Positions 1-64,000 of a stretch of DNA of 64,000 nt are shown here, one piece after another. This stretch comes from Carboxylicivirga fragile. GTDB lineage: Bacteria; Bacteroidota; Bacteroidia; Bacteroidales; Marinilabiliaceae. A model generated the notes under the pieces. The model had not been told where the DNA came from, ran no database searches, and saw only the letters and a list, made by a program, of their open reading frames with translations. Within the stretch, counting starts at the first letter, position 1. Every line of letters starts with the position of its first letter. The position numbers and the translations under genes were made by a program. The DNA is taken from assembly GCA_025499625.1 (NCBI GenBank), contig JAFMVD010000001.1:124001-188000 (forward strand), in the 5' to 3' direction.

Positions 1-1193
1 TTGATGAGATTAAGGAGAATAAAATAAAAGCTGTTAAAGCTCAAAACTTTGAATTAGCGGCTAGTTTCCGTGATAAAGAGAAGAATCTTCTTGATAGCCT
101 TGATGAAGCTAAGACTAAGTGGGAAGAAGAACTTCAACAACATCGCGAAACAGTTGATGCTGAAAAAGTTTCGGAAGTAGTTGCAATGATGACTGGTATA
201 CCTGTTCAACGAGTTGCACAGGCTGAAGGCTTCCGCTTATTAAAAATGGGAAAAGAATTAAATGGTAAAGTTATAGGACAAGACGATGCCATTGTGAAAA
301 TTGTTAAAGCAATTCAACGTAACCGAGCCGGATTGAAAGATCCTAACCGTCCAATTGGTTCATTTGTATTTTTAGGCCCTACCGGTGTTGGTAAAACACA
401 CTTGGCTAAAGTGCTTGCACAATATTTATTTGATACAACTGACGCGCTTATTCGTATTGATATGAGTGAATACATGGAGAAATTCTCGGTGTCGCGTTTG
501 GTTGGAGCTCCTCCGGGATATGTTGGGTACGAAGAGGGTGGTCAATTGACAGAAAAGGTACGCCGTCGCCCTTATGCAGTGGTGCTTTTAGATGAAATTG
601 AAAAAGCTCACCCCGATGTGTTTAATTTACTTCTTCAGGTACTTGATGAAGGAAGATTAACCGATAGTTTGGGACGAAAAGTGGATTTCAAGAACACGAT
701 TATTATCATGACTTCGAATATTGGTTCACGCGAATTAAAAGATTTCGGTCGTGGCGTAGGCTTTACACCTTCTAGTAGTGCTTCTGATCAGGAACATGCA
801 AAAGGGGTTATTGAGAAAGCGCTAAAGAAAGCTTTTGCACCTGAATTCATTAATAGAATTGATGATGTTGTTATTTTCAATAATCTTGAAAAAGATGATA
901 TTCACAAAATCATTGATATCGAATTAAAAGGTCTTTATAAGCGAGTTGAGGGACTTGGCTATAAACTTGAATTAACTGATGAAGCTAAAGACTTTATTGC
1001 ATCTAAAGGTTATGATATTCAGTATGGAGCAAGACCACTGAAAAGAGCCATACAGAAGTATCTCGAAGATGAAATGGCGGAGGTTATCATTCAGGCATCT
1101 GTTTCGGAAGGAGATATTATTAAAGTAGATTACAATGCTGATGAGAAAAAGATTGAAACAGAAATTGTTGAATTATCGAAAAAGAAAAAGTAA
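1..1193 (+). CDS. clpC: ATP-dependent Clp protease ATP-binding subunit ClpC, C-terminal part
   Basis: This is the 3' part of a Hsp100/Clp AAA+ unfoldase that begins before the window; the first complete codon is at base 3. The visible start encodes a UVR-like helical segment (FELAASFRDKEK), which identifies ClpC rather than ClpB or ClpA. The second AAA+ module follows: Walker A GPTGVGKT, the pore loop with GYVGYEEGG, Walker B VVLLDEIEKAHPD, sensor 1 ending TSNIGS, and the C-terminal D2-small domain (GYDIQYGARPLKRAI). In the family, ClpC feeds unfolded proteins to ClpP in the cytoplasm. The gene ends in a lysine-rich tail and is followed by an intrinsic terminator at 1215-1243. Identity is secure; only the N-terminal half is missing. 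Confidence 0.95.
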   Translation, partial: DEIKENKIKAVKAQNFELAASFRDKEKNLLDSLDEAKTKWEEELQQHRETVDAEKVSEVVAMMTGIPVQRVAQAEGFRLLKMGKELNGKVIGQDDAIVKIVKAIQRNRAGLKDPNRPIGSFVFLGPTGVGKTHLAKVLAQYLFDTTDALIRIDMSEYMEKFSVSRLVGAPPGYVGYEEGGQLTEKVRRRPYAVVLLDEIEKAHPDVFNLLLQVLDEGRLTDSLGRKVDFKNTIIIMTSNIGSRELKDFGRGVGFTPSSSASDQEHAKGVIEKALKKAFAPEFINRIDDVVIFNNLEKDDIHKIIDIELKGLYKRVEGLGYKLELTDEAKDFIASKGYDIQYGARPLKRAIQKYLEDEMAEVIIQASVSEGDIIKVDYNADEKKIETEIVELSKKKK

Positions 1194-1214
1194 TAAATAC
1201 TTAATTTAAATAGA

Positions 1215-1250
1215 AATAGGCAAGCTTTATTAGCTTGCCTATTTTATTAT
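1215..1250. terminator. Bidirectional intrinsic terminator between clpC and the pigment operon
   Basis: A perfect 12-bp stem (AATAGGCAAGCT / AGCTTGCCTATT, 1215-1226 and 1232-1243) with a 5-nt loop TTATT lies between convergent genes and is followed by a T-rich run on the + strand. It can end clpC and probably also the minus-strand APE operon. Confidence 0.85.
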
Positions 1251-1280
1251 ATATTCAAGCGCATAAATATTTAATTGGAA

Positions 1281-2423
1281 TTACTTCTGATTAAGATAAT
1301 TTCTTACTGGTGCTGCATACATTTCGTATAACTTTTGTTTAGCCATATTCTTATTAATAGCCGATAATTCATTGGCCTTTCTATCGATTAAAGCTCTTGT
1401 TTCCTTAATATCCGTTTCATTATAAGTTACATTCAAGCCCGAATCTATATATGAAATGATGTCATAACATACATAATTGATGGGATTCAATTTATAATTC
1501 AAATAGATTTGTCGATCCATTTCCTTACACACATTCTCATGAATATTACAAGCAGTTAATGTATCCGCATTGGCATCAATAAAAGAGTTGATTGGCTCAC
1601 CAAAAGCCAGATGTATCTTGCCTTTCTTTCCTGTTATACCAGTTAATACACTATTAAAATCTTCATCTTTCTTTTTAGCATACGAGCCTTTTTCAGAAAT
1701 GATACTTTCATTAACTTTAAGTATATCGCAAGGTTCAAGCTCATAAGAGATACTCACAGGGACAATATTAAACTGTTTGATTGCTTTAATTGGATCTTTT
1801 TGTTTGATCGTTAACATCTTTAAAAGAGAGAGCTGCGTTTTATCATTCCCATTTTTTGTTCGCCCATCCCTCTGGGCTATCCAAATTGATTGATCTTCTT
1901 CGGTGAGAACCTTTTTAATATATAATGAATGAGCTAAAGCGTTGTAGTAAATGTCATTTCGAGATCCTCCACGATAAAAAGTGAACATCTTGTTAATTTT
2001 TCCGATGTCGATAATAAACTGATTACTCATTAAATTACTACCAAAAGTAATTTGAGTTGTTCGATGCCCATTTGTTAATAGTACATTCTGGAGAATTGCA
2101 CTATCCATAACAATATCGCGATGGTTCGATATAAATAAATAAGAAGAATCATTTCTTAGATTCTCCAGACCGGAAAATGAAAAACATGAAGCCGTTTTAT
2201 TCAGAATTTCCTCAACAGCACTACTGCTAAATATCCTTTGAAAATCATTGGTTGATTTAACATTTCGCATTTGTTCCAACGAAATATCAATATCCTGATT
2301 GGGAAAAACATATTTAAGTATCTGCTCAAACTCTTTGTGTTTCAGAAGTCTTATCATTGCCTCCTGCACCTCTATATCATTATACGGTCGCATCTCGACC
2401 AACTTTCGATCTAAATCAATCAT
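1281..2423 (-). CDS. PlsC-like acyltransferase, last gene of the APE operon
   Basis: This protein belongs to the lysophospholipid acyltransferase (LPLAT/PlsC) superfamily. The acceptor motif is seen as NHRDIVMD (the NHX4D signature), with a later AQRDGRTKNG stretch at the position of the usual FPEGTR motif. At about 380 residues it is longer than a typical PlsC, with an unassigned C-terminal extension rich in charged residues. The start was placed at the ATG at 2423, one base after the stop of the upstream ligase gene; an in-frame ATG at 2444 would overlap that gene. Within an aryl-polyene operon it probably esterifies a lipid or carrier with the polyene or a fatty acyl chain. Substrate cannot be read from sequence. 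Confidence 0.75.
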   Translation of the reverse strand: MIDLDRKLVEMRPYNDIEVQEAMIRLLKHKEFEQILKYVFPNQDIDISLEQMRNVKSTNDFQRIFSSSAVEEILNKTASCFSFSGLENLRNDSSYLFISNHRDIVMDSAILQNVLLTNGHRTTQITFGSNLMSNQFIIDIGKINKMFTFYRGGSRNDIYYNALAHSLYIKKVLTEEDQSIWIAQRDGRTKNGNDKTQLSLLKMLTIKQKDPIKAIKQFNIVPVSISYELEPCDILKVNESIISEKGSYAKKKDEDFNSVLTGITGKKGKIHLAFGEPINSFIDANADTLTACNIHENVCKEMDRQIYLNYKLNPINYVCYDIISYIDSGLNVTYNETDIKETRALIDRKANELSAINKNMAKQKLYEMYAAPVRNYLNQK

Positions 2424-2424
2424 A

Positions 2425-3726
2425 CTATACCCTGTTATCCACAAATGTTACTGGCTTCCTGCTCATATCGGGAAATTGCATCTTAGAAATTTCTGACGGA
2501 GCATAAAATGCCACGGAAGGTGCAACTCTTAATTTTGTTCTGAAGCTATCCTTTATCAATTTCTCAAGCTTCTCACTTATATTATTCGCCCCTATTCTGA
2601 TCTGTATGTCATCCGTTCCAATCGTGTTTTTATCCACTAAAACAATGTAATTTTCCACCCCTTCAATATCATTTAACACATCGTATAAGGCAGGAGGATA
2701 AAGTGTTGTACCCTTATATTTTATCATCTGATTTTTACGTCCAATTACAGGACCTAATCTGGTTGTTGTTCGTCCACATTCGCATTTTTCAGTATGGTGA
2801 TTACAAATATCACCAGTTTTAAAACGAAGCAATGGCATTCCTTCAACTCCTAATGTGGTAATTGTTACCTCTCCTGGAGTGCCCGGTTTTACCGGCTTTT
2901 CATTTTCATCCAAAAATTCCACAATTATCATTTCAGGATGATGATGTCCACCCTTACCAAACTGACAATCGGTAAAGGCTGTTCCCATTTCTGTTGATGC
3001 ATAGGTTGAGAATAACTGAATGTCCCATTTATCTTTAATGCGCTGTCCTAATTTATTTAAAGAAAAATCTTCGTTGCGAATACTCTCGCCTATGCAAATA
3101 GCTTTTGTGATTGAGCTATTCTTGTAGTCGATATTATTTTTCTCGGCATACTCAACCAACTTTAGTAAAAAAGACGGAACAGTAACCAAAGCAGTGGGCT
3201 TTATGCGTTCAATGGTGTCAAATTGCAAACCTGGATTTCCGGGACCCACTCTAACGATGGCACCACCCAGTTTCCTGATGCCTTCGTAGTAGGCCATTCC
3301 GGCCATAAATCGGCGATCTAAGGTAACCATCAACTGGAAAATATCATCAGCCCTTGCCGTTGCACAAGCAAATGAAATGTACTCATTATAAGCTAAGCGC
3401 TGTAAATCTTTTTCTGTTTCCGCAAACACAACTGGCTCTCCACTTGTACCAGATGTAGTTAAATAATCGATTACTTTTTTAGGTTTAACACATAAAAAAT
3501 CCATATTGTGCTTTTGCAGATCATCCTTCGATGTGGTAGGAATATGAACCAAATCATCCAAAGTATTTATCTTGCTAATATCTACCTTATGTGTTTTGAA
3601 GAATCGTTGATAAAAAATAGAATTTTCTTGTAAATAGTTTAGCAAGCCTTTCAGTTTTCCTTCCTGATAAAGCTTTATATCTGCTTGTGCTTGGGTTTCT
3701 ATTTTTGGTATTAGCATTTTAGTCAT
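2425..3726 (-). CDS. Phenylacetate-CoA ligase / coenzyme F390 synthetase-like adenylate-forming enzyme
   Basis: A 433-residue adenylate-forming enzyme of the PaaK/CapK type. The phosphate-binding loop TSGTSGEP lies at about residues 91-98, the adenine-binding region reads STYASTEMG, and the C-terminal hinge reads GPVIGRKNQMIKYKGTTLYPP. A cysteine cluster (C-x7-C-x-C, in HHTEKCECGR) precedes the hinge. In APE and flexirubin clusters such ligases activate the aryl starter acid (cinnamate/4-coumarate type) as an adenylate for transfer to CoA or ACP. It sits 7 bp downstream of the Ntn-hydrolase gene and next to an acyltransferase. It could instead activate the finished polyene acid, since it is at the tailoring end of the operon. 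Confidence 0.8.
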   Translation of the reverse strand: MTKMLIPKIETQAQADIKLYQEGKLKGLLNYLQENSIFYQRFFKTHKVDISKINTLDDLVHIPTTSKDDLQKHNMDFLCVKPKKVIDYLTTSGTSGEPVVFAETEKDLQRLAYNEYISFACATARADDIFQLMVTLDRRFMAGMAYYEGIRKLGGAIVRVGPGNPGLQFDTIERIKPTALVTVPSFLLKLVEYAEKNNIDYKNSSITKAICIGESIRNEDFSLNKLGQRIKDKWDIQLFSTYASTEMGTAFTDCQFGKGGHHHPEMIIVEFLDENEKPVKPGTPGEVTITTLGVEGMPLLRFKTGDICNHHTEKCECGRTTTRLGPVIGRKNQMIKYKGTTLYPPALYDVLNDIEGVENYIVLVDKNTIGTDDIQIRIGANNISEKLEKLIKDSFRTKLRVAPSVAFYAPSEISKMQFPDMSRKPVTFVDNRV

Positions 3727-3733
3727 TTAAACA

Positions 3734-5401
3734 TTAATTCAACTCTTCCATTTCCTTAAGTGCATCTATAACCTGCCGACGATCAACTTGACGAGGAAAC
3801 TCACATTCTAGTGCCTTATTAAAATATTGGCGAGCCTTATTAAAAGCCTTCAATTCTTTATAATGTTGTGCAATAATGTAATAAGCGTAATAATAGTTAG
3901 GGTTTTTAATTAAAATATCAGTTATCGAACTCTCCGATAATTCTACGATATTATCATCCCCCATATGTTCTTTTATAGAATCTAACTGTTGACGGTATTC
4001 CCAAATGGACTCAACACCACCCTTACGGTAAAAGTTGGAGGACTTAACGCTTAGGCTATCTATTATAAAATCGGGCCTTGACACATTAAAAGTATCTGAG
4101 AACAAAACATTTAAATCATACGCAACAAAATCATTTTCTTGATATGGAAATTGCGATACCCACATCAATCTTTCACTTGGTTTAAATACAAGCGAGTGAT
4201 GGCATATAAGCTGGTTAACTGCCATTTCGTTACTTAAACCAATATCTGAATTATTTAAGCCCTTTTTATCACGTAAAATGGCAACCATTTTTTCATGATC
4301 GATATTACTGCTTTGATCTATTAATTCATGTGTTCGATTTAAGCGATATACTGAGCAACCTTCATTTTTAGCTTCTATATTTAGCTTACTATCTGCAAGT
4401 TTCTTGCTTTGAAAATGATTGGTTAAAACCAATTTGGAGGACTCTGAATCATAGACATCGGTCTCATCTAACGATTTCTCAATTACTACAGCTCTATTAT
4501 CAAAAGCTGAGCTGACAAAGAAGGATTCGGAAACAAAGGTTTCGTGATCGGCAATAATTTCATAGGCCTCTTCGATGTTCTTGGCATTCTGTAAAACGGC
4601 TCTCGAGACTAATGACACAGGCGATTTAGCCGACATAGGAATACCTGACTTAGCAGAATTCAGACTAATAGATAAGCCATGTTCATTCATACCGGAAAGT
4701 ACTCCAATCATTCCGCCCCATGCTATGTAGGCAAATTTATATCCGGAATCAGGCTTACAGAAAACAACAATTTTCTTTCTGGCAAAGTCATCGCCTGCTG
4801 AAAAATCCAAATTACGACCAACGAATAAACTGCTATCTTTCGTATACTCATTTTGAACACTAAAGGCTGTACAATTAACCAGATTCATATTTTGGATTGT
4901 ATGTCCTATATCATGTGCCGCATGATAGTTTAACATACGATGATATTTATCGCCGATAAAATCAAAATCATCCGAGGCTGATAATGAAATACCATAAATT
5001 TCCTGTCTGTATTCCAATGGGATGAAATCATCCAGATCCTTATTAAAAATGGTAATAAAATACCTCAGATAATTAAGGGTAGTTTCAGATGGAATTAATG
5101 TTTTTATAAAATTTACAAAATGAAGCTCTTGCTCTTGTGCCAGTTCTTTGGTTAATAAACCGTTTTTAACCCCCATTTCAAAAGGAGCGCCAGATATATA
5201 TAATTCATATAAACCTCCCTTGTTTTTATGAAGCCAATCATCGTCGCATACCCAAAGATTACTATCTTGTTGCACTACTTTGTAATTATTAAGCAGCGAA
5301 TAATCCACATTAGGTGGAGAAAGAATCATTGATCGAATGGAAATATAAGTAATTCCAATAACCACCAATAAGGCTATGAATATGTATTTAATCCATTTCA
5401 T
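3734..5401 (-). CDS. C45-family (AAT-like) Ntn-hydrolase with C-terminal TPR-like repeat, membrane anchored
   Basis: A 555-residue protein with an N-terminal transmembrane segment (about residues 5-25) and a domain like acyl-CoA:6-aminopenicillanate acyltransferase/C45 peptidases. The likely nucleophile is Cys177 in VNCTAFSV, followed by the family pattern SLFVGRNLDF and WGGMIGVLSGMNEHGLSI. The C-terminus (about 500-550) resembles a TPR pair (YYYAYYIIAQHYKELKAFNKARQYF). Family members cleave amide bonds or transfer acyl groups after autoproteolysis. The anchor suggests an extracytoplasmic role, for example transferring or releasing the aryl-polyene acyl group. It lies 2 bp upstream of one oxidoreductase gene's stop. 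Reaction and substrate are inferred only from family and context. Confidence 0.75.
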   Translation of the reverse strand: MKWIKYIFIALLVVIGITYISIRSMILSPPNVDYSLLNNYKVVQQDSNLWVCDDDWLHKNKGGLYELYISGAPFEMGVKNGLLTKELAQEQELHFVNFIKTLIPSETTLNYLRYFITIFNKDLDDFIPLEYRQEIYGISLSASDDFDFIGDKYHRMLNYHAAHDIGHTIQNMNLVNCTAFSVQNEYTKDSSLFVGRNLDFSAGDDFARKKIVVFCKPDSGYKFAYIAWGGMIGVLSGMNEHGLSISLNSAKSGIPMSAKSPVSLVSRAVLQNAKNIEEAYEIIADHETFVSESFFVSSAFDNRAVVIEKSLDETDVYDSESSKLVLTNHFQSKKLADSKLNIEAKNEGCSVYRLNRTHELIDQSSNIDHEKMVAILRDKKGLNNSDIGLSNEMAVNQLICHHSLVFKPSERLMWVSQFPYQENDFVAYDLNVLFSDTFNVSRPDFIIDSLSVKSSNFYRKGGVESIWEYRQQLDSIKEHMGDDNIVELSESSITDILIKNPNYYYAYYIIAQHYKELKAFNKARQYFNKALECEFPRQVDRRQVIDALKEMEELN

Positions 5402-5403
5402 AC

Positions 5404-6918
5404 TTATGTTGTTTGCTTGTGCTTGCGTAAATCTGCCATAATGTTATTAATTCCTTCTATCTCGCCACATGTAAGAATTGCTCCTATTGAAACGCCTAAT
5501 ATTCCATGCATGTTTATATTTTGGCCCGTTAGAAATAAATTTTTCACCCTTGTACGTGGCTGAATCTGCGACTCAAAAGGGTTACGATTATCAACCGATA
5601 CGCCATACATTGCACCTTCACGAACACCCGTATAATCGCGATAACTTAATGGCGTGGAAGAATAAGTGTTTGCTATATCCTTTCTTATGCTTGGAAACTT
5701 CTTTTCAATCAAGTTAATCAACTGATCGCTCTTTTGAGCTTTCATTTTTTTGTAATCATCACCTCGCTTTTCAATTTCAGTATCAAACCAAGGAGCCATT
5801 TCATTATATTCCATTGGCGATAATACTATCATACTTTCGGCATATCCCTTGTGCTCCTTACTTTCCTTCATATAAAGCATAAAGCCCTGCGGCCATGTTT
5901 GTTCGCTATAGTTATCTATACCCCAAACGTCTTTATCGTTGTAATAATAAAGATTGGAGTTAATGTACTTGACGGATTTTTCTTTAAATACAACATAAAG
6001 ACTAAAACAGGAAATGGTTTGTTCTTGTCTTTTCAAACGACTAAGGTATACCTTTCGAAAATTACCCCCCGTTGTCATTTCCATTGTAGTTAATGGATCA
6101 ATGTTAGAAATAACAATTTTGGCTTGAATTGAATTTTGGCCTTTAACCTTAACTTCTTCTATTCTATCTTTATCACAGATTAAACCCTCAACTTTTGCCT
6201 GTGTAAGAACCCTTCCTCCATTGTTTTCAATTACTTTTTTGAAAGCATTTGCTATTTGTCCTCCCCCATGTTTCAACTTATAGGCACTTTGCAAATAAAA
6301 AATAGAAATGACTGCATGTATAAATAGAGAAGCCGATTTCTTTTTACCTGCATACAATGAGTTAGTATAGCACAATATATTTTGTAAATCTATATCTGAA
6401 GTAATACTCGAAACAAATTCAAATACATTTTCATCTAAGCCCTTTTTACCGGCCAATTCAAATACATTAACGTCTCGCAGATTAATAATATCAACCGAAC
6501 TAAATATTTCTTTCAGTTTGTTGATATAGGTCTTAATGCCATCTTTCTCATTTGGAAAAGATTCAATTAGTTTCTCTTTGAACTGTTTAATTCCCTGAGG
6601 TATAGAAAACTCCTTATTATTAACATTTAAAACATCAAACGCATGCAAATCCAGCTTTTCGGCATCCACATCCTTGTAAATGGCAAAATATCGAAATAAT
6701 GTATTTAATATCTGACCATCATCGTAGCTACCAATGTAATGCATACCAGTATCAAACAGTTTTCCTTTCCGTTTAAAATCCTGCAAACACCCACCTATTT
6801 GATGGTGTTGTTCAAGTACACAAACGCTATAACCTCTTTGACTTAATATACTTCCACAAGCAAGTCCACCCAAGCCACTTCCAACAATCACAATATCATA
6901 TTTGCTTTGTGTTTCCAT
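5404..6918 (-). CDS. FAD-dependent phytoene-desaturase/retinol-saturase-like oxidoreductase (paralog 2)
   Basis: A 504-residue FAD enzyme of the CrtI/CrtH/RetSat superfamily. The dinucleotide-binding motif GSGLGGLACG is at residues 12-21 and the ribose-binding LEQHHQIGG follows. The C-terminal FAD-binding signature reads LFLTGQNINMHGILGVSIG. Such enzymes desaturate, saturate or isomerise conjugated polyenes. It follows a closely similar gene (6923-8407) by 4 bp, and the pair shares the motifs YRDYTG/YRDYTA and GQN(I/L)NMHGILGVSI, so they arose by duplication or form a heteromer. In this operon the expected substrate is the aryl-polyene chain or a ring-bearing end group. Neither the direction of the redox reaction nor the substrate can be told. 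Confidence 0.8.
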   Translation of the reverse strand: METQSKYDIVIVGSGLGGLACGSILSQRGYSVCVLEQHHQIGGCLQDFKRKGKLFDTGMHYIGSYDDGQILNTLFRYFAIYKDVDAEKLDLHAFDVLNVNNKEFSIPQGIKQFKEKLIESFPNEKDGIKTYINKLKEIFSSVDIINLRDVNVFELAGKKGLDENVFEFVSSITSDIDLQNILCYTNSLYAGKKKSASLFIHAVISIFYLQSAYKLKHGGGQIANAFKKVIENNGGRVLTQAKVEGLICDKDRIEEVKVKGQNSIQAKIVISNIDPLTTMEMTTGGNFRKVYLSRLKRQEQTISCFSLYVVFKEKSVKYINSNLYYYNDKDVWGIDNYSEQTWPQGFMLYMKESKEHKGYAESMIVLSPMEYNEMAPWFDTEIEKRGDDYKKMKAQKSDQLINLIEKKFPSIRKDIANTYSSTPLSYRDYTGVREGAMYGVSVDNRNPFESQIQPRTRVKNLFLTGQNINMHGILGVSIGAILTCGEIEGINNIMADLRKHKQTT

Positions 6919-6922
6919 TAAC

Positions 6923-8407
6923 TCAATGCTTAATAAGTTTTTGGTATAAATAATTATCGCCTAAAAATTGTGCGCAGGTTAAGAATGATGAAATCGATAC
7001 ACCAAGAATACCATGCATATTTAAGTTTTGGCCAGTAAAATATAAATTTTTCAAGCGCGTTTGCGGAGTAATAATTGAATACAATGGATTTTTGTAATCT
7101 TTTACCACACCATAAGCCGAGCCATTATAGCTTGCGGTATAATCGCGATAGCTTAATGGTGTTGATGTATAAAACGACTTGATATTTGATTTTAATTCTG
7201 GTATTTTCTCAGAAGCTAAATCAATTAATTTCAAAGCCTTTTCATTTTTAAATGCCTCATATTCCTCACCTCTGTTTTCAATGGTACTATTGGCCCATTT
7301 TTCTACGTCTGAATATTTCATGTAAGCAATAATACAGAAACCATTGGCATATTCATTGCTCTGGTGATTTAAAGGTGTATACATCAATACATTCTGAGGC
7401 CATTTGTCAAGTTCTGTTGTCCAAACTTCATTGCTTTTAAAGTAGTGATGGTTGTAATTTTGGTATTTTATCTTGTTCTTTTTTAAAACCACATATACCG
7501 AAAACATTCCGATGGAATCTTCCTGAGATAATATTCGATTTCTATATACTTTTTTGAACGCACCATCATCAATTATCGACATAAATGTTTTGGGGTGCAT
7601 ACTTGAAATAAACTTTCGCCCATGAATAATTTCTCCATTTTTGAGCTTTACGTTTTGTACAGCACCATCTTTTACATCAATCTCACTAACTTCAGAATTG
7701 CGTTTAATTATACCACCATTTGCCTTTATCGCATTGGCCATAACGTTTGCCATACCGCTTCCACCTTCCTTTATTCTCCATGAACTTTTAATAAAAGAAT
7801 AGTTTATTAAGGCATGTGTATACAAGGCGGTTGAACCAGCTTTACCTGCATACAAAATATTGATACCTGCCAAAACTGCTCGAAGCTCGGCATTGGAAGT
7901 TAAACCATTGATAAATCCGGAGGCCGATTGTTCTGTATAAGGACTTTCTGCTGAAAAATTCCTTATCTCTGATTTTAAACTGTACAAAGGAAATGATTCA
8001 CAGACCTTTTCTATACCCTTCATGTATTCATCTATCCCATTTACTTCCTTTGGGAAATAGGATTTTAAAGTTTCCGAGTAACGCTCATGGCCTTGTGGAA
8101 TTTGATATTCCTTATTATTAATAGTCAGTAGTTCGGATTGATTTAAATCAAGCTGTTTTAATGTTAGTTGCCCCTTTAGTCCGAATAAATTAAAATACCT
8201 GTCTAAGACCTCTCCATCGCCTAAGCTCTCGGTGTAATTTAATCCTGTATTAAAAACTACTCCGTCGCGAACAAATGATTGCATCATACCACCTATTCGA
8301 TCGTTTTTCTCAAGCACACACACCTTCAGTCCTTCTTTACTTAAAAGGTAAGCGCATTGCAAGCCTGACAAACCACCTCCTATAATCACTACATCAAACA
8401 TGAACAT
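6923..8407 (-). CDS. FAD-dependent phytoene-desaturase/retinol-saturase-like oxidoreductase (paralog 1)
   Basis: A 494-residue homologue of the adjacent oxidoreductase. The N-terminal Rossmann motif GGGLSGLQCAYLL and LEKNDRIGGMM are followed by the C-terminal FAD motif LYFTGQNLNMHGILGVSI. The start overlaps the end of the upstream MMPL fusion gene by about 14 bp (ATG at 8407 or 8401), which indicates translational coupling. CrtI-like oxidoreductases of this type are common in Bacteroidota flexirubin/APE clusters. The likely role is redox adjustment or isomerisation of the polyene or aryl group. Family assignment is firm; the reaction is inferred. Confidence 0.8.
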   Translation of the reverse strand: MFMFDVVIIGGGLSGLQCAYLLSKEGLKVCVLEKNDRIGGMMQSFVRDGVVFNTGLNYTESLGDGEVLDRYFNLFGLKGQLTLKQLDLNQSELLTINNKEYQIPQGHERYSETLKSYFPKEVNGIDEYMKGIEKVCESFPLYSLKSEIRNFSAESPYTEQSASGFINGLTSNAELRAVLAGINILYAGKAGSTALYTHALINYSFIKSSWRIKEGGSGMANVMANAIKANGGIIKRNSEVSEIDVKDGAVQNVKLKNGEIIHGRKFISSMHPKTFMSIIDDGAFKKVYRNRILSQEDSIGMFSVYVVLKKNKIKYQNYNHHYFKSNEVWTTELDKWPQNVLMYTPLNHQSNEYANGFCIIAYMKYSDVEKWANSTIENRGEEYEAFKNEKALKLIDLASEKIPELKSNIKSFYTSTPLSYRDYTASYNGSAYGVVKDYKNPLYSIITPQTRLKNLYFTGQNLNMHGILGVSISSFLTCAQFLGDNYLYQKLIKH

Positions 8408-11400
8408 TGTTTTTAGGTGACTTGGAAAGAATATATGTTACGTTGGAGGTATATTTGGCATTATCAACCTTATTAAAGTGTAGATTATTCTTTTGGGCAA
8501 ATTCCATAATTATTTTGGATGATACAAAATCTACCTCATAATCCATCTTATTAAATTTAAATAACTTAATGGAGAAGAACTCGGTTAACTTGGTCACTTT
8601 AGTTCTATTCTTTAAATCTGTATCGGCATCTCGAATTACAAGCATTCCCAAATCTGACAGTTGCTCATACGCTTTGCCAAGTACCTTTAGTTGTTTTTCC
8701 CTGGAAAAATAATGTAGTACATCATTAAAAATAAACACATCAGCAGGTTCAAACACATCGGTAACCACATCTTTTTTATTAAAGTGCAGCTGCTTGTTTT
8801 CACTTGCCACTTCTTTAGCAACACCTATTTTATCTTCGTCGTAATCCCATCCTACAATCTCACGATTATTGGTGGTATATGACAACATGTTACACAAAAA
8901 ACCATAACCACAACCAACATCTATTATCTTTCCATCTTTAGGAATTATTTGATCATAAAACCTATAATTCTTTTCCAAGCTAATCTTAACTCTAAGGTAC
9001 CATTCAAGTATGGGACCTTTATACACATATTGATTAATTAATCGGCGAGCGTAAAAGTCAACATTTTGTTTTTGATCTTTAAGAACCCCAAACTGTTCTC
9101 TATAAAACGCAGTCACTTTTTTTGCTTGTGGCCGATATGTTATTCCTTTTTCAAGGTTTATCTCATCAACCTTTATTCGGTCGAAGAACTTAAGCGTTAT
9201 GTGACCTGCTCTTAAAAAGAATTCAGTTTTCGGCATGCATTCGTAAGCACCATGCAACAAAATCGGCAGTATGTCTAAGCCCAGATAGTCAGCTAGGCTA
9301 AATGCTCCCTGGTGAAAACGATTAATCTTCCCATTTTTGGTACGCGTACCTTCCGGAAACACCAATACAGAATAACCTTTATCTACTTTAGCTTTGATTT
9401 TTTCATAGCCGTGTTCAATACCCGTATAAATAGGATAAAAGTCGATGTAGCGAATAATGTACCCATAGAATGGATTCTTCCACACCCATTCATTTGTCAA
9501 CACAATAATTTTAGGGCTCATCAAAAGAATTAAAGCAATATCAAGATGTGATTGATGATTACAAATAATTACAGCTGGTTTAGTTAAATCGAACTTTTGT
9601 TTGTCGATGTATTCTTTTTTAAATAAAAAGTTCAGCCCCACTACCAGATTACATATTAAATACATAATGTAGTGGATACAACGTTTTTTCTTCTGTTTAA
9701 AAAAGGGAGTGACTTTAAAAATAAAAACGAGAAGCGAAACCCCTATTACACCAGCTAGAAAAATAAGAAATGAAATAATGGATATTAATACATCGAGAGC
9801 AACTATTGGAAAAATGCGTTTTTTTCCACCATTTGAAACCAGTAAGTTAAAAATAAATGGTAAAATCGTAAATGATATGAGGATGACAGATAGTATTCCT
9901 AGTACAGTAACTATGGCTATTGATTTTAAGGCAGGATGTTGCGCAAATATAAGCACACCAACTCCTATCAAGGTTGTTGAAACACTTAATAGTATAGATA
10001 CTTTATAGGGCAGTATGCTTTTTGTACCATATTTATGCTTATTAATTAAACCTTGGGTAAGAAAAATTGAATAATCAATTCCCAGTCCAAAAATAAAGGT
10101 GCAAATAATGATATTGAAGATATTGAACTGAATATCAAAGAGCCCCATTAAACCAATGGTCCATTGCCAACTTAATACTATGGGAACAAATGTAATAAGC
10201 GCTAACTCAATACGTCCCCAGAAAAGTAAAATGATTAGAAAAACAACTATCATCGAGTAGTTGATTAATTTCGTAAAATCATCCTTAAGCACTTCGAAAA
10301 ATCGATTGGTAAAGAATTGCTTATCAAGTATCAGAAGGTCAGACACAGGGCCAAGTATGGCAAAGAACTGTTTCTTTTGAGCTTGATCTACCTTGCATAC
10401 AGAAACCAAAGACGTTTTATCAGCTTTCTCATTTATTAAGTTGCTCAGAAATAACTCTTTTATAAACTTTTGATCGTCCACTGAAATACTTGCGTAATCT
10501 TCTCGCAATTTAGCATAGAAAGCATTGAATGTGCTTGCTTTGAAATGATTGTTCTTGCCCGCTTCCGTGAAAGCTGAAATTGTTTTATCCAGATTTTTTT
10601 CTTTCCAAAATTGATTCCAACGGTTCAATTGTTCTCTTTGTTTATTCTCTGAAATCAATAAAGTACTTACACTGCTTAAGGAGCCAATAACATCAGAACT
10701 TTCTAGTTCATTAAAAAGTGCCTGGTGCTTCTCTAAGGTTTCCAAGGCATTATTTAAGTCGGTGCCTTCGGTAACTACATATATGGCACTTGCTGTTTCG
10801 GTACTTATAGCTTTTAGGTTCTTTTCAGCCTCAGCGAGATGTTTGGGTAGATAATTAAGGTTAGCAATGTCGGCATCAAATGTTATTGATTTACCAGTAA
10901 AAAAGAAAAGTATCGATAATACGAATACGCCAACAAGCCAATATTTATTTTGGTGAAAATTAATGGCTGCAATTTTATCAAAAATACCATTTGTTTCAAC
11001 TTGTTTTTTTGCCTTTTGCTTACCAAAGAACAATGGAAGACAAAACAAGACAAATAAAGATGAAGCCATAACGCTAAGCCCAGCGAAATACCCAAGTTGA
11101 TTTAAAGCCTTTGAATTAACTACACTTAAACAATAAAATGCACTAGCCGTTGTTAGACTACTCATTATAATTGGATCGGAAATATCTTTTAATATCTCCC
11201 TGACCGAATGTCCATACCGAACATGCGAAAAGTAATGCAATGAAAAATCGATGGATATCCCAATTAAAATGGCTCCCACCCCCAAAGATATAGCTGACAG
11301 AGAGTCATAACTTACAGACATAATGCTCAATGCAAGGCCAACTCCTAGTACTACGGGGGTAAATAAATAAAAGAGGACTTTTATATTTCGAAAAACAAAT

Positions 11401-12248
11401 ACGAATAACAGTAAGAGCAAAACTAAAGCTACAGCCACTGTTAAGAAAATATCCTTTTGAACGCGGTTAGCATTAGCCACCGCAACAGCTGTTCCTCCAT
11501 AATATTCAACAAATACATCTTCGGGTATTTGAGCAGCCAGGTAATTATCTATTTGCTCAATAAGTACTCTATTTTCCTTTGTATTCTTCGATGAGAAGAC
11601 CGGATCGACAAAGCATAAAGCATGTTTTTTATCCTTTGTGAAAATGTGGGACTTATGGAGTGTAAAATTCTGATCGAGTTGAAATGTCTTTAATCGTTCC
11701 AGAAATCGAGGCACAATACTGAGTGGATCTTTTAGAATATAACGTGCTGTTCCAAATCCTGTTGGAGCAATTATGCTTTTATAATTCTTAAGCATTAAAC
11801 TTTCAAGGTAGGGTTCATGAATGATGGTATCCAAATAGGCATAATCCTCATCGCTCAGATAATATGGTAGATTGCGATAAAAATAATCGTATACATCAAT
11901 AAATGCATTTTCAGCAACAATGCTACGTACAGCTTTAATGCGAACAGTGTCTTTCAGAAGGTGTTTAGCAAGCTTATCAAGCACTTGTATAAGCTTGTTT
12001 TCACCGAGTAGGCTACTATCTTTTAATGAGACATTAAATATGATCTGATCAGCAAACTTAGAATTAGAAAAAGTCTCACTCATCTCAGTAATTCGCTCAT
12101 CCATTGGAATAAGCGATGAAACATCTTCTTCTAAATTTATATTTTTAATAAAAAACACAAGCGCTAGTATAAGCACAACAAGTGGCACTAACATGCGTCT
12201 ACCTGCCGAACTAAAAACCGTGTGTATGTATATAAAAAATTGATGCAT
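8394..12248 (-). CDS. Trifunctional fusion: MMPL/RND-type exporter + PlsC acyltransferase + SAM methyltransferase
   Basis: A 1284-residue fusion. Residues 1-830 look like an MMPL/RND lipid exporter: one N-terminal membrane helix, a soluble domain, a helix bundle containing GISIDFSLHYFSH near 330, then a second repeat with GLGIDYSIFLTQG near 722. A PlsC domain follows, with acceptor motif NHQSHLD at about 897 and FPEGTR at about 964. The C-terminus is a class I methyltransferase with DVGCGYG at about 1110. In APE clusters MMPL exporters are thought to move the lipid-linked polyene across the inner membrane. The fusion suggests that acylation, methylation and export are physically coupled. No frameshift joins the parts: one continuous frame covers all three. 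Joining of the MMPL and PlsC domains may be known from other clusters; the third domain is notable. Confidence 0.85.
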   Translation of the reverse strand: MHQFFIYIHTVFSSAGRRMLVPLVVLILALVFFIKNINLEEDVSSLIPMDERITEMSETFSNSKFADQIIFNVSLKDSSLLGENKLIQVLDKLAKHLLKDTVRIKAVRSIVAENAFIDVYDYFYRNLPYYLSDEDYAYLDTIIHEPYLESLMLKNYKSIIAPTGFGTARYILKDPLSIVPRFLERLKTFQLDQNFTLHKSHIFTKDKKHALCFVDPVFSSKNTKENRVLIEQIDNYLAAQIPEDVFVEYYGGTAVAVANANRVQKDIFLTVAVALVLLLLLFVFVFRNIKVLFYLFTPVVLGVGLALSIMSVSYDSLSAISLGVGAILIGISIDFSLHYFSHVRYGHSVREILKDISDPIIMSSLTTASAFYCLSVVNSKALNQLGYFAGLSVMASSLFVLFCLPLFFGKQKAKKQVETNGIFDKIAAINFHQNKYWLVGVFVLSILFFFTGKSITFDADIANLNYLPKHLAEAEKNLKAISTETASAIYVVTEGTDLNNALETLEKHQALFNELESSDVIGSLSSVSTLLISENKQREQLNRWNQFWKEKNLDKTISAFTEAGKNNHFKASTFNAFYAKLREDYASISVDDQKFIKELFLSNLINEKADKTSLVSVCKVDQAQKKQFFAILGPVSDLLILDKQFFTNRFFEVLKDDFTKLINYSMIVVFLIILLFWGRIELALITFVPIVLSWQWTIGLMGLFDIQFNIFNIIICTFIFGLGIDYSIFLTQGLINKHKYGTKSILPYKVSILLSVSTTLIGVGVLIFAQHPALKSIAIVTVLGILSVILISFTILPFIFNLLVSNGGKKRIFPIVALDVLISIISFLIFLAGVIGVSLLVFIFKVTPFFKQKKKRCIHYIMYLICNLVVGLNFLFKKEYIDKQKFDLTKPAVIICNHQSHLDIALILLMSPKIIVLTNEWVWKNPFYGYIIRYIDFYPIYTGIEHGYEKIKAKVDKGYSVLVFPEGTRTKNGKINRFHQGAFSLADYLGLDILPILLHGAYECMPKTEFFLRAGHITLKFFDRIKVDEINLEKGITYRPQAKKVTAFYREQFGVLKDQKQNVDFYARRLINQYVYKGPILEWYLRVKISLEKNYRFYDQIIPKDGKIIDVGCGYGFLCNMLSYTTNNREIVGWDYDEDKIGVAKEVASENKQLHFNKKDVVTDVFEPADVFIFNDVLHYFSREKQLKVLGKAYEQLSDLGMLVIRDADTDLKNRTKVTKLTEFFSIKLFKFNKMDYEVDFVSSKIIMEFAQKNNLHFNKVDNAKYTSNVTYILSKSPKNNVHV

Positions 12249-12252
12249 TCAA

Positions 12253-13419
12253 TTATTTAAGTTTGGTGAACGACAAAATGAGGTAGCTAAGTCCATAAAA
12301 TAATCCTCCGGCAACAATAGACAAACCAATGGCACCTAAAAGGTATTGCTTAATATTAGTTGTTATAGATGAGATGTCGAGTGCGGTATCGACCTCAAAC
12401 GAACCAGCTCCCATTAAGAAACTACCCATCACATAGCTTAAATATAAGATTATCGGAATCATTGGAGGAAGGCTAATATTGGCAGCTACAAAAAAAATTG
12501 CCTTATTAAGTTTTAACCAGTGTGCTATTAAAAAACCAATTAATAATTGGTAGCCCCAAACTGGAAAAATCCCCATAAATACACCGAAGCCGATTGCAGC
12601 AGCTATTTTATGTTTCGTTTCATTCCCATCAATTATTTGTGTTCGGATTATTTCTTTAAAACTTTTGCCTTTAAATTCACGCAGTATCATACGTGGACGA
12701 TGAATTAAGAAGGCAAGTGTAACCAATATGGAATTCAGTACACTAATGCGGAAGAAATCAAGAAAAGGACGAAAATGTGAGATTCGCTCTTCTTTACTCG
12801 GATAATACACATCAATTGGTATACAACTGACTTTAATGCCTTTCCATGCTGCCCTAACGATTACTTCAATTTCAAATTCATATTTTGAACAAAACCATTT
12901 CTTTTTTTCTAGCGCTTTTATTGGATACAGGCGATAACCCGATTGTGTATCTGGAAGTTTAATACCGGTTTCAACAGCAAACCAAAAATTGGAAAATTTA
13001 TTGGCGAATCCGCTTGACTTCGATTGTTCCTTCCCTTCCATATGCCTGCTACCAATCAACAAGCTGTTAGGATTATCATTAATAGCATTTATAAATGTGG
13101 GTAGATCTTTGGCATAATGCTGACCATCAGAATCAATGGTAATGGCATATTCATACCCCAATGAGAGGGCATGTTTAAACCCGGAACGAATAGCATAGCC
13201 CTTACCCCTATTGGGTTCATAATTAACTATCTCAACCCATTCTATATTTGAAATAATAGCCGTTGTTGAATCTGTACTACCGTCGTTTACAACAATAACA
13301 TTAGCTGTGTATTTTTTTACATCATTTATAACTTCTAACAATGTTTGTTCATTATTATAAGTCGGTATTATTACACAACACTTAAGCTTATTAAATTCCT
13401 CTGCTATCGCCATCATCAT
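12253..13419 (-). CDS. Family 2 glycosyltransferase fused to a DUF2062 membrane domain
   Basis: The first ~240 residues are a GT2/DPM1-like glycosyltransferase: VIIPTYNNEQTL, nucleotide-sugar site VVNDGSTDST, DXD-like TIDSDGQH and GSRHMEG. The last ~120 residues resemble DUF2062, with GFGVFMGIFPVWGYQLLIG and two to three membrane helices. This GT2-DUF2062 combination recurs in APE and flexirubin clusters, where it may glycosylate the lipid anchor or use a polyprenyl-phosphate sugar. Three ATG codons (MMM) leave the exact start ambiguous by two residues. It lies 4 bp upstream of the MMPL fusion gene. The sugar and acceptor are unknown. Confidence 0.82.
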   Translation of the reverse strand: MMMAIAEEFNKLKCCVIIPTYNNEQTLLEVINDVKKYTANVIVVNDGSTDSTTAIISNIEWVEIVNYEPNRGKGYAIRSGFKHALSLGYEYAITIDSDGQHYAKDLPTFINAINDNPNSLLIGSRHMEGKEQSKSSGFANKFSNFWFAVETGIKLPDTQSGYRLYPIKALEKKKWFCSKYEFEIEVIVRAAWKGIKVSCIPIDVYYPSKEERISHFRPFLDFFRISVLNSILVTLAFLIHRPRMILREFKGKSFKEIIRTQIIDGNETKHKIAAAIGFGVFMGIFPVWGYQLLIGFLIAHWLKLNKAIFFVAANISLPPMIPIILYLSYVMGSFLMGAGSFEVDTALDISSITTNIKQYLLGAIGLSIVAGGLFYGLSYLILSFTKLK

Positions 13420-13433
13420 CTTGTTCCAATGCT

Positions 13434-13802
13434 TTATTTCCTGGAATAAAGCGCTCTCATTTTTAGATATTTATTTCCATCCTGACTAAACAGAGCATTG
13501 ATAGACAATTCGTTCTCATCGTTCTGTTTTAAAGTTATTTTCAAATGCAATGATAGTATTTCTTGGGGATTAATTAGCTTAAGAAACTTAATATCACGTG
13601 CCGATTTTAAAGTGTATTCCGTGTCTATGCATTCTTTAATAATTTCACTCACCATTTGAACCTGACAAACTCCTGGTGTTATTGGCATTTCAGGAAAATG
13701 TCCCTTATAAATATCACTTTTTTCGTTAAGCTTTAAAAGCGCTTCAATTTCCGATTCACTTTGGTTCTGGATGGTATATGAGAAAAAATTATTAGTTAGC
13801 AT
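13434..13802 (-). CDS. Hot-dog fold 3-hydroxyacyl-ACP dehydratase-like protein
   Basis: A 122-residue single hot-dog protein of the FabA/FabZ type. The core motif reads GHFPEMPITPGVCQVQM. The catalytic His of the GHFP motif is present. The position that is Glu in FabZ (PGVxxxE) is Gln here, so dehydratase activity is uncertain and a thioesterase-like or structural role is possible. It corresponds by context to the small ApeI-like dehydratases of APE clusters. A second, FabZ-like hot-dog gene (20685-21098) in the same operon could supply or complement the activity. It is spaced 7 bp from the upstream LolB-like gene. Confidence 0.7.
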   Translation of the reverse strand: MLTNNFFSYTIQNQSESEIEALLKLNEKSDIYKGHFPEMPITPGVCQVQMVSEIIKECIDTEYTLKSARDIKFLKLINPQEILSLHLKITLKQNDENELSINALFSQDGNKYLKMRALYSRK

Positions 13803-13809
13803 GATTCCT

Positions 13810-14397
13810 TTATTTCAATAATTTTAGATTCATTTTAAAACGAATACCACTATGCTTGAACTCGATTTGCTTTGGAATCCCATTCTGGTAATTATTAAAA
13901 TTCACGCGAATACCATTAATTAAGCGGCACTTTTTTATATTACTTATTTTTTTGTCATCGTATGTTGTGTATTTATAACCAGAACGACTTTTATAAACAT
14001 TCGCCTTCTTTTGTTTTAATAGAGGTAAAGTGTGTAGCAAAAGTGAAAAATCCTGGGCTAAAAGTTTTTGAGCTGATTTGCTCTGAAACAAACTACTTGC
14101 ATTTTTTAATTCCATCAGTTCACCATTGGTAAAATACTCACAAATGGTTAATCCCACCTCACTTAATAATACAATATGATGCCCTTTACCTTCTTTTTCA
14201 GCTTTAATTAATAACAAGCCTGAAAAGAAATTACCAAATACTTCGATATTTACCTTATACAAAGCAGAAGCTGCATCGGCCATTAATGGCGGCTGAATGT
14301 GTAGCTGCTTGTATTTATCAGTCGCGTTTTGGGAGCACACGTATGTAGACAAGCATATGCTACTCGCAAGCAAAAGTATCAGCAGCCAATTGCGCAT
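13810..14397 (-). CDS. LolB-like (DUF3261-type) exported protein
   Basis: A 195-residue protein with a clear signal peptide (MRNWLLILLLASSICLSTY). No other recognised catalytic motif is visible. The body (LYKVNIEVFGNFFSGLLLIKAEKEG, VLLSEVGLTICEYFTNGEL, IEFKHSGIRFKMNLKLL) resembles the antiparallel-sheet pattern of LolB-like/DUF3261 proteins found beside LolA homologues in APE operons. Its start lies inside the end of the lolA-like gene (38-bp overlap), so the two are probably translated together. The proposed role is to receive a lipid-linked polyene at the outer membrane. The fold assignment is tentative, since I recognise a pattern rather than a signature. Confidence 0.55.
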   Translation of the reverse strand: MRNWLLILLLASSICLSTYVCSQNATDKYKQLHIQPPLMADAASALYKVNIEVFGNFFSGLLLIKAEKEGKGHHIVLLSEVGLTICEYFTNGELMELKNASSLFQSKSAQKLLAQDFSLLLHTLPLLKQKKANVYKSRSGYKYTTYDDKKISNIKKCRLINGIRVNFNNYQNGIPKQIEFKHSGIRFKMNLKLLK

Positions 14398-15016
14398 TAA
14401 ATTTCTTATTTAAAAAGTTAATCTCCGTATAATTATCCTCTTTCTCGTACATAATAACTTTGTTAACCGAGAAGTTTGTTTTATCAATCTGCAACTTTAT
14501 CTCACTCAACACTTTTTTAAGCTCCTCATCTTTAGGTTGCATAAGCACTGTATATTCTTTTTCATTCTGCTCAGCACTAACATTAAATGATGGATCGGTA
14601 AAGATTGTTCCATTAACCGAACTTACAATCAATTCACTAATTTGAGAAAACATTTTATTGGACTCTATATCGTATTCACTAACGCGGCCATCTGTTTTAA
14701 TACTAAAGATTCCATTGTTTATAACAATTAGGTATTCAAATGGATCGACATACTCCCACCGCAATCTATTCTTTTTATCGAATATTAATTTGCCCGTTGA
14801 AGTAACCACAGCATCCAAATATTGTAAATGTTTATTCTGCTCAAAATCGCAACTAACCGATACAATATCGCCTGTTTTAACTAGCATTTCTGACTGTAAT
14901 TGCTCCAATGAAATTGACTTACTTTCCTGTCCTTTAACTGAACTAAGACATAGGCACAAGCTTGCAATTAAAATATATTTAAGGTTTAAATTACCTAATC
15001 TTGTTTTCTGTTTCAT
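14360..15016 (-). CDS. LolA-like periplasmic lipid carrier
   Basis: A 218-residue secreted protein (signal sequence ending near SSVKGQ) with the LolA pattern: VSCDFEQNKHLQYLDAVVTSTGKLIFDKKNRLRWEYVDPFEYLIVINNGIFSI. In LolA this region forms the open beta-barrel that carries lipid moieties. Standard LolA carries lipoproteins; copies inside APE and flexirubin clusters are thought to carry the polyene lipid from an MMPL exporter to the outer membrane. It overlaps the polysaccharide-deacetylase gene by 4 bp (ATGA) and the LolB-like gene by 38 bp. Together these suggest an export chain of MMPL, LolA-like and LolB-like proteins. Confidence 0.8.
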   Translation of the reverse strand: MKQKTRLGNLNLKYILIASLCLCLSSVKGQESKSISLEQLQSEMLVKTGDIVSVSCDFEQNKHLQYLDAVVTSTGKLIFDKKNRLRWEYVDPFEYLIVINNGIFSIKTDGRVSEYDIESNKMFSQISELIVSSVNGTIFTDPSFNVSAEQNEKEYTVLMQPKDEELKKVLSEIKLQIDKTNFSVNKVIMYEKEDNYTEINFLNKKFNAQLAADTFACE

Positions 15017-15750
15017 AAAGCAATAGGTTTTAGTTTTTGCTTTTTACAATACAGCAATATCTGCTCCAATTCGTCACAAACATGTTTATTTGTATCGTGT
15101 AACAATATGATTGATCCTGGTTTAAGTTTTCTTTTAACTGTCCTCAAGACTTGTTCCGGTGATTTGACTGTATCTTTTGTTCTGATACTCCATCCAATAC
15201 ATTGTTTGCCGCAAGTTTTAATTGCCTTCGCAATCAGGTTATTACTTACACCAAATGGTGGACGAAAAAGATTACTTTCTTGTATGCCTATTTTATTCAA
15301 TTCTTTATCTGTAGCTATAATTGAGACTTGCATTTTTTTAGTACTCCATATCGGAAAACTATTAGAATGTTCATAGCTATGATTACCTATACTATGACCT
15401 TCATTATGCATTCTGCTTAACACAGCTTTGTTTTCGGCTATTTTATTCCCAATACAAAAAAAGGTAGCTTTTGCATCATAACGAGCCAATAAGTCTAATA
15501 TTTGCGGGGTTCTATCAGGGCAAGGACCGTCGTCGAAAGTTATGGCTATTTCATTGTTATTGCCAGATAAGTTGCATACAGACTTTATGAATAAATTGTA
15601 TTTTAATACAGATACGCCAATAATTGTGATGGTAATAAATAATGCAGTAATTAAACCCACCAGAAATAATATAGAATCACTCTCCTGCCCCATTACAAAG
15701 ACAAGTATTATTGAGATAATATATATAACAATGAGTCTATTAAAACGCAT
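15013..15750 (-). CDS. Polysaccharide deacetylase (NodB domain), membrane anchored
   Basis: A 245-residue protein with two N-terminal hydrophobic helices followed by a NodB/CE4 homology domain. The motifs are in canonical order: ITFDDGPCPDRT (motif 1, Asp-Asp), GNHSYEHSN (motif 2, His-x3-His metal ligands), FRPPFG (motif 3) and ILLHD (motif 5). CE4 enzymes remove N-acetyl groups from sugars. In this operon it could deacetylate a sugar added by the GT2-DUF2062 protein or a glycan attached to the pigment. The downstream lolA-like start overlaps its stop. Family call is firm; substrate is inferred. Confidence 0.85.
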   Translation of the reverse strand: MRFNRLIVIYIISIILVFVMGQESDSILFLVGLITALFITITIIGVSVLKYNLFIKSVCNLSGNNNEIAITFDDGPCPDRTPQILDLLARYDAKATFFCIGNKIAENKAVLSRMHNEGHSIGNHSYEHSNSFPIWSTKKMQVSIIATDKELNKIGIQESNLFRPPFGVSNNLIAKAIKTCGKQCIGWSIRTKDTVKSPEQVLRTVKRKLKPGSIILLHDTNKHVCDELEQILLYCKKQKLKPIAL

Positions 15751-15752
15751 AT

Positions 15753-16730
15753 TTAATTTATTGAAAGCAACATTAAACTTTGCTCACCACCTACATTGTT
15801 GTAAATTAATACATTATTGCATGCTTCTATTTTAGCCTTGTTTTTTGTCCAACACGCAGGTATACTTTGATCTTCTATCGCTTTAACCCCCAAATATAAA
15901 GCAATGGATGAAACCGTTCCGAACTCTCCAACAAACGGTTTGTACCAAAGGTATGGCTTTTCGGCAAAGGTTTTATGAAAATCAGAATAAGAAGGATCAT
16001 CTTCAAACTTATCGCCTGCAACAACAAGATCAATGTCATCAATTGACAAACCATATTTCTGAAGTTCATCGTTAAAGTCACACTGACTTGAATTAATAAT
16101 GCTCACGCCCTTAAATACAACTTCACTTTCATCGGAGCTTAATACAAAGAAAGCACCACCCTCACCCAATTTAGCATCTTTATAGCATTCCAAGTCCTTA
16201 ATTAGTTCGTAACTAGTTTCAGTTAGTTCATCAACACCTCCAACTAAAACATTTTTAGCTTCATTATCTAACAAAAGTAATTGTGCATCCAGCAATGCAC
16301 ATTCAAAAGAATTATGCATTTGCGAAAAGGTAAAATTATAATTGCTGCATTTGAGCAATAATGCCAATTGGCCAGCTATTGTATTATGGGTTGATTGAAT
16401 AAAGTGAGTAGGATTTGGCAAAGCCTCATTATCTTCGATCAGCTGTGTTAAAAAACTAGTGGTATCTTTAATACAACCCAAAGCAGTACCAACTATTATG
16501 GCATCAGGATTGTCAATTTCAGCATTCTGCAATGCTGATAAACTACAGCTAACACCATTCCGTATAATGGGACTCATTCGCCGCAATAACTTTGGACTAA
16601 TATATTTCTTATACTCGGGTTTTATGCAATTATAAAATGAGGCATCGGTATTAATCAATTCCTCCGGCAGATAACTTCCGAATGTAGCCTGTGCACTAAT
16701 GCAGTCTGATGATTTAATATATAATGCCAT
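15753..16730 (-). CDS. Ketosynthase-like chain-length-factor homologue, catalytically degenerate
   Basis: A 325-residue thiolase-fold protein resembling the N-terminal ketosynthase domain (GTALGCIKDTTSFL, PTHFIQSTHNTIAGQLAL, GGVDELTE, KLGEGGAFFVLS). The active-site Cys of the KS motif aligns with His139 in FTFSQMHNSFECAL. The two catalytic His motifs are also gone: there is no HGTGT, and the GHT position reads VGEFGT. Such a protein is expected to pair with an active KS as a chain-length factor (compare ApeC). The start at 16730 was chosen because it lies one base after the stop of the upstream active KS gene; an upstream ATG at 16775 would overlap it. Tight coupling of an active KS with a KS-like partner supports a heterodimer. 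Confidence 0.75.
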   Translation of the reverse strand: MALYIKSSDCISAQATFGSYLPEELINTDASFYNCIKPEYKKYISPKLLRRMSPIIRNGVSCSLSALQNAEIDNPDAIIVGTALGCIKDTTSFLTQLIEDNEALPNPTHFIQSTHNTIAGQLALLLKCSNYNFTFSQMHNSFECALLDAQLLLLDNEAKNVLVGGVDELTETSYELIKDLECYKDAKLGEGGAFFVLSSDESEVVFKGVSIINSSQCDFNDELQKYGLSIDDIDLVVAGDKFEDDPSYSDFHKTFAEKPYLWYKPFVGEFGTVSSIALYLGVKAIEDQSIPACWTKNKAKIEACNNVLIYNNVGGEQSLMLLSIN

Positions 16731-16731
16731 A

Positions 16732-17913
16732 TTATTTTGAAAAAATGACTGTTGAATTATTACCACCAAAACCAAACGAATTTGACATCACATTTTTAAC
16801 GCCACCGTTTTTAATCAACTTAGTATTGGGTACCAACTTGAGTTCTTCAATTGGTCTTGAAAAGTTCAAGTTAGGGTAAATAACATCATTAATAATGGAT
16901 AAAACCGAGAATACGGCTTCGATGCCAGCTGCTCCAGCCAAAGTATGACCAGTATATGATTTGGTGGATGAGAACGAAGGTACTTTTCCTTCTCCAAAAA
17001 GTCGATTTAAAGCAACGCCTTCAGACAAATCATTATTCTGCGTACCTGTACCGTGCACATTAATGTAATCAATTGAACTTGCCTTAATTCCGCTCATCTT
17101 TAAAGCCTCTGACATGGACTTAAAGGCCCCATCCCCATTTGGCGACGATGCTGTTTGATGATAGGCGTCATTGGCATTGGCAAAACCTCTTAATTGGCAT
17201 AAGTATTTTTCAACTTCATTCTTTCTCTCTAATACTAAATAGCCACCTCCTTCAGCTAAATTCAAACCTTTTCTATCGGCATCAAAGGGCTTACAATAGT
17301 CTTCATCCAATATCATTAATGAATTAAAGCCATTTAAAGTGAATTTGGTTAAAGCATCAACGCCACCAACCACAACACGATCCACAATTCCGTGATTCAA
17401 TAAGCGAACCCCGTGAATTAGAGCATTGGTTCCGGAAGAACAAGCTGTATTTAGAGTCGTGTAATAATCTGTCGAATTCAGATATTTTGCAATTTCTTTA
17501 CTCGAATCACCACAAGGATGAGTTTGCAGGTAAGAATTGTCACCAGTCTCTTTAAGAAATCGTTTTTCAGTAACGTCCATACCACCAACTGTGGTGGACG
17601 AAACGATACCCGTTGTTTTTTCTCCATTTACCGATACAGCCATTTTAAAAGCTTCATTAGCTGATACCATAGCCAATAGGGCTGTTCGACTGTATTTATG
17701 AACATTACTTACAGGTAAATCCAACATTGTTGCAAGTTCGGCATTACTGCGTTTTACCTCACCCAACTTGAACTTATCTTTATGAACGGTTTCAAGGTAT
17801 TGAATCGAATCAATACCCGACTGTTCATTCACAAGGGATGTAAAACACTCCTGTGCATTTGTTCCAATGGAGCAAATAACACCAATACCAGTTACAACAA
17901 TAGTATCACTCAT
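16732..17913 (-). CDS. Beta-ketoacyl-ACP synthase (FabF-type), active
   Basis: A 393-residue KAS I/II enzyme. The full Cys-His-His triad is visible: Cys158 in LNTACSSGTNAL, His in NVHGTGTQNND, and His in STKSYTGHTLAGAAG. It condenses malonyl-ACP with the growing acyl chain. Its neighbours are an ACP gene 6 bp upstream and the degenerate KS-like partner one base downstream, suggesting the KS-CLF heterodimer that sets polyene length. Length and motif order are normal for FabF-like enzymes. Confidence in the family is very high; its place in the pathway follows from context. Confidence 0.9.
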   Translation of the reverse strand: MSDTIVVTGIGVICSIGTNAQECFTSLVNEQSGIDSIQYLETVHKDKFKLGEVKRSNAELATMLDLPVSNVHKYSRTALLAMVSANEAFKMAVSVNGEKTTGIVSSTTVGGMDVTEKRFLKETGDNSYLQTHPCGDSSKEIAKYLNSTDYYTTLNTACSSGTNALIHGVRLLNHGIVDRVVVGGVDALTKFTLNGFNSLMILDEDYCKPFDADRKGLNLAEGGGYLVLERKNEVEKYLCQLRGFANANDAYHQTASSPNGDGAFKSMSEALKMSGIKASSIDYINVHGTGTQNNDLSEGVALNRLFGEGKVPSFSSTKSYTGHTLAGAAGIEAVFSVLSIINDVIYPNLNFSRPIEELKLVPNTKLIKNGGVKNVMSNSFGFGGNNSTVIFSK

Positions 17914-17919
17914 TCTTAA

Positions 17920-18174
17920 TTAGCGTTTGCTTTCAATAAAATCGGATAGTGTTTGAACCGATGTCATGATATCTTTACCTTTTTTCGGATCATCCAGCTT
18001 AATGCCATACTCTTTTTCAAGTAGCACAATGATCTCTAAAGCATCAATTGAATCAAGTGCAAGACCATCATCTCCAAATAAAGCATCGCTATCAGCAATA
18101 TCTGAAATTTCAAAATCTTCTAGGTTCAACTGTTCGATTAATTGCTTTTTTAGATTTTCTTTTAATTCACTCAT
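17920..18174 (-). CDS. Acyl carrier protein (operon copy 1)
   Basis: An 84-residue acidic helical protein with the phosphopantetheine attachment motif ALDSIDALE; Ser42 is the expected 4'-phosphopantetheine site. It follows a small KS-like gene by 3 bp and precedes the FabF-type gene by 6 bp. It would carry the polyene intermediates as thioesters in the cytoplasm. A second, divergent ACP lies at 23070-23309, so starter and extender chains may use different carriers, as in other APE systems. No phosphopantetheinyl transferase gene was recognised in the window. Confidence 0.9.
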   Translation of the reverse strand: MSELKENLKKQLIEQLNLEDFEISDIADSDALFGDDGLALDSIDALEIIVLLEKEYGIKLDDPKKGKDIMTSVQTLSDFIESKR

Positions 18175-18177
18175 TTT

Positions 18178-18738
18178 CTAATTATTTTTTTGACACAACA
18201 TCAAATTAGCACAATACGCACCTTCCATATCTACTTCAAGCCATCCAACAATAGCCTGCTTACACGAGCCAGAAGCAAAAAGAGTTGCGGTATAGTCCAA
18301 TAATTCTGTTTTATTATATGTTGATTGAACAAAGAACATATGTTCTCCATAAAATTTATTTCTAATGCTTATTTCGCCAATTACAATATTGGGTAATGTA
18401 TATACAAATACTGACGGACTAGGTATTTCACTTATTGATGATTGGTATTTAACATCGGTATGTAAGGAAGACGAAGTATTGGCCAAAACAATCGCAACAT
18501 CATCACTATCTGTAAGGATATCATTCTCACCATTCAATAATACTTCAGAAGCTAAAAAACCAAGCTTACACAAATAATCCATTTTATAGTATTTGCTATA
18601 CTTCAAATCCAGTTTCTTATACAAGCATTTTAGGAATGGGCCTATTTCAAGACTTTCGTCGTGAAAAAAATCAAGACCGTTTATCTTAACCTTTCCTTGC
18701 TCTATGGTAACTTCCTTTATAACTTGAATATTATCCAT
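18178..18738 (-). CDS. Small ketosynthase-like protein without catalytic residues
   Basis: A 186-residue protein that is not an intact known enzyme. Its middle resembles part of a ketosynthase N-domain (DDVAIVLANTSSS followed by PSPSVFVYTLPNIVIGEISI, compare FIQSTPNTIAGQIA). It lacks the Cys motif, the HGTGT motif and the C-terminal half. The start at 18738 overlaps the end of the upstream KS gene by 8 bp; an alternative upstream ATG at 18774 would overlap more. It lies between two KS/ACP genes and is probably a non-catalytic partner or regulator of a KS. It is either a relic or a dedicated structural subunit; the open frame and tight spacing favour a retained function. Confidence 0.65.
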   Translation of the reverse strand: MDNIQVIKEVTIEQGKVKINGLDFFHDESLEIGPFLKCLYKKLDLKYSKYYKMDYLCKLGFLASEVLLNGENDILTDSDDVAIVLANTSSSLHTDVKYQSSISEIPSPSVFVYTLPNIVIGEISIRNKFYGEHMFFVQSTYNKTELLDYTATLFASGSCKQAIVGWLEVDMEGAYCANLMLCQKNN

Positions 18739-19849
18739 GTTTCTTAAAGTAAATAGCAGCATTACAACCACCAAATCCTGACATCAATTTCAAAAACTCT
18801 GTTATCTCCTTGGTCTCGTTCTCTTTTACTACGTTAATATCCGAAACAACTCCTTGTTCAAGCAATCCTTTCGTCCCGATTACAATATTCTTTTGCATGG
18901 CTAAAATAGAAATGATTGACTCAATTATGCCGGCAGCACCCAAGGTGTGACCAAAGTAGCCCTTTAAACCAAAAACAGGAACAGTCGCTAAACCTGACCT
19001 ATAAATAGCTTGTGATTCCATATCATCATTAAAGGGAGTAGCTGTGCCATGTGCGCAAATTGCATCAATGCTTTTAAAATCCTTTAATGTTGCTTGAATT
19101 GCACGAAACAAACCTTCTCCAGTTCGAGATGGTCCGGAAATGTGGTTCGCATCATTCCTGATAGCTCCGTTAACAAGTTCTATCGTTTGAGAAGAAGTTT
19201 CGTTAGTAGCCCGAGATAAAACAAGGCTTGCAACACCTTCACCTAAGGTCAATCCATTCCGGTTTGTATCAAATGGTTTACATGGTTCTGCACTTAACGA
19301 TTGAAAAGATTGAAAGCCTGAAACTATAAACTTGGATAATACATCAGCTCCCAATATCACCACATTCTCGTATAAACCAGCATCTATGTATCGCTTGGCT
19401 ACAATAAAAGCCGCTAAACCCGATATGCACGCATTAGATACCACTTGAGCCTTGGAAGTAAAACCAAAATAATCAGCGATCTTCTGAGCACACGAAGCTA
19501 AAAGCACATCGCTTGGATTCGTATGCTTATGTAATTGATCAATATTTCCCTTTGTTGTACTAAAAATAAAACCAGTTCTTTTACTTTTAACATCAACAGA
19601 TTTAATAATTGATTTAATGGAAAGAATTGATAATTGCTCAAGTTTAGTATAGTTCTCAAGTCCAGAATGTTCGGCAAGTTTCTGTTTTAGCACACCCTCA
19701 TCGATTAGACTTGCTTGAAAATCAGAATCAGAAATGTTTCTATTAGAGCACAATTTTATACCAGATTTATCTGAAACAACTTGCTGAAAGTTTTCTTCCG
19801 ATGTCCAGCCCAAAGGCGAAATAATGTTATGCGCAGCAATATACACCAT
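18731..19849 (-). CDS. Beta-ketoacyl-ACP synthase (FabF-type), active
   Basis: A 372-residue ketosynthase with Cys141 in VSNACISGLAAF, His in CAHGTATPFNDD and His in KGYFGHTLGAAG, so all catalytic residues are present. The start was moved to the ATG at 19849 (MVYIAAHNIISPLGW), which gives the usual KS N-terminus directly after the thioesterase stop at 19851. An upstream ATG at 19879 would add ten residues inside that gene. It is diverged from the other two KS enzymes of the operon and is followed by a degenerate KS-like protein, giving a second possible KS/partner pair. Expected role: a distinct elongation or priming step on the aryl-polyene. Confidence 0.85.
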   Translation of the reverse strand: MVYIAAHNIISPLGWTSEENFQQVVSDKSGIKLCSNRNISDSDFQASLIDEGVLKQKLAEHSGLENYTKLEQLSILSIKSIIKSVDVKSKRTGFIFSTTKGNIDQLHKHTNPSDVLLASCAQKIADYFGFTSKAQVVSNACISGLAAFIVAKRYIDAGLYENVVILGADVLSKFIVSGFQSFQSLSAEPCKPFDTNRNGLTLGEGVASLVLSRATNETSSQTIELVNGAIRNDANHISGPSRTGEGLFRAIQATLKDFKSIDAICAHGTATPFNDDMESQAIYRSGLATVPVFGLKGYFGHTLGAAGIIESIISILAMQKNIVIGTKGLLEQGVVSDINVVKENETKEITEFLKLMSGFGGCNAAIYFKKHG

Positions 19850-19850
19850 A

Positions 19851-20267
19851 TTATAAGCCCTGTTCATTTTTCCATTCAATGTAAAATGGAGGATTGGTAA
19901 TCTGCAACTCGCCTTCCTTATTCAAGAAAACCTGAATGCTCATTGCTTTGGCAACAATTTTCTGATCTGTCTTGCGGCTTATCTCATATTCAAAATATAT
20001 TTTGGCAGCATCAACGCTTTTAAAAATTGTTTTTACTTCCAATTCATCACCGTAATGCACTTGATTCTTATAATCGATATCAACTTTAACAATTGGGGTT
20101 AAATAACCTTTATCGTAAACATCGTAGTATCCTAAACCATATTGTTGGCCAAATGCCTCACGCCCATCCTCAAGAAACTTCACGTAGTTACCGTGCCACA
20201 CAATTTGCATAGCATCAACTTCGCTGAAACGCACTTTTATATTTGTTGTATTAATTAGCTTCTTCAC
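19851..20267 (-). CDS. 4HBT-family acyl-CoA/ACP thioesterase
   Basis: A 138-residue hot-dog thioesterase of the YbgC/4-hydroxybenzoyl-CoA type. The signature IKVRFSEVDAMQIVWHGNYVKFLEDGREAFG contains the catalytic Asp (SEVDAMQ) and the HGNY turn. It would release the polyene acid from ACP, or edit stalled thioesters. Its stop is followed one base later by the start of the FabF-type KS. The family is clear. Which carrier it acts on (ACP or CoA) cannot be decided from the sequence alone. Confidence 0.85.
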   Translation of the reverse strand: MKKLINTTNIKVRFSEVDAMQIVWHGNYVKFLEDGREAFGQQYGLGYYDVYDKGYLTPIVKVDIDYKNQVHYGDELEVKTIFKSVDAAKIYFEYEISRKTDQKIVAKAMSIQVFLNKEGELQITNPPFYIEWKNEQGL

Positions 20268-20282
20268 TATTTCAAATCTTAC

Positions 20283-20678
20283 TTATTCAGTCTCAAACAT
20301 GGGTTGAATTCGCTTCGAAACCAATTTAGTTATGACGGCTCGTTTTGTATTAAAATCCATTGACATGCCTGTATTTACAGTCTTCGTTTTTTTTAACTCC
20401 TTGTTATCAATGCTTAGAAATGTCGCATAACCTTTTTTATCACCAAACGCCTGATTCTTGTAGGTGAATTTTAATATAAAGTTAGCTTTAGTCTTATCCT
20501 TTACAATTGTCCAATAGCCCCAAAACTCTAGAGCATTAGTTGCATGTGTGACGGAAGCCTCATCAGGTGCTTCAATAAAAACATTATTACCCTTTAGGGT
20601 AAGTTCTGAAAACTCATTTTCTTGCGAAAACCCAATACTACTTATCAAGCAAAAAACGATAGCTAATGTTATTCTCAT
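20283..20678 (-). CDS. Small exported protein of unknown function in the APE operon
   Basis: A 131-residue protein with a signal peptide (MRITLAIVFCLISSIGFSQE) and a short mature domain: GNNVFIEAPDEASVTHATNALEFWGYWTIVKDKTKANFILKF. I do not recognise the family and saw no enzyme motif. It lies between the dehydratase-like and thioesterase genes with gaps of 6 and 15 bp, so it is part of the same transcript. Its location after the signal peptide suggests a periplasmic or outer-membrane accessory role in pigment transport or anchoring, which is speculation. Confidence 0.6.
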   Translation of the reverse strand: MRITLAIVFCLISSIGFSQENEFSELTLKGNNVFIEAPDEASVTHATNALEFWGYWTIVKDKTKANFILKFTYKNQAFGDKKGYATFLSIDNKELKKTKTVNTGMSMDFNTKRAVITKLVSKRIQPMFETE

Positions 20679-20684
20679 ACTAAA

Positions 20685-21098
20685 CTAGTCCTCCTTTAAA
20701 AATATATTCAATACACATTTTGCAACAGCTTCTCCATTACAACTTACATGTCCTTCTGCAATATTAACGCCCAAGGCTGTATTAACAATTTCAACATTGG
20801 TCAGCAAAACATCACCAACAACAACTTGTTTATTAATTTCAAGATTCTTTACAGATCCAATAAAGCCTATTTTAACTGCTTTATTGTTCTTTTTAGCATT
20901 GCAACCTTCAAGAGCCGCTGCCGTTTGAGCCATGTTTTCAATTAAACCACTCTCAGCCATACACCCATTTTCAACCAAAGGATTATTCTTTTTAACGACA
21001 TACTCTGACTGAACACTTATATCTGTAAAATCAATGACGCGATCGACAAATACAAATGGTGAACGTTGTGGTATTAATTCTTCAATGGACCAGTTCAT
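20685..21098 (-). CDS. FabZ/ApeP-like hot-dog 3-hydroxyacyl-ACP dehydratase
   Basis: A 137-residue hot-dog protein. The N-terminus IEELIPQRSPFVFVDRVIDF and the central MAESGLIENMAQTAAALEG match the FabZ-like proteins of APE clusters (ApeP type), in which the helix carries the catalytic Glu. The strict GHFPGxP motif of FabZ is not present, so it belongs to the divergent branch. It is placed between the methyltransferase and the small exported protein. It is the better candidate for the dehydration step that installs each polyene double bond, given the Gln substitution in the other hot-dog protein at 13434-13802. Confidence 0.75.
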   Translation of the reverse strand: MNWSIEELIPQRSPFVFVDRVIDFTDISVQSEYVVKKNNPLVENGCMAESGLIENMAQTAAALEGCNAKKNNKAVKIGFIGSVKNLEINKQVVVGDVLLTNVEIVNTALGVNIAEGHVSCNGEAVAKCVLNIFLKED

Positions 21099-21104
21099 GG
21101 ACTT

Positions 21105-22172
21105 TTACGTTTTCTTACAAATCAATAAAGTATGACTTACGCCAATATTACTTACTCTCTCCTCAACTTCTAGCCCAGCTTTTTCAATTAAGGCCAACAT
21201 ATCCTCAGTGTGGTACATTTGGCTACAACCATTCGCAATGTTAGTAAAATACAATGAAGTTGCATGTAAACTATAAGTAGAAGCTTCAAATTCCTGATCG
21301 TCCCAATAGGTTTCAAGAATATATACACGCCCCTGCTCATTAATTGCATTTGCCGATCGTATTAATAGCTGCAAAATATCCTCTTGCGAAAAGCAATCAA
21401 GAAATTGGCTCATCCAAACAATATCAGCTCCTTGAGGGAAAGCATTATCATGATCAAGCAGGTTTAAAGGATGACCATCAATTCGATCTGAAAAACCATT
21501 ACTTTCAATGTTTTCATATGCCACATTTAGCTGCCCTGGTAAATCCAAAATGGTGACTTTAACATCAGGATTGTGCTTTGCACATTGAATAGAAAACTTT
21601 CCCGTGTTACCACCTACATCCAGAATTCTACGAGGCTTGTTTTTAAAAACCAAAGGTAGCACCTCTGGGAAAGCGTAATCAGAATAATAATGATCAAATG
21701 CAAACCAGCTTTCTTTTGCTTTTTCAGGCAAATGAGCCAAGCCTTCATATACCGTTGGCCAATCACCAAATACCTTCAATCCTGTGGGTTTCCCTTCTTT
21801 AATTGAATCCTCAAGTGAAAACATGCCTTCGTAATTAACATCTTGCGTAAAATCCATGTTAACACGGGTAAGCTCGTCGCATAAAATGTACCAACCTGTT
21901 TTTGTCAGCTTATATTTATCTTCATTAACAATCACCAGCTCCAAACTAAGTCCGGCCTCAAGTAAAACCTTAACACCATAAACCGATAAGTTTAATTCTT
22001 CAGCAATGGCTTTAATGCTAATTCCTTTACGATGTTTCTTAATCAGTTCAAGAATACCGAGGTTACGCAAAGCCAGGGAGGCTTGAAACATAATAGGTGC
22101 AAAAGCTATTTTTTGAGCATCAAACTTAGCCTGTAAGGCTGATTTTTTATCTTCTCCGTACGATACTGACAT
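21105..22172 (-). CDS. SAM-dependent O-methyltransferase with N-terminal dimerisation helix-turn-helix
   Basis: A 355-residue class I methyltransferase of the plant/bacterial small-molecule O-methyltransferase type. An N-terminal winged-helix-like dimerisation region (GISIKAIAEELNLSVYGVKVLLEAG) is followed by the SAM-binding motif RILDVGGNTGKFSI and the acidic ILDLPGQ. The MSQFLDCF segment is where motif IV/V lies. The aryl head groups of APE pigments are often methylated or methoxylated, and this enzyme fits that step, for example on a 4-hydroxyphenyl group. It lies 1 bp downstream of the LpxL-like acyltransferase gene. Regiochemistry is unknown. Confidence 0.8.
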   Translation of the reverse strand: MSVSYGEDKKSALQAKFDAQKIAFAPIMFQASLALRNLGILELIKKHRKGISIKAIAEELNLSVYGVKVLLEAGLSLELVIVNEDKYKLTKTGWYILCDELTRVNMDFTQDVNYEGMFSLEDSIKEGKPTGLKVFGDWPTVYEGLAHLPEKAKESWFAFDHYYSDYAFPEVLPLVFKNKPRRILDVGGNTGKFSIQCAKHNPDVKVTILDLPGQLNVAYENIESNGFSDRIDGHPLNLLDHDNAFPQGADIVWMSQFLDCFSQEDILQLLIRSANAINEQGRVYILETYWDDQEFEASTYSLHATSLYFTNIANGCSQMYHTEDMLALIEKAGLEVEERVSNIGVSHTLLICKKT

Positions 22173-22173
22173 A

Positions 22174-23070
22174 TTATTCTTTCATTTCATTAGTCCAAAA
22201 CCGATGGTAATTAAACCATTGTAATGGATATTTTTTGACCATCGTTTCAAGATGTTGAACGTACTCGTTAAGCATCTGTTTATTGGCCTCTTTTTTTAGA
22301 TCTGGCTTACGAAAACTAGGATACACCTTACCTTCTGTTGCATAAAAATGGTAATGCGTATTGCTTTCCTTCAAGGTGAAAACAAAGCTCACCGGAACCG
22401 AATATTTACTTGCTAATAACATTGGCCCAATTGGGAATTTTGCTTTGGCTCCAATAAAAACAAGTTCAATATATGGTGCATCCTCTACAAAACGGTCTCC
22501 ATGCATTGCAACCAGTTCCTTATTCTTAAATGCTTCAATAACAGCAAATAGATGCGACATATCGTCCTTGATGGGGATAATGTTCACTTTCTTTTCACTA
22601 ATAGCCTCGTTTAAAACCTCTTTTAAATTCTGATTTTCAACATCAACCATTAAAATATTAATGACAGAATCCACTCTTTCAAGCAATTCTCCAGCCACTT
22701 CCCAGTTACCCATATGTGCTCCAAGTAGCAAGCCACCTTGTTTATTCTCTACCAAGGCATGTAAAAATTCCTCGCCTTCAAACTCAAAGGTATACTGCTC
22801 TTTCTGTCCGGATAATATGGCTATTTTATCAATTAATACTTTCCCCAGAAATAAATAATTCCGGTATATGCTACTAATGGTTTTGTAACTCCCATAGCCT
22901 AGCCTTTTGCTATAGAAATAAGAAATGCTTTTCTTATTGGAAACAATCAGGTAAAAAAGAGTAACGGGATAAAGCAAGAAATAAGCAAGTCTGATATCTA
23001 TCTTCAAAACAGCTATGAAGATGCGATATCCTAATGGACTACCTTTCGACTTGCCTGTCCACTTACTCAT
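22174..23070 (-). CDS. LpxL/HtrB-like acyltransferase
   Basis: A 298-residue lipid A late-acyltransferase homologue. The catalytic HX4(D/E) motif is GAHMGNWE, following an N-terminal hydrophobic segment (LAYFLLYPVTLFYLIVS). In APE clusters the LpxL-like enzyme is thought to transfer the polyene acyl group from ACP to a membrane lipid on the cytoplasmic side. Its start codon overlaps the last base of the ACP stop codon (23070), giving strong translational coupling to its probable acyl donor. Not the housekeeping LpxL, judging by context. Confidence 0.85.
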   Translation of the reverse strand: MSKWTGKSKGSPLGYRIFIAVLKIDIRLAYFLLYPVTLFYLIVSNKKSISYFYSKRLGYGSYKTISSIYRNYLFLGKVLIDKIAILSGQKEQYTFEFEGEEFLHALVENKQGGLLLGAHMGNWEVAGELLERVDSVINILMVDVENQNLKEVLNEAISEKKVNIIPIKDDMSHLFAVIEAFKNKELVAMHGDRFVEDAPYIELVFIGAKAKFPIGPMLLASKYSVPVSFVFTLKESNTHYHFYATEGKVYPSFRKPDLKKEANKQMLNEYVQHLETMVKKYPLQWFNYHRFWTNEMKE

Positions 23071-23309
23071 TACATGTTTTTTTCGATATAATCGTATAGA
23101 TCATTTAATACTCTGATATCCTTCATTTCTTCACGTTTAACTTTAAAGCCAAACTCTTTCTCGATGATAACAACAATATCAACAAAATCTAAGCTTTCCA
23201 AACCCAGATCATCAATAAGATGAGCATCATCAGCAATTACATCTTGCTCAATTTCAAACTCATCAATTAAAAATTCAACAACTATATTTTTAATTTCACT
23301 CCTCTCCAT
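23070..23309 (-). CDS. Acyl carrier protein (operon copy 2)
   Basis: A 79-residue acidic ACP with the motif DDLGLESLDFVDIV; Ser39 is the likely phosphopantetheine site. It is 7 bp downstream of the FabF-like gene and shares one base with the start of the LpxL-like acyltransferase. The spacing suggests that this ACP delivers the finished acyl chain to the acyltransferase, whereas the other ACP (17920-18174) sits between ketosynthase genes. Length is typical. Confidence 0.92.
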   Translation of the reverse strand: MERSEIKNIVVEFLIDEFEIEQDVIADDAHLIDDLGLESLDFVDIVVIIEKEFGFKVKREEMKDIRVLNDLYDYIEKNM

Positions 23310-23316
23310 ACTTCTA

Positions 23317-24543
23317 CTATTTACTATATTTTGATAATATTATTGAAGAATTAGTACCTCCAAACCCAAAGGAGTTAGATAATACTGTATTCAATTCTTT
23401 TTCAGTTGTTTTAGCAATGAGGTTTAGTCTCTCCGAATCTTCATCGGGAGTTACTAAATTAATATTTGGTGCTATAAATGATTTATCCATCATAATTGAG
23501 GAATAAATGAGCTCGCTGGCTCCACCCATCCACATTTCATGACCAGTCATTGATTTTGTTGAGCTAATCGGTGCTTTACTATCTCCAAAAACTGCATTTA
23601 AGGCCCTGGCTTCCATCGTGTCACCAACTGGGGTTGAAGTCGCATGAGCATTCACATAATCAATTTGCTTAGCTGCCATATTTGCATCCTTCAAGCATCT
23701 TTCCAAAGAAATGGTTGGCCCCTCTTGGTTAGGAACCGAAATATGATCTCCATTGGAAGAAAAACCATATCCTTTTATTTCAGCTACAATATCCGCCCCA
23801 CGTGCTATTGCAGATTCAAGACTTTCAACAACCAGTGATGCACCACCGCCACTAGGTATTAGTCCATCACGATCCTTATCAAATGGGCGCGATGCTTCGT
23901 TTGGTTGATCGTGGCGCACTGAAAAAGCAGATAAACCATCGAAACTGCCCATTGACTCGGGGTTAACCTCCTGACCGCCTCCGCAAAGAACAATGTTTTG
24001 ATAGCCATGCTTGATTAAGAAATAAGCCATCCCAACAGCATGTGAACTACTGGCACAAGCTCCACTAACGGTAAAGTTAATCCCTCGCAGTTTATAAATA
24101 ACCGACAGATTCATTGAAATGGTCGAATTCATGCTCTGAAAAATTGAACCAGAGCCCAACAAGGTAGTATCTTTTGTTTCACGAACTCTGTCAATGGATT
24201 CAATTACAGGTATTGATGAGCTATCGTTTCCATACAATATGCCAACTTCATTTTTCTCAAGGAAGTCCATATCTATCTTAGCATTCTCAAATGCTTCAGC
24301 GGTGGCCATGAATGCGTATTCACCTTGCTCAGGTAAACCAATACGTTGTCTCCTGTTTAATAATTTTTTCAGATTAGGGCGTTCAATAATTCCTGTTAGC
24401 ATTGAACGAAAACCTAACTCTTTTCGTTTGCTATCAATTCCGATTCCAGAAGTACCATTGTACAATGACTTTGACACCTCTTCTATGTTTTTTCCAAGTA
24501 CCGAATAGATACCAACACCCGAAATAACTACTCTTCTATTCAT
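23317..24543 (-). CDS. Beta-ketoacyl-ACP synthase (FabF/KAS II-type), active
   Basis: A 408-residue ketosynthase, normal length for FabF. Catalytic residues are Cys163 in VSGACASSSHAVG, His300 in NAHATSTPVGD and His335 in STKSMTGHEMWMGGASE. The third motif carries Met-Trp after GHE, unlike ordinary FabF (GHxxGAAG), as in the FabF-like enzymes of APE clusters. It starts 6 bp after the ketoreductase stop. Together with the reductase and dehydratase it forms the elongation cycle. It is too specialised in context to be the primary fatty-acid KS. Confidence 0.9.
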   Translation of the reverse strand: MNRRVVISGVGIYSVLGKNIEEVSKSLYNGTSGIGIDSKRKELGFRSMLTGIIERPNLKKLLNRRQRIGLPEQGEYAFMATAEAFENAKIDMDFLEKNEVGILYGNDSSSIPVIESIDRVRETKDTTLLGSGSIFQSMNSTISMNLSVIYKLRGINFTVSGACASSSHAVGMAYFLIKHGYQNIVLCGGGQEVNPESMGSFDGLSAFSVRHDQPNEASRPFDKDRDGLIPSGGGASLVVESLESAIARGADIVAEIKGYGFSSNGDHISVPNQEGPTISLERCLKDANMAAKQIDYVNAHATSTPVGDTMEARALNAVFGDSKAPISSTKSMTGHEMWMGGASELIYSSIMMDKSFIAPNINLVTPDEDSERLNLIAKTTEKELNTVLSNSFGFGGTNSSIILSKYSK

Positions 24544-24549
24544 AATTAT

Positions 24550-25275
24550 TTAACTATACATTCCACCATTAACAGCAATCGTTTCACCAGTAATATAAGA
24601 AGCTCCATCGGATGCCAAGAAGCTGACAACACTGGCTACCTCTTTGGCTTCTCCAAAGCGATTTAAAGGAATCATCTTTTTCCAGCTTTTCTCATCAATT
24701 TGCTCGGTCATATCTGTTTTTATAAACCCCGGCGCTACGCAATTTACAGTAATTTTCTTTTTACCAACCTCCATAGACAAGGATTTAGTAGCAGCCATAA
24801 TAGCACCTTTTGAAGCCGAATAATTCACCTGCCCCGGATGACCTTTCTGCCCTGATAATGATACAACATTTATGATGCGACCAAATTTACTAACAACCAT
24901 TCCTTCCAGTACTTCACGAGTAACATAAAAGAAGCTGTTTTGGTTCGTATTAATTACTTTATTCCATTCGTCATCCGACATGAAAACCATTAGGTTATCA
25001 GCAGTAATACCTGCATTATTAACCAATATATCGATGTATTTTTCATTCTTTTGCATCCAGCCACCAAGTATTTCATTCACTTGACTTGAACTTGAAACAT
25101 CAAAAGGCAGAAGTTCAGCACTTCCCCCGTTCTCTTTAATTTCGTCAAGTACTTTTTCAGCCTCTGCATGGTTCGATCTATAATTAATCAACACGTAACA
25201 CCCTTGTTGTGCCAAGGCCAAGGAAATTGCTTTTCCAATACCTCTAGATCCTCCTGTAACTAATGCATTCTTCAT
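24550..25275 (-). CDS. 3-oxoacyl-ACP reductase (FabG-like SDR)
   Basis: A 241-residue short-chain dehydrogenase/reductase. The NADPH site TGGSRGIGKA is at residues 7-16, NNAG is present, and the catalytic triad is Ser139 (NVVSLSG), Tyr152 and Lys156 (YSASK). The C-terminus ITGETIAVNGGMYS is typical of FabG. It would reduce the 3-keto group in each polyene elongation cycle. It is the second gene of the operon, 27 bp after the ammonia-lyase stop, the largest gap inside the cluster. The family call is firm; it is assigned to the APE pathway by position. Confidence 0.9.
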   Translation of the reverse strand: MKNALVTGGSRGIGKAISLALAQQGCYVLINYRSNHAEAEKVLDEIKENGGSAELLPFDVSSSSQVNEILGGWMQKNEKYIDILVNNAGITADNLMVFMSDDEWNKVINTNQNSFFYVTREVLEGMVVSKFGRIINVVSLSGQKGHPGQVNYSASKGAIMAATKSLSMEVGKKKITVNCVAPGFIKTDMTEQIDEKSWKKMIPLNRFGEAKEVASVVSFLASDGASYITGETIAVNGGMYS

Positions 25276-25302
25276 CAGAATATTAATTTAAATCTGTGAA
25301 CA

Positions 25303-26862
25303 TTAGTTTGCCTTTAATTCAGATGGTAACTCAATATAGCTGTCAAACAAATGATTTACCATTACAGCAATTTCTTCATATTTCGGTGTATCTTCCACAA
25401 ATACAGGCACAATCTCTCGTAATTCGTGATATATCTTTTTTGTGAACGCAGACAACTTATCACTTACTTTTAAATAATCAATAGCCTGTAATAAAGCTAT
25501 CATTTCAATAGCCTGTACCTGAAATGCATTATCAATAACTCGTTTTGTTAGCATTGCTGAATTAGTTCCCATGCTAACGATATCCTGATTATCGTTATTG
25601 GTAGTAATACTATGCACATACATCGAATTTGATAAGGTCTGATTTTCGGCAGCCGTTGATGTGGCAGTAAACTGAACACCTTGCATGCCCAGGTTTAAGC
25701 CTAAAGTACCTAAATTCACAAAAGGAGGTAAGATTTCATTTATCTTACTATTGAATAAGAATGCTGTTTGGCGCTCGGCCAACATTGATATTCTTGTGAC
25801 CGCCAATTTAAGTTTATCCATTTCCAAGGAAACATAGTCGCCATGGAAGTTACCTCCGTGATAAACATTTTTATTTTCAACATCAACAATTGGGTTATCG
25901 CTAACCGAATTAGCTTCATTGATTACCACTTTTGTAGCTGACTCAACCGTCTCGAAGATAGGCCCTAATATTTGTGGCACACACCTAAGTGAGTAATACT
26001 CCTGTACTTTTCTTTTAAAAATTCTTTCGTCAGCATTCCCCGAGAAAAAATGATCTTCACGACGTTCTATAAGCTTACTATCCTTAAGAATACAGCGCAT
26101 AGTACCAGCAATATAGTCCTGTCCATCATGTTTTTTTACCGAATTCAGTACAGCAGAAAAATGATCATCAAAGGAAGACACAATTTCGTTGAGCATTACC
26201 GATGCTATCAAGGACCAGTTAAGCAATTGCTTTGACTTAATCACATTAACTAAACCAACTCCTGTCATCACAGATGTTCCGTTAATTAATGATAAGCCTT
26301 CTCGAAGTTTTACTTCAATGGGTTTAATATTTAACTCAGTAAATACATCCTTTGTTTTGCGAAACTCATCTTTGTAAGTAACATGTCCTTCTCCAATTAA
26401 AACCAAGGCTAAATGAGCTAATTGAACAAGATCTCCACTAGCGCCAACACCACCATGTTCCGGTAAAAATGGATAAATATTAGAATTTATCAATTTCTCT
26501 AATAATTCGATGCACGATGGGTGTACTCCTGAATAGCCTTGCATGATGGCACGCATACGAACGAGCATTGAAGCTTTAACGTAAATGTCCGGTATTTTTT
26601 GTCCCGCGCCTGCTGAGTGACTTCTGATTAAGTTATACTGAAGATCAACCAATTTATCGTCACCAATACGATACTGAGCCATAGGACCTAAGCCCGTATT
26701 AATACCGTAAATTACCTTGTTCTTGGCAAATTCTTTTAAAAACTGATAACTATCTTCAACTTGTTGTTTACTGTTGGTATCAATCTGAACATCCTTCCCC
26801 TTAAATAAAATTTGATATACATCCTCAATAGAAAGAGCCTGCTCGGTATTTAATTTGATCAT
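25303..26862 (-). CDS. Aromatic amino acid ammonia-lyase (HAL/TAL/PAL family), aryl starter enzyme
   Basis: A 519-residue member of the MIO-dependent ammonia-lyase family. The Ala-Ser-Gly triad that self-cyclises to MIO is at 141-143 in GGVGASGDL, and the catalytic Tyr is in IYGINTG (Y52). The selectivity position reads Ser81-His82 in LIRSHSAG, like histidine ammonia-lyases. No hutU, hutI or hutG lies nearby, so a role in histidine degradation is unlikely. As first gene of the APE operon it should deaminate tyrosine (or phenylalanine) to coumaric (or cinnamic) acid, the aryl starter. Substrate cannot be settled from the motif alone. Confidence 0.88.
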   Translation of the reverse strand: MIKLNTEQALSIEDVYQILFKGKDVQIDTNSKQQVEDSYQFLKEFAKNKVIYGINTGLGPMAQYRIGDDKLVDLQYNLIRSHSAGAGQKIPDIYVKASMLVRMRAIMQGYSGVHPSCIELLEKLINSNIYPFLPEHGGVGASGDLVQLAHLALVLIGEGHVTYKDEFRKTKDVFTELNIKPIEVKLREGLSLINGTSVMTGVGLVNVIKSKQLLNWSLIASVMLNEIVSSFDDHFSAVLNSVKKHDGQDYIAGTMRCILKDSKLIERREDHFFSGNADERIFKRKVQEYYSLRCVPQILGPIFETVESATKVVINEANSVSDNPIVDVENKNVYHGGNFHGDYVSLEMDKLKLAVTRISMLAERQTAFLFNSKINEILPPFVNLGTLGLNLGMQGVQFTATSTAAENQTLSNSMYVHSITTNNDNQDIVSMGTNSAMLTKRVIDNAFQVQAIEMIALLQAIDYLKVSDKLSAFTKKIYHELREIVPVFVEDTPKYEEIAVMVNHLFDSYIELPSELKAN

Positions 26863-27071
26863 AATTGAGACGACTTATACTTTTATATTCGATCTGCAAA
26901 GAAAGCAAATTATAGGATAAAATGCTTACGGAATTTTACAAATAATACCAATTATCGCCATTATTAGGTGAGCTGCAAGAATAAATATAAATACTGAGAA
27001 AAAGTATAAACTTAGAAGACTTACTCAACACCACTTGATATATCCTTTATCACTAATGTATTTAATCCCGT
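26863..27071 (-). promoter_or_regulatory. Upstream region and probable promoter of the APE operon
   Basis: This 209-bp gap lies between the hrpB stop and the ammonia-lyase start, both on the minus strand. I see no convincing terminator hairpin in it. On the minus strand, TATAATTTG (26906-26914) is close to the Bacteroidota -7 element TAnnTTTG, 44 bp before the ATG, with a TTTG 24 bp further upstream. Spacing and sequence are imperfect, so this is only a candidate. Confidence 0.3.
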
Positions 27072-29552
27072 TTATTTCTTTTTTACCCCGTACACAGCCT
27101 TTGAATCCAAAGGATTTTCAGGCCAAAAGTGTTTAGGATACCGGGCTCTTAGCTCCTTACGAACTTCGAAATAAGCATCTTCCCAAAAGCTTTTTAAATC
27201 ACCGGTAATCTGCACCAGTTTAAAACCCGGCGAAAGTAAATGCATTAATACCTTTTGATTACCATTATTAACGCTAGGCGTTTCATTCATGCTAAACACT
27301 TCTTGTAACCTCACAGGAAGAATTGGCACCGTACCATCAGAAGAATATTTGAGTTTAATATTTGATCCACTCGGCACTTTAATACGTTCTGGCGCTAACT
27401 TATTCAATAAGGTTTGAAGTTGGTAAGGAAGTGCATGTAATAGTACTTCAAGTAAATCAATTTTTTTCAGATCATCGGTTTTCTTAACCGAACTTAAATA
27501 AGGAGCTAACCACTCTCTTGTCGTATTTAAAAGTGAAGAAGTTGAAACATCGGGCCACGCATTGTTTTTATCCCATTTACGTATGGATAAAACTCGATTT
27601 TGAAATTGAACCACATCTTTATTAAAATCCAACAAATGCTCACCTTCTTTTTCAATGGCCTTGCAAATAGCCTCAACCTTAAGTTGTTCATCGAAGTTAT
27701 TCAGTGGTTTACTTTGCAGAATGATACTGCCAATTCTTAGTTCGGTGCTAGCAGAAAAACCTCCTTTTTTGGTATCCCATTTAACATTATCAATAGTTTT
27801 GACCATTGGAGCCAAATCTTGAGGATTCAATGGTGACGCCAGAAATATTCTACCTACACCCTCACGAGCATTGACATGAGCAATTGCCAACCATGCTTCA
27901 TGTGCCAAGTCATCTGTATGGCCTGCAGCAGCAATACTTCCATTTGCCAATTTAAATTGGGCATTGTTTCCTGGTTTAGCATGGGCAATGCGTTCAGGGT
28001 AGGCATGCACCAATAATAAGCCCGTCTCAAAGGGATCAACTTCGGTATTTTCAACCTCTGTGCCCGCAATTTGCCTGTATTGTCTTGCTATTTTCTCAAT
28101 CCGAGCTAAAGGTTTACTTTTTAAATCACCTTTTCTATATCGTCTTAATGCTTCGATGCGCAGGTTAATATCAATGCCTGATTCTTTTCCCAAAGGGTCT
28201 CTTTCTTCAAGTATTGCCGCTAAATCGGAAGCCAGTGCACTTAATCCATCCTTTTTAGCCTCTATTAACATATGTGCCAATCGTGGATGGCAGGGTAACT
28301 TATGCAATTCGCGACCATGATTACTTATATTTGCACCTTCAACAGCATGCAAACTATTTAATAAAGCATAAGCCTGTTTTACATGTCCCTTTGGTGGGGT
28401 TGTAAGCCAACAAAGAGATTCAATATCCTTAACTCCCCATTGTGCCATATCCAAAACCAAGGATGTTAAATCAGCATCTAATATTTCTGGAAAGCGATGT
28501 TCTTGCTTTCGATTATGTGTTGCTTTATTCCACATTCGGTAACACACACCCGGCCCTAAACGCCCTGCTCTACCTGCTCGCTGATTAGCTGCATCTTGGG
28601 TAACTTCAATTGTTTCAAGGCGCGATAGACCAGTATTCGGATCAAAACGCATAGTTCTTCCAAAGCCGCTATCAACAACGGTTGTTACGCCTTCAATGGT
28701 TAAACTTGTTTCTGCTATAGATGTAGCCAATACTATTTTTCTTCTGCCATTTTTATCAGGCATAATGGCTGCATATTGTTTGGCTCCATTTAGCTGACCA
28801 TATAAAGGATGGATTTGTACACCAAGTCGCTTATTTCTTAATAAGGTTTCGCAACTTCGAATTTCTCCTTCGCCTGGCAAAAACACCAGGATATCTCCCT
28901 CCTGCTCTTTCAATGCATTCACAACAATTCCAGATGTTAATTCAGCTATAGCCCTAACATCATTCTCACCTACATATTTAATTTCAACCGGATACTGTCG
29001 ACCTTTACTCACAACTGTTGGACAATTTAACAAAACTGTTAGTTGAGGCATGTCCAAAGTTGCCGACATTATAACAATTTGCAAATCTGGCCTTAATACT
29101 TCTTGCGATTCGCGGCAAAGCGCCAATGCCACATCCGCAAAAATACTACGCTCATGGAATTCATCAAAAATCACCATTCCAACACCTTCCAAGGCGCCAT
29201 CCGATTGAAGCATTCGAGTGAGGATTCCTTCAGTCACTACCTCAATTATTGTATCAGGTCCAATAACATTATCAAAACGAATACGATAACCTACGGTCTG
29301 CCCTACCTTTTCGCCAAGTAACTCCGACATGCGCATCGCTATTGTCTTTGCGGCAAGTCTTCTTGGTTCTAACATGATTATTTTTTGCCCCTTTTGTCTT
29401 GCATCCTCAAGCAAGGCCAGTGGCAGCAAGGTACTCTTTCCGGCTCCGGGAGGTGCATTGACAATTAAAGTATTCGTTGAACTGAGGTGCTCTTTAACTT
29501 CGTCAATTACCTCGGTAATGGGTAAATCTACTTTAAAAGGATCAAATATCAT
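27072..29552 (-). CDS. hrpB: ATP-dependent helicase HrpB (DEAH-box)
   Basis: An 826-residue DExH helicase. Walker A NAPPGAGKSTLLPLALL and the DEFH box (VIFDEFHERSIF) are near the N-terminus. SATLD (motif III), a helicase C core with TSIAETSLTIEGVTTVVDSGFGR, and QRAGRAGRLGPGVCYRMW (motif VI) follow. The C-terminal HrpB-specific region ends with RYPKHFWPENP, a hallmark. HrpB is a widespread, poorly understood RNA/DNA helicase of the cytoplasm. Length is normal. It lies upstream of the pigment operon on the same strand with 209 bp between them, and read-through cannot be excluded. Confidence 0.95.
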   Translation of the reverse strand: MIFDPFKVDLPITEVIDEVKEHLSSTNTLIVNAPPGAGKSTLLPLALLEDARQKGQKIIMLEPRRLAAKTIAMRMSELLGEKVGQTVGYRIRFDNVIGPDTIIEVVTEGILTRMLQSDGALEGVGMVIFDEFHERSIFADVALALCRESQEVLRPDLQIVIMSATLDMPQLTVLLNCPTVVSKGRQYPVEIKYVGENDVRAIAELTSGIVVNALKEQEGDILVFLPGEGEIRSCETLLRNKRLGVQIHPLYGQLNGAKQYAAIMPDKNGRRKIVLATSIAETSLTIEGVTTVVDSGFGRTMRFDPNTGLSRLETIEVTQDAANQRAGRAGRLGPGVCYRMWNKATHNRKQEHRFPEILDADLTSLVLDMAQWGVKDIESLCWLTTPPKGHVKQAYALLNSLHAVEGANISNHGRELHKLPCHPRLAHMLIEAKKDGLSALASDLAAILEERDPLGKESGIDINLRIEALRRYRKGDLKSKPLARIEKIARQYRQIAGTEVENTEVDPFETGLLLVHAYPERIAHAKPGNNAQFKLANGSIAAAGHTDDLAHEAWLAIAHVNAREGVGRIFLASPLNPQDLAPMVKTIDNVKWDTKKGGFSASTELRIGSIILQSKPLNNFDEQLKVEAICKAIEKEGEHLLDFNKDVVQFQNRVLSIRKWDKNNAWPDVSTSSLLNTTREWLAPYLSSVKKTDDLKKIDLLEVLLHALPYQLQTLLNKLAPERIKVPSGSNIKLKYSSDGTVPILPVRLQEVFSMNETPSVNNGNQKVLMHLLSPGFKLVQITGDLKSFWEDAYFEVRKELRARYPKHFWPENPLDSKAVYGVKKK

Positions 29553-29570
29553 GTATGAACATTAAATGCT

Positions 29571-29617
29571 TAAAATAATAAAAGGCCGTTTCAAAGTTAA
29601 TTCTGAAACAGCCTTTC
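29571..29617 (-). terminator. Intrinsic terminator after pepD
   Basis: A 13-bp stem, AAAGGCCGTTTCA (29581-29593) and TGAAACAGCCTTT (29604-29616), has one U-G wobble in the minus-strand RNA and a 10-nt loop. It is followed by a T-rich stretch on the minus strand, 20 bp after the pepD stop. Confidence 0.8.
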
Positions 29618-29636
29618 CAAAAATATTTATACTATT

Positions 29637-31091
29637 TTAACTATCGATACGATTTAGAACATCAACTAAATGATTCCAAAACATTTCAACAGTATCAATC
29701 TTTATACGTTCGTCAGGAGAATGGGCTCCTTTTATTGTTGGACCAAATGATATCATATCCATGCCAGGATATTTTTCTAAGAACAAGCCACATTCTAAGC
29801 CAGCATGAATGGCACGCACTTCGGGCTCTTTTCCAAATAGTTCAATATATGAATCACGTGTGACTTTTAATATCTCTGAATCGGTATTAGGTGTCCATCC
29901 AGGGTAACCATCGCCGTGCTCTACCTCAGCTCCAGCCAACTCAAATACGGATCGTACCATATTGGCAATATCGTCACGCGCACTTTCTACAGAGCTACGC
30001 TGACTAGTTGTAATTAAAATATGATCATCCTTAATTTTAATAGCTGCTAAGTTGGTTGAAGTTTCCACCAAACCTGGTATGTCGCGACTCATTTCAATAA
30101 CACCATGCGGACAAGCATATAGTGCATTCAGTAATCGCTTTTGTAAGTCCTCACTCAGTATTTTCGAAGGTAATTCAAGCGATTCCAACTTCATTCTCAA
30201 GCCCGGCTCGGTGACCTTAAGCTCCATCTGTACATCGTGAAACAGCACGTTTAACGCGATGCGAGATTGCTCCTTATACTTAGAAGGCACGACACATACG
30301 GCAGATGCTTCACGCGCTATTGCATTACGAAGGTTTCCACCATCAATGCTAGCTAAACGCATTTCACAATCGCGCGCCATTTCCCATAAATAACGGTTCA
30401 ATATTTTATTGGCATTGCCAAGCCCCTTGTCAATCTCGTCGCCCGAATGCCCACCACTTAAACCTGTGACCTTAACTTTAAAAGCAAAGCCTGTTGATGG
30501 TGTACTTTCATATTCCAACGGAAACTTAGCAAGTGTATCGATACCACCAGCACAACCAATAAATAATTCACCTTCGTCCTCCGAATCCAGATTAAGCAAT
30601 GTTCGCGAATCAAAAAATCCTTCTTTAAGTTCAAACGCACCAGTTAATCCCGTCTCTTCATCAACGGTAAACAAACACTCAATTGGTCCATGAGCAATGT
30701 CAGTAGCAGTTAAAACAGCCATTTGCGCTGCAACACCAATGCCATCATCAGCACCTAGAGTTGTACCTTCAGCCTTCACCCATTCACCATCAATGCGTGG
30801 TACAATTGCATCATTGTCAAAATCATGCTGAGTCTCATTATTCTTCTCGCAAACCATATCGATGTGCGATTGCAAAATAACAGCTCTAACATTCTCCTTA
30901 CCTGCTGTGGCCGGCTTCTTAATTAAAACATTACCAATGTGATCCTTTTTTGCTTCCAGCTTGTGTTCGGCAGCAAAATCAAGAAGAAATTTTATAATTT
31001 TCTCTTCCTTCTTAGAAGGACGGGGAACCTGGCAAATATCCTCGAAATACGACCATACAACTGATGGTTTTAAATGAGATAATTTATTCAT
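29637..31091 (-). CDS. pepD: Aminoacyl-histidine dipeptidase (peptidase D, M20 family)
   Basis: A 484-residue M20C di-zinc dipeptidase. Metal-binding and catalytic motifs are visible: LQSHIDMVCEKN (His and catalytic Asp), TLGADDGIGVA (bridging Asp), VDEETGLTGA (catalytic Glu-Glu), HAGLECGLF, and a late FGPTIKGAHSPDE (zinc-binding His). The family cleaves Xaa-His and other dipeptides in the cytoplasm. It is the last gene of a three-gene minus-strand group with the SirB1-like and nucleoside phosphorylase genes, 37 bp after the former, and is followed by an intrinsic terminator. Confidence 0.95.
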   Translation of the reverse strand: MNKLSHLKPSVVWSYFEDICQVPRPSKKEEKIIKFLLDFAAEHKLEAKKDHIGNVLIKKPATAGKENVRAVILQSHIDMVCEKNNETQHDFDNDAIVPRIDGEWVKAEGTTLGADDGIGVAAQMAVLTATDIAHGPIECLFTVDEETGLTGAFELKEGFFDSRTLLNLDSEDEGELFIGCAGGIDTLAKFPLEYESTPSTGFAFKVKVTGLSGGHSGDEIDKGLGNANKILNRYLWEMARDCEMRLASIDGGNLRNAIAREASAVCVVPSKYKEQSRIALNVLFHDVQMELKVTEPGLRMKLESLELPSKILSEDLQKRLLNALYACPHGVIEMSRDIPGLVETSTNLAAIKIKDDHILITTSQRSSVESARDDIANMVRSVFELAGAEVEHGDGYPGWTPNTDSEILKVTRDSYIELFGKEPEVRAIHAGLECGLFLEKYPGMDMISFGPTIKGAHSPDERIKIDTVEMFWNHLVDVLNRIDS

Positions 31092-31128
31092 TAGTATCCT
31101 GTATTATTAATTAGGTATCATTTTATAA

Positions 31129-32001
31129 TTATTCAAACAGTTCTAACAACTGTTTGATTTCATTCTTCTTAACTTCATCGCCACGATTATCAAAGGCATA
31201 ACTCAAATTATTAAAAAGACGACGTACGATAATTGCATTATCACAAGGTAAGAAGTAATCTTCTTTTAATTTCAGTTTCTGCTGTTTCACAAAGTACTCA
31301 ATTTCCTTACGTCCCAAAACAGCACCCTTATTTATGGGATTGACATAAAACAAAACGGAGGTAACATCTTTTATCTCGCCTTCTTCTTTTACGGCACTAT
31401 CATCCATAAATGCAAGAATAAAGTTCTTGGGTAAATTTACTCCAAACACGGGTAAACCAAGCTCTTTACAAAGAATAGAGTAAATGATTGACAAAGAAAT
31501 TGGATTGCCCTTTCGCGTTGATAATACTTCGCTAATGAAATTATTTTCAGGCGCTAAAAAACGATTGGTATTGCGCGAATACTTATGTGTATCGAACAAC
31601 ACATGGTTGACAATCCTAATTTTCTCCAAGGAAGTAAGGTGCTCATTTAGTTCCAACCAAATATCCTTTCGTAAGTCAGCTAGTTGAGCTTTTAAACTAT
31701 CAATTGACAATTCAGGATATTGGTATTTACATACTAAAAAAGCACCATGCAATAAATCACGCGAATCCGTATTTAACCATTTACGAAGTTCAAGCTTTAT
31801 ATCGTTAAGTTGAATGTTATGAATTATTGCCTCAACCCTTTCTTGAAATAAACCGTTTAAAGAGTTTTCCCAGGCATCCTCCAATTCAGGCACGATATCC
31901 ACCCTTTCTTTCAGTAGCTCATTTTCTACCGAAGAATAAATTTCTTCATTGGGATCGTCCAATAAAGTAATTAAGGCTTTTATCTTTTCTTTGTTCATCA
32001 A
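31129..32001 (-). CDS. SirB1-like protein with transglutaminase-like core 2 domain
   Basis: A 290-residue protein. The N-terminal half is helical with HEAT-like character (LLDDPNEEIYSSVENELLKERVDIVPEL). The C-terminal half matches the SirB1/transglutaminase-like pattern: FISEVLSTRKGNPISLSIIYSILCKELGLPVFGVNLPKNFILAF. The catalytic Cys of that fold is likely the one in SILCKELG, though activity is not established for the family. It starts at the base immediately after the nucleoside phosphorylase gene, so the two are coupled. Role unknown, probably cytoplasmic. Confidence 0.75.
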   Translation of the reverse strand: MMNKEKIKALITLLDDPNEEIYSSVENELLKERVDIVPELEDAWENSLNGLFQERVEAIIHNIQLNDIKLELRKWLNTDSRDLLHGAFLVCKYQYPELSIDSLKAQLADLRKDIWLELNEHLTSLEKIRIVNHVLFDTHKYSRNTNRFLAPENNFISEVLSTRKGNPISLSIIYSILCKELGLPVFGVNLPKNFILAFMDDSAVKEEGEIKDVTSVLFYVNPINKGAVLGRKEIEYFVKQQKLKLKEDYFLPCDNAIIVRRLFNNLSYAFDNRGDEVKKNEIKQLLELFE

Positions 32002-32877
32002 CTATTTGCTTAAGCTTTCAAGTACGTATGGAATTAATGCTTTCATTACCGGCTTGTAATCTTTACTTGCAGTTCCAGCTAATCGGTTTGCTATAATAAC
32101 ACAAACGGTTGCTGCATTATGCCCCAAAAGAGCACTAAGCCCATAGATAGCAGAACACTCCATCTCGTAGTTTGTAACCCTTAAATCAGCCTGTCTGAAT
32201 TGATTTATTTTATTATTAATATCCGAATCAGCCAAATCTAAACGTAATATACGTCCTTGAGGGCCGTAAAACCCAGGAGCTGATATGGTAACACCTTTAG
32301 TAACTTTTTCACCATCTAATTTATTTAACAAACTAGTGGACGCATTAACCACATAAGGCGCAGTTAGCTGAGGGTTCCAGTCTAAAGCTTTTTTAAAGTT
32401 GGACTCAAAATCCAGGTCACAAACAGCATCACGGTTAGCGTAGAAATTTAATAAACCATCAAATCCAATTGCTTTTTCACTTAATAACCAGGTATCAACT
32501 GGTAATTCTTTTTGCAACGAACCAGAGGTGCCGATTCTCACAAAATTAAGACTTGTTAATTCAGTTTTAACCTGCCTTGTTTCGAAATCAATATTAACCA
32601 GAGCATCTAGCTCATTAACTACAATGTCAATGTTATCGGTTCCTATTCCGGTAGCAATAACAGTCATTCGCTGCCCCTTATACATTCCAGTACATGACAC
32701 AAATTCTCGATTACTACGTGTTAATTCGATGGAGTCAAAAAATGAGGAAACTATCTCAACTCTACCTGGATCACCAACAAGAATAATGTTATTTGATATT
32801 TCACCTGGCTTTAAGTGTAAATGGAAGACACTTCCGTCAGGATTTATAATTAATTCTGAAGCTTCTATTGTTCGCAT
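32002..32877 (-). CDS. Nucleoside phosphorylase (uridine phosphorylase-like)
   Basis: A 291-residue member of the NP-I family. It carries the N-terminal phosphate-binding stretch NIILVGDPGRVEIVSSFFD, an arginine-containing segment (RSNREFVSCTGMYKGQ), VIATGIGTDNIDIVVNELDAL, the second phosphate motif FVRIGTSGSL, and the ribose-binding NYEMECSAIYGLSALLG. Uridine phosphorylase (Udp) converts uridine and phosphate to uracil and ribose-1-phosphate. It is the first gene of the group with the SirB1-like and pepD genes. Specificity for uridine versus other nucleosides is not certain from sequence. Confidence 0.85.
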   Translation of the reverse strand: MRTIEASELIINPDGSVFHLHLKPGEISNNIILVGDPGRVEIVSSFFDSIELTRSNREFVSCTGMYKGQRMTVIATGIGTDNIDIVVNELDALVNIDFETRQVKTELTSLNFVRIGTSGSLQKELPVDTWLLSEKAIGFDGLLNFYANRDAVCDLDFESNFKKALDWNPQLTAPYVVNASTSLLNKLDGEKVTKGVTISAPGFYGPQGRILRLDLADSDINNKINQFRQADLRVTNYEMECSAIYGLSALLGHNAATVCVIIANRLAGTASKDYKPVMKALIPYVLESLSK

Positions 32878-33033
32878 GTGTGTTTATTTTCATCCAAATT
32901 AATGATTTTTTTTTGATATAACCTTTGCTAAATGATCTAAGATTTAAGAATTAAAAAATAAATCTCTCTTAATAAACACTTTGTAAGACATTTTAAATAA
33001 AACATCAATTCTACACTAAACATATGCATGAGC

Positions 33034-33065
33034 TTGCATCTTTAAAAACGATTTAATTAAATTTG
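33034..33065 (+). promoter_or_regulatory. Bacteroidota-type sigma promoter upstream of the DUF4293 gene
   Basis: A perfect -7 element TAAATTTG (33058-33065) is preceded by TTG (33034-33036) at a 21-nt spacer, as expected for the Bacteroidota TTG-N19-21-TAnnTTTG consensus. The predicted start of the mRNA lies about 20 bases before the chosen ATG at 33094. Confidence 0.6.
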
Positions 33066-33093
33066 CAGCTAGAAATTGAAAAATAAAAAAGAA

Positions 33094-33543
33094 ATGATAC
33101 AACGAATTCAATCTGTATACCTTTTAATTTGCACACTTCTTACAGGGAGCCTATTTTTTCTTCCATTAGCTAGTTTAAGCAACGATGAGAATACTTTTAC
33201 CTTATTATATCGAGGACTTGATAATGGTACGGAATTAACTACACCTACACTTGCTTTGGCAATTCTTGTTTGTGTAGCAACTCTGGTTTCATTTATAAGT
33301 ATCTTCCTATTTAAGAAACGCATGATTCAAATTCGCCTATGTGGATTAAATATGGGATTTCTAATTGGCACAACAGGGATGATATACTTCTTGGGATCAC
33401 AAATGGCAAAAGAACTATCGGCTGAAATATCTTATCAGCTTCCAATGTTTTTTCCTATAGTGGCTTTAATTATTACTTTTCTTGCCATAAGAGCTATTGG
33501 TAAGGACGAAGCTTTAATTAAATCGATGGATAGGATTAGATAA
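33094..33543 (+). CDS. DUF4293 family integral membrane protein
   Basis: A 149-residue protein with four predicted membrane helices and the family N-terminus MIQRIQSVYLLICTLLTGSLFFLPLASL. The ATG at 33094 was chosen because it gives this typical start and follows an A-rich stretch; an upstream TTG at 33076 would add six residues. DUF4293 proteins are conserved in Bacteroidota with no assigned function. It stands alone between a minus-strand phosphorylase and odhB. It has its own consensus promoter and a bidirectional terminator downstream. Confidence 0.85.
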   Translation: MIQRIQSVYLLICTLLTGSLFFLPLASLSNDENTFTLLYRGLDNGTELTTPTLALAILVCVATLVSFISIFLFKKRMIQIRLCGLNMGFLIGTTGMIYFLGSQMAKELSAEISYQLPMFFPIVALIITFLAIRAIGKDEALIKSMDRIR

Positions 33544-33565
33544 TTGATAAAATAACATATAACAT

Positions 33566-33597
33566 AAAAGAGCTCAATTACTTGAGCTCTTTTTTTG
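33566..33597. terminator. Bidirectional terminator between DUF4293 gene and odhB
   Basis: A 12-bp stem AAAAGAGCTCAA / TTGAGCTCTTTT with loop TTAC is followed by T's on the + strand and sits between convergent genes, so it can serve both. Confidence 0.85.
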
Positions 33598-33612
33598 TGC
33601 CTAATTTTATAT

Positions 33613-34875
33613 CTATAATCCTAGAACCAGTTCTTCAGGATTAAATCCTCCTTGCAATAATTTGGCAGGATCTTCTATCATTTCTTTCACTTTCACTAAG
33701 AAACCAACGGAATCTTTACCATCGATAATTCGATGATCGTAAGATAAGGCCAGATACATTATTGGACGTATCTCCACTTTACCATTCACAGCAACCGGAC
33801 GCTCAACTATATTGTGCATACCCATTATAGCCGATTGTGGCGGATTAATTATTGGTGTACTCAACATCGATCCAAATACTCCCCCATTAGTAACCGTAAA
33901 AGTACCACCAGTCATTTCTTCAATACCAAGTTTACCCTTACGCGCTTTCTCGGCTAAACCTTTTAATGACAATTCTAAATCGTGCAAGCCTTGTGTTTCA
34001 ACATTACGAATCACCGGCACCATTAATCCTTTTGGTGTTTGAACAGCAACCGAAACATCATGGTATTCAGGCATTACAATTTCTTCCTGATCAATCATGG
34101 CATTTACCATTGGGTGATGTTTTAAAGCTAATGAGGCAGCTTTAATGAAAAATGACATGAAACCCAATTTTACACCATGCGTATCGATAAATTTACTTTG
34201 GTATTTTTTACGTAATGCCATAACTGCCGACATATCAACTTCGTTAAAAGTTGTTAGCATAGCCGTTTCGTTTTTAACCGAAACCAAGCGTTGACTTAAT
34301 TTCTTACGTAAGGTTGTCATTTTCTGACGTTCAACTTCCCTGCCAGCCACAGCATCAACAAAAGTAGAAGAAGGTGAATTTGACACAGTCGATTCAGCAG
34401 GTAAACCTTTCACTAACTCAACCTCTTTGGTCGAAATTCGCTTCAAACCATTAATTATATCATCAGCATTCATGCCTGCTTCATCCATTAACTTCTGAGC
34501 TAATGGTGAAACTTTTGCATTTGAATGCTCCAGTGTTTCTTTAGTTTTTATTGCTTCCTTCGGCGTCTCAATTTCCTTTTTTGATTCAGCTTTAGTTTCT
34601 TCTTTAGCAGGAGCAGTCTTTGACTTGGCTTCTCCGGCAAAATCTGTATCAACAGAGCACGCTACGGAATCTACCGCAACCGTTTCACCGGCCTCTACCA
34701 ACAGTTTAACTTTACCAGCTTCGGTTGCCAATAGCGAAAGCGTTGCCTTATCCGATTCTATTTCGGCTAATTCCTGATCTTTTTCAACAATATCACCATC
34801 TGATACAATCCAGGAAGCCAATTCAACTTCACTAATTGATTCTCCTGGTGTTGGAACTTTTATTTCAACTATCAT
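33613..34875 (-). CDS. odhB: Dihydrolipoyllysine-residue succinyltransferase, E2 of 2-oxoglutarate dehydrogenase
   Basis: A 420-residue E2 protein. The N-terminal lipoyl domain has the lipoyl-lysine motif [11 protein letters not shown] linker rich in Ala/Lys/Glu leads to the peripheral subunit-binding motif ([19 protein letters not shown]) and the catalytic core with [13 protein letters not shown] (active-site His). The start at 34875 gives the usual [13 protein letters not shown]; a start further upstream at 34941 adds residues unlike the family. It follows sucA by 84 bp on the same strand, so the two form one operon for the TCA-cycle complex. E3 is not in the window. Confidence 0.95.
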
Positions 34876-34959
34876 TTGTTTCTTTTTTAGTCTGGAGTCG
34901 AAAGTTAGAAGACCGAAGGTACAACTATTGACTACTGACAATTAACGACTGACTAATTA

Positions 34960-37782
34960 TTAAATCGAAAACCTTGGCGGCTCTTCAAAATATTTATGTT
35001 GTTTTAGAATTTCCGTTCGCGACTTACCGCTAACACACTGTAATCCACAATATTTCAGCTTCCTTTCGCAATGACATTCTTTAAACACTTTGCCAACAAT
35101 TTCATTTTGCCCAATTACATGCAATCCATTTAATCCTGTAGCGGGACTTCCACTCGCCAAACGAGCTATTGGTTGAATATCTGCATTAGGCATATTGCTA
35201 CGAATATAAGGCCAAGCGCCCATATTTTCAGGTTCTTCCTGTACCCACAAACGCAATAATGCATTTTTGTATTTCTTCAATACCGCATCAACTTGCTCCG
35301 TTGGGAAAGGATGTAATTGTTCCAGTCGCACTAGAGCAACATCAGTGGCATTTAATTCTTCCTTACGAGCCAATAAATCGTAGTAAATCTTACCAGTTGA
35401 AAATACAACCCGTGTTACCTTATCAACATCCACATTCGTATCGTCGATCAATTCTTTAAAACCATCCTTTTCAAACTCGCTTAAAGAAGATACACACTTA
35501 GGATGACGCAACAAGCTTTTAGGTGTAAACACCACCAATGGCACTCTAAAGTTACGCTTCAATTGACGGCGCATTACATGAAAGAAATTGGCTGGTGTGG
35601 TACAGTTAACAATTTGCATGTTGTTTCGAGCTGATAAAGACAAGAAACGCTCCATACGCGCACTTGAGTGCTCTGGACCTTGACCTTCGAAGCCATGAGG
35701 TAGCAACAACACAAGGCCATTCATTAAACCCCATTTCTCTTCTGCCGAAGATATATACTGGTCGATAATTACCTGTGCCACATTATAGAAATCACCAAAT
35801 TGTGCTTCCCAAATAGTTAATCCATCAGGTTTAGCAAGTGCATAACCATATTCAAAACCCATTACCCCATATTCCGATAATAGAGAGTTAAATACTTTAA
35901 AAGGTGCTTGATCTGGTGAGATATGTTGAAGCGGACGATAGCGCTTATCTGAATCTTCAATGGTCATTGCCGCATGGCGATGAGCAAAAGTACCTCTTTC
36001 TGCATCCTGACCACTTAAACGCACAGGATGGCCTTCTTTAACCAAAGATGCATAAGCCAGTTGCTCACCCAGTGCCCAATCCAACTTATCGTTTTCAACC
36101 ATTGCCTTTCTATCGCCGACAATCTTATGTAATTTCTTAAAAAAAGCTTTGTCTTCAGGTAAATAGTTAATGCGTTCCAGAAGCGATAGGAGTTCCTCCT
36201 TTTTAATAGATGTAACAGGTGATTTTATAAAATCTTTATTCGTTGAATAAGTATAATCGCTCCAATCTTCATTTAAGAAGCGTTGAATAAATACCTTTTC
36301 AATTTTCTTTGATGCACTTAAATCATCTTCCAAGCGTTGATTAAAATCATCGGCTTCTTTACGCGCATCATCCTTTGATACAACATTCTCTTCCAATAAT
36401 TTATTACTGTAAATGTCGCGAGGATTAGGATGACGTGCTATTGTTTTATACAATGTAGGCTGTGTGAAACGTGGTTCATCACCTTCGTTATGCCCATATT
36501 TACGATACGATAGTATGTCGATAAACACATCCGAATTGAATCGCTGACGGAATTCCATGGCTAGTTCAATGGCATAAACCAAGGCCTCAACGTCATCGCC
36601 ATTAACATGAAATACAGGAGATCGTGTTACTTTACCAACATCGGTACAGTATGTTGATGAACGGCCTTCCAGATAGTTAGTTGTAAAACCAACTTGATTA
36701 TTTATTACCAAATGAATGGTTCCTCCGGTTTTATAACCACGCAATTGCGCCATCTGAACAACCTCGTAGGCAACTCCTTGCCCAGCAATAGCCGCATCAC
36801 CATGAATAACAACAGGTACTACTTTGTCAAAATCCTTACCGTATTTATGATCAATTTTCGAACGAGATATGCCTTCAATAATAGGTGCAACTGTTTCAAG
36901 ATGGGAAGGATTAGGCGCTAAATTAACACGAACCTTCTTGCCATTATCAGTAACAATATCATTGCCATATCCCAAGTGGTATTTAACATCACCCAAAGAA
37001 ATGCCATCTTCGTATTCGTCACCAACAAACTCTTTGAAGATATTTTTATAAGGCTTGTTAAGAATATTTGTCAAAACATTAAGGCGACCTCGATGCGACA
37101 TTCCAATGAGCACCTCCTCTGCCCCTAACTCAGAACCTTTATTAATAAGAGCACTTAAACCCGGGATGAGTGCCTCGGATCCTTCCAATGAAAATCTTTT
37201 TTGGCCAACAAACTTTTTATGAATAAAGGTCTCAAATCCGACCGCCATATTTAACTGACGAAATATTTGACGTTTCTTTTCTGGTGCGAACTTTGGCGTA
37301 TTTCTATCGCCTTCCATTCGTGTGCGTAACCAACTTACAACTTCAGGGTGGCGAATATACAGGTACTCAACAGCAACTGACTGGCAATAAGTCTGCTGAA
37401 GATGAGCTAAAATATCTTTCAAAGGAGCAGGTCCCAAACCTAACTCATTCCCTGCCTGAAAAACAGTATTTAAATCCTTATCGCTCAATCTGAAATTTTC
37501 AAGATCGAGTGTTGGGTAATACTTACGACGTGATCTTACGGGGTTGGTTTGCGTAAATAAATGCCCACGCTGCCTATATGCATGAATTAGATTAATAACA
37601 TCAAATTCCTTGTCTACATATCCCGACCCACTGGGTTGCTGATAATTTGCTATTGCAAAATCAAAACCCTTAAAAAAATCGTGATAACTTTCGTCAACCG
37701 ACTCCGGATTATCTTTATATTGTTGATAGAGTTTATCAATGGCTTCTATGTTGCTGTTACCAACGAATGAGAATTTATCCAT
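34960..37782 (-). CDS. sucA: 2-oxoglutarate dehydrogenase E1 component
   Basis: A 940-residue thiamine-diphosphate-dependent E1. The N-terminus FSFVGNSNIEAIDKLYQQYKDNPESVDESYHDFF carries the subunit-binding segment. The TPP motif is GDAAIAGQGVAYEVVQM through INNQVGFTT, and the C-terminal dehydrogenase domain has WEAQFGDF and GFEGQGPEHSSARMERFLSL. It decarboxylates 2-oxoglutarate and passes succinyl groups to OdhB. Length is normal. It is upstream of odhB on the same strand and divergent from the AddB-like gene. Confidence 0.97.
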   Translation of the reverse strand: MDKFSFVGNSNIEAIDKLYQQYKDNPESVDESYHDFFKGFDFAIANYQQPSGSGYVDKEFDVINLIHAYRQRGHLFTQTNPVRSRRKYYPTLDLENFRLSDKDLNTVFQAGNELGLGPAPLKDILAHLQQTYCQSVAVEYLYIRHPEVVSWLRTRMEGDRNTPKFAPEKKRQIFRQLNMAVGFETFIHKKFVGQKRFSLEGSEALIPGLSALINKGSELGAEEVLIGMSHRGRLNVLTNILNKPYKNIFKEFVGDEYEDGISLGDVKYHLGYGNDIVTDNGKKVRVNLAPNPSHLETVAPIIEGISRSKIDHKYGKDFDKVVPVVIHGDAAIAGQGVAYEVVQMAQLRGYKTGGTIHLVINNQVGFTTNYLEGRSSTYCTDVGKVTRSPVFHVNGDDVEALVYAIELAMEFRQRFNSDVFIDILSYRKYGHNEGDEPRFTQPTLYKTIARHPNPRDIYSNKLLEENVVSKDDARKEADDFNQRLEDDLSASKKIEKVFIQRFLNEDWSDYTYSTNKDFIKSPVTSIKKEELLSLLERINYLPEDKAFFKKLHKIVGDRKAMVENDKLDWALGEQLAYASLVKEGHPVRLSGQDAERGTFAHRHAAMTIEDSDKRYRPLQHISPDQAPFKVFNSLLSEYGVMGFEYGYALAKPDGLTIWEAQFGDFYNVAQVIIDQYISSAEEKWGLMNGLVLLLPHGFEGQGPEHSSARMERFLSLSARNNMQIVNCTTPANFFHVMRRQLKRNFRVPLVVFTPKSLLRHPKCVSSLSEFEKDGFKELIDDTNVDVDKVTRVVFSTGKIYYDLLARKEELNATDVALVRLEQLHPFPTEQVDAVLKKYKNALLRLWVQEEPENMGAWPYIRSNMPNADIQPIARLASGSPATGLNGLHVIGQNEIVGKVFKECHCERKLKYCGLQCVSGKSRTEILKQHKYFEEPPRFSI

Positions 37783-37934
37783 ATAATTATATTTCTCTCC
37801 AAAAATTAAATGCCTTGAATAGCTTGGCTTGTTTAAGCAAAGTTAAAAACAATTTACACCTTGCTCTCTTAATTTATCGCTAATTTCACAGCATTTGATT
37901 AATTTCAACGTTTCAAATTTTAATTTATAAAAAC

Positions 37935-40799
37935 ATGACGTCAGGTTTTCTAAACGCCATTGCATCGTACTATTTTCAAAATTCTAAAACAGAATTGTCG
38001 AAGTTTTGTTTTGTTTTTCCTAGTCAAAGAGCTGGTATTTTTTTCACAAACCATTTGCGTCAATATATTCAATCCCCGATTTGGTCGCCCAACACCATTA
38101 CAATCAACGACTTGTTTTCAAACCTGAGCAATTTAGTAGTTGCAGATAACATTACACTACTTTTTAACTTACATCAGGTTTATAAAGAGATTACTCAAAA
38201 GGATGTTAGCTTTGAAGAGTTCTTGCCCTGGGGAGAGATGTTTTTAAATGATTTTGATGATATTGATAAATATTTAGTTGAAGCAGATCAATTATTTTCA
38301 AACCTCCTTTCGCTTAAAGAATTAGACGATGATTACAGCCATTTAAGCGACAAGCAAAGAGAAGCCATTCAATCTTTTTGGTCGACATTTGATACCCAAA
38401 AACGTTCAGAGCATCAAAACTATTTTCTGGAAACCTGGAAACAAATTCCAGAGGTGTATTTAGCCTTTCAGAAGCGCTTAAAATCTCAAGGCATTGCCTA
38501 CGAAGGCATGGTATATCGACAAATAGCTGAGTTGATTAAAGATGAGAAGCACATCTATTTCGAGTGGGATAAAATCATTTTTGTAGGTTTAAATGCTTTG
38601 ACTCCTGCGGAGATTAAACTAATGAACTATCTTAAGAAAAGAGACATCGCTTCTTTCTTTTGGGATTATTCAAGCTGGATGATTAATTCAGAGAGTGATG
38701 ATAATAAGGTAAAACGACATGGTCCTGGCTTTTTTATTGAGGAGAATTTATTTCGCTTTCCTCATCCCAAAGATTTTAATATGCCAATGTCGAAAGAAGC
38801 ACCTGAAATAACCATTACAGCCGTTGCTAATCCGACCGAACAATTAAAATCTGTTCATCAGTTTCTTGAAAAGGAATACATAAGTGACATGAAATCGGCC
38901 GTTATTCTAGCCGACGAAACACTTTTGATGCCAGCGCTTCATGGCATACCAACCAATGTAGACAGGGTAAACGTAACCATGGGTTATCCTTTAAATAACA
39001 CACCGGCGTACGGATTAATCGAAGCCTTACTAAATCTGCAACAGCAAGTGCGCTTAGGAAGTGCAAATGAAGTGTGGTTGTATCATCGACATGTTTTACC
39101 ATTATTGCAGCATCAATATATTTCAATGCTTGCCGAAGTGGACTGTCTTGTTCTCCACAAAAAATTGGTGAGTAGAAATTACATCTTCATTAAGTCAACT
39201 GAGTTACAAATCAACTCGCTTTTTAAACTCATCTTTAAAAAAGTTGAAGGTGGTAACGAATTGGCATCCTATCTAATTGAGATTCTTTCTAAGGTTTATG
39301 AATTATTAAAACAATCGGAAGAAAAAATTATAGAACAAGAATTTATTTTTGCTATTCATAAAAGCATCGTTCGTTTGCAAGATTTGTTAGAGCAAAATCA
39401 ACAAGCCGATCTGGATTCTAAAACATGGGTTAAACTCTTTAAGAAGTTGGCCGATTACCAGACAGTACCGTTCAGAGGCGAACCCTTAGCTGGTTTACAG
39501 GTAATGGGTATTCTTGAAACACGCGCACTTGATTTTGATAAGCTAATTATTCTAGATTTAAATGAAGGTGTATTTCCGCGCACATCGCCACCAAACACTT
39601 TCATTCCTGCCACCTTGCGTGCAGGCTTTGAATTGCCAACCATCGAATTTCAGGATGCCATATTCTCTTATTATTTCTTCCGTCTTATTCATCGTGCCAA
39701 GAAAGTTGAATTACTATACTCCACGGGTGCTCAAGGAATGAAATCAAGCGAGATGAGCCGCTACTTATACCAACTAAAATATGAATTTAATGCCAGCATA
39801 AAACAAAAAACAACAACAGGAAAAGTATCCTTAATGAGTGCACCGCTTGTTAAGGCTGATAAAAATGTGCAAGTCTTAGAGCAGCTCGAAAAATTTACTA
39901 ATAAAGGTGATAAAATTCTATCACCAAGTGCCCTATCCGTATATATTGAATGTCCGTTGCGTTTTTACTATCAGAAAATTGCCAACATAAAAGAGCCGGA
40001 TGTAATTACAGAGGAAGCAGATGCGCGAATTTTTGGTCTTATTTTTCATGATGTAGTTGAAAAGCTATACGAAAATCATAAAAACAAAGAAGTAACATCA
40101 GAAAACATCGACCACTGGTTAAAAAACATTGCTATTCTGGATGCATTAATTAAGGAAGGCTTCAATACTCATATTATGGATTACGAAAAAGGTCGTAAAT
40201 CATTTACTGAGATTCACGGTAAAAATGTGATGGTATTTGAGGTGATTAAACGCTACCTTATTCAATTTCTGAAAATTGAAAAGAAGAATACACCATTTAC
40301 AATTATTGATTTGGAAAAAAGTGTGAATTGGCTATTTACTACATCAAATGGAAGGGAAATAAACTTAGGTGGCATCATCGACCGACTTGAAGAAAAAGAT
40401 GGCATTATAAAAGTAATGGATTATAAAACAGGATCAGGTGCGCCTAGTGTTGATGATATTGCTGACTTGTTTAATACGGACAAACACAAGAAAAACAAGG
40501 CTATTTTCCAAACTCTATTGTATTCTCTTATATTGGACGAAACAAGTAATGAGACAAAGCAATTGCAACCTTCAGTAATATGGGTTCGTGATGTATTTAA
40601 ATCAGATTATGACACGAAGTTATATCTAAAGGAAAAGAGAAATCTTACTCCAATATTTCTACAGGCAGTTAAGGAAGAGTTTAAAAGTGGATTAGATGCC
40701 TTAGTCAACGAAATTTATGATGACACCATTAGTTTTGAACCATGCGAAGACATTGAAAAATGTAAATTTTGCACCTACAAATCGCTTTGTAATAGATAA
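37935..40799 (+). CDS. AddB-like PD-(D/E)XK nuclease with Fe-S cluster motif
   Basis: A 954-residue protein resembling the AddB/RecB-like family of inactivated superfamily I helicases with a C-terminal nuclease. The N-terminus FCFVFPSQRAGIFFTNHL has a helicase-like fold but no Walker A. The C-terminus carries PD-(D/E)XK motifs: GGIIDRLEEKDGIIKVMDYKTGSG. One Cys in IECPLRFYYQ plus the terminal CKFCTYKSLC fits an AddB-type 4Fe-4S cluster. These proteins pair with an AddA helicase in double-strand break repair. No AddA/UvrD-type gene is adjacent in the window, so the partner must be elsewhere. Confidence 0.8.
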   Translation: MTSGFLNAIASYYFQNSKTELSKFCFVFPSQRAGIFFTNHLRQYIQSPIWSPNTITINDLFSNLSNLVVADNITLLFNLHQVYKEITQKDVSFEEFLPWGEMFLNDFDDIDKYLVEADQLFSNLLSLKELDDDYSHLSDKQREAIQSFWSTFDTQKRSEHQNYFLETWKQIPEVYLAFQKRLKSQGIAYEGMVYRQIAELIKDEKHIYFEWDKIIFVGLNALTPAEIKLMNYLKKRDIASFFWDYSSWMINSESDDNKVKRHGPGFFIEENLFRFPHPKDFNMPMSKEAPEITITAVANPTEQLKSVHQFLEKEYISDMKSAVILADETLLMPALHGIPTNVDRVNVTMGYPLNNTPAYGLIEALLNLQQQVRLGSANEVWLYHRHVLPLLQHQYISMLAEVDCLVLHKKLVSRNYIFIKSTELQINSLFKLIFKKVEGGNELASYLIEILSKVYELLKQSEEKIIEQEFIFAIHKSIVRLQDLLEQNQQADLDSKTWVKLFKKLADYQTVPFRGEPLAGLQVMGILETRALDFDKLIILDLNEGVFPRTSPPNTFIPATLRAGFELPTIEFQDAIFSYYFFRLIHRAKKVELLYSTGAQGMKSSEMSRYLYQLKYEFNASIKQKTTTGKVSLMSAPLVKADKNVQVLEQLEKFTNKGDKILSPSALSVYIECPLRFYYQKIANIKEPDVITEEADARIFGLIFHDVVEKLYENHKNKEVTSENIDHWLKNIAILDALIKEGFNTHIMDYEKGRKSFTEIHGKNVMVFEVIKRYLIQFLKIEKKNTPFTIIDLEKSVNWLFTTSNGREINLGGIIDRLEEKDGIIKVMDYKTGSGAPSVDDIADLFNTDKHKKNKAIFQTLLYSLILDETSNETKQLQPSVIWVRDVFKSDYDTKLYLKEKRNLTPIFLQAVKEEFKSGLDALVNEIYDDTISFEPCEDIEKCKFCTYKSLCNR

Positions 40800-40913
40800 G
40801 ATAAATTACTTAACTCACGATTTAAAAGACTTGATGTTTATACCCACAGTAAGTGTATAAGTCTAACAATAATGTTACTGTCCAATATGATTACCAAATT
40901 GAGCAGAAATCAT

Positions 40914-40921
40914 TAAGTTTG
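40914..40921 (+). promoter_or_regulatory. Promoter -7 element of the toxin-antitoxin operon
   Basis: TAAGTTTG matches TAnnTTTG, 14 bp before the antitoxin ATG. No clear TTG partner at about 20 bp upstream was found, so this is weak. Confidence 0.35.
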
Positions 40922-40935
40922 TAAAAAACAGCACT

Positions 40936-41163
40936 ATGAATACAATAGAAAAAAGAGATTATATACATAATCATCTTGGTAGACTTTTGGATAAGGATAT
41001 TGATGAGATGTTCGAAAAAGTAAAGTTGTTAATTGAAGAGAATATTATATTGACGGAAGAGCAGGAAACTGAACTTACAAATAGAATAGAGAGACACAAA
41101 AACGGCACATCAAAATCATATACTTGGCCCAACATAAAAGATGAGATTCACAACCGAATATGA
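40936..41163 (+). CDS. Antitoxin of a RelE/ParE-type toxin-antitoxin module
   Basis: A 75-residue, highly charged, mainly helical protein. Its C-terminus NGTSKSYTWPNIKDEIHNRI resembles the addiction-module component family, in which a conserved Trp-containing tail binds the toxin. The frame ends with an ATGA overlap into the toxin gene (41160-41163), the usual antitoxin-first arrangement. No DNA-binding fold is obvious in the N-terminal half. It probably neutralises the downstream RelE/ParE-like toxin in the cytoplasm. Family call rests mainly on the pairing and the tail. Confidence 0.75.
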   Translation: MNTIEKRDYIHNHLGRLLDKDIDEMFEKVKLLIEENIILTEEQETELTNRIERHKNGTSKSYTWPNIKDEIHNRI

Positions 41164-41456
41164 GTTATACTATCTATTTTAAGGAAGAGGCAAAAAATGA
41201 TATTATTGACGCTTATGATTGGTATGAAAATAAACAAAAAAATCTAGGTGAAATTTTTGTGAGCGAAATAGAAAGATACTTGGACATTCTTAAACGAAAA
41301 CCACTAATTTTTCGGGAAAGAAAAAAACAACTGAGATATTGCCCCATTAAACGCTTCCCGTTTATTATTGTATTTGAAGTTGAAAATAAAGCGGTTATAG
41401 TTTATGCGATTTTCAACACCTACCAACACCCCTCACAAATTGATTCAAGAAAGTAA
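41160..41456 (+). CDS. RelE/ParE-family toxin
   Basis: A 98-residue protein with the RelE/ParE fold pattern: SYTIYFKEEAKNDIIDAYDWYENKQKNLGEIFVSEIERYLDIL, then RKPLIFRERKKQLRYCPIKRFPFIIVFEVENKAVIVYAIFNTYQHP. The C-terminal basic/aromatic residues typical of these toxins are present. ParE-type members poison gyrase and RelE-type members cut mRNA at the ribosome; the sequence does not decide which. It starts within the antitoxin stop (ATGA) and lies directly upstream of the convergent trmD gene. Confidence 0.8.
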   Translation: MSYTIYFKEEAKNDIIDAYDWYENKQKNLGEIFVSEIERYLDILKRKPLIFRERKKQLRYCPIKRFPFIIVFEVENKAVIVYAIFNTYQHPSQIDSRK

Positions 41457-41470
41457 AAAACTAACTCTCA

Positions 41471-42148
41471 CTATTCGTCCAACAAGTCAGGCCTTAACTG
41501 CTTAGTTCGATCGTACGCTTGCTCTTCACGCCATTGATCAATTTTAGCCTGATTACCACTTAGAAGCACTTCAGGCACTTTTCTACCCTTGTAATCCGCT
41601 GGACGCGTATAAACCGGAGGCGATAAAAGTCCATCCTGAAAGCTATCAGTTAAAGCGGATGTTTCATCCGACATAACACCTGGAATCAAACGAATGATCG
41701 CATCGGAAACTACTGCGGCAGCAAGCTCTCCACCAGTTAATACAAAATCGCCTATGGATATTTCTTGAGTAACATACATGTCGCGAATACGTTGATCGAT
41801 ACCCTTATAATGACCACAAATAATAATAATGTTCTGAGCCAATGAAAGCGTATTTGCAATGCGCTGATCAAATCGCTGACCATCTGGTGTCATGTATATT
41901 ATTTGATCATAGGTGTGCTCCGACTTTAACTTATCTATAAGGTCTGCGATAGGTTGAATTGTCATTACCATGCCAGCTCCACCACCAAAAGCATAGTCAT
42001 CAACTTTTTTATGCTTATCTAAGGTATAATCACGAATGTCATGAAACTTCATTTCTACCAATCCCTTATCCATAGCACGCTTCATTATGGATTGCGTTAA
42101 TGGCCCATCAAACATCTCAGGAAACAAGGTTAAAATATCTATACGCAT
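41471..42148 (-). CDS. trmD: tRNA (guanine-N1)-methyltransferase
   Basis: A 225-residue SPOUT methyltransferase. The N-terminus [21 protein letters not shown], the knot motifs [13 protein letters not shown] and [15 protein letters not shown], and [15 protein letters not shown] all match TrmD. It transfers a methyl group to G37 of tRNAs to prevent frameshifting. Length is normal. The gene is alone here, without rpsP, rimM or rplS, an arrangement common in Bacteroidota. It is convergent with the toxin-antitoxin pair and divergent from the DUF349 gene. Confidence 0.96.
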
Positions 42149-42163
42149 TGATCAACTTTTTTG

Positions 42164-42171
42164 CAAAGATA
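42164..42171 (-). promoter_or_regulatory. Promoter -7 element of trmD
   Basis: The minus-strand TATCTTTG matches TAnnTTTG, 15 bp before the trmD start, implying a very short leader. No good TTG at the expected distance was seen. Confidence 0.35.
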
Positions 42172-42242
42172 GCTAAAAGCTGCTAGCTGCCAGCCATCAG
42201 CTAATAGCAATTCACTAATGGCTTTCTTTTTCAAGCAAAAAA

Positions 42243-42273
42243 TTTGCCTATTGCCCGATAAACAATATATTCG
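42243..42273 (+). promoter_or_regulatory. Promoter of the DUF349 gene
   Basis: TTTG (42243-42246), a 19-nt spacer and TATATTCG (42266-42273, one mismatch from TAnnTTTG) lie about 60 bp before the ATG. The spacing matches the Bacteroidota consensus. Confidence 0.5.
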
Positions 42274-42333
42274 TAGGATAAATTGATGCTAAGCAAATTA
42301 CTCGCCTGGCACAGAAAATGAACTCATAAGCTT

Positions 42334-44337
42334 ATGGAAGCACAAGATCTAAACAAACCGTTAGAAGAAAATGATGGTTTGAATTCAGAAACAAATTCTG
42401 AAAATACGACAAATGAAGAAACAACACCGCAAGAAGCAACTACTGCGGACCCTGAAAAAGAGACTGAATCTGTTCAAGAAGAAAAGATAGCAGAACCAGT
42501 TGAGGAAGTTAAACCCGACGAAAAATCAGAACAAGAAGAAGTAAAAGTAACCAACGAGGTTGAATCTGATTCTGAGGAAGAATCTGGTGAAAAAGAGGAA
42601 CATGTAATTGAACCTGTTGATCACATCATGCTTCATAAAAATGAACTGGTTGATCGTTTAAAGGAAGTTCTTCAAAGCTACCCGGTTGAAAAACTAAGAG
42701 ATGAAGTAGAAGCTATTAAGTCTGCTTTTTACAAAAAACACAGTGCCGAACTTGAAGACCTTAAACGAAAGTTTATTGAATCAGGTGAGAAAGAGGAAGA
42801 CTTTAAAGCGCCTGTTGACACTCAAGAAATTGACTTTAAAAAGTTTCTGCAACAATTTAAGGAGCGCAAAGCAGAATTTAACCGTCGTATTGAGGACGAA
42901 AAAGCTAGCAACTATAAGGCTAAACTAGAGGTTATAGAAGCCATTAAGGAATTGATAAATCGTCAGGAATCATTAAACGATACATTCCAGCACTTCAGAG
43001 AATTGCAACAACAATGGCGCAATATTGGCTCTATCCCACAAAACAAAGTGCATGACTTGTGGGAAACTTACAACTATCACATTGAGAATTTCTACAATTA
43101 CATAAAGATAAATAAAGAATTACGAGATCTTGATTTGAAGCGTAATCATGAAGCTAAAATTGGTTTGTGCGAAAAAGCTGAGAAGCTATTATTAGAGCCA
43201 ACCATTGTTAAAGCTTTTAAAACGCTTCAGAAATTTCATGAGCAATGGCGCGAAATTGGCCCTGTACCTCGTGATCACAAAGAAGAGTTATGGCAACGTT
43301 TTAAGGAAGCGACATCTTTAATTAATAAACGCCATCAGGCCTATTTCGAAAACCTTAAAGATCAACTACAGAAGAATCTTGATGCGAAATCGGAATTGTG
43401 TGAAAAAGCCGAAACACTTTCAGCAGTTGATTTACATTCGCCAAAAGAATGGGAAGCAAAAAGCAAAGAGCTTATAGAATTGCAAACCATATGGAAAACC
43501 ATTGGTTTTGCTCCTAAAAAAGACAACAATCGCATTTACGAACGTTTCCGCACGGCTTGTGATACCTTCTTTAATAAAAAACGTGAGTTCTTTAAATCAT
43601 ATAAATCGGAACAAGCAACCAACCTGCAGTTGAAAACTGAGTTATGTATTCAGGCTGAAGCAATGAAAGAAAGTACCGATTGGAAACGAACAACTGACGA
43701 GTACATAAAAATTCAGAAGCGCTGGAAAGAAATTGGCCCTGTACCACGTAAACAATCAGATGTTGTTTGGAAACGTTTCAGAACTGCTTGTGATGCTTTT
43801 TTTGAGCATAAATCAAGTTTCTTTAGCGATAAAGACGAGATTCAGGATAAAAACCTTGAACTGAAGGAAGCTTTGGTTAAGGAATTGGGTGAGTTTAAAC
43901 CGCATGAGAATTCTGAAGATAACTTCAAGGCACTTCAAGGGTTTCAACATCGCTGGTCAGAAATTGGTCATGTACCTATTAAGGAAAAAGATAGAGTAAA
44001 CCAGGCATTCAGGGCTTTAATCAATCAGTATTTCGACAACCTTAAATTGAACGAATACGATAAAAATGTTGAGAAATTCCGTAATAAGATTGAAAATTAC
44101 AAAACAGCTGATTACTCTGGAGATCGTTTAACTCAGGAACGAAATAAGATCATTTCGAAGCTAAAACAACTTGAGAGCGATATTACACTTTGGGAAAATA
44201 ACATTGGTTTCTTTGCCAAATCAAAAAAATCAGAAGCTTTGGTTCGTGATTTCACGCACAAGATTGAAACCGGAAAGAAAAATATCAAACTGCTTAACAA
44301 GAAGTTAGACATGTTGGAAGACATGAATAAAAAATAA
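42334..44337 (+). CDS. DUF349 repeat protein
   Basis: A 667-residue, highly charged, largely helical protein. The first ~95 residues are an acidic, low-complexity tail rich in Glu, Thr and Val. The rest contains five copies of the DUF349 unit, each with a W(R/K/S)xIGxxP motif followed by a Trp/Tyr-rich helix (WRNIGSIPQ, WREIGPVPR, WKTIGFAPK, WKEIGPVPR, WSEIGHVPI), and ends in a coiled-coil. The family function is not established; cytoplasmic scaffolding or nucleic-acid binding has been suggested. It stands alone with its own promoter and terminator. Acidic tail and repeat count are the notable features. Confidence 0.8.
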   Translation: MEAQDLNKPLEENDGLNSETNSENTTNEETTPQEATTADPEKETESVQEEKIAEPVEEVKPDEKSEQEEVKVTNEVESDSEEESGEKEEHVIEPVDHIMLHKNELVDRLKEVLQSYPVEKLRDEVEAIKSAFYKKHSAELEDLKRKFIESGEKEEDFKAPVDTQEIDFKKFLQQFKERKAEFNRRIEDEKASNYKAKLEVIEAIKELINRQESLNDTFQHFRELQQQWRNIGSIPQNKVHDLWETYNYHIENFYNYIKINKELRDLDLKRNHEAKIGLCEKAEKLLLEPTIVKAFKTLQKFHEQWREIGPVPRDHKEELWQRFKEATSLINKRHQAYFENLKDQLQKNLDAKSELCEKAETLSAVDLHSPKEWEAKSKELIELQTIWKTIGFAPKKDNNRIYERFRTACDTFFNKKREFFKSYKSEQATNLQLKTELCIQAEAMKESTDWKRTTDEYIKIQKRWKEIGPVPRKQSDVVWKRFRTACDAFFEHKSSFFSDKDEIQDKNLELKEALVKELGEFKPHENSEDNFKALQGFQHRWSEIGHVPIKEKDRVNQAFRALINQYFDNLKLNEYDKNVEKFRNKIENYKTADYSGDRLTQERNKIISKLKQLESDITLWENNIGFFAKSKKSEALVRDFTHKIETGKKNIKLLNKKLDMLEDMNKK

Positions 44338-44343
44338 TTACTT

Positions 44344-44371
44344 AGGTCGGCTTATCGCCGACCTTTTTTTT
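44344..44371 (+). terminator. Intrinsic terminator after the DUF349 gene
   Basis: A perfect 8-bp GC-rich stem AGGTCGGC / GCCGACCT with loop TTATC is followed by eight T's, 7 bp after the stop codon. Confidence 0.9.
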
Positions 44372-44373
44372 GA

Positions 44374-44408
44374 ACCATTAATAAATTATAGTCCTAATTA
44401 TTAATGGT
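44374..44408. repeat. Long AT-rich inverted repeat upstream of pyrG
   Basis: ACCATTAATAA (44374-44384) and TTATTAATGGT (44398-44408) are perfect inverted arms, extendable to 14 bp with one bulged A. They lie just upstream of a -7-like TACCTTTG (44416-44423), so the repeat covers where the -33 element would be. A possible operator. Confidence 0.5.
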
Positions 44409-44439
44409 ATTTTTCTACCTTTGTGGTTTTTAAATTTGA

Positions 44440-46080
<1,641 letters not shown>

Positions 46081-46094
46081 AAAATAAACATACA

Positions 46095-47957
46095 ATGGAT
46101 AAAAATTCGATAACCGGAATTATTCTTATAACTGCAATACTTGGTTTTGCCTGGTGGTACAACAAACCATCGGAAGAACAAATTGCAGAACAACAGCGTT
46201 TACGCGATTCCATCGAGCAAGTTGAATTAGTAAAGATAAAAGCTGAACAACAAGCGCGTGAATTGCAGGCTCAACAAGCGCAAAAAGAAGTTGAAGAGGC
46301 TGCTCCAGTTGATTCGGCTCAAATAGAGGCTGAATTAAATAGCCGATACGGATTATTTGCATCTGCTGCCGAAGGTTCTGAAGAGTTCATTACTCTTGAA
46401 AATGATGTTGTTAAAATTAAACTAACATCAAAGGGTGCACGTATTTATTCGGTTGAATTAAAGGACTACCAAACACACGATGGACAGCCGGTTATACTAA
46501 GCGATGGCGACCAAAATAAATTTGGTTTCAACTTCGTTCATAATAGTCGCGTTTTTCATACGAATGACCTTTATTTTGAAAAGATAAGTTCAAGCACTGA
46601 TAAAGTTGACTTTATTGTTAATGCTGAAGAAGGTAAGATGCTATTTAGCTATACCCTACCAGAAAATGGCTACATGCTTGACTTTAATATATCAACTTCT
46701 AATCTTCAAAACATTATTGCCACCAACTCAGGAGCTCTAGAGATGGATTGGACAATGGATGTAATGGCGCAAGAAAAGGGCGTTAAATTTGAGCGTCAAC
46801 GTGCAGGTGTATACTATCTATTTGGTGAAGATGATGTGGATGACATTACAGCTACCAGCTCTGATTCTGAAGAGTTAAGAACCAAATTAAAATGGGTGGC
46901 TTTTAAAGATCAGTTCTTTTCGTCTGTATTTATTTCGAAAGATCAATTCTTAAGCGGTCAGGTTAGTTTAGATGTTCCGGAAGATCAGAATGACAGATTG
47001 ATTATGAGTGCTGCTGCTAAAGTAGCTGTACCATATACTGGTAACGACAATTTAGATTTCAACTTTTACTTTGGACCAAACGATTTTAAGGCGCTTAAAC
47101 CTTATGAGGAAGAGCTTAACCTTCGTAAATTAGTGTATTTAGGATGGGGACCTCTTAGAGTTATCAACCTTGGTGTTATTGAAGTATTCCATTTCTTCGA
47201 GCGTTTCATTAGCAATTACGGATTAATCATTCTTGTATTAACGATTCTAATCAAGATGCTTCTCTTTCCACTAACCTACAAGTCGTATATTTCAACGGCT
47301 AAAATGAAGGTTTTGAAACCTCAGATTGAAGAGATCAATAACAAGATACCGAAAGAAAAATCAATGGAACGCCAACAGGCAACCATGGCATTGTATCGCA
47401 AAGCAGGTGTAAACCCAATGGGTGGCTGTTTACCAATGTTACTGCAAATGCCGATTCTGTTTGCCATGTTCCAGTTTTTCCCTGCATCCATTGAGCTACG
47501 TGGCGAAAGTTTCCTATGGGCAACTGATTTATCGAGCTACGATTCAATTTATGAATGGGATAAGTACATACCTTATGTGAGTGATTATTTTGGAAATCAT
47601 ATTAGTTTATTCTGTCTACTAATGTCGATTACAAATATCGTGTATACTAAAATTAACCAGGAAATGACTCAAAGCAGTCAGCAAATGCCTGGTATGAAAG
47701 GTATGATGTACATGATGCCAGTAATGTTCTTGGTATTCTTTAATAACTATGCTTCAGGTTTAAGTTATTACTATTTTATCTCAACGCTTATTACCATTGG
47801 TCAAACTTTGTTAATTCGTCGTTTTGTTGATGAAAAAGCATTATTAGCTAAACTTAAGGCTAATCAAAAGAAACCTTCTAAAAAATCTAACTTTCAGAAA
47901 CGATTGGAAGATATGCAGAAGCAACAAAAGCAAGGTGGCAACAAGAAAAAGCGTTAA
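46095..47957 (+). CDS. yidC: Membrane protein insertase YidC
   Basis: A 620-residue YidC/Oxa1 protein of the Gram-negative type. An N-terminal membrane helix (GIILITAILGFAWWY) is followed by a coiled-coil Gln/Glu-rich stretch and a large periplasmic domain (about residues 90-340). The conserved core insertase follows, with YKSYISTAKMKVLKPQIEEIN, a helix carrying NPMGGCLPMLLQMPILFAMFQFFP, and later GLSYYYFISTLITIGQ. The basic C-terminal tail binds ribosomes. It inserts proteins into the inner membrane. It follows pyrG in one operon and is followed by a strong terminator. Confidence 0.96.
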   Translation: MDKNSITGIILITAILGFAWWYNKPSEEQIAEQQRLRDSIEQVELVKIKAEQQARELQAQQAQKEVEEAAPVDSAQIEAELNSRYGLFASAAEGSEEFITLENDVVKIKLTSKGARIYSVELKDYQTHDGQPVILSDGDQNKFGFNFVHNSRVFHTNDLYFEKISSSTDKVDFIVNAEEGKMLFSYTLPENGYMLDFNISTSNLQNIIATNSGALEMDWTMDVMAQEKGVKFERQRAGVYYLFGEDDVDDITATSSDSEELRTKLKWVAFKDQFFSSVFISKDQFLSGQVSLDVPEDQNDRLIMSAAAKVAVPYTGNDNLDFNFYFGPNDFKALKPYEEELNLRKLVYLGWGPLRVINLGVIEVFHFFERFISNYGLIILVLTILIKMLLFPLTYKSYISTAKMKVLKPQIEEINNKIPKEKSMERQQATMALYRKAGVNPMGGCLPMLLQMPILFAMFQFFPASIELRGESFLWATDLSSYDSIYEWDKYIPYVSDYFGNHISLFCLLMSITNIVYTKINQEMTQSSQQMPGMKGMMYMMPVMFLVFFNNYASGLSYYYFISTLITIGQTLLIRRFVDEKALLAKLKANQKKPSKKSNFQKRLEDMQKQQKQGGNKKKR

Positions 47958-47978
47958 GCTACTTTAGTTCTAAAATAT

Positions 47979-48015
47979 AAATGCCGTTAAAGATTATTCT
48001 TTAACGGCATTTTTT
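47979..48015 (+). terminator. Intrinsic terminator after yidC
   Basis: A perfect 14-bp stem AAATGCCGTTAAAG / CTTTAACGGCATTT with loop ATTATT is followed by a T run, 21 bp after the yidC stop. Confidence 0.9.
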
Positions 48016-48337
48016 TTATTGGTAAGGTCTTTCTAAGTGGCATTAAGATGCATTCGTTGTGATACAAATAAACCAAATCCGATAGCTATCGGATTTGTAA
48101 TAAATAGGTATCATTAGTATGAATCTATTCTTTTTTTATCTCCCCTTTAATTATCAAAGTAGAATGTTTTCTATGACTGAAAGTCATATTTATTTTAACC
48201 CAAGCTACTATGCTTGGGCAAAATAAGATAGTTAAATTAATCAAGACTCAGTCTTGCAAACGATATTAAACAGCTTATTCCTCAGATATATCTATTGATC
48301 TATAAATACCCTCAACTCTGCCGAATTTTTAAGCATT
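48016..48337. other. Non-coding stretch with four inverted repeats between yidC and the Crp/Fnr gene
   Basis: No gene was recognised here. The stretch contains a 24-bp perfect palindrome (48074-48097, arm CAAATCCGATAG), a small hairpin ATGACT-GAA-AGTCAT (48173-48187), a CCCAAGC / GCTTGGG stem (48199-48218, extendable by A/T pairs to 48191-48226) and CAAGACT-C-AGTCTTG (48242-48256). Some may end the convergent minus-strand regulator gene, though none has a strong U tract on that strand. A structured RNA cannot be excluded. Confidence 0.5.
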
Positions 48338-49000
48338 CTACGAAATCATCACAATCTTCTGTAACTTTTCCTTACTTACAATGCTTATCTCCCTTCTATT
48401 AAAGGCAAGTACACCATCTTCTTTAAATTCGGTGATCAAGCGACTAACAGACTCTTTTGAAGTTCCAATCCATCTGGCCATATCCACACGCGAAATAACC
48501 AATGGAATAGGCTCATCATCTTTGGTTTGAAATAGCTCTTGTAATTTTAAGAATAAATTAGCCAAACGTCCACGTACCGTTTTTTGAGAGATTTCAATTA
48601 ATGAATTACATGTTTGCTTTAACTCTTCCATGGTTTGTTTCATCACCATTTCGGATAAGGCTTTATCTTCTTTCATGGCTTTAATTAAAGCATCACCCGG
48701 AATAACACACACTTCACTTTCAGTTAGGCTTTCACAACCAGTCACTTCCGGCTCATCTGACAAAAGTGAATGAAAACCTATTAAACTCCCGGCTTTCACT
48801 AAACGAACGATCTGTTGATCTCCTTTTTTTCCGCTACGAAATATTTTGAGCAAACCACTCTTTACGTAATAAGCATGCTTCATAGTTGAATCCTGGGCAT
48901 ATACCACATCACCAAATTCGTACTTTCTACACTTTTTAAAAGTTAAATCACTTAACTTATTTTGAGCTTCAAAGAAGGATGTATAATTGAATGATACCAT
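48338..49000 (-). CDS. Crp/Fnr-family transcriptional regulator
   Basis: A 220-residue regulator with an N-terminal cyclic-nucleotide-binding-like beta-barrel (YEFGDVVYAQDSTMKHAYYVKSGLLKIFRSG, VRLVKAGSLIGFHSLLS) and a C-terminal winged helix-turn-helix (ISRVDMARWIGTSKESVSRLITEFKEDGVL). No N-terminal cysteine cluster of the FNR type is visible, so an oxygen-sensing Fe-S cluster is unlikely. The ligand is unknown. It is divergent from a small ORF and has a candidate -7 element at 49056-49063, giving a leader of about 50 nt. Confidence 0.88.
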   Translation of the reverse strand: MVSFNYTSFFEAQNKLSDLTFKKCRKYEFGDVVYAQDSTMKHAYYVKSGLLKIFRSGKKGDQQIVRLVKAGSLIGFHSLLSDEPEVTGCESLTESEVCVIPGDALIKAMKEDKALSEMVMKQTMEELKQTCNSLIEISQKTVRGRLANLFLKLQELFQTKDDEPIPLVISRVDMARWIGTSKESVSRLITEFKEDGVLAFNRREISIVSKEKLQKIVMIS

Positions 49001-49055
49001 ATTACGACGTTTAATAATGCTGATTATTTAAACTCTGTTGAGCTTATTTGCAATA

Positions 49056-49063
49056 CAAAGGTA
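49056..49063 (-). promoter_or_regulatory. Promoter -7 element of the Crp/Fnr gene
   Basis: The minus-strand TACCTTTG is an exact TAnnTTTG match, 56 bp before the ATG. A TTG lies 24 nt further upstream, slightly beyond the usual spacing. Confidence 0.4.
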
Positions 49064-49154
49064 AAAATAATAATAAATCTATTCTGACAATTATCATTCC
49101 CTTATTACTGATGCCCTTATTCAGGACTTGTGTTTTGTTTAAAAAATTCAAAAA

Positions 49155-49436
49155 GTGAATACCTTACACAAGTCACTTACTACCTTATCCGATTCAGATG
49201 CTGGTTTATTTCTTGCAGTTGAAACCTTATACAATTCAGTCAAGAGTTTATCTAAGTCAGTTGACATTTTATCTGAGTCAGTGAAGGATTTATTTCACTC
49301 AGCTAATACTTTATTTAACTCAGTTAATACTTTATGGCACGATAAAATCTTAACTAACACCCATTATGCTTTAATTGCCCTGAATAAGACTTTATGGTAC
49401 AATGGCAAAGAGAAGAAACAGTTTGGAAGTATGTGA
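49155..49436 (+). CDS. Small GTG-start ORF with heptad (coiled-coil) repeats, uncertain gene
   Basis: A 93-residue open frame beginning at a GTG. Its core is eight consecutive heptads of the form (S/A)(V/L/A)xxLxx, for example SVKSLSK, SVDILSE, SVKDLFH, SANTLFN and SVNTLWH, ideal for an a/d leucine-valine coiled coil. At DNA level this is a degenerate 21-bp tandem repeat between about 49195 and 49335. The reverse strand has stops in the repeats. There is no recognised family and no clear promoter. It may encode a small self-associating protein or be a non-coding repeat that happens to stay open. Confidence 0.4.
   Translation: MNTLHKSLTTLSDSDAGLFLAVETLYNSVKSLSKSVDILSESVKDLFHSANTLFNSVNTLWHDKILTNTHYALIALNKTLWYNGKEKKQFGSM
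49195..49335 (+). repeat. Degenerate 21-bp tandem repeat
   Basis: Successive 21-bp units share the pattern TTTAT-N5-TCAGT/C-N6, e.g. units starting near 49248, 49269, 49290 and 49311. The period is exactly a heptad of codons in the frame of the small ORF. Confidence 0.7.
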
Positions 49437-49665
49437 ATAGTATTGAAACGGATAAACGTAAAAAAAGTGTAGATACGTTTATCTACACTTTTAACACACT
49501 CAAATTAGTCGTCGTATTACTAATTTAAAACTCAATAAAAACTACCCCGGAAGACTCAATCAGACCGGGATAGTACCTAGGGGTAGGATTTGTGGTTGTT
49601 ATTTATGGTAATGGCTTACTAAGCCTTTATTAATTTCACGTTTCTATTGGTGTAATACCTTAGTA
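49437..49665. other. Intergenic stretch with competing hairpins downstream of the metalloprotease gene
   Basis: No gene was seen. It holds a strong minus-strand terminator (49461-49492) and, overlapping it, a 10-bp inverted repeat GATAAACGTA / TACGTTTATC (49451-49460 and 49474-49483). Further towards the protease gene are short GC-rich arms (CTACCCC near 49543 and GGGGTAG near 49583) of unknown meaning. Confidence 0.5.
49456..49492 (-). terminator. Intrinsic terminator downstream of the M43 protease gene
   Basis: A 13-bp stem AAAAGTGTAGATA / TATCTACACTTTT (49463-49475 and 49480-49492, 4-nt loop) is followed on the minus strand by a run of T's. It lies about 170 bp after the protease stop and can also end + strand transcripts. 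Confidence 0.75.
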
Positions 49666-50835
49666 TTATTTAATGTACACCTTCTTGCTTATTACATGTC
49701 CTTGCGATATAATTCTCAAAAAATATATACCTGATACGGCATATGTAAGTGATGTATTATTAGTTTCGGCCACTTTATTTCCAGTGATATCGAATAATTC
49801 AGCCTTAAATGTATCTAACCCTTCAATGTTAATTATGCCATGTGATGGATTAGGATATACTTTTAATTTATTTTCGATTTCCTCTTGCAACCCTGTTACA
49901 GTATCATCATATATGCCTGTAAAAATTAAATTATCCTCTGACCAAAGATTACTTCGATAGTCGTGTTCCATCCAATATGTCATCAATTCTCCTTGATCAT
50001 TTGTAAACATGGCTGTACAGCCTGAGTAAGACATAAAATTCTCAGTATTTACCAATCCATCGCTACAAATATCACCCTTTGAACATTCCCATGCTTCGCA
50101 TTTTGTTATTGGTGTATCTTCTATACCGTCATCTCCACAACTTGTATATGAGGCACCAAAAACATGTGACAAGCCCAAATAATGGCCAACTTCATGTGTC
50201 AAAATATCATTGTTTGGAGTATAGGAGTGATTAATCATTTTATAATTATATACTATACCAGCCCATTTACCGCCTTGATCGTAACTTGGTAGATAGGACC
50301 AGCCACTACCCATATCATCTCCGTTGACATTATAAGTCAACCAAATTTGAAGATATCGTTGTGTACCACCAATGTTACTACCGGTATTAAAATTCTGATA
50401 GGACTTCAATGTACTGTTCGAGCCCGGATTATCACCTTTCCAGTCTTTTTTATTATAGGTAATGCCATTAAAGGCATCGCCATATTTATCTTTTTTAGCT
50501 AAATGAAATTTGTAGTTACATTGAGCTATAATGGGTTTAAATGTGCCTTGTACATTATCAACGTTACGATGCTGACCAGAAAAGTTTCCATTTAGCAAGT
50601 CAATGGCATACTGCGCATCTTGCAATGTAAATTTCGATTGTGGATCACTGGGATCAAACACATGAAAAACAACAGGTATGTGATAAGTACTCTGAGTCGA
50701 TTTTAATTTTAATCGTTCACTCTTAGGTACAACATGTACATCGTTGCAACTGCAAACTATACGTGGATCAATATTTTGAGCCCTAGTACCCAGTGAAATA
50801 ACAAATAATAATATTATCAGAAGTTCCCCCTTCAT
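49666..50835 (-). CDS. Secreted M43-family zinc metalloprotease with T9SS sorting domain
   Basis: A 389-residue secreted protease. A signal peptide (MKGELLIILLFVISLGTRAQ) precedes a pappalysin/cytophagalysin-like M43 catalytic domain with the extended zinc motif HEVGHYLGLSH at residues 214-224 and a Met-turn region NFMSYSGC. The C-terminal ~75 residues are a type A T9SS sorting domain (LKVYPNPSHGIINIEGL ... GIYFLRIISQGHVISKKVYIK). It should be exported by T9SS and anchored or released outside the cell, cleaving proteins. It is the last gene after the SusC/SusD/lipoprotein group, separated from it by a hairpin, and gives the locus its likely peptide orientation. Confidence 0.9.
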   Translation of the reverse strand: MKGELLIILLFVISLGTRAQNIDPRIVCSCNDVHVVPKSERLKLKSTQSTYHIPVVFHVFDPSDPQSKFTLQDAQYAIDLLNGNFSGQHRNVDNVQGTFKPIIAQCNYKFHLAKKDKYGDAFNGITYNKKDWKGDNPGSNSTLKSYQNFNTGSNIGGTQRYLQIWLTYNVNGDDMGSGWSYLPSYDQGGKWAGIVYNYKMINHSYTPNNDILTHEVGHYLGLSHVFGASYTSCGDDGIEDTPITKCEAWECSKGDICSDGLVNTENFMSYSGCTAMFTNDQGELMTYWMEHDYRSNLWSEDNLIFTGIYDDTVTGLQEEIENKLKVYPNPSHGIINIEGLDTFKAELFDITGNKVAETNNTSLTYAVSGIYFLRIISQGHVISKKVYIK

Positions 50836-50870
50836 AATTCTTGATAACTAAGTTGTGGATTTGATGAATT

Positions 50871-50902
50871 AAATTGAGAGGCTAAAGTTTTAGCCTCTCA
50901 AT
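50871..50902 (-). terminator. Strong hairpin between the lipoprotein gene and the protease gene
   Basis: Perfect 15-nt arms AATTGAGAGGCTAAA and TTTAGCCTCTCAATT surround a 2-nt centre, 9 bp after the lipoprotein stop. The minus-strand U tract is short, so it may be a terminator or a transcript-end/processing structure that lowers protease expression. Confidence 0.6.
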
Positions 50903-50911
50903 TTATATTAT

Positions 50912-51883
50912 TTACTCTACTTGACCAGCTTTTATAGAAAGCCCTTGTGTTTCCATACAATGTTCATAAATATTCATGACCAATCCATCATCAGAAATGC
51001 TTACATAGGTCCATGCATTTACATCAACGCCATAAAATTTGATACGAGTAGCTATATAGCCTGATTTACCAAATTGCTCTTCATGTACAATCGGAATAGC
51101 ATAAGCATCACCATTTGATTCAAACCACTCGAAACTTTTCTCGTTAATAATTTCATCTTCCTCAAGGAAGTTGATATAATTAACGCCATCAATTACTTTA
51201 TATGCAATCTTTGCAGCTTTTGGATCTAAGGTTAATTTATTATCCGGTCGTAACCAAATACCAGTCCAGAACCTTTGTACAGGCCAATCATCAGTAGCAC
51301 TATACCAATAAAAATCAAAACCTTGCCATGTTAAATCACCATTAGTCATTGGGTTCAACTTAGCCCAACTACTAGTCGCATCCATCCATCCCCAGAAACC
51401 TCCTGTGAAGAAATTAAATATTGGATCAGGACTAAGACGTTCTAGTTTGCAATTAATGAAAGTATTGTTGATTGCTTTATCTATTTCGGTTAAAGTGAGA
51501 TCAAAAGTATAAGTAACCGTACCAAATGGTATTTTGCTACAATCGATTAATAACAACTCATAATCCTGACTATCATTGCCTTTATTAAGTAGTACATCAC
51601 CATTAATCTCTACAATAGAACCTTCAGGCAAATTAGAGTTACTAATTTCTGCCTTATATCTCACATCTGCAGGCAAAGAAATTGTTGATTCAAATTTAAC
51701 CGTGTAATACTGTAATTTATCAAATTCACCAATAATCTGATTAGTAGCATTAGCTTCTGTGCTTACTTCCACATCGGCAAGAGTTATCATCTCATCTTCG
51801 GGTAGCTCCATTTCGCATGATACCATTAAAGAGGCAAATGATATCAAGAAAATATATTTAAAGAAATTTCTTTTAGTTATCAT
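50912..51883 (-). CDS. Surface lipoprotein of unknown family downstream of SusD
   Basis: A 323-residue lipoprotein. The signal peptide ends in the lipobox LMVSC (Cys23, start MITKRNFFKYIFLISFASLMVSC). The ATG at 51883 was preferred: it overlaps the SusD stop by 11 bp and begins the signal peptide; the next upstream ATG (51922) only adds unrelated residues. I do not recognise the family. The N-terminal part looks like an Ig-like or beta-sandwich region, and the C-terminal part is Trp/Tyr-rich (GGFWGWMDATSSW, FYWYSATDDW), as in ligand-binding surface proteins. By position it fills the place of SusE/SusF and probably helps bind substrate. Function is inferred only from context. Confidence 0.6.
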   Translation of the reverse strand: MITKRNFFKYIFLISFASLMVSCEMELPEDEMITLADVEVSTEANATNQIIGEFDKLQYYTVKFESTISLPADVRYKAEISNSNLPEGSIVEINGDVLLNKGNDSQDYELLLIDCSKIPFGTVTYTFDLTLTEIDKAINNTFINCKLERLSPDPIFNFFTGGFWGWMDATSSWAKLNPMTNGDLTWQGFDFYWYSATDDWPVQRFWTGIWLRPDNKLTLDPKAAKIAYKVIDGVNYINFLEEDEIINEKSFEWFESNGDAYAIPIVHEEQFGKSGYIATRIKFYGVDVNAWTYVSISDDGLVMNIYEHCMETQGLSIKAGQVE

Positions 51884-53498
51884 ATCCTGGATTTTGCTGT
51901 AGGTTAGTATTGTTTTTAACATCAGTATCAGGTAAAGGCAAAATCAATCGCGTATTATTGAAATCAATGTTCTTTACTACTGAATTGCTTGATTCGTATC
52001 TGCTAAAGTTTTGTCCAAGCCTTAATAGGTCAAGCATTCTAACACCTTCTCCAATAAATTCTAAACGTTTTTCAAGCATTATCTCTTCTAAAGTAACCCC
52101 TTCAGGTAAGGCATCATCAAAGTAACGTTGCTTAACCAACGCGTAAGCATCAAAAGCTAAAGATGGTTGATTCGTACGTGCACACGCTTCAGCTTTGATT
52201 AAGGCAATCTCAGAGGCTCGCATTATATTAAAATCACCGAAACCGCTCTTGTACTTAATTTCAACATCTGCCGGATTATAAAAGAAATCGCGCAAATTAA
52301 CATTAAAGTCCTTTGAGGCAAATTTACCATACATCGCCGCTCCAATCATTTCATTACCCTCATCATCAAGGGTAGATTTTGCCAATCGGGTAGCCAGATC
52401 ATCACCTTCTACACCATTTGCTTTCCATGCTTCAGGATGATAAAAATAGTCTAGTCTTTTATCCGCAATACTAAACTCATTAATTACATCTTCGCTCACA
52501 CGTAATATGTCACCAGCATCATCATTATTAATATCCCAATGTTTAGCGTGAACATTATGCCCCATATCATCATCCAATGTGATGCTCATTAATATGGTCT
52601 CATCCAACTTTCGAGAAATTCCGTACTCTAAATCAATAAAATTATCTACTGGTTGAACCAAGGCCAATACAAAATCACATGATTCAATCGCCTTATTCAA
52701 AGCTTCTGCTGCCGTTATAGATACAGTTTCAGATAACTGGTAGGTATTGGAAGAGCCAACTGGTCCCGCTAAATTCATGTAAAAACGAGCTAATAAACCA
52801 TGAGCGTAGGCTTTAGAAAAAGTCAAACTAACCATTTCCTGCTCTATAACATCATGCTCTATAATCAAATTCTCAGCTGCGAACATTAAATCCTCATATA
52901 TTTGACGATATACTTCCATTGTTGTTGCTCTGGCAGGACGTAGGTCATAATCATTAACCAAAACCAACGGTACACCGCTATGCTCCGTATCTCTATTCGT
53001 TTCATGTACCGGTCGAGAATAGTAACTTAATAAGTCTAAATAGGTTGCTGCCCTTGCAACCCTGGCTTGCGCCTCATAATCTGCTTTTTCAACCTTAGCT
53101 GCCTCCGAATTCGGATCTAAGGGATCGTTAAGACCTGTTAATTCATTATTGATAATTAAATTACAAGCATCAATAATACCATAACATGCAATCCATGAAT
53201 TCCTGGACGCACTATTATCCGCTAAACCTTGATTGTAATCAAAAATCAAATTAAACTCCGAATAACCATCGCGTCTGTAATTCAAAATATCTGCACGTGC
53301 TTCTTGCATCGAAACATTATAGTAATTCACTCTATTAAACATAGTTTTTACATAAATAGAGTGTAGAGCAGCCTCACAAGATGGCTTGGTTGCCAGGATA
53401 TTATCTCTGGACAATACACTTTCCGGATTTCTTTCCAAGAAATCATCAGAACATGCAAATAGTGATATAATCGATAAAAAATATAATATCTTTTTCAT
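51873..53498 (-). CDS. SusD/RagB-family outer-membrane nutrient-binding lipoprotein
   Basis: A 541-residue SusD homologue. A lipoprotein signal (FLSIISLFACSDDFLERNPES) is followed by the SusD N-terminal pattern and TPR-like helices. The C-terminal RagB/SusD domain has FNIMRASEIALIKAEACARTNQP and EKRLEFIGEGVRMLDLLRLGQ. SusD acts as a lid on the SusC TonB-dependent transporter and binds the substrate. It is 10 bp downstream of susC and overlaps the lipoprotein gene. The substrate is not deducible from the SusD sequence alone. Confidence 0.95.
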   Translation of the reverse strand: MKKILYFLSIISLFACSDDFLERNPESVLSRDNILATKPSCEAALHSIYVKTMFNRVNYYNVSMQEARADILNYRRDGYSEFNLIFDYNQGLADNSASRNSWIACYGIIDACNLIINNELTGLNDPLDPNSEAAKVEKADYEAQARVARAATYLDLLSYYSRPVHETNRDTEHSGVPLVLVNDYDLRPARATTMEVYRQIYEDLMFAAENLIIEHDVIEQEMVSLTFSKAYAHGLLARFYMNLAGPVGSSNTYQLSETVSITAAEALNKAIESCDFVLALVQPVDNFIDLEYGISRKLDETILMSITLDDDMGHNVHAKHWDINNDDAGDILRVSEDVINEFSIADKRLDYFYHPEAWKANGVEGDDLATRLAKSTLDDEGNEMIGAAMYGKFASKDFNVNLRDFFYNPADVEIKYKSGFGDFNIMRASEIALIKAEACARTNQPSLAFDAYALVKQRYFDDALPEGVTLEEIMLEKRLEFIGEGVRMLDLLRLGQNFSRYESSNSVVKNIDFNNTRLILPLPDTDVKNNTNLQQNPGYDN

Positions 53499-53508
53499 AA
53501 TTCAATAT

Positions 53509-56500
53509 TTAGAAGGTTACATTTACGCCTAATGTCACAGATGTAACTGGTGGGATATCCGACCATGTAGTCTGATTATCTAGATTTAATTCCGGATCAT
53601 AGCCCTTAAATTTCGTCCAGGTAAATAGGTTTTCACCCATACCGTAAAAGCGTACATTAGATAAACCGATGGATTCTGAAATACGTTTAGGTAAAGTATA
53701 ACCGATAACTAGATTTTTCAACTTTAAATAGTCTGCGCGCTCCAAGAATCTACTTGATCGCCACCAAGCAAGAGTTGGATCACCAACATTGTACATTGGC
53801 ACTTCTGATTGCTGTCCTGGAGTATTCCAAGAATTCATATTGTCAACATGCATATTCCAACCGGGCTGTGCTCCATCGTTACTTAACACTCCCATCATGT
53901 CGTTATAAGCATAAGAGCCTACGTTGAAATAAAATAACATCGAGAAATCAAAGTTTTTATAGGTTAAGTCATTAACCCATGAACCGTAGAAGGTAGGTTC
54001 GGCATCGGCTCCATCTAAATCATTTTTAGCATCAAATTCACTGGCTTTATTCCAATCGTTAGTAACGGTTGTTTTTCCATTCCAGTTACCATTTTCATCT
54101 TCAATTTTCTGATACCAAAGCGGACTACCAGTAGTAGGATCTACACCTGCCCATTTACGCATTCTGTAATTAAACATTGAACCTCCGGTATCATAATAGG
54201 CTTGCCCATTATAGTTGTTTCCGTACCATTCTTCAATGTTGTTTTTATTGCTTGTCAGAGTAACAGATGTCTCCCATGAGAAATCGCTTCTACCAATAAC
54301 TTGCGCTCCCAACATAAGCTCGATACCTTTGTTAGATATCTTACCCACATTTTCCATACGAGAAGTAAGACCAGTAGTATATGGTAACTGTCTCCACATT
54401 AATAAACGATCACTGGTTCGGTTATATAATTCGACGGTTCCCCAAAAACGGTTTAACATTTTAAACTCAACAGCTATGTTGGAATTGATATTACCTTCCC
54501 AACCTAAATTAAGATTTTCAACCTGATCTAATTCTGCACCAGCAGTATTATTATATTTACCATCTAGAGTGTATGTTGACTGCCAGGCATAATTACCAAT
54601 TGCGTCATTACCACTCACACCATAACTACCTCTTAATTTCAATGAATTAATCCAATCAACGCTTGACATGAATTGTTCTTCGCTCAAACGCCAAGTAGCA
54701 CCCACAGACCAGAAATTACCATAACGATTGTTGGGCCCAAAGCGACTTGAACCATCACGTCTGAAACTACCACTTACATAGTACTTATCCAATAAGCCAT
54801 ATTCCAATTGACCTAAGGCTGAAACTCTGGCATTTTCGAATTGGCGGGATTTCATATCCTCTTTTATTTTACCATCATCTAAGTTCTGGGCAATTTGCCA
54901 CATTGGAAATTCCAAAGCCGTAGCATTTAAATCACGACGAACCCATTCTTCAGCTTCATAAACAGCCATGGCTTTAATATCGTGATTACCAAACTTCTTT
55001 TCAAAGGTAGCTTGTAAGAAACCAAATAATGTACGTTGGTTATTGCTTTCTCTGACATTCCTACCGTCTTCCAAAACTCCAGAACCGTTAACAGGATTGT
55101 AAAAATAATTTTCGTTTTGGCGGAAAAATTTTGCCGATCCCTTTGCTGTTAGTGTTAACTCTTCAATAGGTTTAATTGTAAGGTAAGGAGAAATGAGAAG
55201 ATTTGTATTATCCGTTTCTTCAACATAAGTTTCTCTTTCAGCCTTCAAATTGCTTTCACTAGATGATGATTTAGTATCCCAATGATATAATTTATTACCA
55301 TTTTTATCCAATACAAAATCGCCATATTGAGTACCATCAACAACTTCTTCTCCAGTTATTCCATATCGCTTATAGACAGGTACCGTAGGAGCATTAATAT
55401 ACGCTCTAAACATGCTTCTAACCGGGGTATACTTTTGATAACGACCATTTGTATTAATACCTATTTCAACATATTTGTTGATAGAAGTATTCATATTAAG
55501 GTTATAATCAATACGGGTATAATCGTTACCAATCTGAATACCTTCTTGATTAAAGAAAGTTAAGGATCCGTATAAATTATAATCGTCACCACCTTTTCCG
55601 AAGCTTAGGTGTAAATCATCAATATTCGAGGTTCTATAGGCTTCATCCACCCAATCCGTTGAATACAATTGGTTTACACCAGATCGTAATTTTCCATTAT
55701 CATCAAACGGTTGCATACTCTGAATACGTTTACCACCTTCCATTTCATAATAAGGATTGTAAAGCATAGTACTCAACAAATTATCATGAGCATATTGCTC
55801 CGGTGTGCCTGTAATATCGTTCGGGCCTGACATATACTTGGCCTTGTTTCTTAAACCTTCCCAAACTTTTGACGAATATTGATCAGCGTTCATCAAATCC
55901 TGATTGTCACTTGATTTCCACCCCATGGTTCGCTTGTAGCTGAGATTAATCTTTGCTTTTCCTTTACCTTTTTTTGTAGTAATTACAATAACTCCATTGG
56001 CTGCACGAGACCCATAAAGTGCAGCGGCAGCGGCATCCTTCAATACAGTAGAAGTTTCAATATCACTAATGGCTGGAATTGGCGCATTAGGTACTCCATC
56101 CACCACATACAAAGGTGCAGCTGAAGCATTTGCAGATCCAACACCTCGAATTCTAATTGCAGCTGAAGAACCAGCGGCTCCACTAAATGAAGATACCTGA
56201 ACACCAGCAACTCGACCTTGAAGTGCTGTTGAGATGTCGGTAGATGTGGTATTAGCCAGTTGTTCTGAACCTACAACCTCGGCACTACCCGTAAAAGTTT
56301 CTTTCTTAGCAGTACCATAGGCTACAACCATTACTGTTTCAAGGTTCTGTACATCCTCGGTTAAAGTAACATTCAGTACGTCACGCCCATCGATAGCAAT
56401 GGTTTGCATTTGAAAACCAATGAATGAAAAAACAAGCTTAGTTGCATCTGAGGGCACATTTAATTCATAGTTACCATTTACATCAGTAATGGTACCTGTT

Positions 56501-56982
56501 GTTGTTCCTTCGATGAAAACATTTACCCCTGGTAGCGGTAATCCACTGCTATCAGTAATTACACCTTTAATAACCTTTTCCTGCTGAGTAAGTTCTTCAC
56601 TTGCTACTTTAACTATGTTTTTCGATGGTTTAATAACCACATAGTCATCTACCACTTTAAATTCCATATTGGCATCCTTACAAATGAATTGATACAAGTC
56701 TTGTAATTCATTTGTGCCAGCTGGTACTTCAATAGTAGCATTCATATCCATCTCATCGTTACTTAAGATGGTTATAATACCGGTTTGACGTTCTACCTCT
56801 TGAAATAAATTTTTGTAGGTAGTTTCTGAAGTTTTGATGTTTACTTTCTGAGCCAGGCTAGTTGCCGCTACTTGAAATAATACACCAAACAATAAGATGA
56901 AGCTTATTCTCATAACTAACATCATTTTTCGCGGCGGTTGTTTAAAAAAACAGGAACCACGGCTTTGTCGTAAATTTTCCAT
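53509..56982 (-). CDS. SusC/RagA-family TonB-dependent receptor with N-terminal STN signalling domain
   Basis: A 1157-residue outer-membrane transporter. A long N-terminal leader, a membrane-targeting segment and a secretin/TonB STN domain (VNIKTSETTYKNLFQEVERQTG) are followed by a carboxypeptidase-like beta-sandwich (KGVITDSSGLPLPGVNVFIEGTT). The plug domain (LQGRVAGVQV, IRIRGVGSANASAAPLYVVDGVPN) and a beta-barrel ending in a terminal Phe (VTLGVNVTF) complete it. The STN domain is used to signal to FecR and the ECF sigma, both encoded upstream. The start at 56982 is retained; a second start at 56925 would remove the leader. The transported substrate is unknown. Confidence 0.95.
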   Translation of the reverse strand: MENLRQSRGSCFFKQPPRKMMLVMRISFILLFGVLFQVAATSLAQKVNIKTSETTYKNLFQEVERQTGIITILSNDEMDMNATIEVPAGTNELQDLYQFICKDANMEFKVVDDYVVIKPSKNIVKVASEELTQQEKVIKGVITDSSGLPLPGVNVFIEGTTTGTITDVNGNYELNVPSDATKLVFSFIGFQMQTIAIDGRDVLNVTLTEDVQNLETVMVVAYGTAKKETFTGSAEVVGSEQLANTTSTDISTALQGRVAGVQVSSFSGAAGSSAAIRIRGVGSANASAAPLYVVDGVPNAPIPAISDIETSTVLKDAAAAALYGSRAANGVIVITTKKGKGKAKINLSYKRTMGWKSSDNQDLMNADQYSSKVWEGLRNKAKYMSGPNDITGTPEQYAHDNLLSTMLYNPYYEMEGGKRIQSMQPFDDNGKLRSGVNQLYSTDWVDEAYRTSNIDDLHLSFGKGGDDYNLYGSLTFFNQEGIQIGNDYTRIDYNLNMNTSINKYVEIGINTNGRYQKYTPVRSMFRAYINAPTVPVYKRYGITGEEVVDGTQYGDFVLDKNGNKLYHWDTKSSSSESNLKAERETYVEETDNTNLLISPYLTIKPIEELTLTAKGSAKFFRQNENYFYNPVNGSGVLEDGRNVRESNNQRTLFGFLQATFEKKFGNHDIKAMAVYEAEEWVRRDLNATALEFPMWQIAQNLDDGKIKEDMKSRQFENARVSALGQLEYGLLDKYYVSGSFRRDGSSRFGPNNRYGNFWSVGATWRLSEEQFMSSVDWINSLKLRGSYGVSGNDAIGNYAWQSTYTLDGKYNNTAGAELDQVENLNLGWEGNINSNIAVEFKMLNRFWGTVELYNRTSDRLLMWRQLPYTTGLTSRMENVGKISNKGIELMLGAQVIGRSDFSWETSVTLTSNKNNIEEWYGNNYNGQAYYDTGGSMFNYRMRKWAGVDPTTGSPLWYQKIEDENGNWNGKTTVTNDWNKASEFDAKNDLDGADAEPTFYGSWVNDLTYKNFDFSMLFYFNVGSYAYNDMMGVLSNDGAQPGWNMHVDNMNSWNTPGQQSEVPMYNVGDPTLAWWRSSRFLERADYLKLKNLVIGYTLPKRISESIGLSNVRFYGMGENLFTWTKFKGYDPELNLDNQTTWSDIPPVTSVTLGVNVTF

Positions 56983-56989
56983 AAATTTG
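56982..56989 (+). promoter_or_regulatory. Candidate -7 element for a + strand antisense sRNA
   Basis: TAAATTTG matches TAnnTTTG on the + strand directly at the susC start. The best upstream TTTG (56964-56967) is 14 nt away, shorter than the usual 19-21, so the promoter is a candidate only. Confidence 0.4.
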
Positions 56990-56995
56990 TAAATC

Positions 56996-57090
56996 TTGAG
57001 TTTATTAATTACCGGATAACTGTTGCGTGTTACTCCGGTCGAACTTAGTAGTCGGAGGATGCGGGAACATCCTCCGATTTTTTTTTAGTA
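56996..57090 (+). ncRNA. Candidate cis-antisense sRNA between fecR and susC
   Basis: On the + strand, opposite the leader of the susC transcript, lie two ordered hairpins. The first is ACCGGATAAC / GTTACTCCGGT (57011-57020 and 57029-57039, one bulged C, loop TGTTGCGT). The second is TCGGAGGATG / CATCCTCCGA (57052-57061 and 57068-57077, loop CGGGAA), followed by nine T's. There is no + strand gene for this terminator to serve, and on the minus strand no U tract follows it. The position matches PUL-associated antisense sRNAs described in Bacteroides (DonS type). The exact 5' end is a guess from the -7 element. Confidence 0.6.
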
Positions 57091-58242
57091 CATTCCTTTA
57101 ACTAGTATCGTTTTTCCATTCATTTCCACTTCTACTTTTGTTGTTTCTTCAATCATGCGCATAAAGAATTTAAAATCAGTCGATCTGCGCACTCCACCTG
57201 TAAAACGTTTTGTTCTTACTTCTTTGTTGGCAAAGAAAAATTCCACATCGTACCAGCGCGATAGTTTATTGGCCATATCATCCAAGGTCATTTCTTCAAA
57301 TCTGAAAATGCCGTCTTTCCAAGCAGTATATAACTCAACATCCACCTCGTTGACAAACATTTGATTAGACTTTTTATCCAAGCGTGCTTGCTGTCCGGGT
57401 TGAATAATGGTTTCCTTACCGTTTCGTATTACAGAAACACTACCTTCTACTAAGGTTGTTTCCTGAAGCATATCATCAGGGTAGCTCATTACGTTAAATT
57501 GAGTACCATACACCTTAACTTTGGAATATTCCGTTTTTACAATAAAGGGTTTCGTTTTATTCTGTTTTACATCAAATAATCCCTCTCCTATCAGGTCCAC
57601 TTGACGTATATCTCCAGTAAAAGCAACTGGGAATCTTAATTCTGATTCTGAGTTCAACCATACCTTGGTACCATCGGAAAGCACCAGTTGATATTCACCA
57701 CCACGTGGTACCTTTATGGTATTGAACTCAATCTTATCTAAACCAATATTGTTGTGATAACTTAATACATCCAAACTATCAGTTCCAATGATCTTTCCGG
57801 TAGAACTCTGAATCATTGTTTTATTATCACCATCCAAAACTAAATACTCTCCACTTCCCGTTTCAAGTATTGCCTTTGAGGCACCAGGTTGTACTGTCAA
57901 GTTAGCCAATTCTGTTGCTTGGTCATCTTTTGTATTAAAAATAAATAGTATTACAAATGCTATTACCGCTGCAGCGGCAACTGTAGCCGATGCATAAGCA
58001 AACCAAGGTTGAATACTAAGCTTTTTAGAACTGATAGTATTATTAATTCGATGCCAGGCAACATCCTTTTTTATCGATTTATATACACTAATCTCTTTTG
58101 TTTTGAGATATAAGGATTTGTAGTGCATATAATTCGCTTTGTTTTGCTCCGAATCATCTAACCAATTCTTAAGCTCCTGATGCTCTGTGTTGCTTAGAGT
58201 GCCATTCAGCTCTTTTATTATGTATTGCTCTAAATTTTCCAT
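57085..58242 (-). CDS. FecR-family anti-sigma factor
   Basis: A 385-residue FecR-like protein. A cytoplasmic N-terminal anti-sigma part (about 1-80) is followed by a membrane helix (YASATVAAAAVIAFVILFIFNT) and the periplasmic FecR domain (VPRGGEYQLVLSDGTKVWLNSESELRFP, GEGLFDVKQNKTKPFIV, GTQFNVMSYPDD). The C-terminal DUF4974-like part has DDMANKLSRWYDVEFFF and FMRMIEETTKVEVEMNGKTILVKGMY. It is thought to hold the ECF sigma inactive until the STN domain of the SusC-type receptor signals. It sits between the sigma and receptor genes with gaps of 153 and 102 bp. Confidence 0.93.
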   Translation of the reverse strand: MENLEQYIIKELNGTLSNTEHQELKNWLDDSEQNKANYMHYKSLYLKTKEISVYKSIKKDVAWHRINNTISSKKLSIQPWFAYASATVAAAAVIAFVILFIFNTKDDQATELANLTVQPGASKAILETGSGEYLVLDGDNKTMIQSSTGKIIGTDSLDVLSYHNNIGLDKIEFNTIKVPRGGEYQLVLSDGTKVWLNSESELRFPVAFTGDIRQVDLIGEGLFDVKQNKTKPFIVKTEYSKVKVYGTQFNVMSYPDDMLQETTLVEGSVSVIRNGKETIIQPGQQARLDKKSNQMFVNEVDVELYTAWKDGIFRFEEMTLDDMANKLSRWYDVEFFFANKEVRTKRFTGGVRRSTDFKFFMRMIEETTKVEVEMNGKTILVKGMY

Positions 58243-58395
58243 TATTATGCTTCTTCACAAGGCATAACTCAGGACCTCTTAAAAAGGGTGTCTCTATTTT
58301 AAACTTTTTTTAATGTTTTTTCACACAAGAATACTAATGCATTCGACTTAAGTATTTTAAGTACTAATATTTTTATAAGAAAAAGAAGAAAAGAG

Positions 58396-58941
58396 TCAAC
58401 AAAGTAATAATATCACCAAATGCAGGTGTTCATCAAGAAGTCGATGAGCACGTTTTAATTGGGACTTGACTGTGTTTATTGATATATCTAATTCGTCTGC
58501 TGCTTCCTGATATTTGAGGCCTGAAAGCACAACTAAATTAAACACATCAGCGCATGCAGGTGGGAGTCTATCAATCGCCGCTTGAACCAATTCAATCTTG
58601 TTTTTAACCTCTTCATCATCGTCAACCTGAATATATAAATCCTTTTCCCAGGAGAAATCCAAGTCCTCTAAATGTTCCGGTTTATTTTTTCTGATATACG
58701 AAAGACAAGCGTTTTTTACAGCCGTAAAAAGGTAAGCTCTTAAATTTTCAAGCACCTTATAATCATCACGATCCCATATTTTAACAAAGAGATCCTGAAC
58801 AATATCCTCAACAACATCGACCGAATGAATATATTTGGCTCCATAAATACACATTGGCCGATAATAACGGTCAAATAAGGTTTGAAAACCAACCTTTTTG
58901 TTCGTGGATAAACTATGTACAATATTCTGATCTGTTATCAC
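58396..58941 (-). CDS. ECF RNA polymerase sigma factor
   Basis: A 181-residue sigma-70 ECF factor with region 2 (FQTLFDRYYRPMCIYGAKYIHSVDVVEDIVQDLFVKIWD) and region 4 (LPPACADVFNLVVLSGLKYQEAADELDISINTVKSQLKRA). The start is a GTG at 58941, since an in-frame TAG lies two codons upstream and no ATG is available. With the FecR-like gene downstream it forms the cell-surface signalling unit for the SusC/SusD locus, and probably activates that operon when the receptor is occupied. Two direct repeats of GTCGAATATT precede the gene. Confidence 0.93.
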   Translation of the reverse strand: MITDQNIVHSLSTNKKVGFQTLFDRYYRPMCIYGAKYIHSVDVVEDIVQDLFVKIWDRDDYKVLENLRAYLFTAVKNACLSYIRKNKPEHLEDLDFSWEKDLYIQVDDDEEVKNKIELVQAAIDRLPPACADVFNLVVLSGLKYQEAADELDISINTVKSQLKRAHRLLDEHLHLVILLLC

Positions 58942-59002
58942 CCTCTACGTACTTATGAAATCCAAATATATAACAAAACTTAAAAAACTCAGCCCTGATG
59001 CG

Positions 59003-59025
59003 AATATTCGACACAAATATTCGAC
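59003..59025. repeat. Two direct repeats upstream of the ECF sigma gene
   Basis: AATATTCGAC (59003-59012) is repeated perfectly at 59016-59025, a 13-bp step, in the 106-bp gap between the ACT-domain gene and the sigma gene. A possible regulatory binding site or coincidence. Confidence 0.45.
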
Positions 59026-59047
59026 TATTGTTCAAGCCGAATTATTA

Positions 59048-59311
59048 CTATCCAGCGTTAATAGCAAGGTTTAAATTATTGAAAGAAACATCGATAATTC
59101 CAACTTGCTTTGAGATAAACAAGCTGGTTGATTTAACCTCCTTTTCATCCGACATAACCTGAAAGTTAAATCTACACTCTTGTAAGCCTGTTGCATCATC
59201 CAAGGTCATATGTTTAACACATATCTGTTTCCTTTCAAAATACAAGAGTATTTTGGCAACTAAGCCTAATCCTTCTTCTGCTAATACTTCAATTCTGAAT
59301 TGGTTTTCCAT
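59048..59311 (-). CDS. Stand-alone ACT-domain protein, acetolactate synthase small-subunit-like
   Basis: An 87-residue single ACT domain. The pattern FRIEVLAEEGLGLVAKILLYFERKQICVKHMTLDDA, then an amphipathic strand and helix, resembles the N-terminal ACT domain of acetolactate synthase regulatory subunits (IlvN/IlvM/IlvH), which bind valine at a helix-start Gly. No catalytic acetolactate synthase gene is nearby. Its leader region holds two Ile-rich peptides with attenuators (59416-59475 and 59558-59608), strongly suggesting isoleucine/branched-chain control. Role is inferred: regulatory subunit for an unlinked acetolactate synthase. Confidence 0.75.
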   Translation of the reverse strand: MENQFRIEVLAEEGLGLVAKILLYFERKQICVKHMTLDDATGLQECRFNFQVMSDEKEVKSTSLFISKQVGIIDVSFNNLNLAINAG

Positions 59312-59359
59312 TTGCTTAGGTTTTAATCTTATTATAAAATTGATTACTTATCCATAACT

Positions 59360-59396
59360 AAAAAGGCCTTTCTCATTGAATGAGAAAGGCCTTTTT
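59360..59396 (-). terminator. Attenuator terminator 2 (upstream of the ACT-domain gene)
   Basis: A perfect 16-bp stem (59360-59375 and 59381-59396, loop 59376-59380) ends in a T run in the minus-strand RNA, 20 nt after the stop of leader peptide 2 and 49 nt before the ACT-domain start. Its 5' arm can instead pair with ATGAGAAA (59412-59419) at the leader stop codon over 8 bp, the layout of a two-state attenuator. Confidence 0.85.
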
Positions 59397-59415
59397 TAAA
59401 ACATTAGCAATTTTC

Positions 59416-59475
59416 TCATCCCGTATTCGGAATAATGATAATAATGCTAATAATGATATTTAATGTTGTCTTCAT
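59416..59475 (-). CDS. Isoleucine-rich leader peptide 2
   Basis: A 19-residue leader, MKTTLNIIISIIIIIPNTG, on the minus strand: eight Ile (three then five consecutive, written ATT/ATC) and one Leu. An upstream in-frame ATG at 59484 would add three residues; the ATG at 59475 is preceded by a GGAG-like run. Its stop codon overlaps the antiterminator arm of terminator 2. This is the standard leader-peptide attenuator design, so isoleucyl-tRNA scarcity would stall the ribosome here and permit read-through into the ACT-domain gene. Confidence 0.7.
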   Translation of the reverse strand: MKTTLNIIISIIIIIPNTG

Positions 59476-59484
59476 AATCTCCAT

Positions 59485-59521
59485 AATAAAAAAAGCCTTC
59501 CCGTTTGTGTGGGAAGGCTTT
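59485..59521 (-). terminator. Attenuator terminator 1
   Basis: An 11-bp stem AAAGCCTTCCC / GGGAAGGCTTT (59492-59502 and 59511-59521, 8-nt loop) is followed by seven T's in the minus-strand RNA. It lies 36 nt after the stop of leader peptide 1 and directly upstream of leader peptide 2. Confidence 0.85.
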
Positions 59522-59557
59522 GTTATATTTTTTTATCCAATTAGTTCCCTGTCGACA

Positions 59558-59608
59558 TTAACTAATGTCAATAATAATAGAAATAATAATGGATACAATA
59601 TTCTTCAT
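59558..59608 (-). CDS. Isoleucine-rich leader peptide 1
   Basis: A 16-residue leader, MKNIVSIIISIIIDIS, on the minus strand: eight Ile and one Val, mostly as ATT. It begins about a dozen bases after the predicted transcription start of a consensus promoter (59627-59657). A small hairpin GACATTA-GT-TAATGTC covers its last codons and stop. A GGGAA (59545-59549) just beyond the stop can pair with the 5' arm of terminator 1. It shares the IIISIII core with leader 2, suggesting duplication of an attenuator. Confidence 0.7.
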   Translation of the reverse strand: MKNIVSIIISIIIDIS

Positions 59609-59626
59609 TTTGTTCTTTTGTTGACA

Positions 59627-59657
59627 CAAACGTAGGTATAAATATTGCTTTAAACAA
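59627..59657 (-). promoter_or_regulatory. Consensus promoter of the attenuated ACT-domain gene
   Basis: On the minus strand TTG (59657-59655), a 20-nt spacer and TACGTTTG (59634-59627, exact TAnnTTTG) lie just ahead of leader peptide 1. It is among the best promoter matches in the window. Confidence 0.7.
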
Positions 59658-59681
59658 TAGAATGTAATTATTTCTGATCCC

Positions 59682-59714
59682 TTTGTTTTTTGAGTAAAAG
59701 AAGTGTTACTTTTA
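59682..59714 (+). promoter_or_regulatory. Candidate promoter of the thioredoxin-ApbE operon
   Basis: TTTG (59682-59685), a 21-nt spacer and TACTTTTA (59707-59714, one mismatch from TAnnTTTG) lie about 57 bp before the thioredoxin-like ATG. Moderate match only. Confidence 0.3.
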
Positions 59715-59771
59715 TGAAAGTAGCCTAAAACAACAATACAAGCTAAGCTGTTGTATCTCTAAAACATTGAT

Positions 59772-60209
59772 ATGTATAAATTCTTAATAAGCCTACTGTT
59801 CTTATCAGGTACTTTTGCACTTGGTGCTCAGGAATGGCATCACCAGATTGACAAAGTGAAAGAGCTTGCAAAGCAGGAAAACAAACATATTTTACTTGTA
59901 TTTCAGGGTTCCGATTGGTGCGCCCCATGCATGAAGCTGGAAAGGGATGTGTGGGAAAGCGAAGAATTCAAAATTTTTGCAACAGAAAATTTAGTATTAC
60001 TAAAAGCGGATTTCCCGAGAAAGAAGAAAAATGCTTTGAGTAAGGAACAGATAACTCATAATGAGCAATTAGCTGAACAATACAATACGCAAGGTTATTT
60101 CCCCTTGGTACTTGTATTAAATGACGATGGCAAAGTGCTTGGTTCAACGGCTTATAAAAAACTAAGTACAGAAGACTACATTCAATTATTAACTTCCTTT
60201 ATCCAATAA
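59772..60209 (+). CDS. Secreted thioredoxin-family protein
   Basis: A 145-residue exported thioredoxin-fold protein. A signal peptide (MYKFLISLLFLSGTFALGAQ) precedes a thioredoxin-like domain with the redox motif WCAPC (Cys50 and Cys53) in FQGSDWCAPCMKLERDVWES, a stretch seen in thioredoxin-like_7 proteins, and a conserved cis-Pro region (QGYFPLVLVLNDDGK). It would act in the periplasm as a disulfide reductase or carrier. It is the first gene of an operon with ApbE, DUF4266 and DUF3570 genes, with 3 bp to apbE. Confidence 0.88.
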   Translation: MYKFLISLLFLSGTFALGAQEWHHQIDKVKELAKQENKHILLVFQGSDWCAPCMKLERDVWESEEFKIFATENLVLLKADFPRKKKNALSKEQITHNEQLAEQYNTQGYFPLVLVLNDDGKVLGSTAYKKLSTEDYIQLLTSFIQ

Positions 60210-60212
60210 GTT

Positions 60213-61199
60213 TTGCGAAACATCCTGCTACTTCTTTTTATCTTTATTTGCTCCAACTCACTTTTTGCAAAAGAGACTTACAAACGTACGCTTTTATTGA
60301 TGGGAAGTCGTTTTGATATAACCCTTATTGCTAATGATTCAGTGCAGGCATCAAAATATATTGATATTGCTATAAACGAAATTTCGCGCATTGAATCGTT
60401 GATATCTTCATGGGATTCCAATTCTGAGACCTCCCTCATCAATGAAAATGCCGGTATCAAACCTGTGCCTGTTTCAAAGGAACTTATGGATTTAATTGAA
60501 CGATGTATCACACTTTCACGATTGACAGATGGAGCTTTTGATATAACGTTTGCATCGATGGATAAAATCTGGTATTTCGATGGAAGCATGACTCGTCTGC
60601 CATCTCAGAAGGACATAGACGCTGCCATTCAAAAAATTGCTTATCAGGACATGCTTATCAACAAGGAAAACAATACAATTTTCTTAAAGAAGAAAGGTAT
60701 GAAAATTGGTTTTGGTGGCATAGGCAAAGGGTATGCGGCCGACATGGCCAAAAAGAAATTAATAGATGAAGGTGTAACAGCTGGTATTATTAATGCCTCA
60801 GGTGATTTATGTACTTGGGGCAAACAAAAAAATGGTCAAGATTGGAAGGTGGCTATTACCAATCCTTTAAACAAAGCAAAAGCCTTTGCCTTAATACCTG
60901 TTGTTAACGGCGCTGTGGTAACATCTGGCTCATATGAGAAATTTGTTCAGTTTAATGGCAAGCGTTATTCACATATTATTGATCCTCGTACAGGTTATCC
61001 TTCTCAAGGTATAATTAGTGTCACCGTATTTGCTCCCCAGGCCGAATTAGCTGATGCCCTGGCTACTTCAATATTTGTAATGGGCATTGAAGTAGGCATT
61101 AATAGAATTAATCAACTTAAAAAGGTGGAATGTATCATTATTGATGAACTAGGAAAAGTACATACTTCAGATAACATAGATATTTCAAGTTATGAGTAG
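60213..61199 (+). CDS. apbE: FAD:protein FMN transferase (ApbE)
   Basis: A 328-residue ApbE. A hydrophobic N-terminal export segment is followed by the flavin-binding pattern LLLMGSRFDITLI, RIESLISSWDSNSETSLIN, the GGIGKGYAADMAKKKL motif, INASGDLCTWG, and the metal-binding SYEKFVQFNGKRYSHIIDPRTGYPSQG. The start is a TTG three bases after the thioredoxin stop. ApbE covalently attaches FMN from FAD to a Ser/Thr of target proteins in the periplasm. The usual target genes (Rnf/Nqr) are absent here; DUF4266 or DUF3570 in the same operon are candidates, unproven. Confidence 0.93.
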   Translation: MRNILLLLFIFICSNSLFAKETYKRTLLLMGSRFDITLIANDSVQASKYIDIAINEISRIESLISSWDSNSETSLINENAGIKPVPVSKELMDLIERCITLSRLTDGAFDITFASMDKIWYFDGSMTRLPSQKDIDAAIQKIAYQDMLINKENNTIFLKKKGMKIGFGGIGKGYAADMAKKKLIDEGVTAGIINASGDLCTWGKQKNGQDWKVAITNPLNKAKAFALIPVVNGAVVTSGSYEKFVQFNGKRYSHIIDPRTGYPSQGIISVTVFAPQAELADALATSIFVMGIEVGINRINQLKKVECIIIDELGKVHTSDNIDISSYE

Positions 61200-61404
61200 A
61201 AAAATAATCTTTGCATTGGGTATACTGTTTTTATTGAGCTCTTGTGTTGCAGTAAAGGGTTACCAAAAAGTAAGGCTCAGTGATCCTGATATGGCCTTGA
61301 GTGATAAAAAAGCCGATCGCAACATATCAAATATTCACGCCTATCGCGAAGGTTCATCCGGAGCTAATGGAGGCAAAACAGGTGGCGGTTGTGGTTGTAA
61401 CTAA
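61192..61404 (+). CDS. DUF4266 small lipoprotein with C-terminal Gly/Cys tail
   Basis: A 70-residue lipoprotein. The signal peptide ends in a lipobox (LLSSC, Cys18). The mature part has SDPDMALSDKKADRNISNIHAYREGSSGANGG and terminates in KTGGGCGCN. The Cys-Gly-Cys tail is characteristic of DUF4266. SSGANGG loosely resembles an ApbE target (S/T-G-A-S/T), but the last residue is Asn, so it is not canonical. The gene overlaps the apbE end by 8 bp and is followed 11 bp later by the DUF3570 gene. Function is unknown. Confidence 0.85.
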   Translation: MSRKIIFALGILFLLSSCVAVKGYQKVRLSDPDMALSDKKADRNISNIHAYREGSSGANGGKTGGGCGCN

Positions 61405-61415
61405 TAGAAAATATA

Positions 61416-62708
61416 ATGCATAGATTCATTCTTATTTTAGGTCTTCTCCTACCCTTTTCTGTACTTGCGCAAGAGATGGCAACAGATACAACAAAGGCTT
61501 ATAAAAAAAGGGTATTGGAATCAACTGAGATTGATCTACTGGGAAGTTACTATGCTCAGGATGGCAACAACGGTGCTGTTACTGGTGGAATTGGAACCGA
61601 AGAATTGGAAGATCTGACCGCAGCCATAATAATTGCAATTCCTCTGAATGATGATGATGTTCTTACCATCGACGCTGGCATCTCTGACTATACCTCTGCT
61701 TCAACTGCTAATATCGATCCCTTTGTTACAGGAAGCGGCGCCTCTCATGCCGATATTTGGACCAATATTGTAGGTACTTACAGTCATAGTTCTGATAATA
61801 GAAACACGGTATGGTCGGCTAACATGAGTGTTTCCAGCGAGTACGATTATTTTTCCTTTGGTTTTGGAGGTAGTTTTACAAAACTAATGCATGAGAAAAA
61901 CACAGAATTGAGTGTACATACCAATATTTATCTTGATACCTGGACTCTTATATATCCTCGTGAATTAAGGCCTTTTGATGTTGGTGGCAAGGGTTTAGAT
62001 GATGATTTCTTTAAAGAAAATACCATTACAGGCAACCCTGATTATGCGCCGGTATTTAATGGATTGAATGAGAGAAAGCGAAACTCTTATGCCTTTGGGC
62101 TTAATTTATCACAAATATTATCTCCCCGACTTCAGGCCTTACTATCAATAGATGTGATTCAACAGCAAGGCTTATTGTCAACACCATTTCACCGAGTGTA
62201 TTTCAAGGATGTGGCTCCCTCCTACATCAACAACATACATTTGGCCAATGATGTGGAAAAACTTCCTGATAGTAGAACGAAATTAGCCATTGGTGCACGT
62301 TTAAATTATTATATAAATGAGGTATTTATTTTACGAACCTTTTATCGTTATTATACCGATGACTGGGGAATAGCATCGCACACAGCCAGTTTGGAAGCAC
62401 CCATTAAAATAGCCAATCGATGGACGCTTTATCCTTCCTATCGTTATTATGTGCAAAGTGCTGCTGATTATTTTGCTCCATACAAGGGACATCACTCAAG
62501 TGCTCAATTTTACACCTCAGATTTTGATGTCTCAAAATACGATGCCAATCAGTTTGGATTTGGACTAAGCTATACCGACATGTTTACAGATTTTCGAATA
62601 TCGCGCTTCGGATTAAAAAGCATCGACCTAAAATATGTGAATTATCAACGTAGCACAGGCCTAAAGGCTGGCATTATTACAGGTGGACTTAAGTTTGTAA
62701 TGGAGTAA
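61416..62708 (+). CDS. DUF3570 family outer-membrane beta-barrel protein
   Basis: A 430-residue protein with a signal peptide (MHRFILILGLLLPFSVLAQ) and alternating hydrophobic/aromatic strands typical of outer-membrane beta-barrels (for example WSANMSVSSEYDYFSFGFGGSF, YGVQ-type repeats, and a terminal LKFVME strand). It matches the DUF3570 pattern (EIDLLGSYYAQDGNNGAVTGGIGTEEL). The combination thioredoxin-ApbE-DUF4266-DUF3570 is a recurrent module whose function is not established. It may be an outer-membrane partner of a flavinylated or copper/redox lipoprotein. No terminator was recognised downstream. Confidence 0.85.
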   Translation: MHRFILILGLLLPFSVLAQEMATDTTKAYKKRVLESTEIDLLGSYYAQDGNNGAVTGGIGTEELEDLTAAIIIAIPLNDDDVLTIDAGISDYTSASTANIDPFVTGSGASHADIWTNIVGTYSHSSDNRNTVWSANMSVSSEYDYFSFGFGGSFTKLMHEKNTELSVHTNIYLDTWTLIYPRELRPFDVGGKGLDDDFFKENTITGNPDYAPVFNGLNERKRNSYAFGLNLSQILSPRLQALLSIDVIQQQGLLSTPFHRVYFKDVAPSYINNIHLANDVEKLPDSRTKLAIGARLNYYINEVFILRTFYRYYTDDWGIASHTASLEAPIKIANRWTLYPSYRYYVQSAADYFAPYKGHHSSAQFYTSDFDVSKYDANQFGFGLSYTDMFTDFRISRFGLKSIDLKYVNYQRSTGLKAGIITGGLKFVME

Positions 62709-62852
62709 TACCGATTGTAATTTCAAAGCTTCGAAAAAGCTCACTTTAAAGAATAAATGGTATAAAACTTTGAGTTCACATGACATACAGCATTATTCAT
62801 TGCTTTTGAATTAATTATCTTGCATTCCTTATTTTCAACAAATATCCATATT

Positions 62853-64000
62853 ATGAAAAAAGCATATTTATTTACACTCACCTTACTACTAACTTGTACC
62901 ATAAGTTTTGGTCAATATGACCAATATTTCACAGATGCCACCATGCGTCTTGATTTTAATCATGTAGGCAATGCCGATGAGGAACATATTGCCTTTGATC
63001 AAATGGTAAATGATGGCATATGGGCAGGTAGCAAAACCATATTAATAGATGAACTGCGTTTGGGAAAGTATTTCTTCGAAGTGAAAGATATAAAAACAGA
63101 AGAAGTCATTTATTCAAGAGGTTTTTCAAGCATCTATGGCGAATGGGAAACCACACCCGATGCAAAGAAGAATTGGGGAAGTTTTCACGAATCATTGCGC
63201 TTTCCATGGCCTAAGAACAAAGTAAACGTAAGCCTTTATAAACGGAATATTACAAACGGATTTGATCTAATTTGGAATTATGAGGTAGATCCCAAACATC
63301 ATCGTGCCTTTGTTGCACCAGTCGAAAATCACTATAATAGTTTTGATGTAGTTGTTAATGGTGCACCTGAAAAACAGGTTGACATTGTTGTATTAGGCGA
63401 AGGCTATGCCAAAGAAGACATGGCTAAGTTCAAAAAAGATGCACAGCGTTTTGCTGAAGTATTGTTATCAACGGAGCCATTTGCAACACATAAAAACAAA
63501 TTCTCGATACGTGCCGTTGAAACCCCAGCCCCTCATTCCGGTGTTAATCACCCCCATCAGGATATTCATACACGTTCGGCATTATCGGTTACCTACGGAG
63601 CCTTCAACTCGGAGCGTTATGCCTTAGGTTACGATAACAAAACCATTCGTGATGCATCGGCTGCTGTTCCTTATGAGTTTACTGCCATTTTAATGAACGA
63701 CTCCATTTATGGTGGAGGCGGTATTTATAATTTATACATCACTGCTGCAGTTGATAATGCTTTTCAGGAGTATTTATTCGTACATGAATTTGGACACCAC
63801 TTTGCCGATTTAGCCGACGAATATTACACATCGGCTTCGGTTTATGAAATGGATGGAAAACATTTGGAACCATGGGAATTGAATGTTACGGCCAATGCCG
63901 ATGCAGAAACGATTAAATGGAAAGATATTGTTACACCTGATACACCTATTCCAACACCTTGGGAAAAGGAAAAGTACGATGAACACAGCATAGCTACTCA
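62853..64000 (+). CDS. Secreted M64-type (IgA peptidase-like) metallopeptidase, 3'-truncated
   Basis: The ORF starts at the ATG at 62853 with a signal peptide (MKKAYLFTLTLLLTCTISFG) and is open to the end of the window, at least 382 residues. The zinc motif HEFGHHFADLADEYY is that of the Peptidase_M64 family. The preceding region (VVLGEGYAKEDMAKFKKDAQRFAEVLLSTEPFATHKNKFSIRAVETP) is also typical of the family. Members are secreted endopeptidases, some cleaving IgA. The 144-bp gap before it has no clear promoter. The C-terminus, where a T9SS or other sorting signal might lie, is outside the window. Confidence 0.9.
   Translation, partial: MKKAYLFTLTLLLTCTISFGQYDQYFTDATMRLDFNHVGNADEEHIAFDQMVNDGIWAGSKTILIDELRLGKYFFEVKDIKTEEVIYSRGFSSIYGEWETTPDAKKNWGSFHESLRFPWPKNKVNVSLYKRNITNGFDLIWNYEVDPKHHRAFVAPVENHYNSFDVVVNGAPEKQVDIVVLGEGYAKEDMAKFKKDAQRFAEVLLSTEPFATHKNKFSIRAVETPAPHSGVNHPHQDIHTRSALSVTYGAFNSERYALGYDNKTIRDASAAVPYEFTAILMNDSIYGGGGIYNLYITAAVDNAFQEYLFVHEFGHHFADLADEYYTSASVYEMDGKHLEPWELNVTANADAETIKWKDIVTPDTPIPTPWEKEKYDEHSIAT

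Follow-up and report, generated by a model that had tools for sequence, protein, structure and literature searches.

Two predicted isoleucine attenuator units in series precede a lone ACT-type gene in Carboxylicivirga

Classical leader-peptide attenuators include those of E. coli ilvGMEDA, thrABC and his, and attenuation of this kind is usually described as having one attenuator per operon. In the accessible part of an account of Salmonella mgtCBR, two leader ORFs sense ATP and proline and act independently on transcription, and the stem-loops are described as not resembling intrinsic terminators (PMC3641672). A study of ErmB with two leader peptides concerns translational control, judging by its title (PMC8274638). 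Little on leader-peptide attenuation in Bacteroidota was found in the literature searched; the accessible part of a Flavobacterium transcriptome study gives clues for it upstream of amino acid operons (PMC9723704), and that of a B. thetaiotaomicron transcriptome study mentions leader-like small ORFs (PMC7366714). In the attenuator literature that we surveyed, mostly without subscription journals, mgtCBR was the only transcriptional leader-peptide tandem found, and no tandem for the same amino acid was found.

The window, by which we mean the whole 64,000-nucleotide stretch that was analyzed (G000:C52:124001-188000), belongs to a 5.6-Mb assembly, G000 being the window's own genome. The relative used for comparison, G018 (locus L004), is one record of an uncultured Carboxylicivirga, a genus that NCBI taxonomy assigns to Marinilabiliaceae; G000 is listed under the same genus as G018. 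On the minus strand, the region consists of a promoter-like site, leader 1, terminator 1, leader 2, terminator 2 and an 87-codon gene, in this order, and the sequence elements were located where an earlier sequence-only reading had placed them. In window coordinates, the features are as follows.

59627..59657, minus strand: Bacteroidota-type promoter-like site, TTG-N20-TACGTTTG, from the sequence; the relative is similar at the equivalent place, by eye
59558..59608 including the stop codon (ATG 59608), minus strand: leader peptide 1, MKNIVSIIISIIIDIS, 8 Ile in 16 codons; equal length and 8 Ile in the relative
59552..59571, minus strand: predicted hairpin across the leader 1 stop codon (TTGACATT/AATGTCGA); 2 compensatory pair changes and 1 one-sided change in the relative
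59534..59549, minus strand: unit 1 segment 2, GGGAACTAATTGGATA, from folding; identical in the relative
59488..59521, minus strand: intrinsic terminator 1 (AAAGCCTTCCC/GGGAAGGCTTT plus T-run), from the consensus scan and folding
59416..59475 including the stop codon (ATG 59475), minus strand: leader peptide 2, MKTTLNIIISIIIIIPNTG, 8 Ile in 19 codons; equal length and 7 Ile in the relative
59403..59451, minus strand: unit 2 segment 1:2 protector helix, ATTAGCA (59451-59445) with TGCTAAT (59409-59403), from folding; a compensatory G-C to C-G change in the relative
59380..59419, minus strand: unit 2 antiterminator, ATGAGAAA (59419-59412, containing the stop codon) with TTTCTCAT (59387-59380), from masked folding; 6 of 8 pairs kept in the relative
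59360..59396, minus strand: intrinsic terminator 2, 17-bp stem, AAAAGGCCTTTCTCAT/ATGAGAAAGGCCTTTT, from folding and our own scan; 1 compensatory change and 2 outer pairs lost in the relative
59048..59311, minus strand: 87-aa ACT-only protein, predicted to be of the IlvN type (small subunit of acetohydroxyacid synthase, AHAS), from hhalign and profile matches to IlvN-like frames

One intrinsic terminator is present in each unit, between the leader and what follows, and scans and folding together bear out the earlier claim of a terminator after each leader. A consensus terminator scan of 1.1 kb returned three terminator-like sites against 0.5 expected, terminator 1 among them, two of the three being this one hairpin counted on both strands. 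Terminator 2 was not picked up by the consensus scan and was picked up by a custom leader-terminator scan. The reading of eight Ile codons in each leader was accurate (8/16 and 8/19), and leader 2 has an additional in-frame ATG at 59484. The window holds five ATG-initiated ORFs of 8–25 aa with at least seven Ile codons, and a terminator lies downstream only for leaders 1 and 2; 50 shuffles of the window produced 26 such Ile-rich ORFs, none with a terminator. The ATHATHATHNNNATHATHATH (Ile3-x-Ile3) pattern occurs at seven sites in the 5.6-Mb genome, with seven in the backwards control, and the two leaders account for two of these seven, 133 bp apart. As for the consensus promoter proposed earlier, the TTG-N20-TACGTTTG site is present, and G018 has TTG-N19-TACATTCG at an equivalent position (read by eye), but the pattern alone is at chance level, with 2 matches in the window against 2.2 expected.

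No Rfam family reached its gathering score in the window. A permissive search placed Thr_leader (RF00506), an Ile/Thr leader, on all four Ile units of G000 and G018 at 28.7–36 bits against a threshold of 55, the G000 units scoring 30.6 and 36 bits. Phe_leader reached 34.9 on G000 unit 1, above Thr_leader there, PyrR and MicC outscored Thr_leader on the relative's stretch, and sub-threshold Thr_leader matches fall on the His units described below as well. These matches reflect a leader-like shape, not family membership.

On the plus strand, a thioredoxin-like gene and an ApbE-like gene (by eye) at 59772-61199 point away from the leader region. Downstream, at 51873-58941 on the minus strand, are an ECF sigma factor and FecR-like, SusC-like and SusD-like genes (the latter three by eye), the usual nutrient-uptake set of Bacteroidota. 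The ECF sigma gene lies about 106 bp past the ACT gene on the same strand in G000, and transcription of the ACT gene may read through into it.

To evaluate the switch, the transcript up to each terminator loop was folded with the leader masked by a ribosome, and the expected pairs between segment 2 and segment 3 were computed. Folding with and without ribosome masking, as the sequence-only reading had proposed, gave the classical attenuation pattern in both units. With a ribosome stalled at most Ile codons, the antiterminator has 6.9 pairs in unit 1 and 10.5–10.9 in unit 2 of G000, and 6.9 and 8.0–8.9 in the respective units of G018; a stall at the last Ile of unit 2 leaves 9.6 (G000) and 7.9 (G018). 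A ribosome at the stop codon reduces these values to 1.9 and 0.6 in units 1 and 2 of G000, and to 1.6 and 0.0 in G018. With no ribosome, the unit 2 antiterminator, held by the 1:2 protector, has 0.15 (G000) and 0.02 (G018) pairs, and that of unit 1, which in G000 is a 5-bp core only, partly forms, with 3.0 (G000) and 6.9 (G018) pairs. Because this short antiterminator partly forms without a ribosome, unit 1 may leak when untranslated. The partners of unit 1 segment 2 are the Ile-codon region or, when it is freed, TTCCC of terminator 1, which pairs with its GGGAA. For unit 2, the 8-bp antiterminator pairing that had been proposed, ATGAGAAA (59419-59412) with TTTCTCAT (59387-59380), was recovered. 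With the whole terminator in the fold, the terminator wins at equilibrium in every ribosome state, and the switch must therefore be kinetic. Segment 2 pairs more strongly with its own terminator arm than with that of the other unit in all four Ile cases, so the units look insulated, as two gates in series.

Shuffled sequences put these values in perspective. In a 500-shuffle control, the stalled-minus-stop difference was reached by 48 and 50 shuffles for units 1 and 2 of G000 and by 38 and 13 for those of G018, and the stalled value alone by 98 and 27 (G000) and 125 and 58 (G018). For the ilv leader taken as a comparison, 24 of 500 shuffles reach the difference and 48 the stalled value. The wider pair count of this control leaves G000 unit 2 with 2.7 pairs when the ribosome is at the stop codon. 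In sequence this rich in AT, alternative pairing within one unit arises by chance not infrequently, and the support from shuffles is modest; the comparative evidence from compensatory changes, presented below, is the stronger argument for it. As predicted from sequence, both G000 units fit a classical ribosome-mediated attenuator, and this assignment is well supported: each has an Ile-codon ORF, a terminator and an antiterminator that becomes available on stalling and is masked once the ribosome sits at the stop codon.

The same arrangement is found in G018, where a leader MKTSIIIISTIIINIC, a terminator, a leader MNLVHTIIITITIIIPLLE and a second terminator precede an 80-aa protein that is 60–61% identical to the 87-aa protein. 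Leader lengths are equal in the two genomes (16/16 and 19/19 codons), the G018 leaders contain 8 and 7 Ile, and Ile is common to both genomes at 6 and 7 positions. The gene itself shows saturated dS and a dN of 0.32 over 77 codons. Window proteins of at least 90 aa from 44–64 kb had no match at E 1e-3 within 19 kb around the G018 gene; the surroundings thus differ between the two genomes, and the promoter, both attenuators and the gene stay together as one unit. In G018, the gene stands alone, since the next downstream ORF is convergent. A clear orthologue, by protein, is present in 2 of 71 family genomes, namely G000 and G018. With the Ile codons, leader lengths and pairing kept in this one relative, the central claim of the sequence-only reading, tandem Ile attenuators before a lone ACT-type gene, was upheld.

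Stem arms drawn by hand from the folds show five both-side compensatory changes between G000 and G018: two in the unit 1 stop hairpin, and one each in the 1:2 helix, the stop hairpin and the terminator of unit 2. Two one-sided changes were also found, and G018 unit 2 has lost two antiterminator pairs and two outer terminator pairs. Unit 1 does not differ between the genomes in its terminator stem or in any of the 16 nt of segment 2. This covariation, drawn from only two sequences, offers modest support for conserved pairing. Unit 1 pairs GGGAACTAATTGGATA with CCTTCCC and unit 2 pairs ATGAGA with TCTCAT, and each of these is kept in both genomes. Because these unit-specific antiterminator and terminator sequences are each conserved, the comparison places both units before the G000/G018 split, with no recent duplication visible. 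An IIISIII core shared by the two leaders had been taken as a sign of attenuator duplication; this part did not hold, as the core is not common to the relative, whose Ile cores are IIIISTIII and IIITITIII, and the antiterminator and terminator sequences of the two units differ. Two further leads were set aside: GGGAACTAATTGGATA as a wider RNA motif gave six one-mismatch matches elsewhere, unrelated by eye, and the thioredoxin neighbor as a synteny anchor is found in 5 of 14 genus genomes (E 1e-20) and is absent from the gene-bearing relative.

The description of the gene product as an ACT protein stood on one kind of evidence and not on another. Pfam and NCBIfam gave no match above cut-off for the 87-aa protein, ACT included, and the relative's 80-aa protein matched Pfam ACT at E 0.019, below the cut-off, but profile-profile comparison supports the label, hhalign against 17 IlvN sequences giving a probability of 97.5 and an E of 6.5e-12 over 80 columns. 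From this match and the IlvN-like relatives, we infer that the ACT label is right and that the protein is of the AHAS small-subunit type. The protein ends after the ACT domain, without the ALS_ss_C domain that the genome's own IlvN has. When a two-sequence profile was run on a 393-genome order sample, 33 other genomes matched at E up to 1e-5, and the family search gave weak matches, at 20–25% identity, in 16 further genomes, all 16 being IlvN-like ORFs. Across the 45 loci examined (16 from the family search and 29 from the order sample), 43 have an IlvN-like ORF; neighbors were inspected at four loci, and each of these ORFs is immediately preceded, by eye, by an AHAS large-subunit gene. The idea that the 87-aa protein belongs to a wider family was dropped after searches of the 71-genome family, the 393-genome order sample and one contig scan, which returned one orthologue, that in G018. 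In other families of the order, loci L025, L029 and L041 carry short IlvN of 113–128 aa between ilvB-like and ilvC-like genes (by eye), the one at L025 without an ALS_ss_C match.

Two conserved Asn positions of IlvN bear on the effector site. Position 13 (87-aa numbering) is Asn in 40 of 43 IlvN (39 by script plus L041 by eye), Glu in G000 and Asp in G018; we equate it with N11 of E. coli IlvH, a residue of the Val site. The position 18 residues further, presumably N29 of E. coli IlvH, is Asn in 41 of 42 script-aligned IlvN, Cys in G000 and Asn in G018. With its changed Asn, the 87-aa protein may be insensitive to Val. The two genomes are 88.6% identical in the AHAS large subunit and 89.4% in IlvN, and the 87-aa protein thus evolves much faster than IlvN (60% versus 89% identity). 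An AlphaFold model from two sequences had a mean pLDDT of 50.8, too poor to use; a PDB profile search with the protein gave no ACT match, its matches looking like chance; and PADLOC returned none.

The absence of ilv genes nearby, pointed out in the sequence-only reading, was borne out: the ilvD-ilvB-ilvN-ilvC-leu genes lie on contig C22 and the ACT gene on C52 (names beyond ilvB, ilvN and ilvD by eye). This ilv operon has one leader, MKFNLSLILDIIIILVVIIT, with a terminator. Branched-chain leader peptides precede ilvD at 25 of 30 family loci scanned (by eye, with only the leader peptides scored), the 30 being taken from 67 family genomes with ilvD. Given the ilv leader and terminator in this genome and these 25 ilvD leaders, the clade seems to employ leader-peptide attenuation. 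The ilv operon leader contains Ile, Leu and Val codons, whereas the ACT-gene leaders are rich in Ile alone, and for this reason the ACT protein would be made when Ile in particular is short.

Stacking is not peculiar to the ACT gene and recurs before hisG. A covariance model (R1), built from the four Ile units and the ilv leader, was run on 71 genomes with strict filters and 50 candidates per genome. It led to adjacent units MQNFIHHHHHFYLQNR and MKTRQNHIHHHHHYFSIRMS, each with a terminator, before hisG in G017, and G000 itself has tandem hisG leaders, MKNCIHHIHHLFLPQVG and MLNNFHHHTHHHYLSSR. The two loci are:

G000:C57:35741-36591: tandem His locus of the window's own genome (L201)
G017:C37:334300-338000: tandem His locus of G017 (L146)

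In the family, hisG is present in 68 of 71 genomes; 65 loci were taken and 64 scored for a His leader with a terminator, giving 5 with none, 44 with one and 15 with two units. G037 and G038, in which two ORFs share one terminator, were left out of the doubles (17 by script, 15 retained). The window's genus, with 14 genomes, contributes 13 of these 15, G000 included; the other two are G029 and G034. The paired leaders of the 15 loci are roughly 100–140 bp apart. In the order sample, hisG was found in 73 of 139 genomes, and 66 non-family loci were taken and 65 scored: 14 have none, one of them (L246) with only 111 nt upstream, 47 have one, some of these single calls being weak, and four have two (G133, G101, G214 and G109, from three further families). 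In a control with a script of the same kind, 58 of 72 hisG stretches had at least one unit, whereas none of the 72 had one when read on the reverse strand, nor did any of 360 shuffles. Across the 15 family doubles, both-side changes affect 7 of 26 consensus pairs in unit 1, with 18 of 387 cells broken, and 0 of 17 consensus pairs in unit 2, with 8 of 252 cells broken. In 25 of 30 cases, pairing with the terminator of the same unit is stronger than pairing across units. The two G000 His antiterminators have 6.7 and 10.6 pairs without a ribosome and 0.1 and 3.4 with a ribosome at the stop codon. We read the His and Ile stacking as separate events.

The R1 model also gave an extra match antisense to unit 2 within the window (E 0.012) and 20 matches in 19 stretches away from ilvD. 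Several of these, L148, L149, L155, L158, L161, L163 and L164 among them, were rejected because on inspection by eye they resemble chance matches or terminators at gene ends. At L160 (G039:C28), around position 1742 of the turned strand, a Cys/Met-rich leader MTKMTYTMMCMCSCHVLQKGLIQ with a terminator precedes siroheme/sulfite reduction-like genes (by eye), a possible Cys or Met attenuator. At L156 (G026:C369), around position 1712 of the turned strand, a Met/Cys-rich leader MIFIMKNMTDCTMCSMNYT with a terminator precedes an O-acetylhomoserine sulfhydrylase-like gene (by eye), a possible Met or Cys attenuator.

Several other explanations of the leader region were weighed. Stems of the AAAGCC or AAGGCTT plus T-run kind seem frequent in these genomes (an uncounted impression), and they could simply be ordinary terminators of neighboring genes beside Ile-rich ORFs that arose by chance. 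We regard this as very improbable: the upstream genes, which start at 59772, run on the other strand, leaving no minus-strand gene that needs a terminator here; an Ile leader with a terminator appeared in 0 of 50 shuffles; and the arrangement is conserved in a relative without common neighbors. A single composite switch formed by cross-unit pairing would also place two adjacent Ile-rich units, expected to lie on one RNA, before the gene, but the own-unit duplexes are stronger than the cross-unit ones in 4 of 4 Ile cases, leaving this proposal with little probability. Somewhat less improbable, yet still unlikely, is that only the gene-proximal unit 2 works and that unit 1 is a relic or a mere second terminator. 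The antiterminator of unit 2 is the stronger of the two and its protector stays formed when no ribosome is present, and the short unit 1 antiterminator leaks when free; against a relic, however, the 16-nt segment 2 and the terminator stem of unit 1 are identical in the relative, its stop hairpin is kept through two compensatory changes, and leader 1 has kept its length and eight Ile in spite of the saturated synonymous sites of the gene.

A different question is what the switch controls. It may act as described while the 87-aa protein serves as a stand-alone Ile-binding ACT regulator or as the partner of another enzyme, an alternative to which we give a substantial share of the probability, somewhat short of an even chance. 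In its favor, the gene is on a different contig from ilvB and ilvN, Glu or Asp replaces the conserved IlvN Asn, and the protein has evolved faster than IlvN (60% versus 89% identity). On the other hand, those of its relatives that were detected and examined resemble IlvN (43 of 45 loci), and E. coli IlvM, an ACT-only AHAS subunit of about the size of the 87-aa protein, provides a precedent.

The reading that we prefer, and consider highly probable as far as the switch is concerned, is that two complete, insulated Ile-tRNA transcription attenuators in series gate one gene whose product is an ACT-only IlvN relative. Within each unit, the Ile-codon segment would pair with the segment near the stop codon (1:2). 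With ample Ile-tRNA, the ribosome would reach the stop codon and cover segment 2, and the terminator (3:4) would form. When Ile-tRNA is scarce, the ribosome would stall on the Ile codons and free segment 2, which could then pair with the 5' arm of the terminator (2:3) and let RNA polymerase pass. As the polymerase must pass two gates, read-through would be expected to multiply, with a low leak and a steep response. Attenuation in vivo and the multiplication of read-through are what we infer from the sequences, and a sharper response from stacking, as the sequence-only reading had suggested, is plausible. Once induced, the 87-aa protein might join or modulate AHAS (IlvB/IlvN, encoded elsewhere), so that synthesis of the isoleucine precursor could continue during Ile shortage; that it acts on AHAS at all we put at roughly even odds.

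A broader proposal is offered tentatively, as one that we think unlikely to hold in full. Series stacking for one amino acid might be a recurrent and hitherto unrecognized Bacteroidota route for turning graded tRNA charging into a near-digital switch, here driving a subunit swap in which Ile shortage alone would bring in a valine-blind ACT partner and free AHAS from feedback inhibition for as long as Ile limits growth as the scarce end product. If true, this ACT partner would provide a response beyond what the Ile/Leu/Val leader of the ilv operon can give. Stacking of attenuators for the same signal occurs at an Ile-rich leader and, as a separate case, upstream of hisG in four families belonging to one order, and it looks like a design that selection repeatedly finds. 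The data also suggest that leader-peptide attenuation is common in these Bacteroidota, and the target gene and the recurrence of stacking make this leader more interesting than usual. Two testable ideas follow: whether attenuators in series square the read-through and thereby sharpen the response to tRNA charging, and whether the cell uses a starvation-induced ACT-only AHAS partner with a changed effector site.

We file tandem attenuators for the same amino acid as a variant of known attenuation that is apparently new. Like the classical ilv, thr and his attenuators, each unit combines a codon-rich short ORF, a stop-codon segment with alternative partners and an intrinsic terminator before a gene of the same pathway; unlike them, two units for one amino acid stand in series here and control one small ACT gene, not a biosynthetic operon. 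The tandem arrangement before hisG likewise puts in series two leader-terminator units that share one amino acid, but it precedes a biosynthetic gene, has His codons, not Ile codons, and is more broadly distributed. The predicted product shares with IlvM and IlvN an ACT domain homologous over 80 columns, and with IlvM its ACT-only size; it differs in that its gene is not beside a large-subunit gene, in its lack of ALS_ss_C and in the replaced Asn. The Salmonella mgtCBR leader, in the accessible part of its description, is similar in having two short ORFs that both control downstream transcription, but the signals there are different ones, whereas here both leaders are rich in Ile and each is followed by a canonical intrinsic terminator (PMC3641672). 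Tandem riboswitches, such as that of B. clausii metE, also place two cis units with terminators in one leader; in contrast to the present units, they bind metabolites directly and involve no leader peptide, and metE, as described in the accessible part of the same source, senses two different ligands (PMC3641672).
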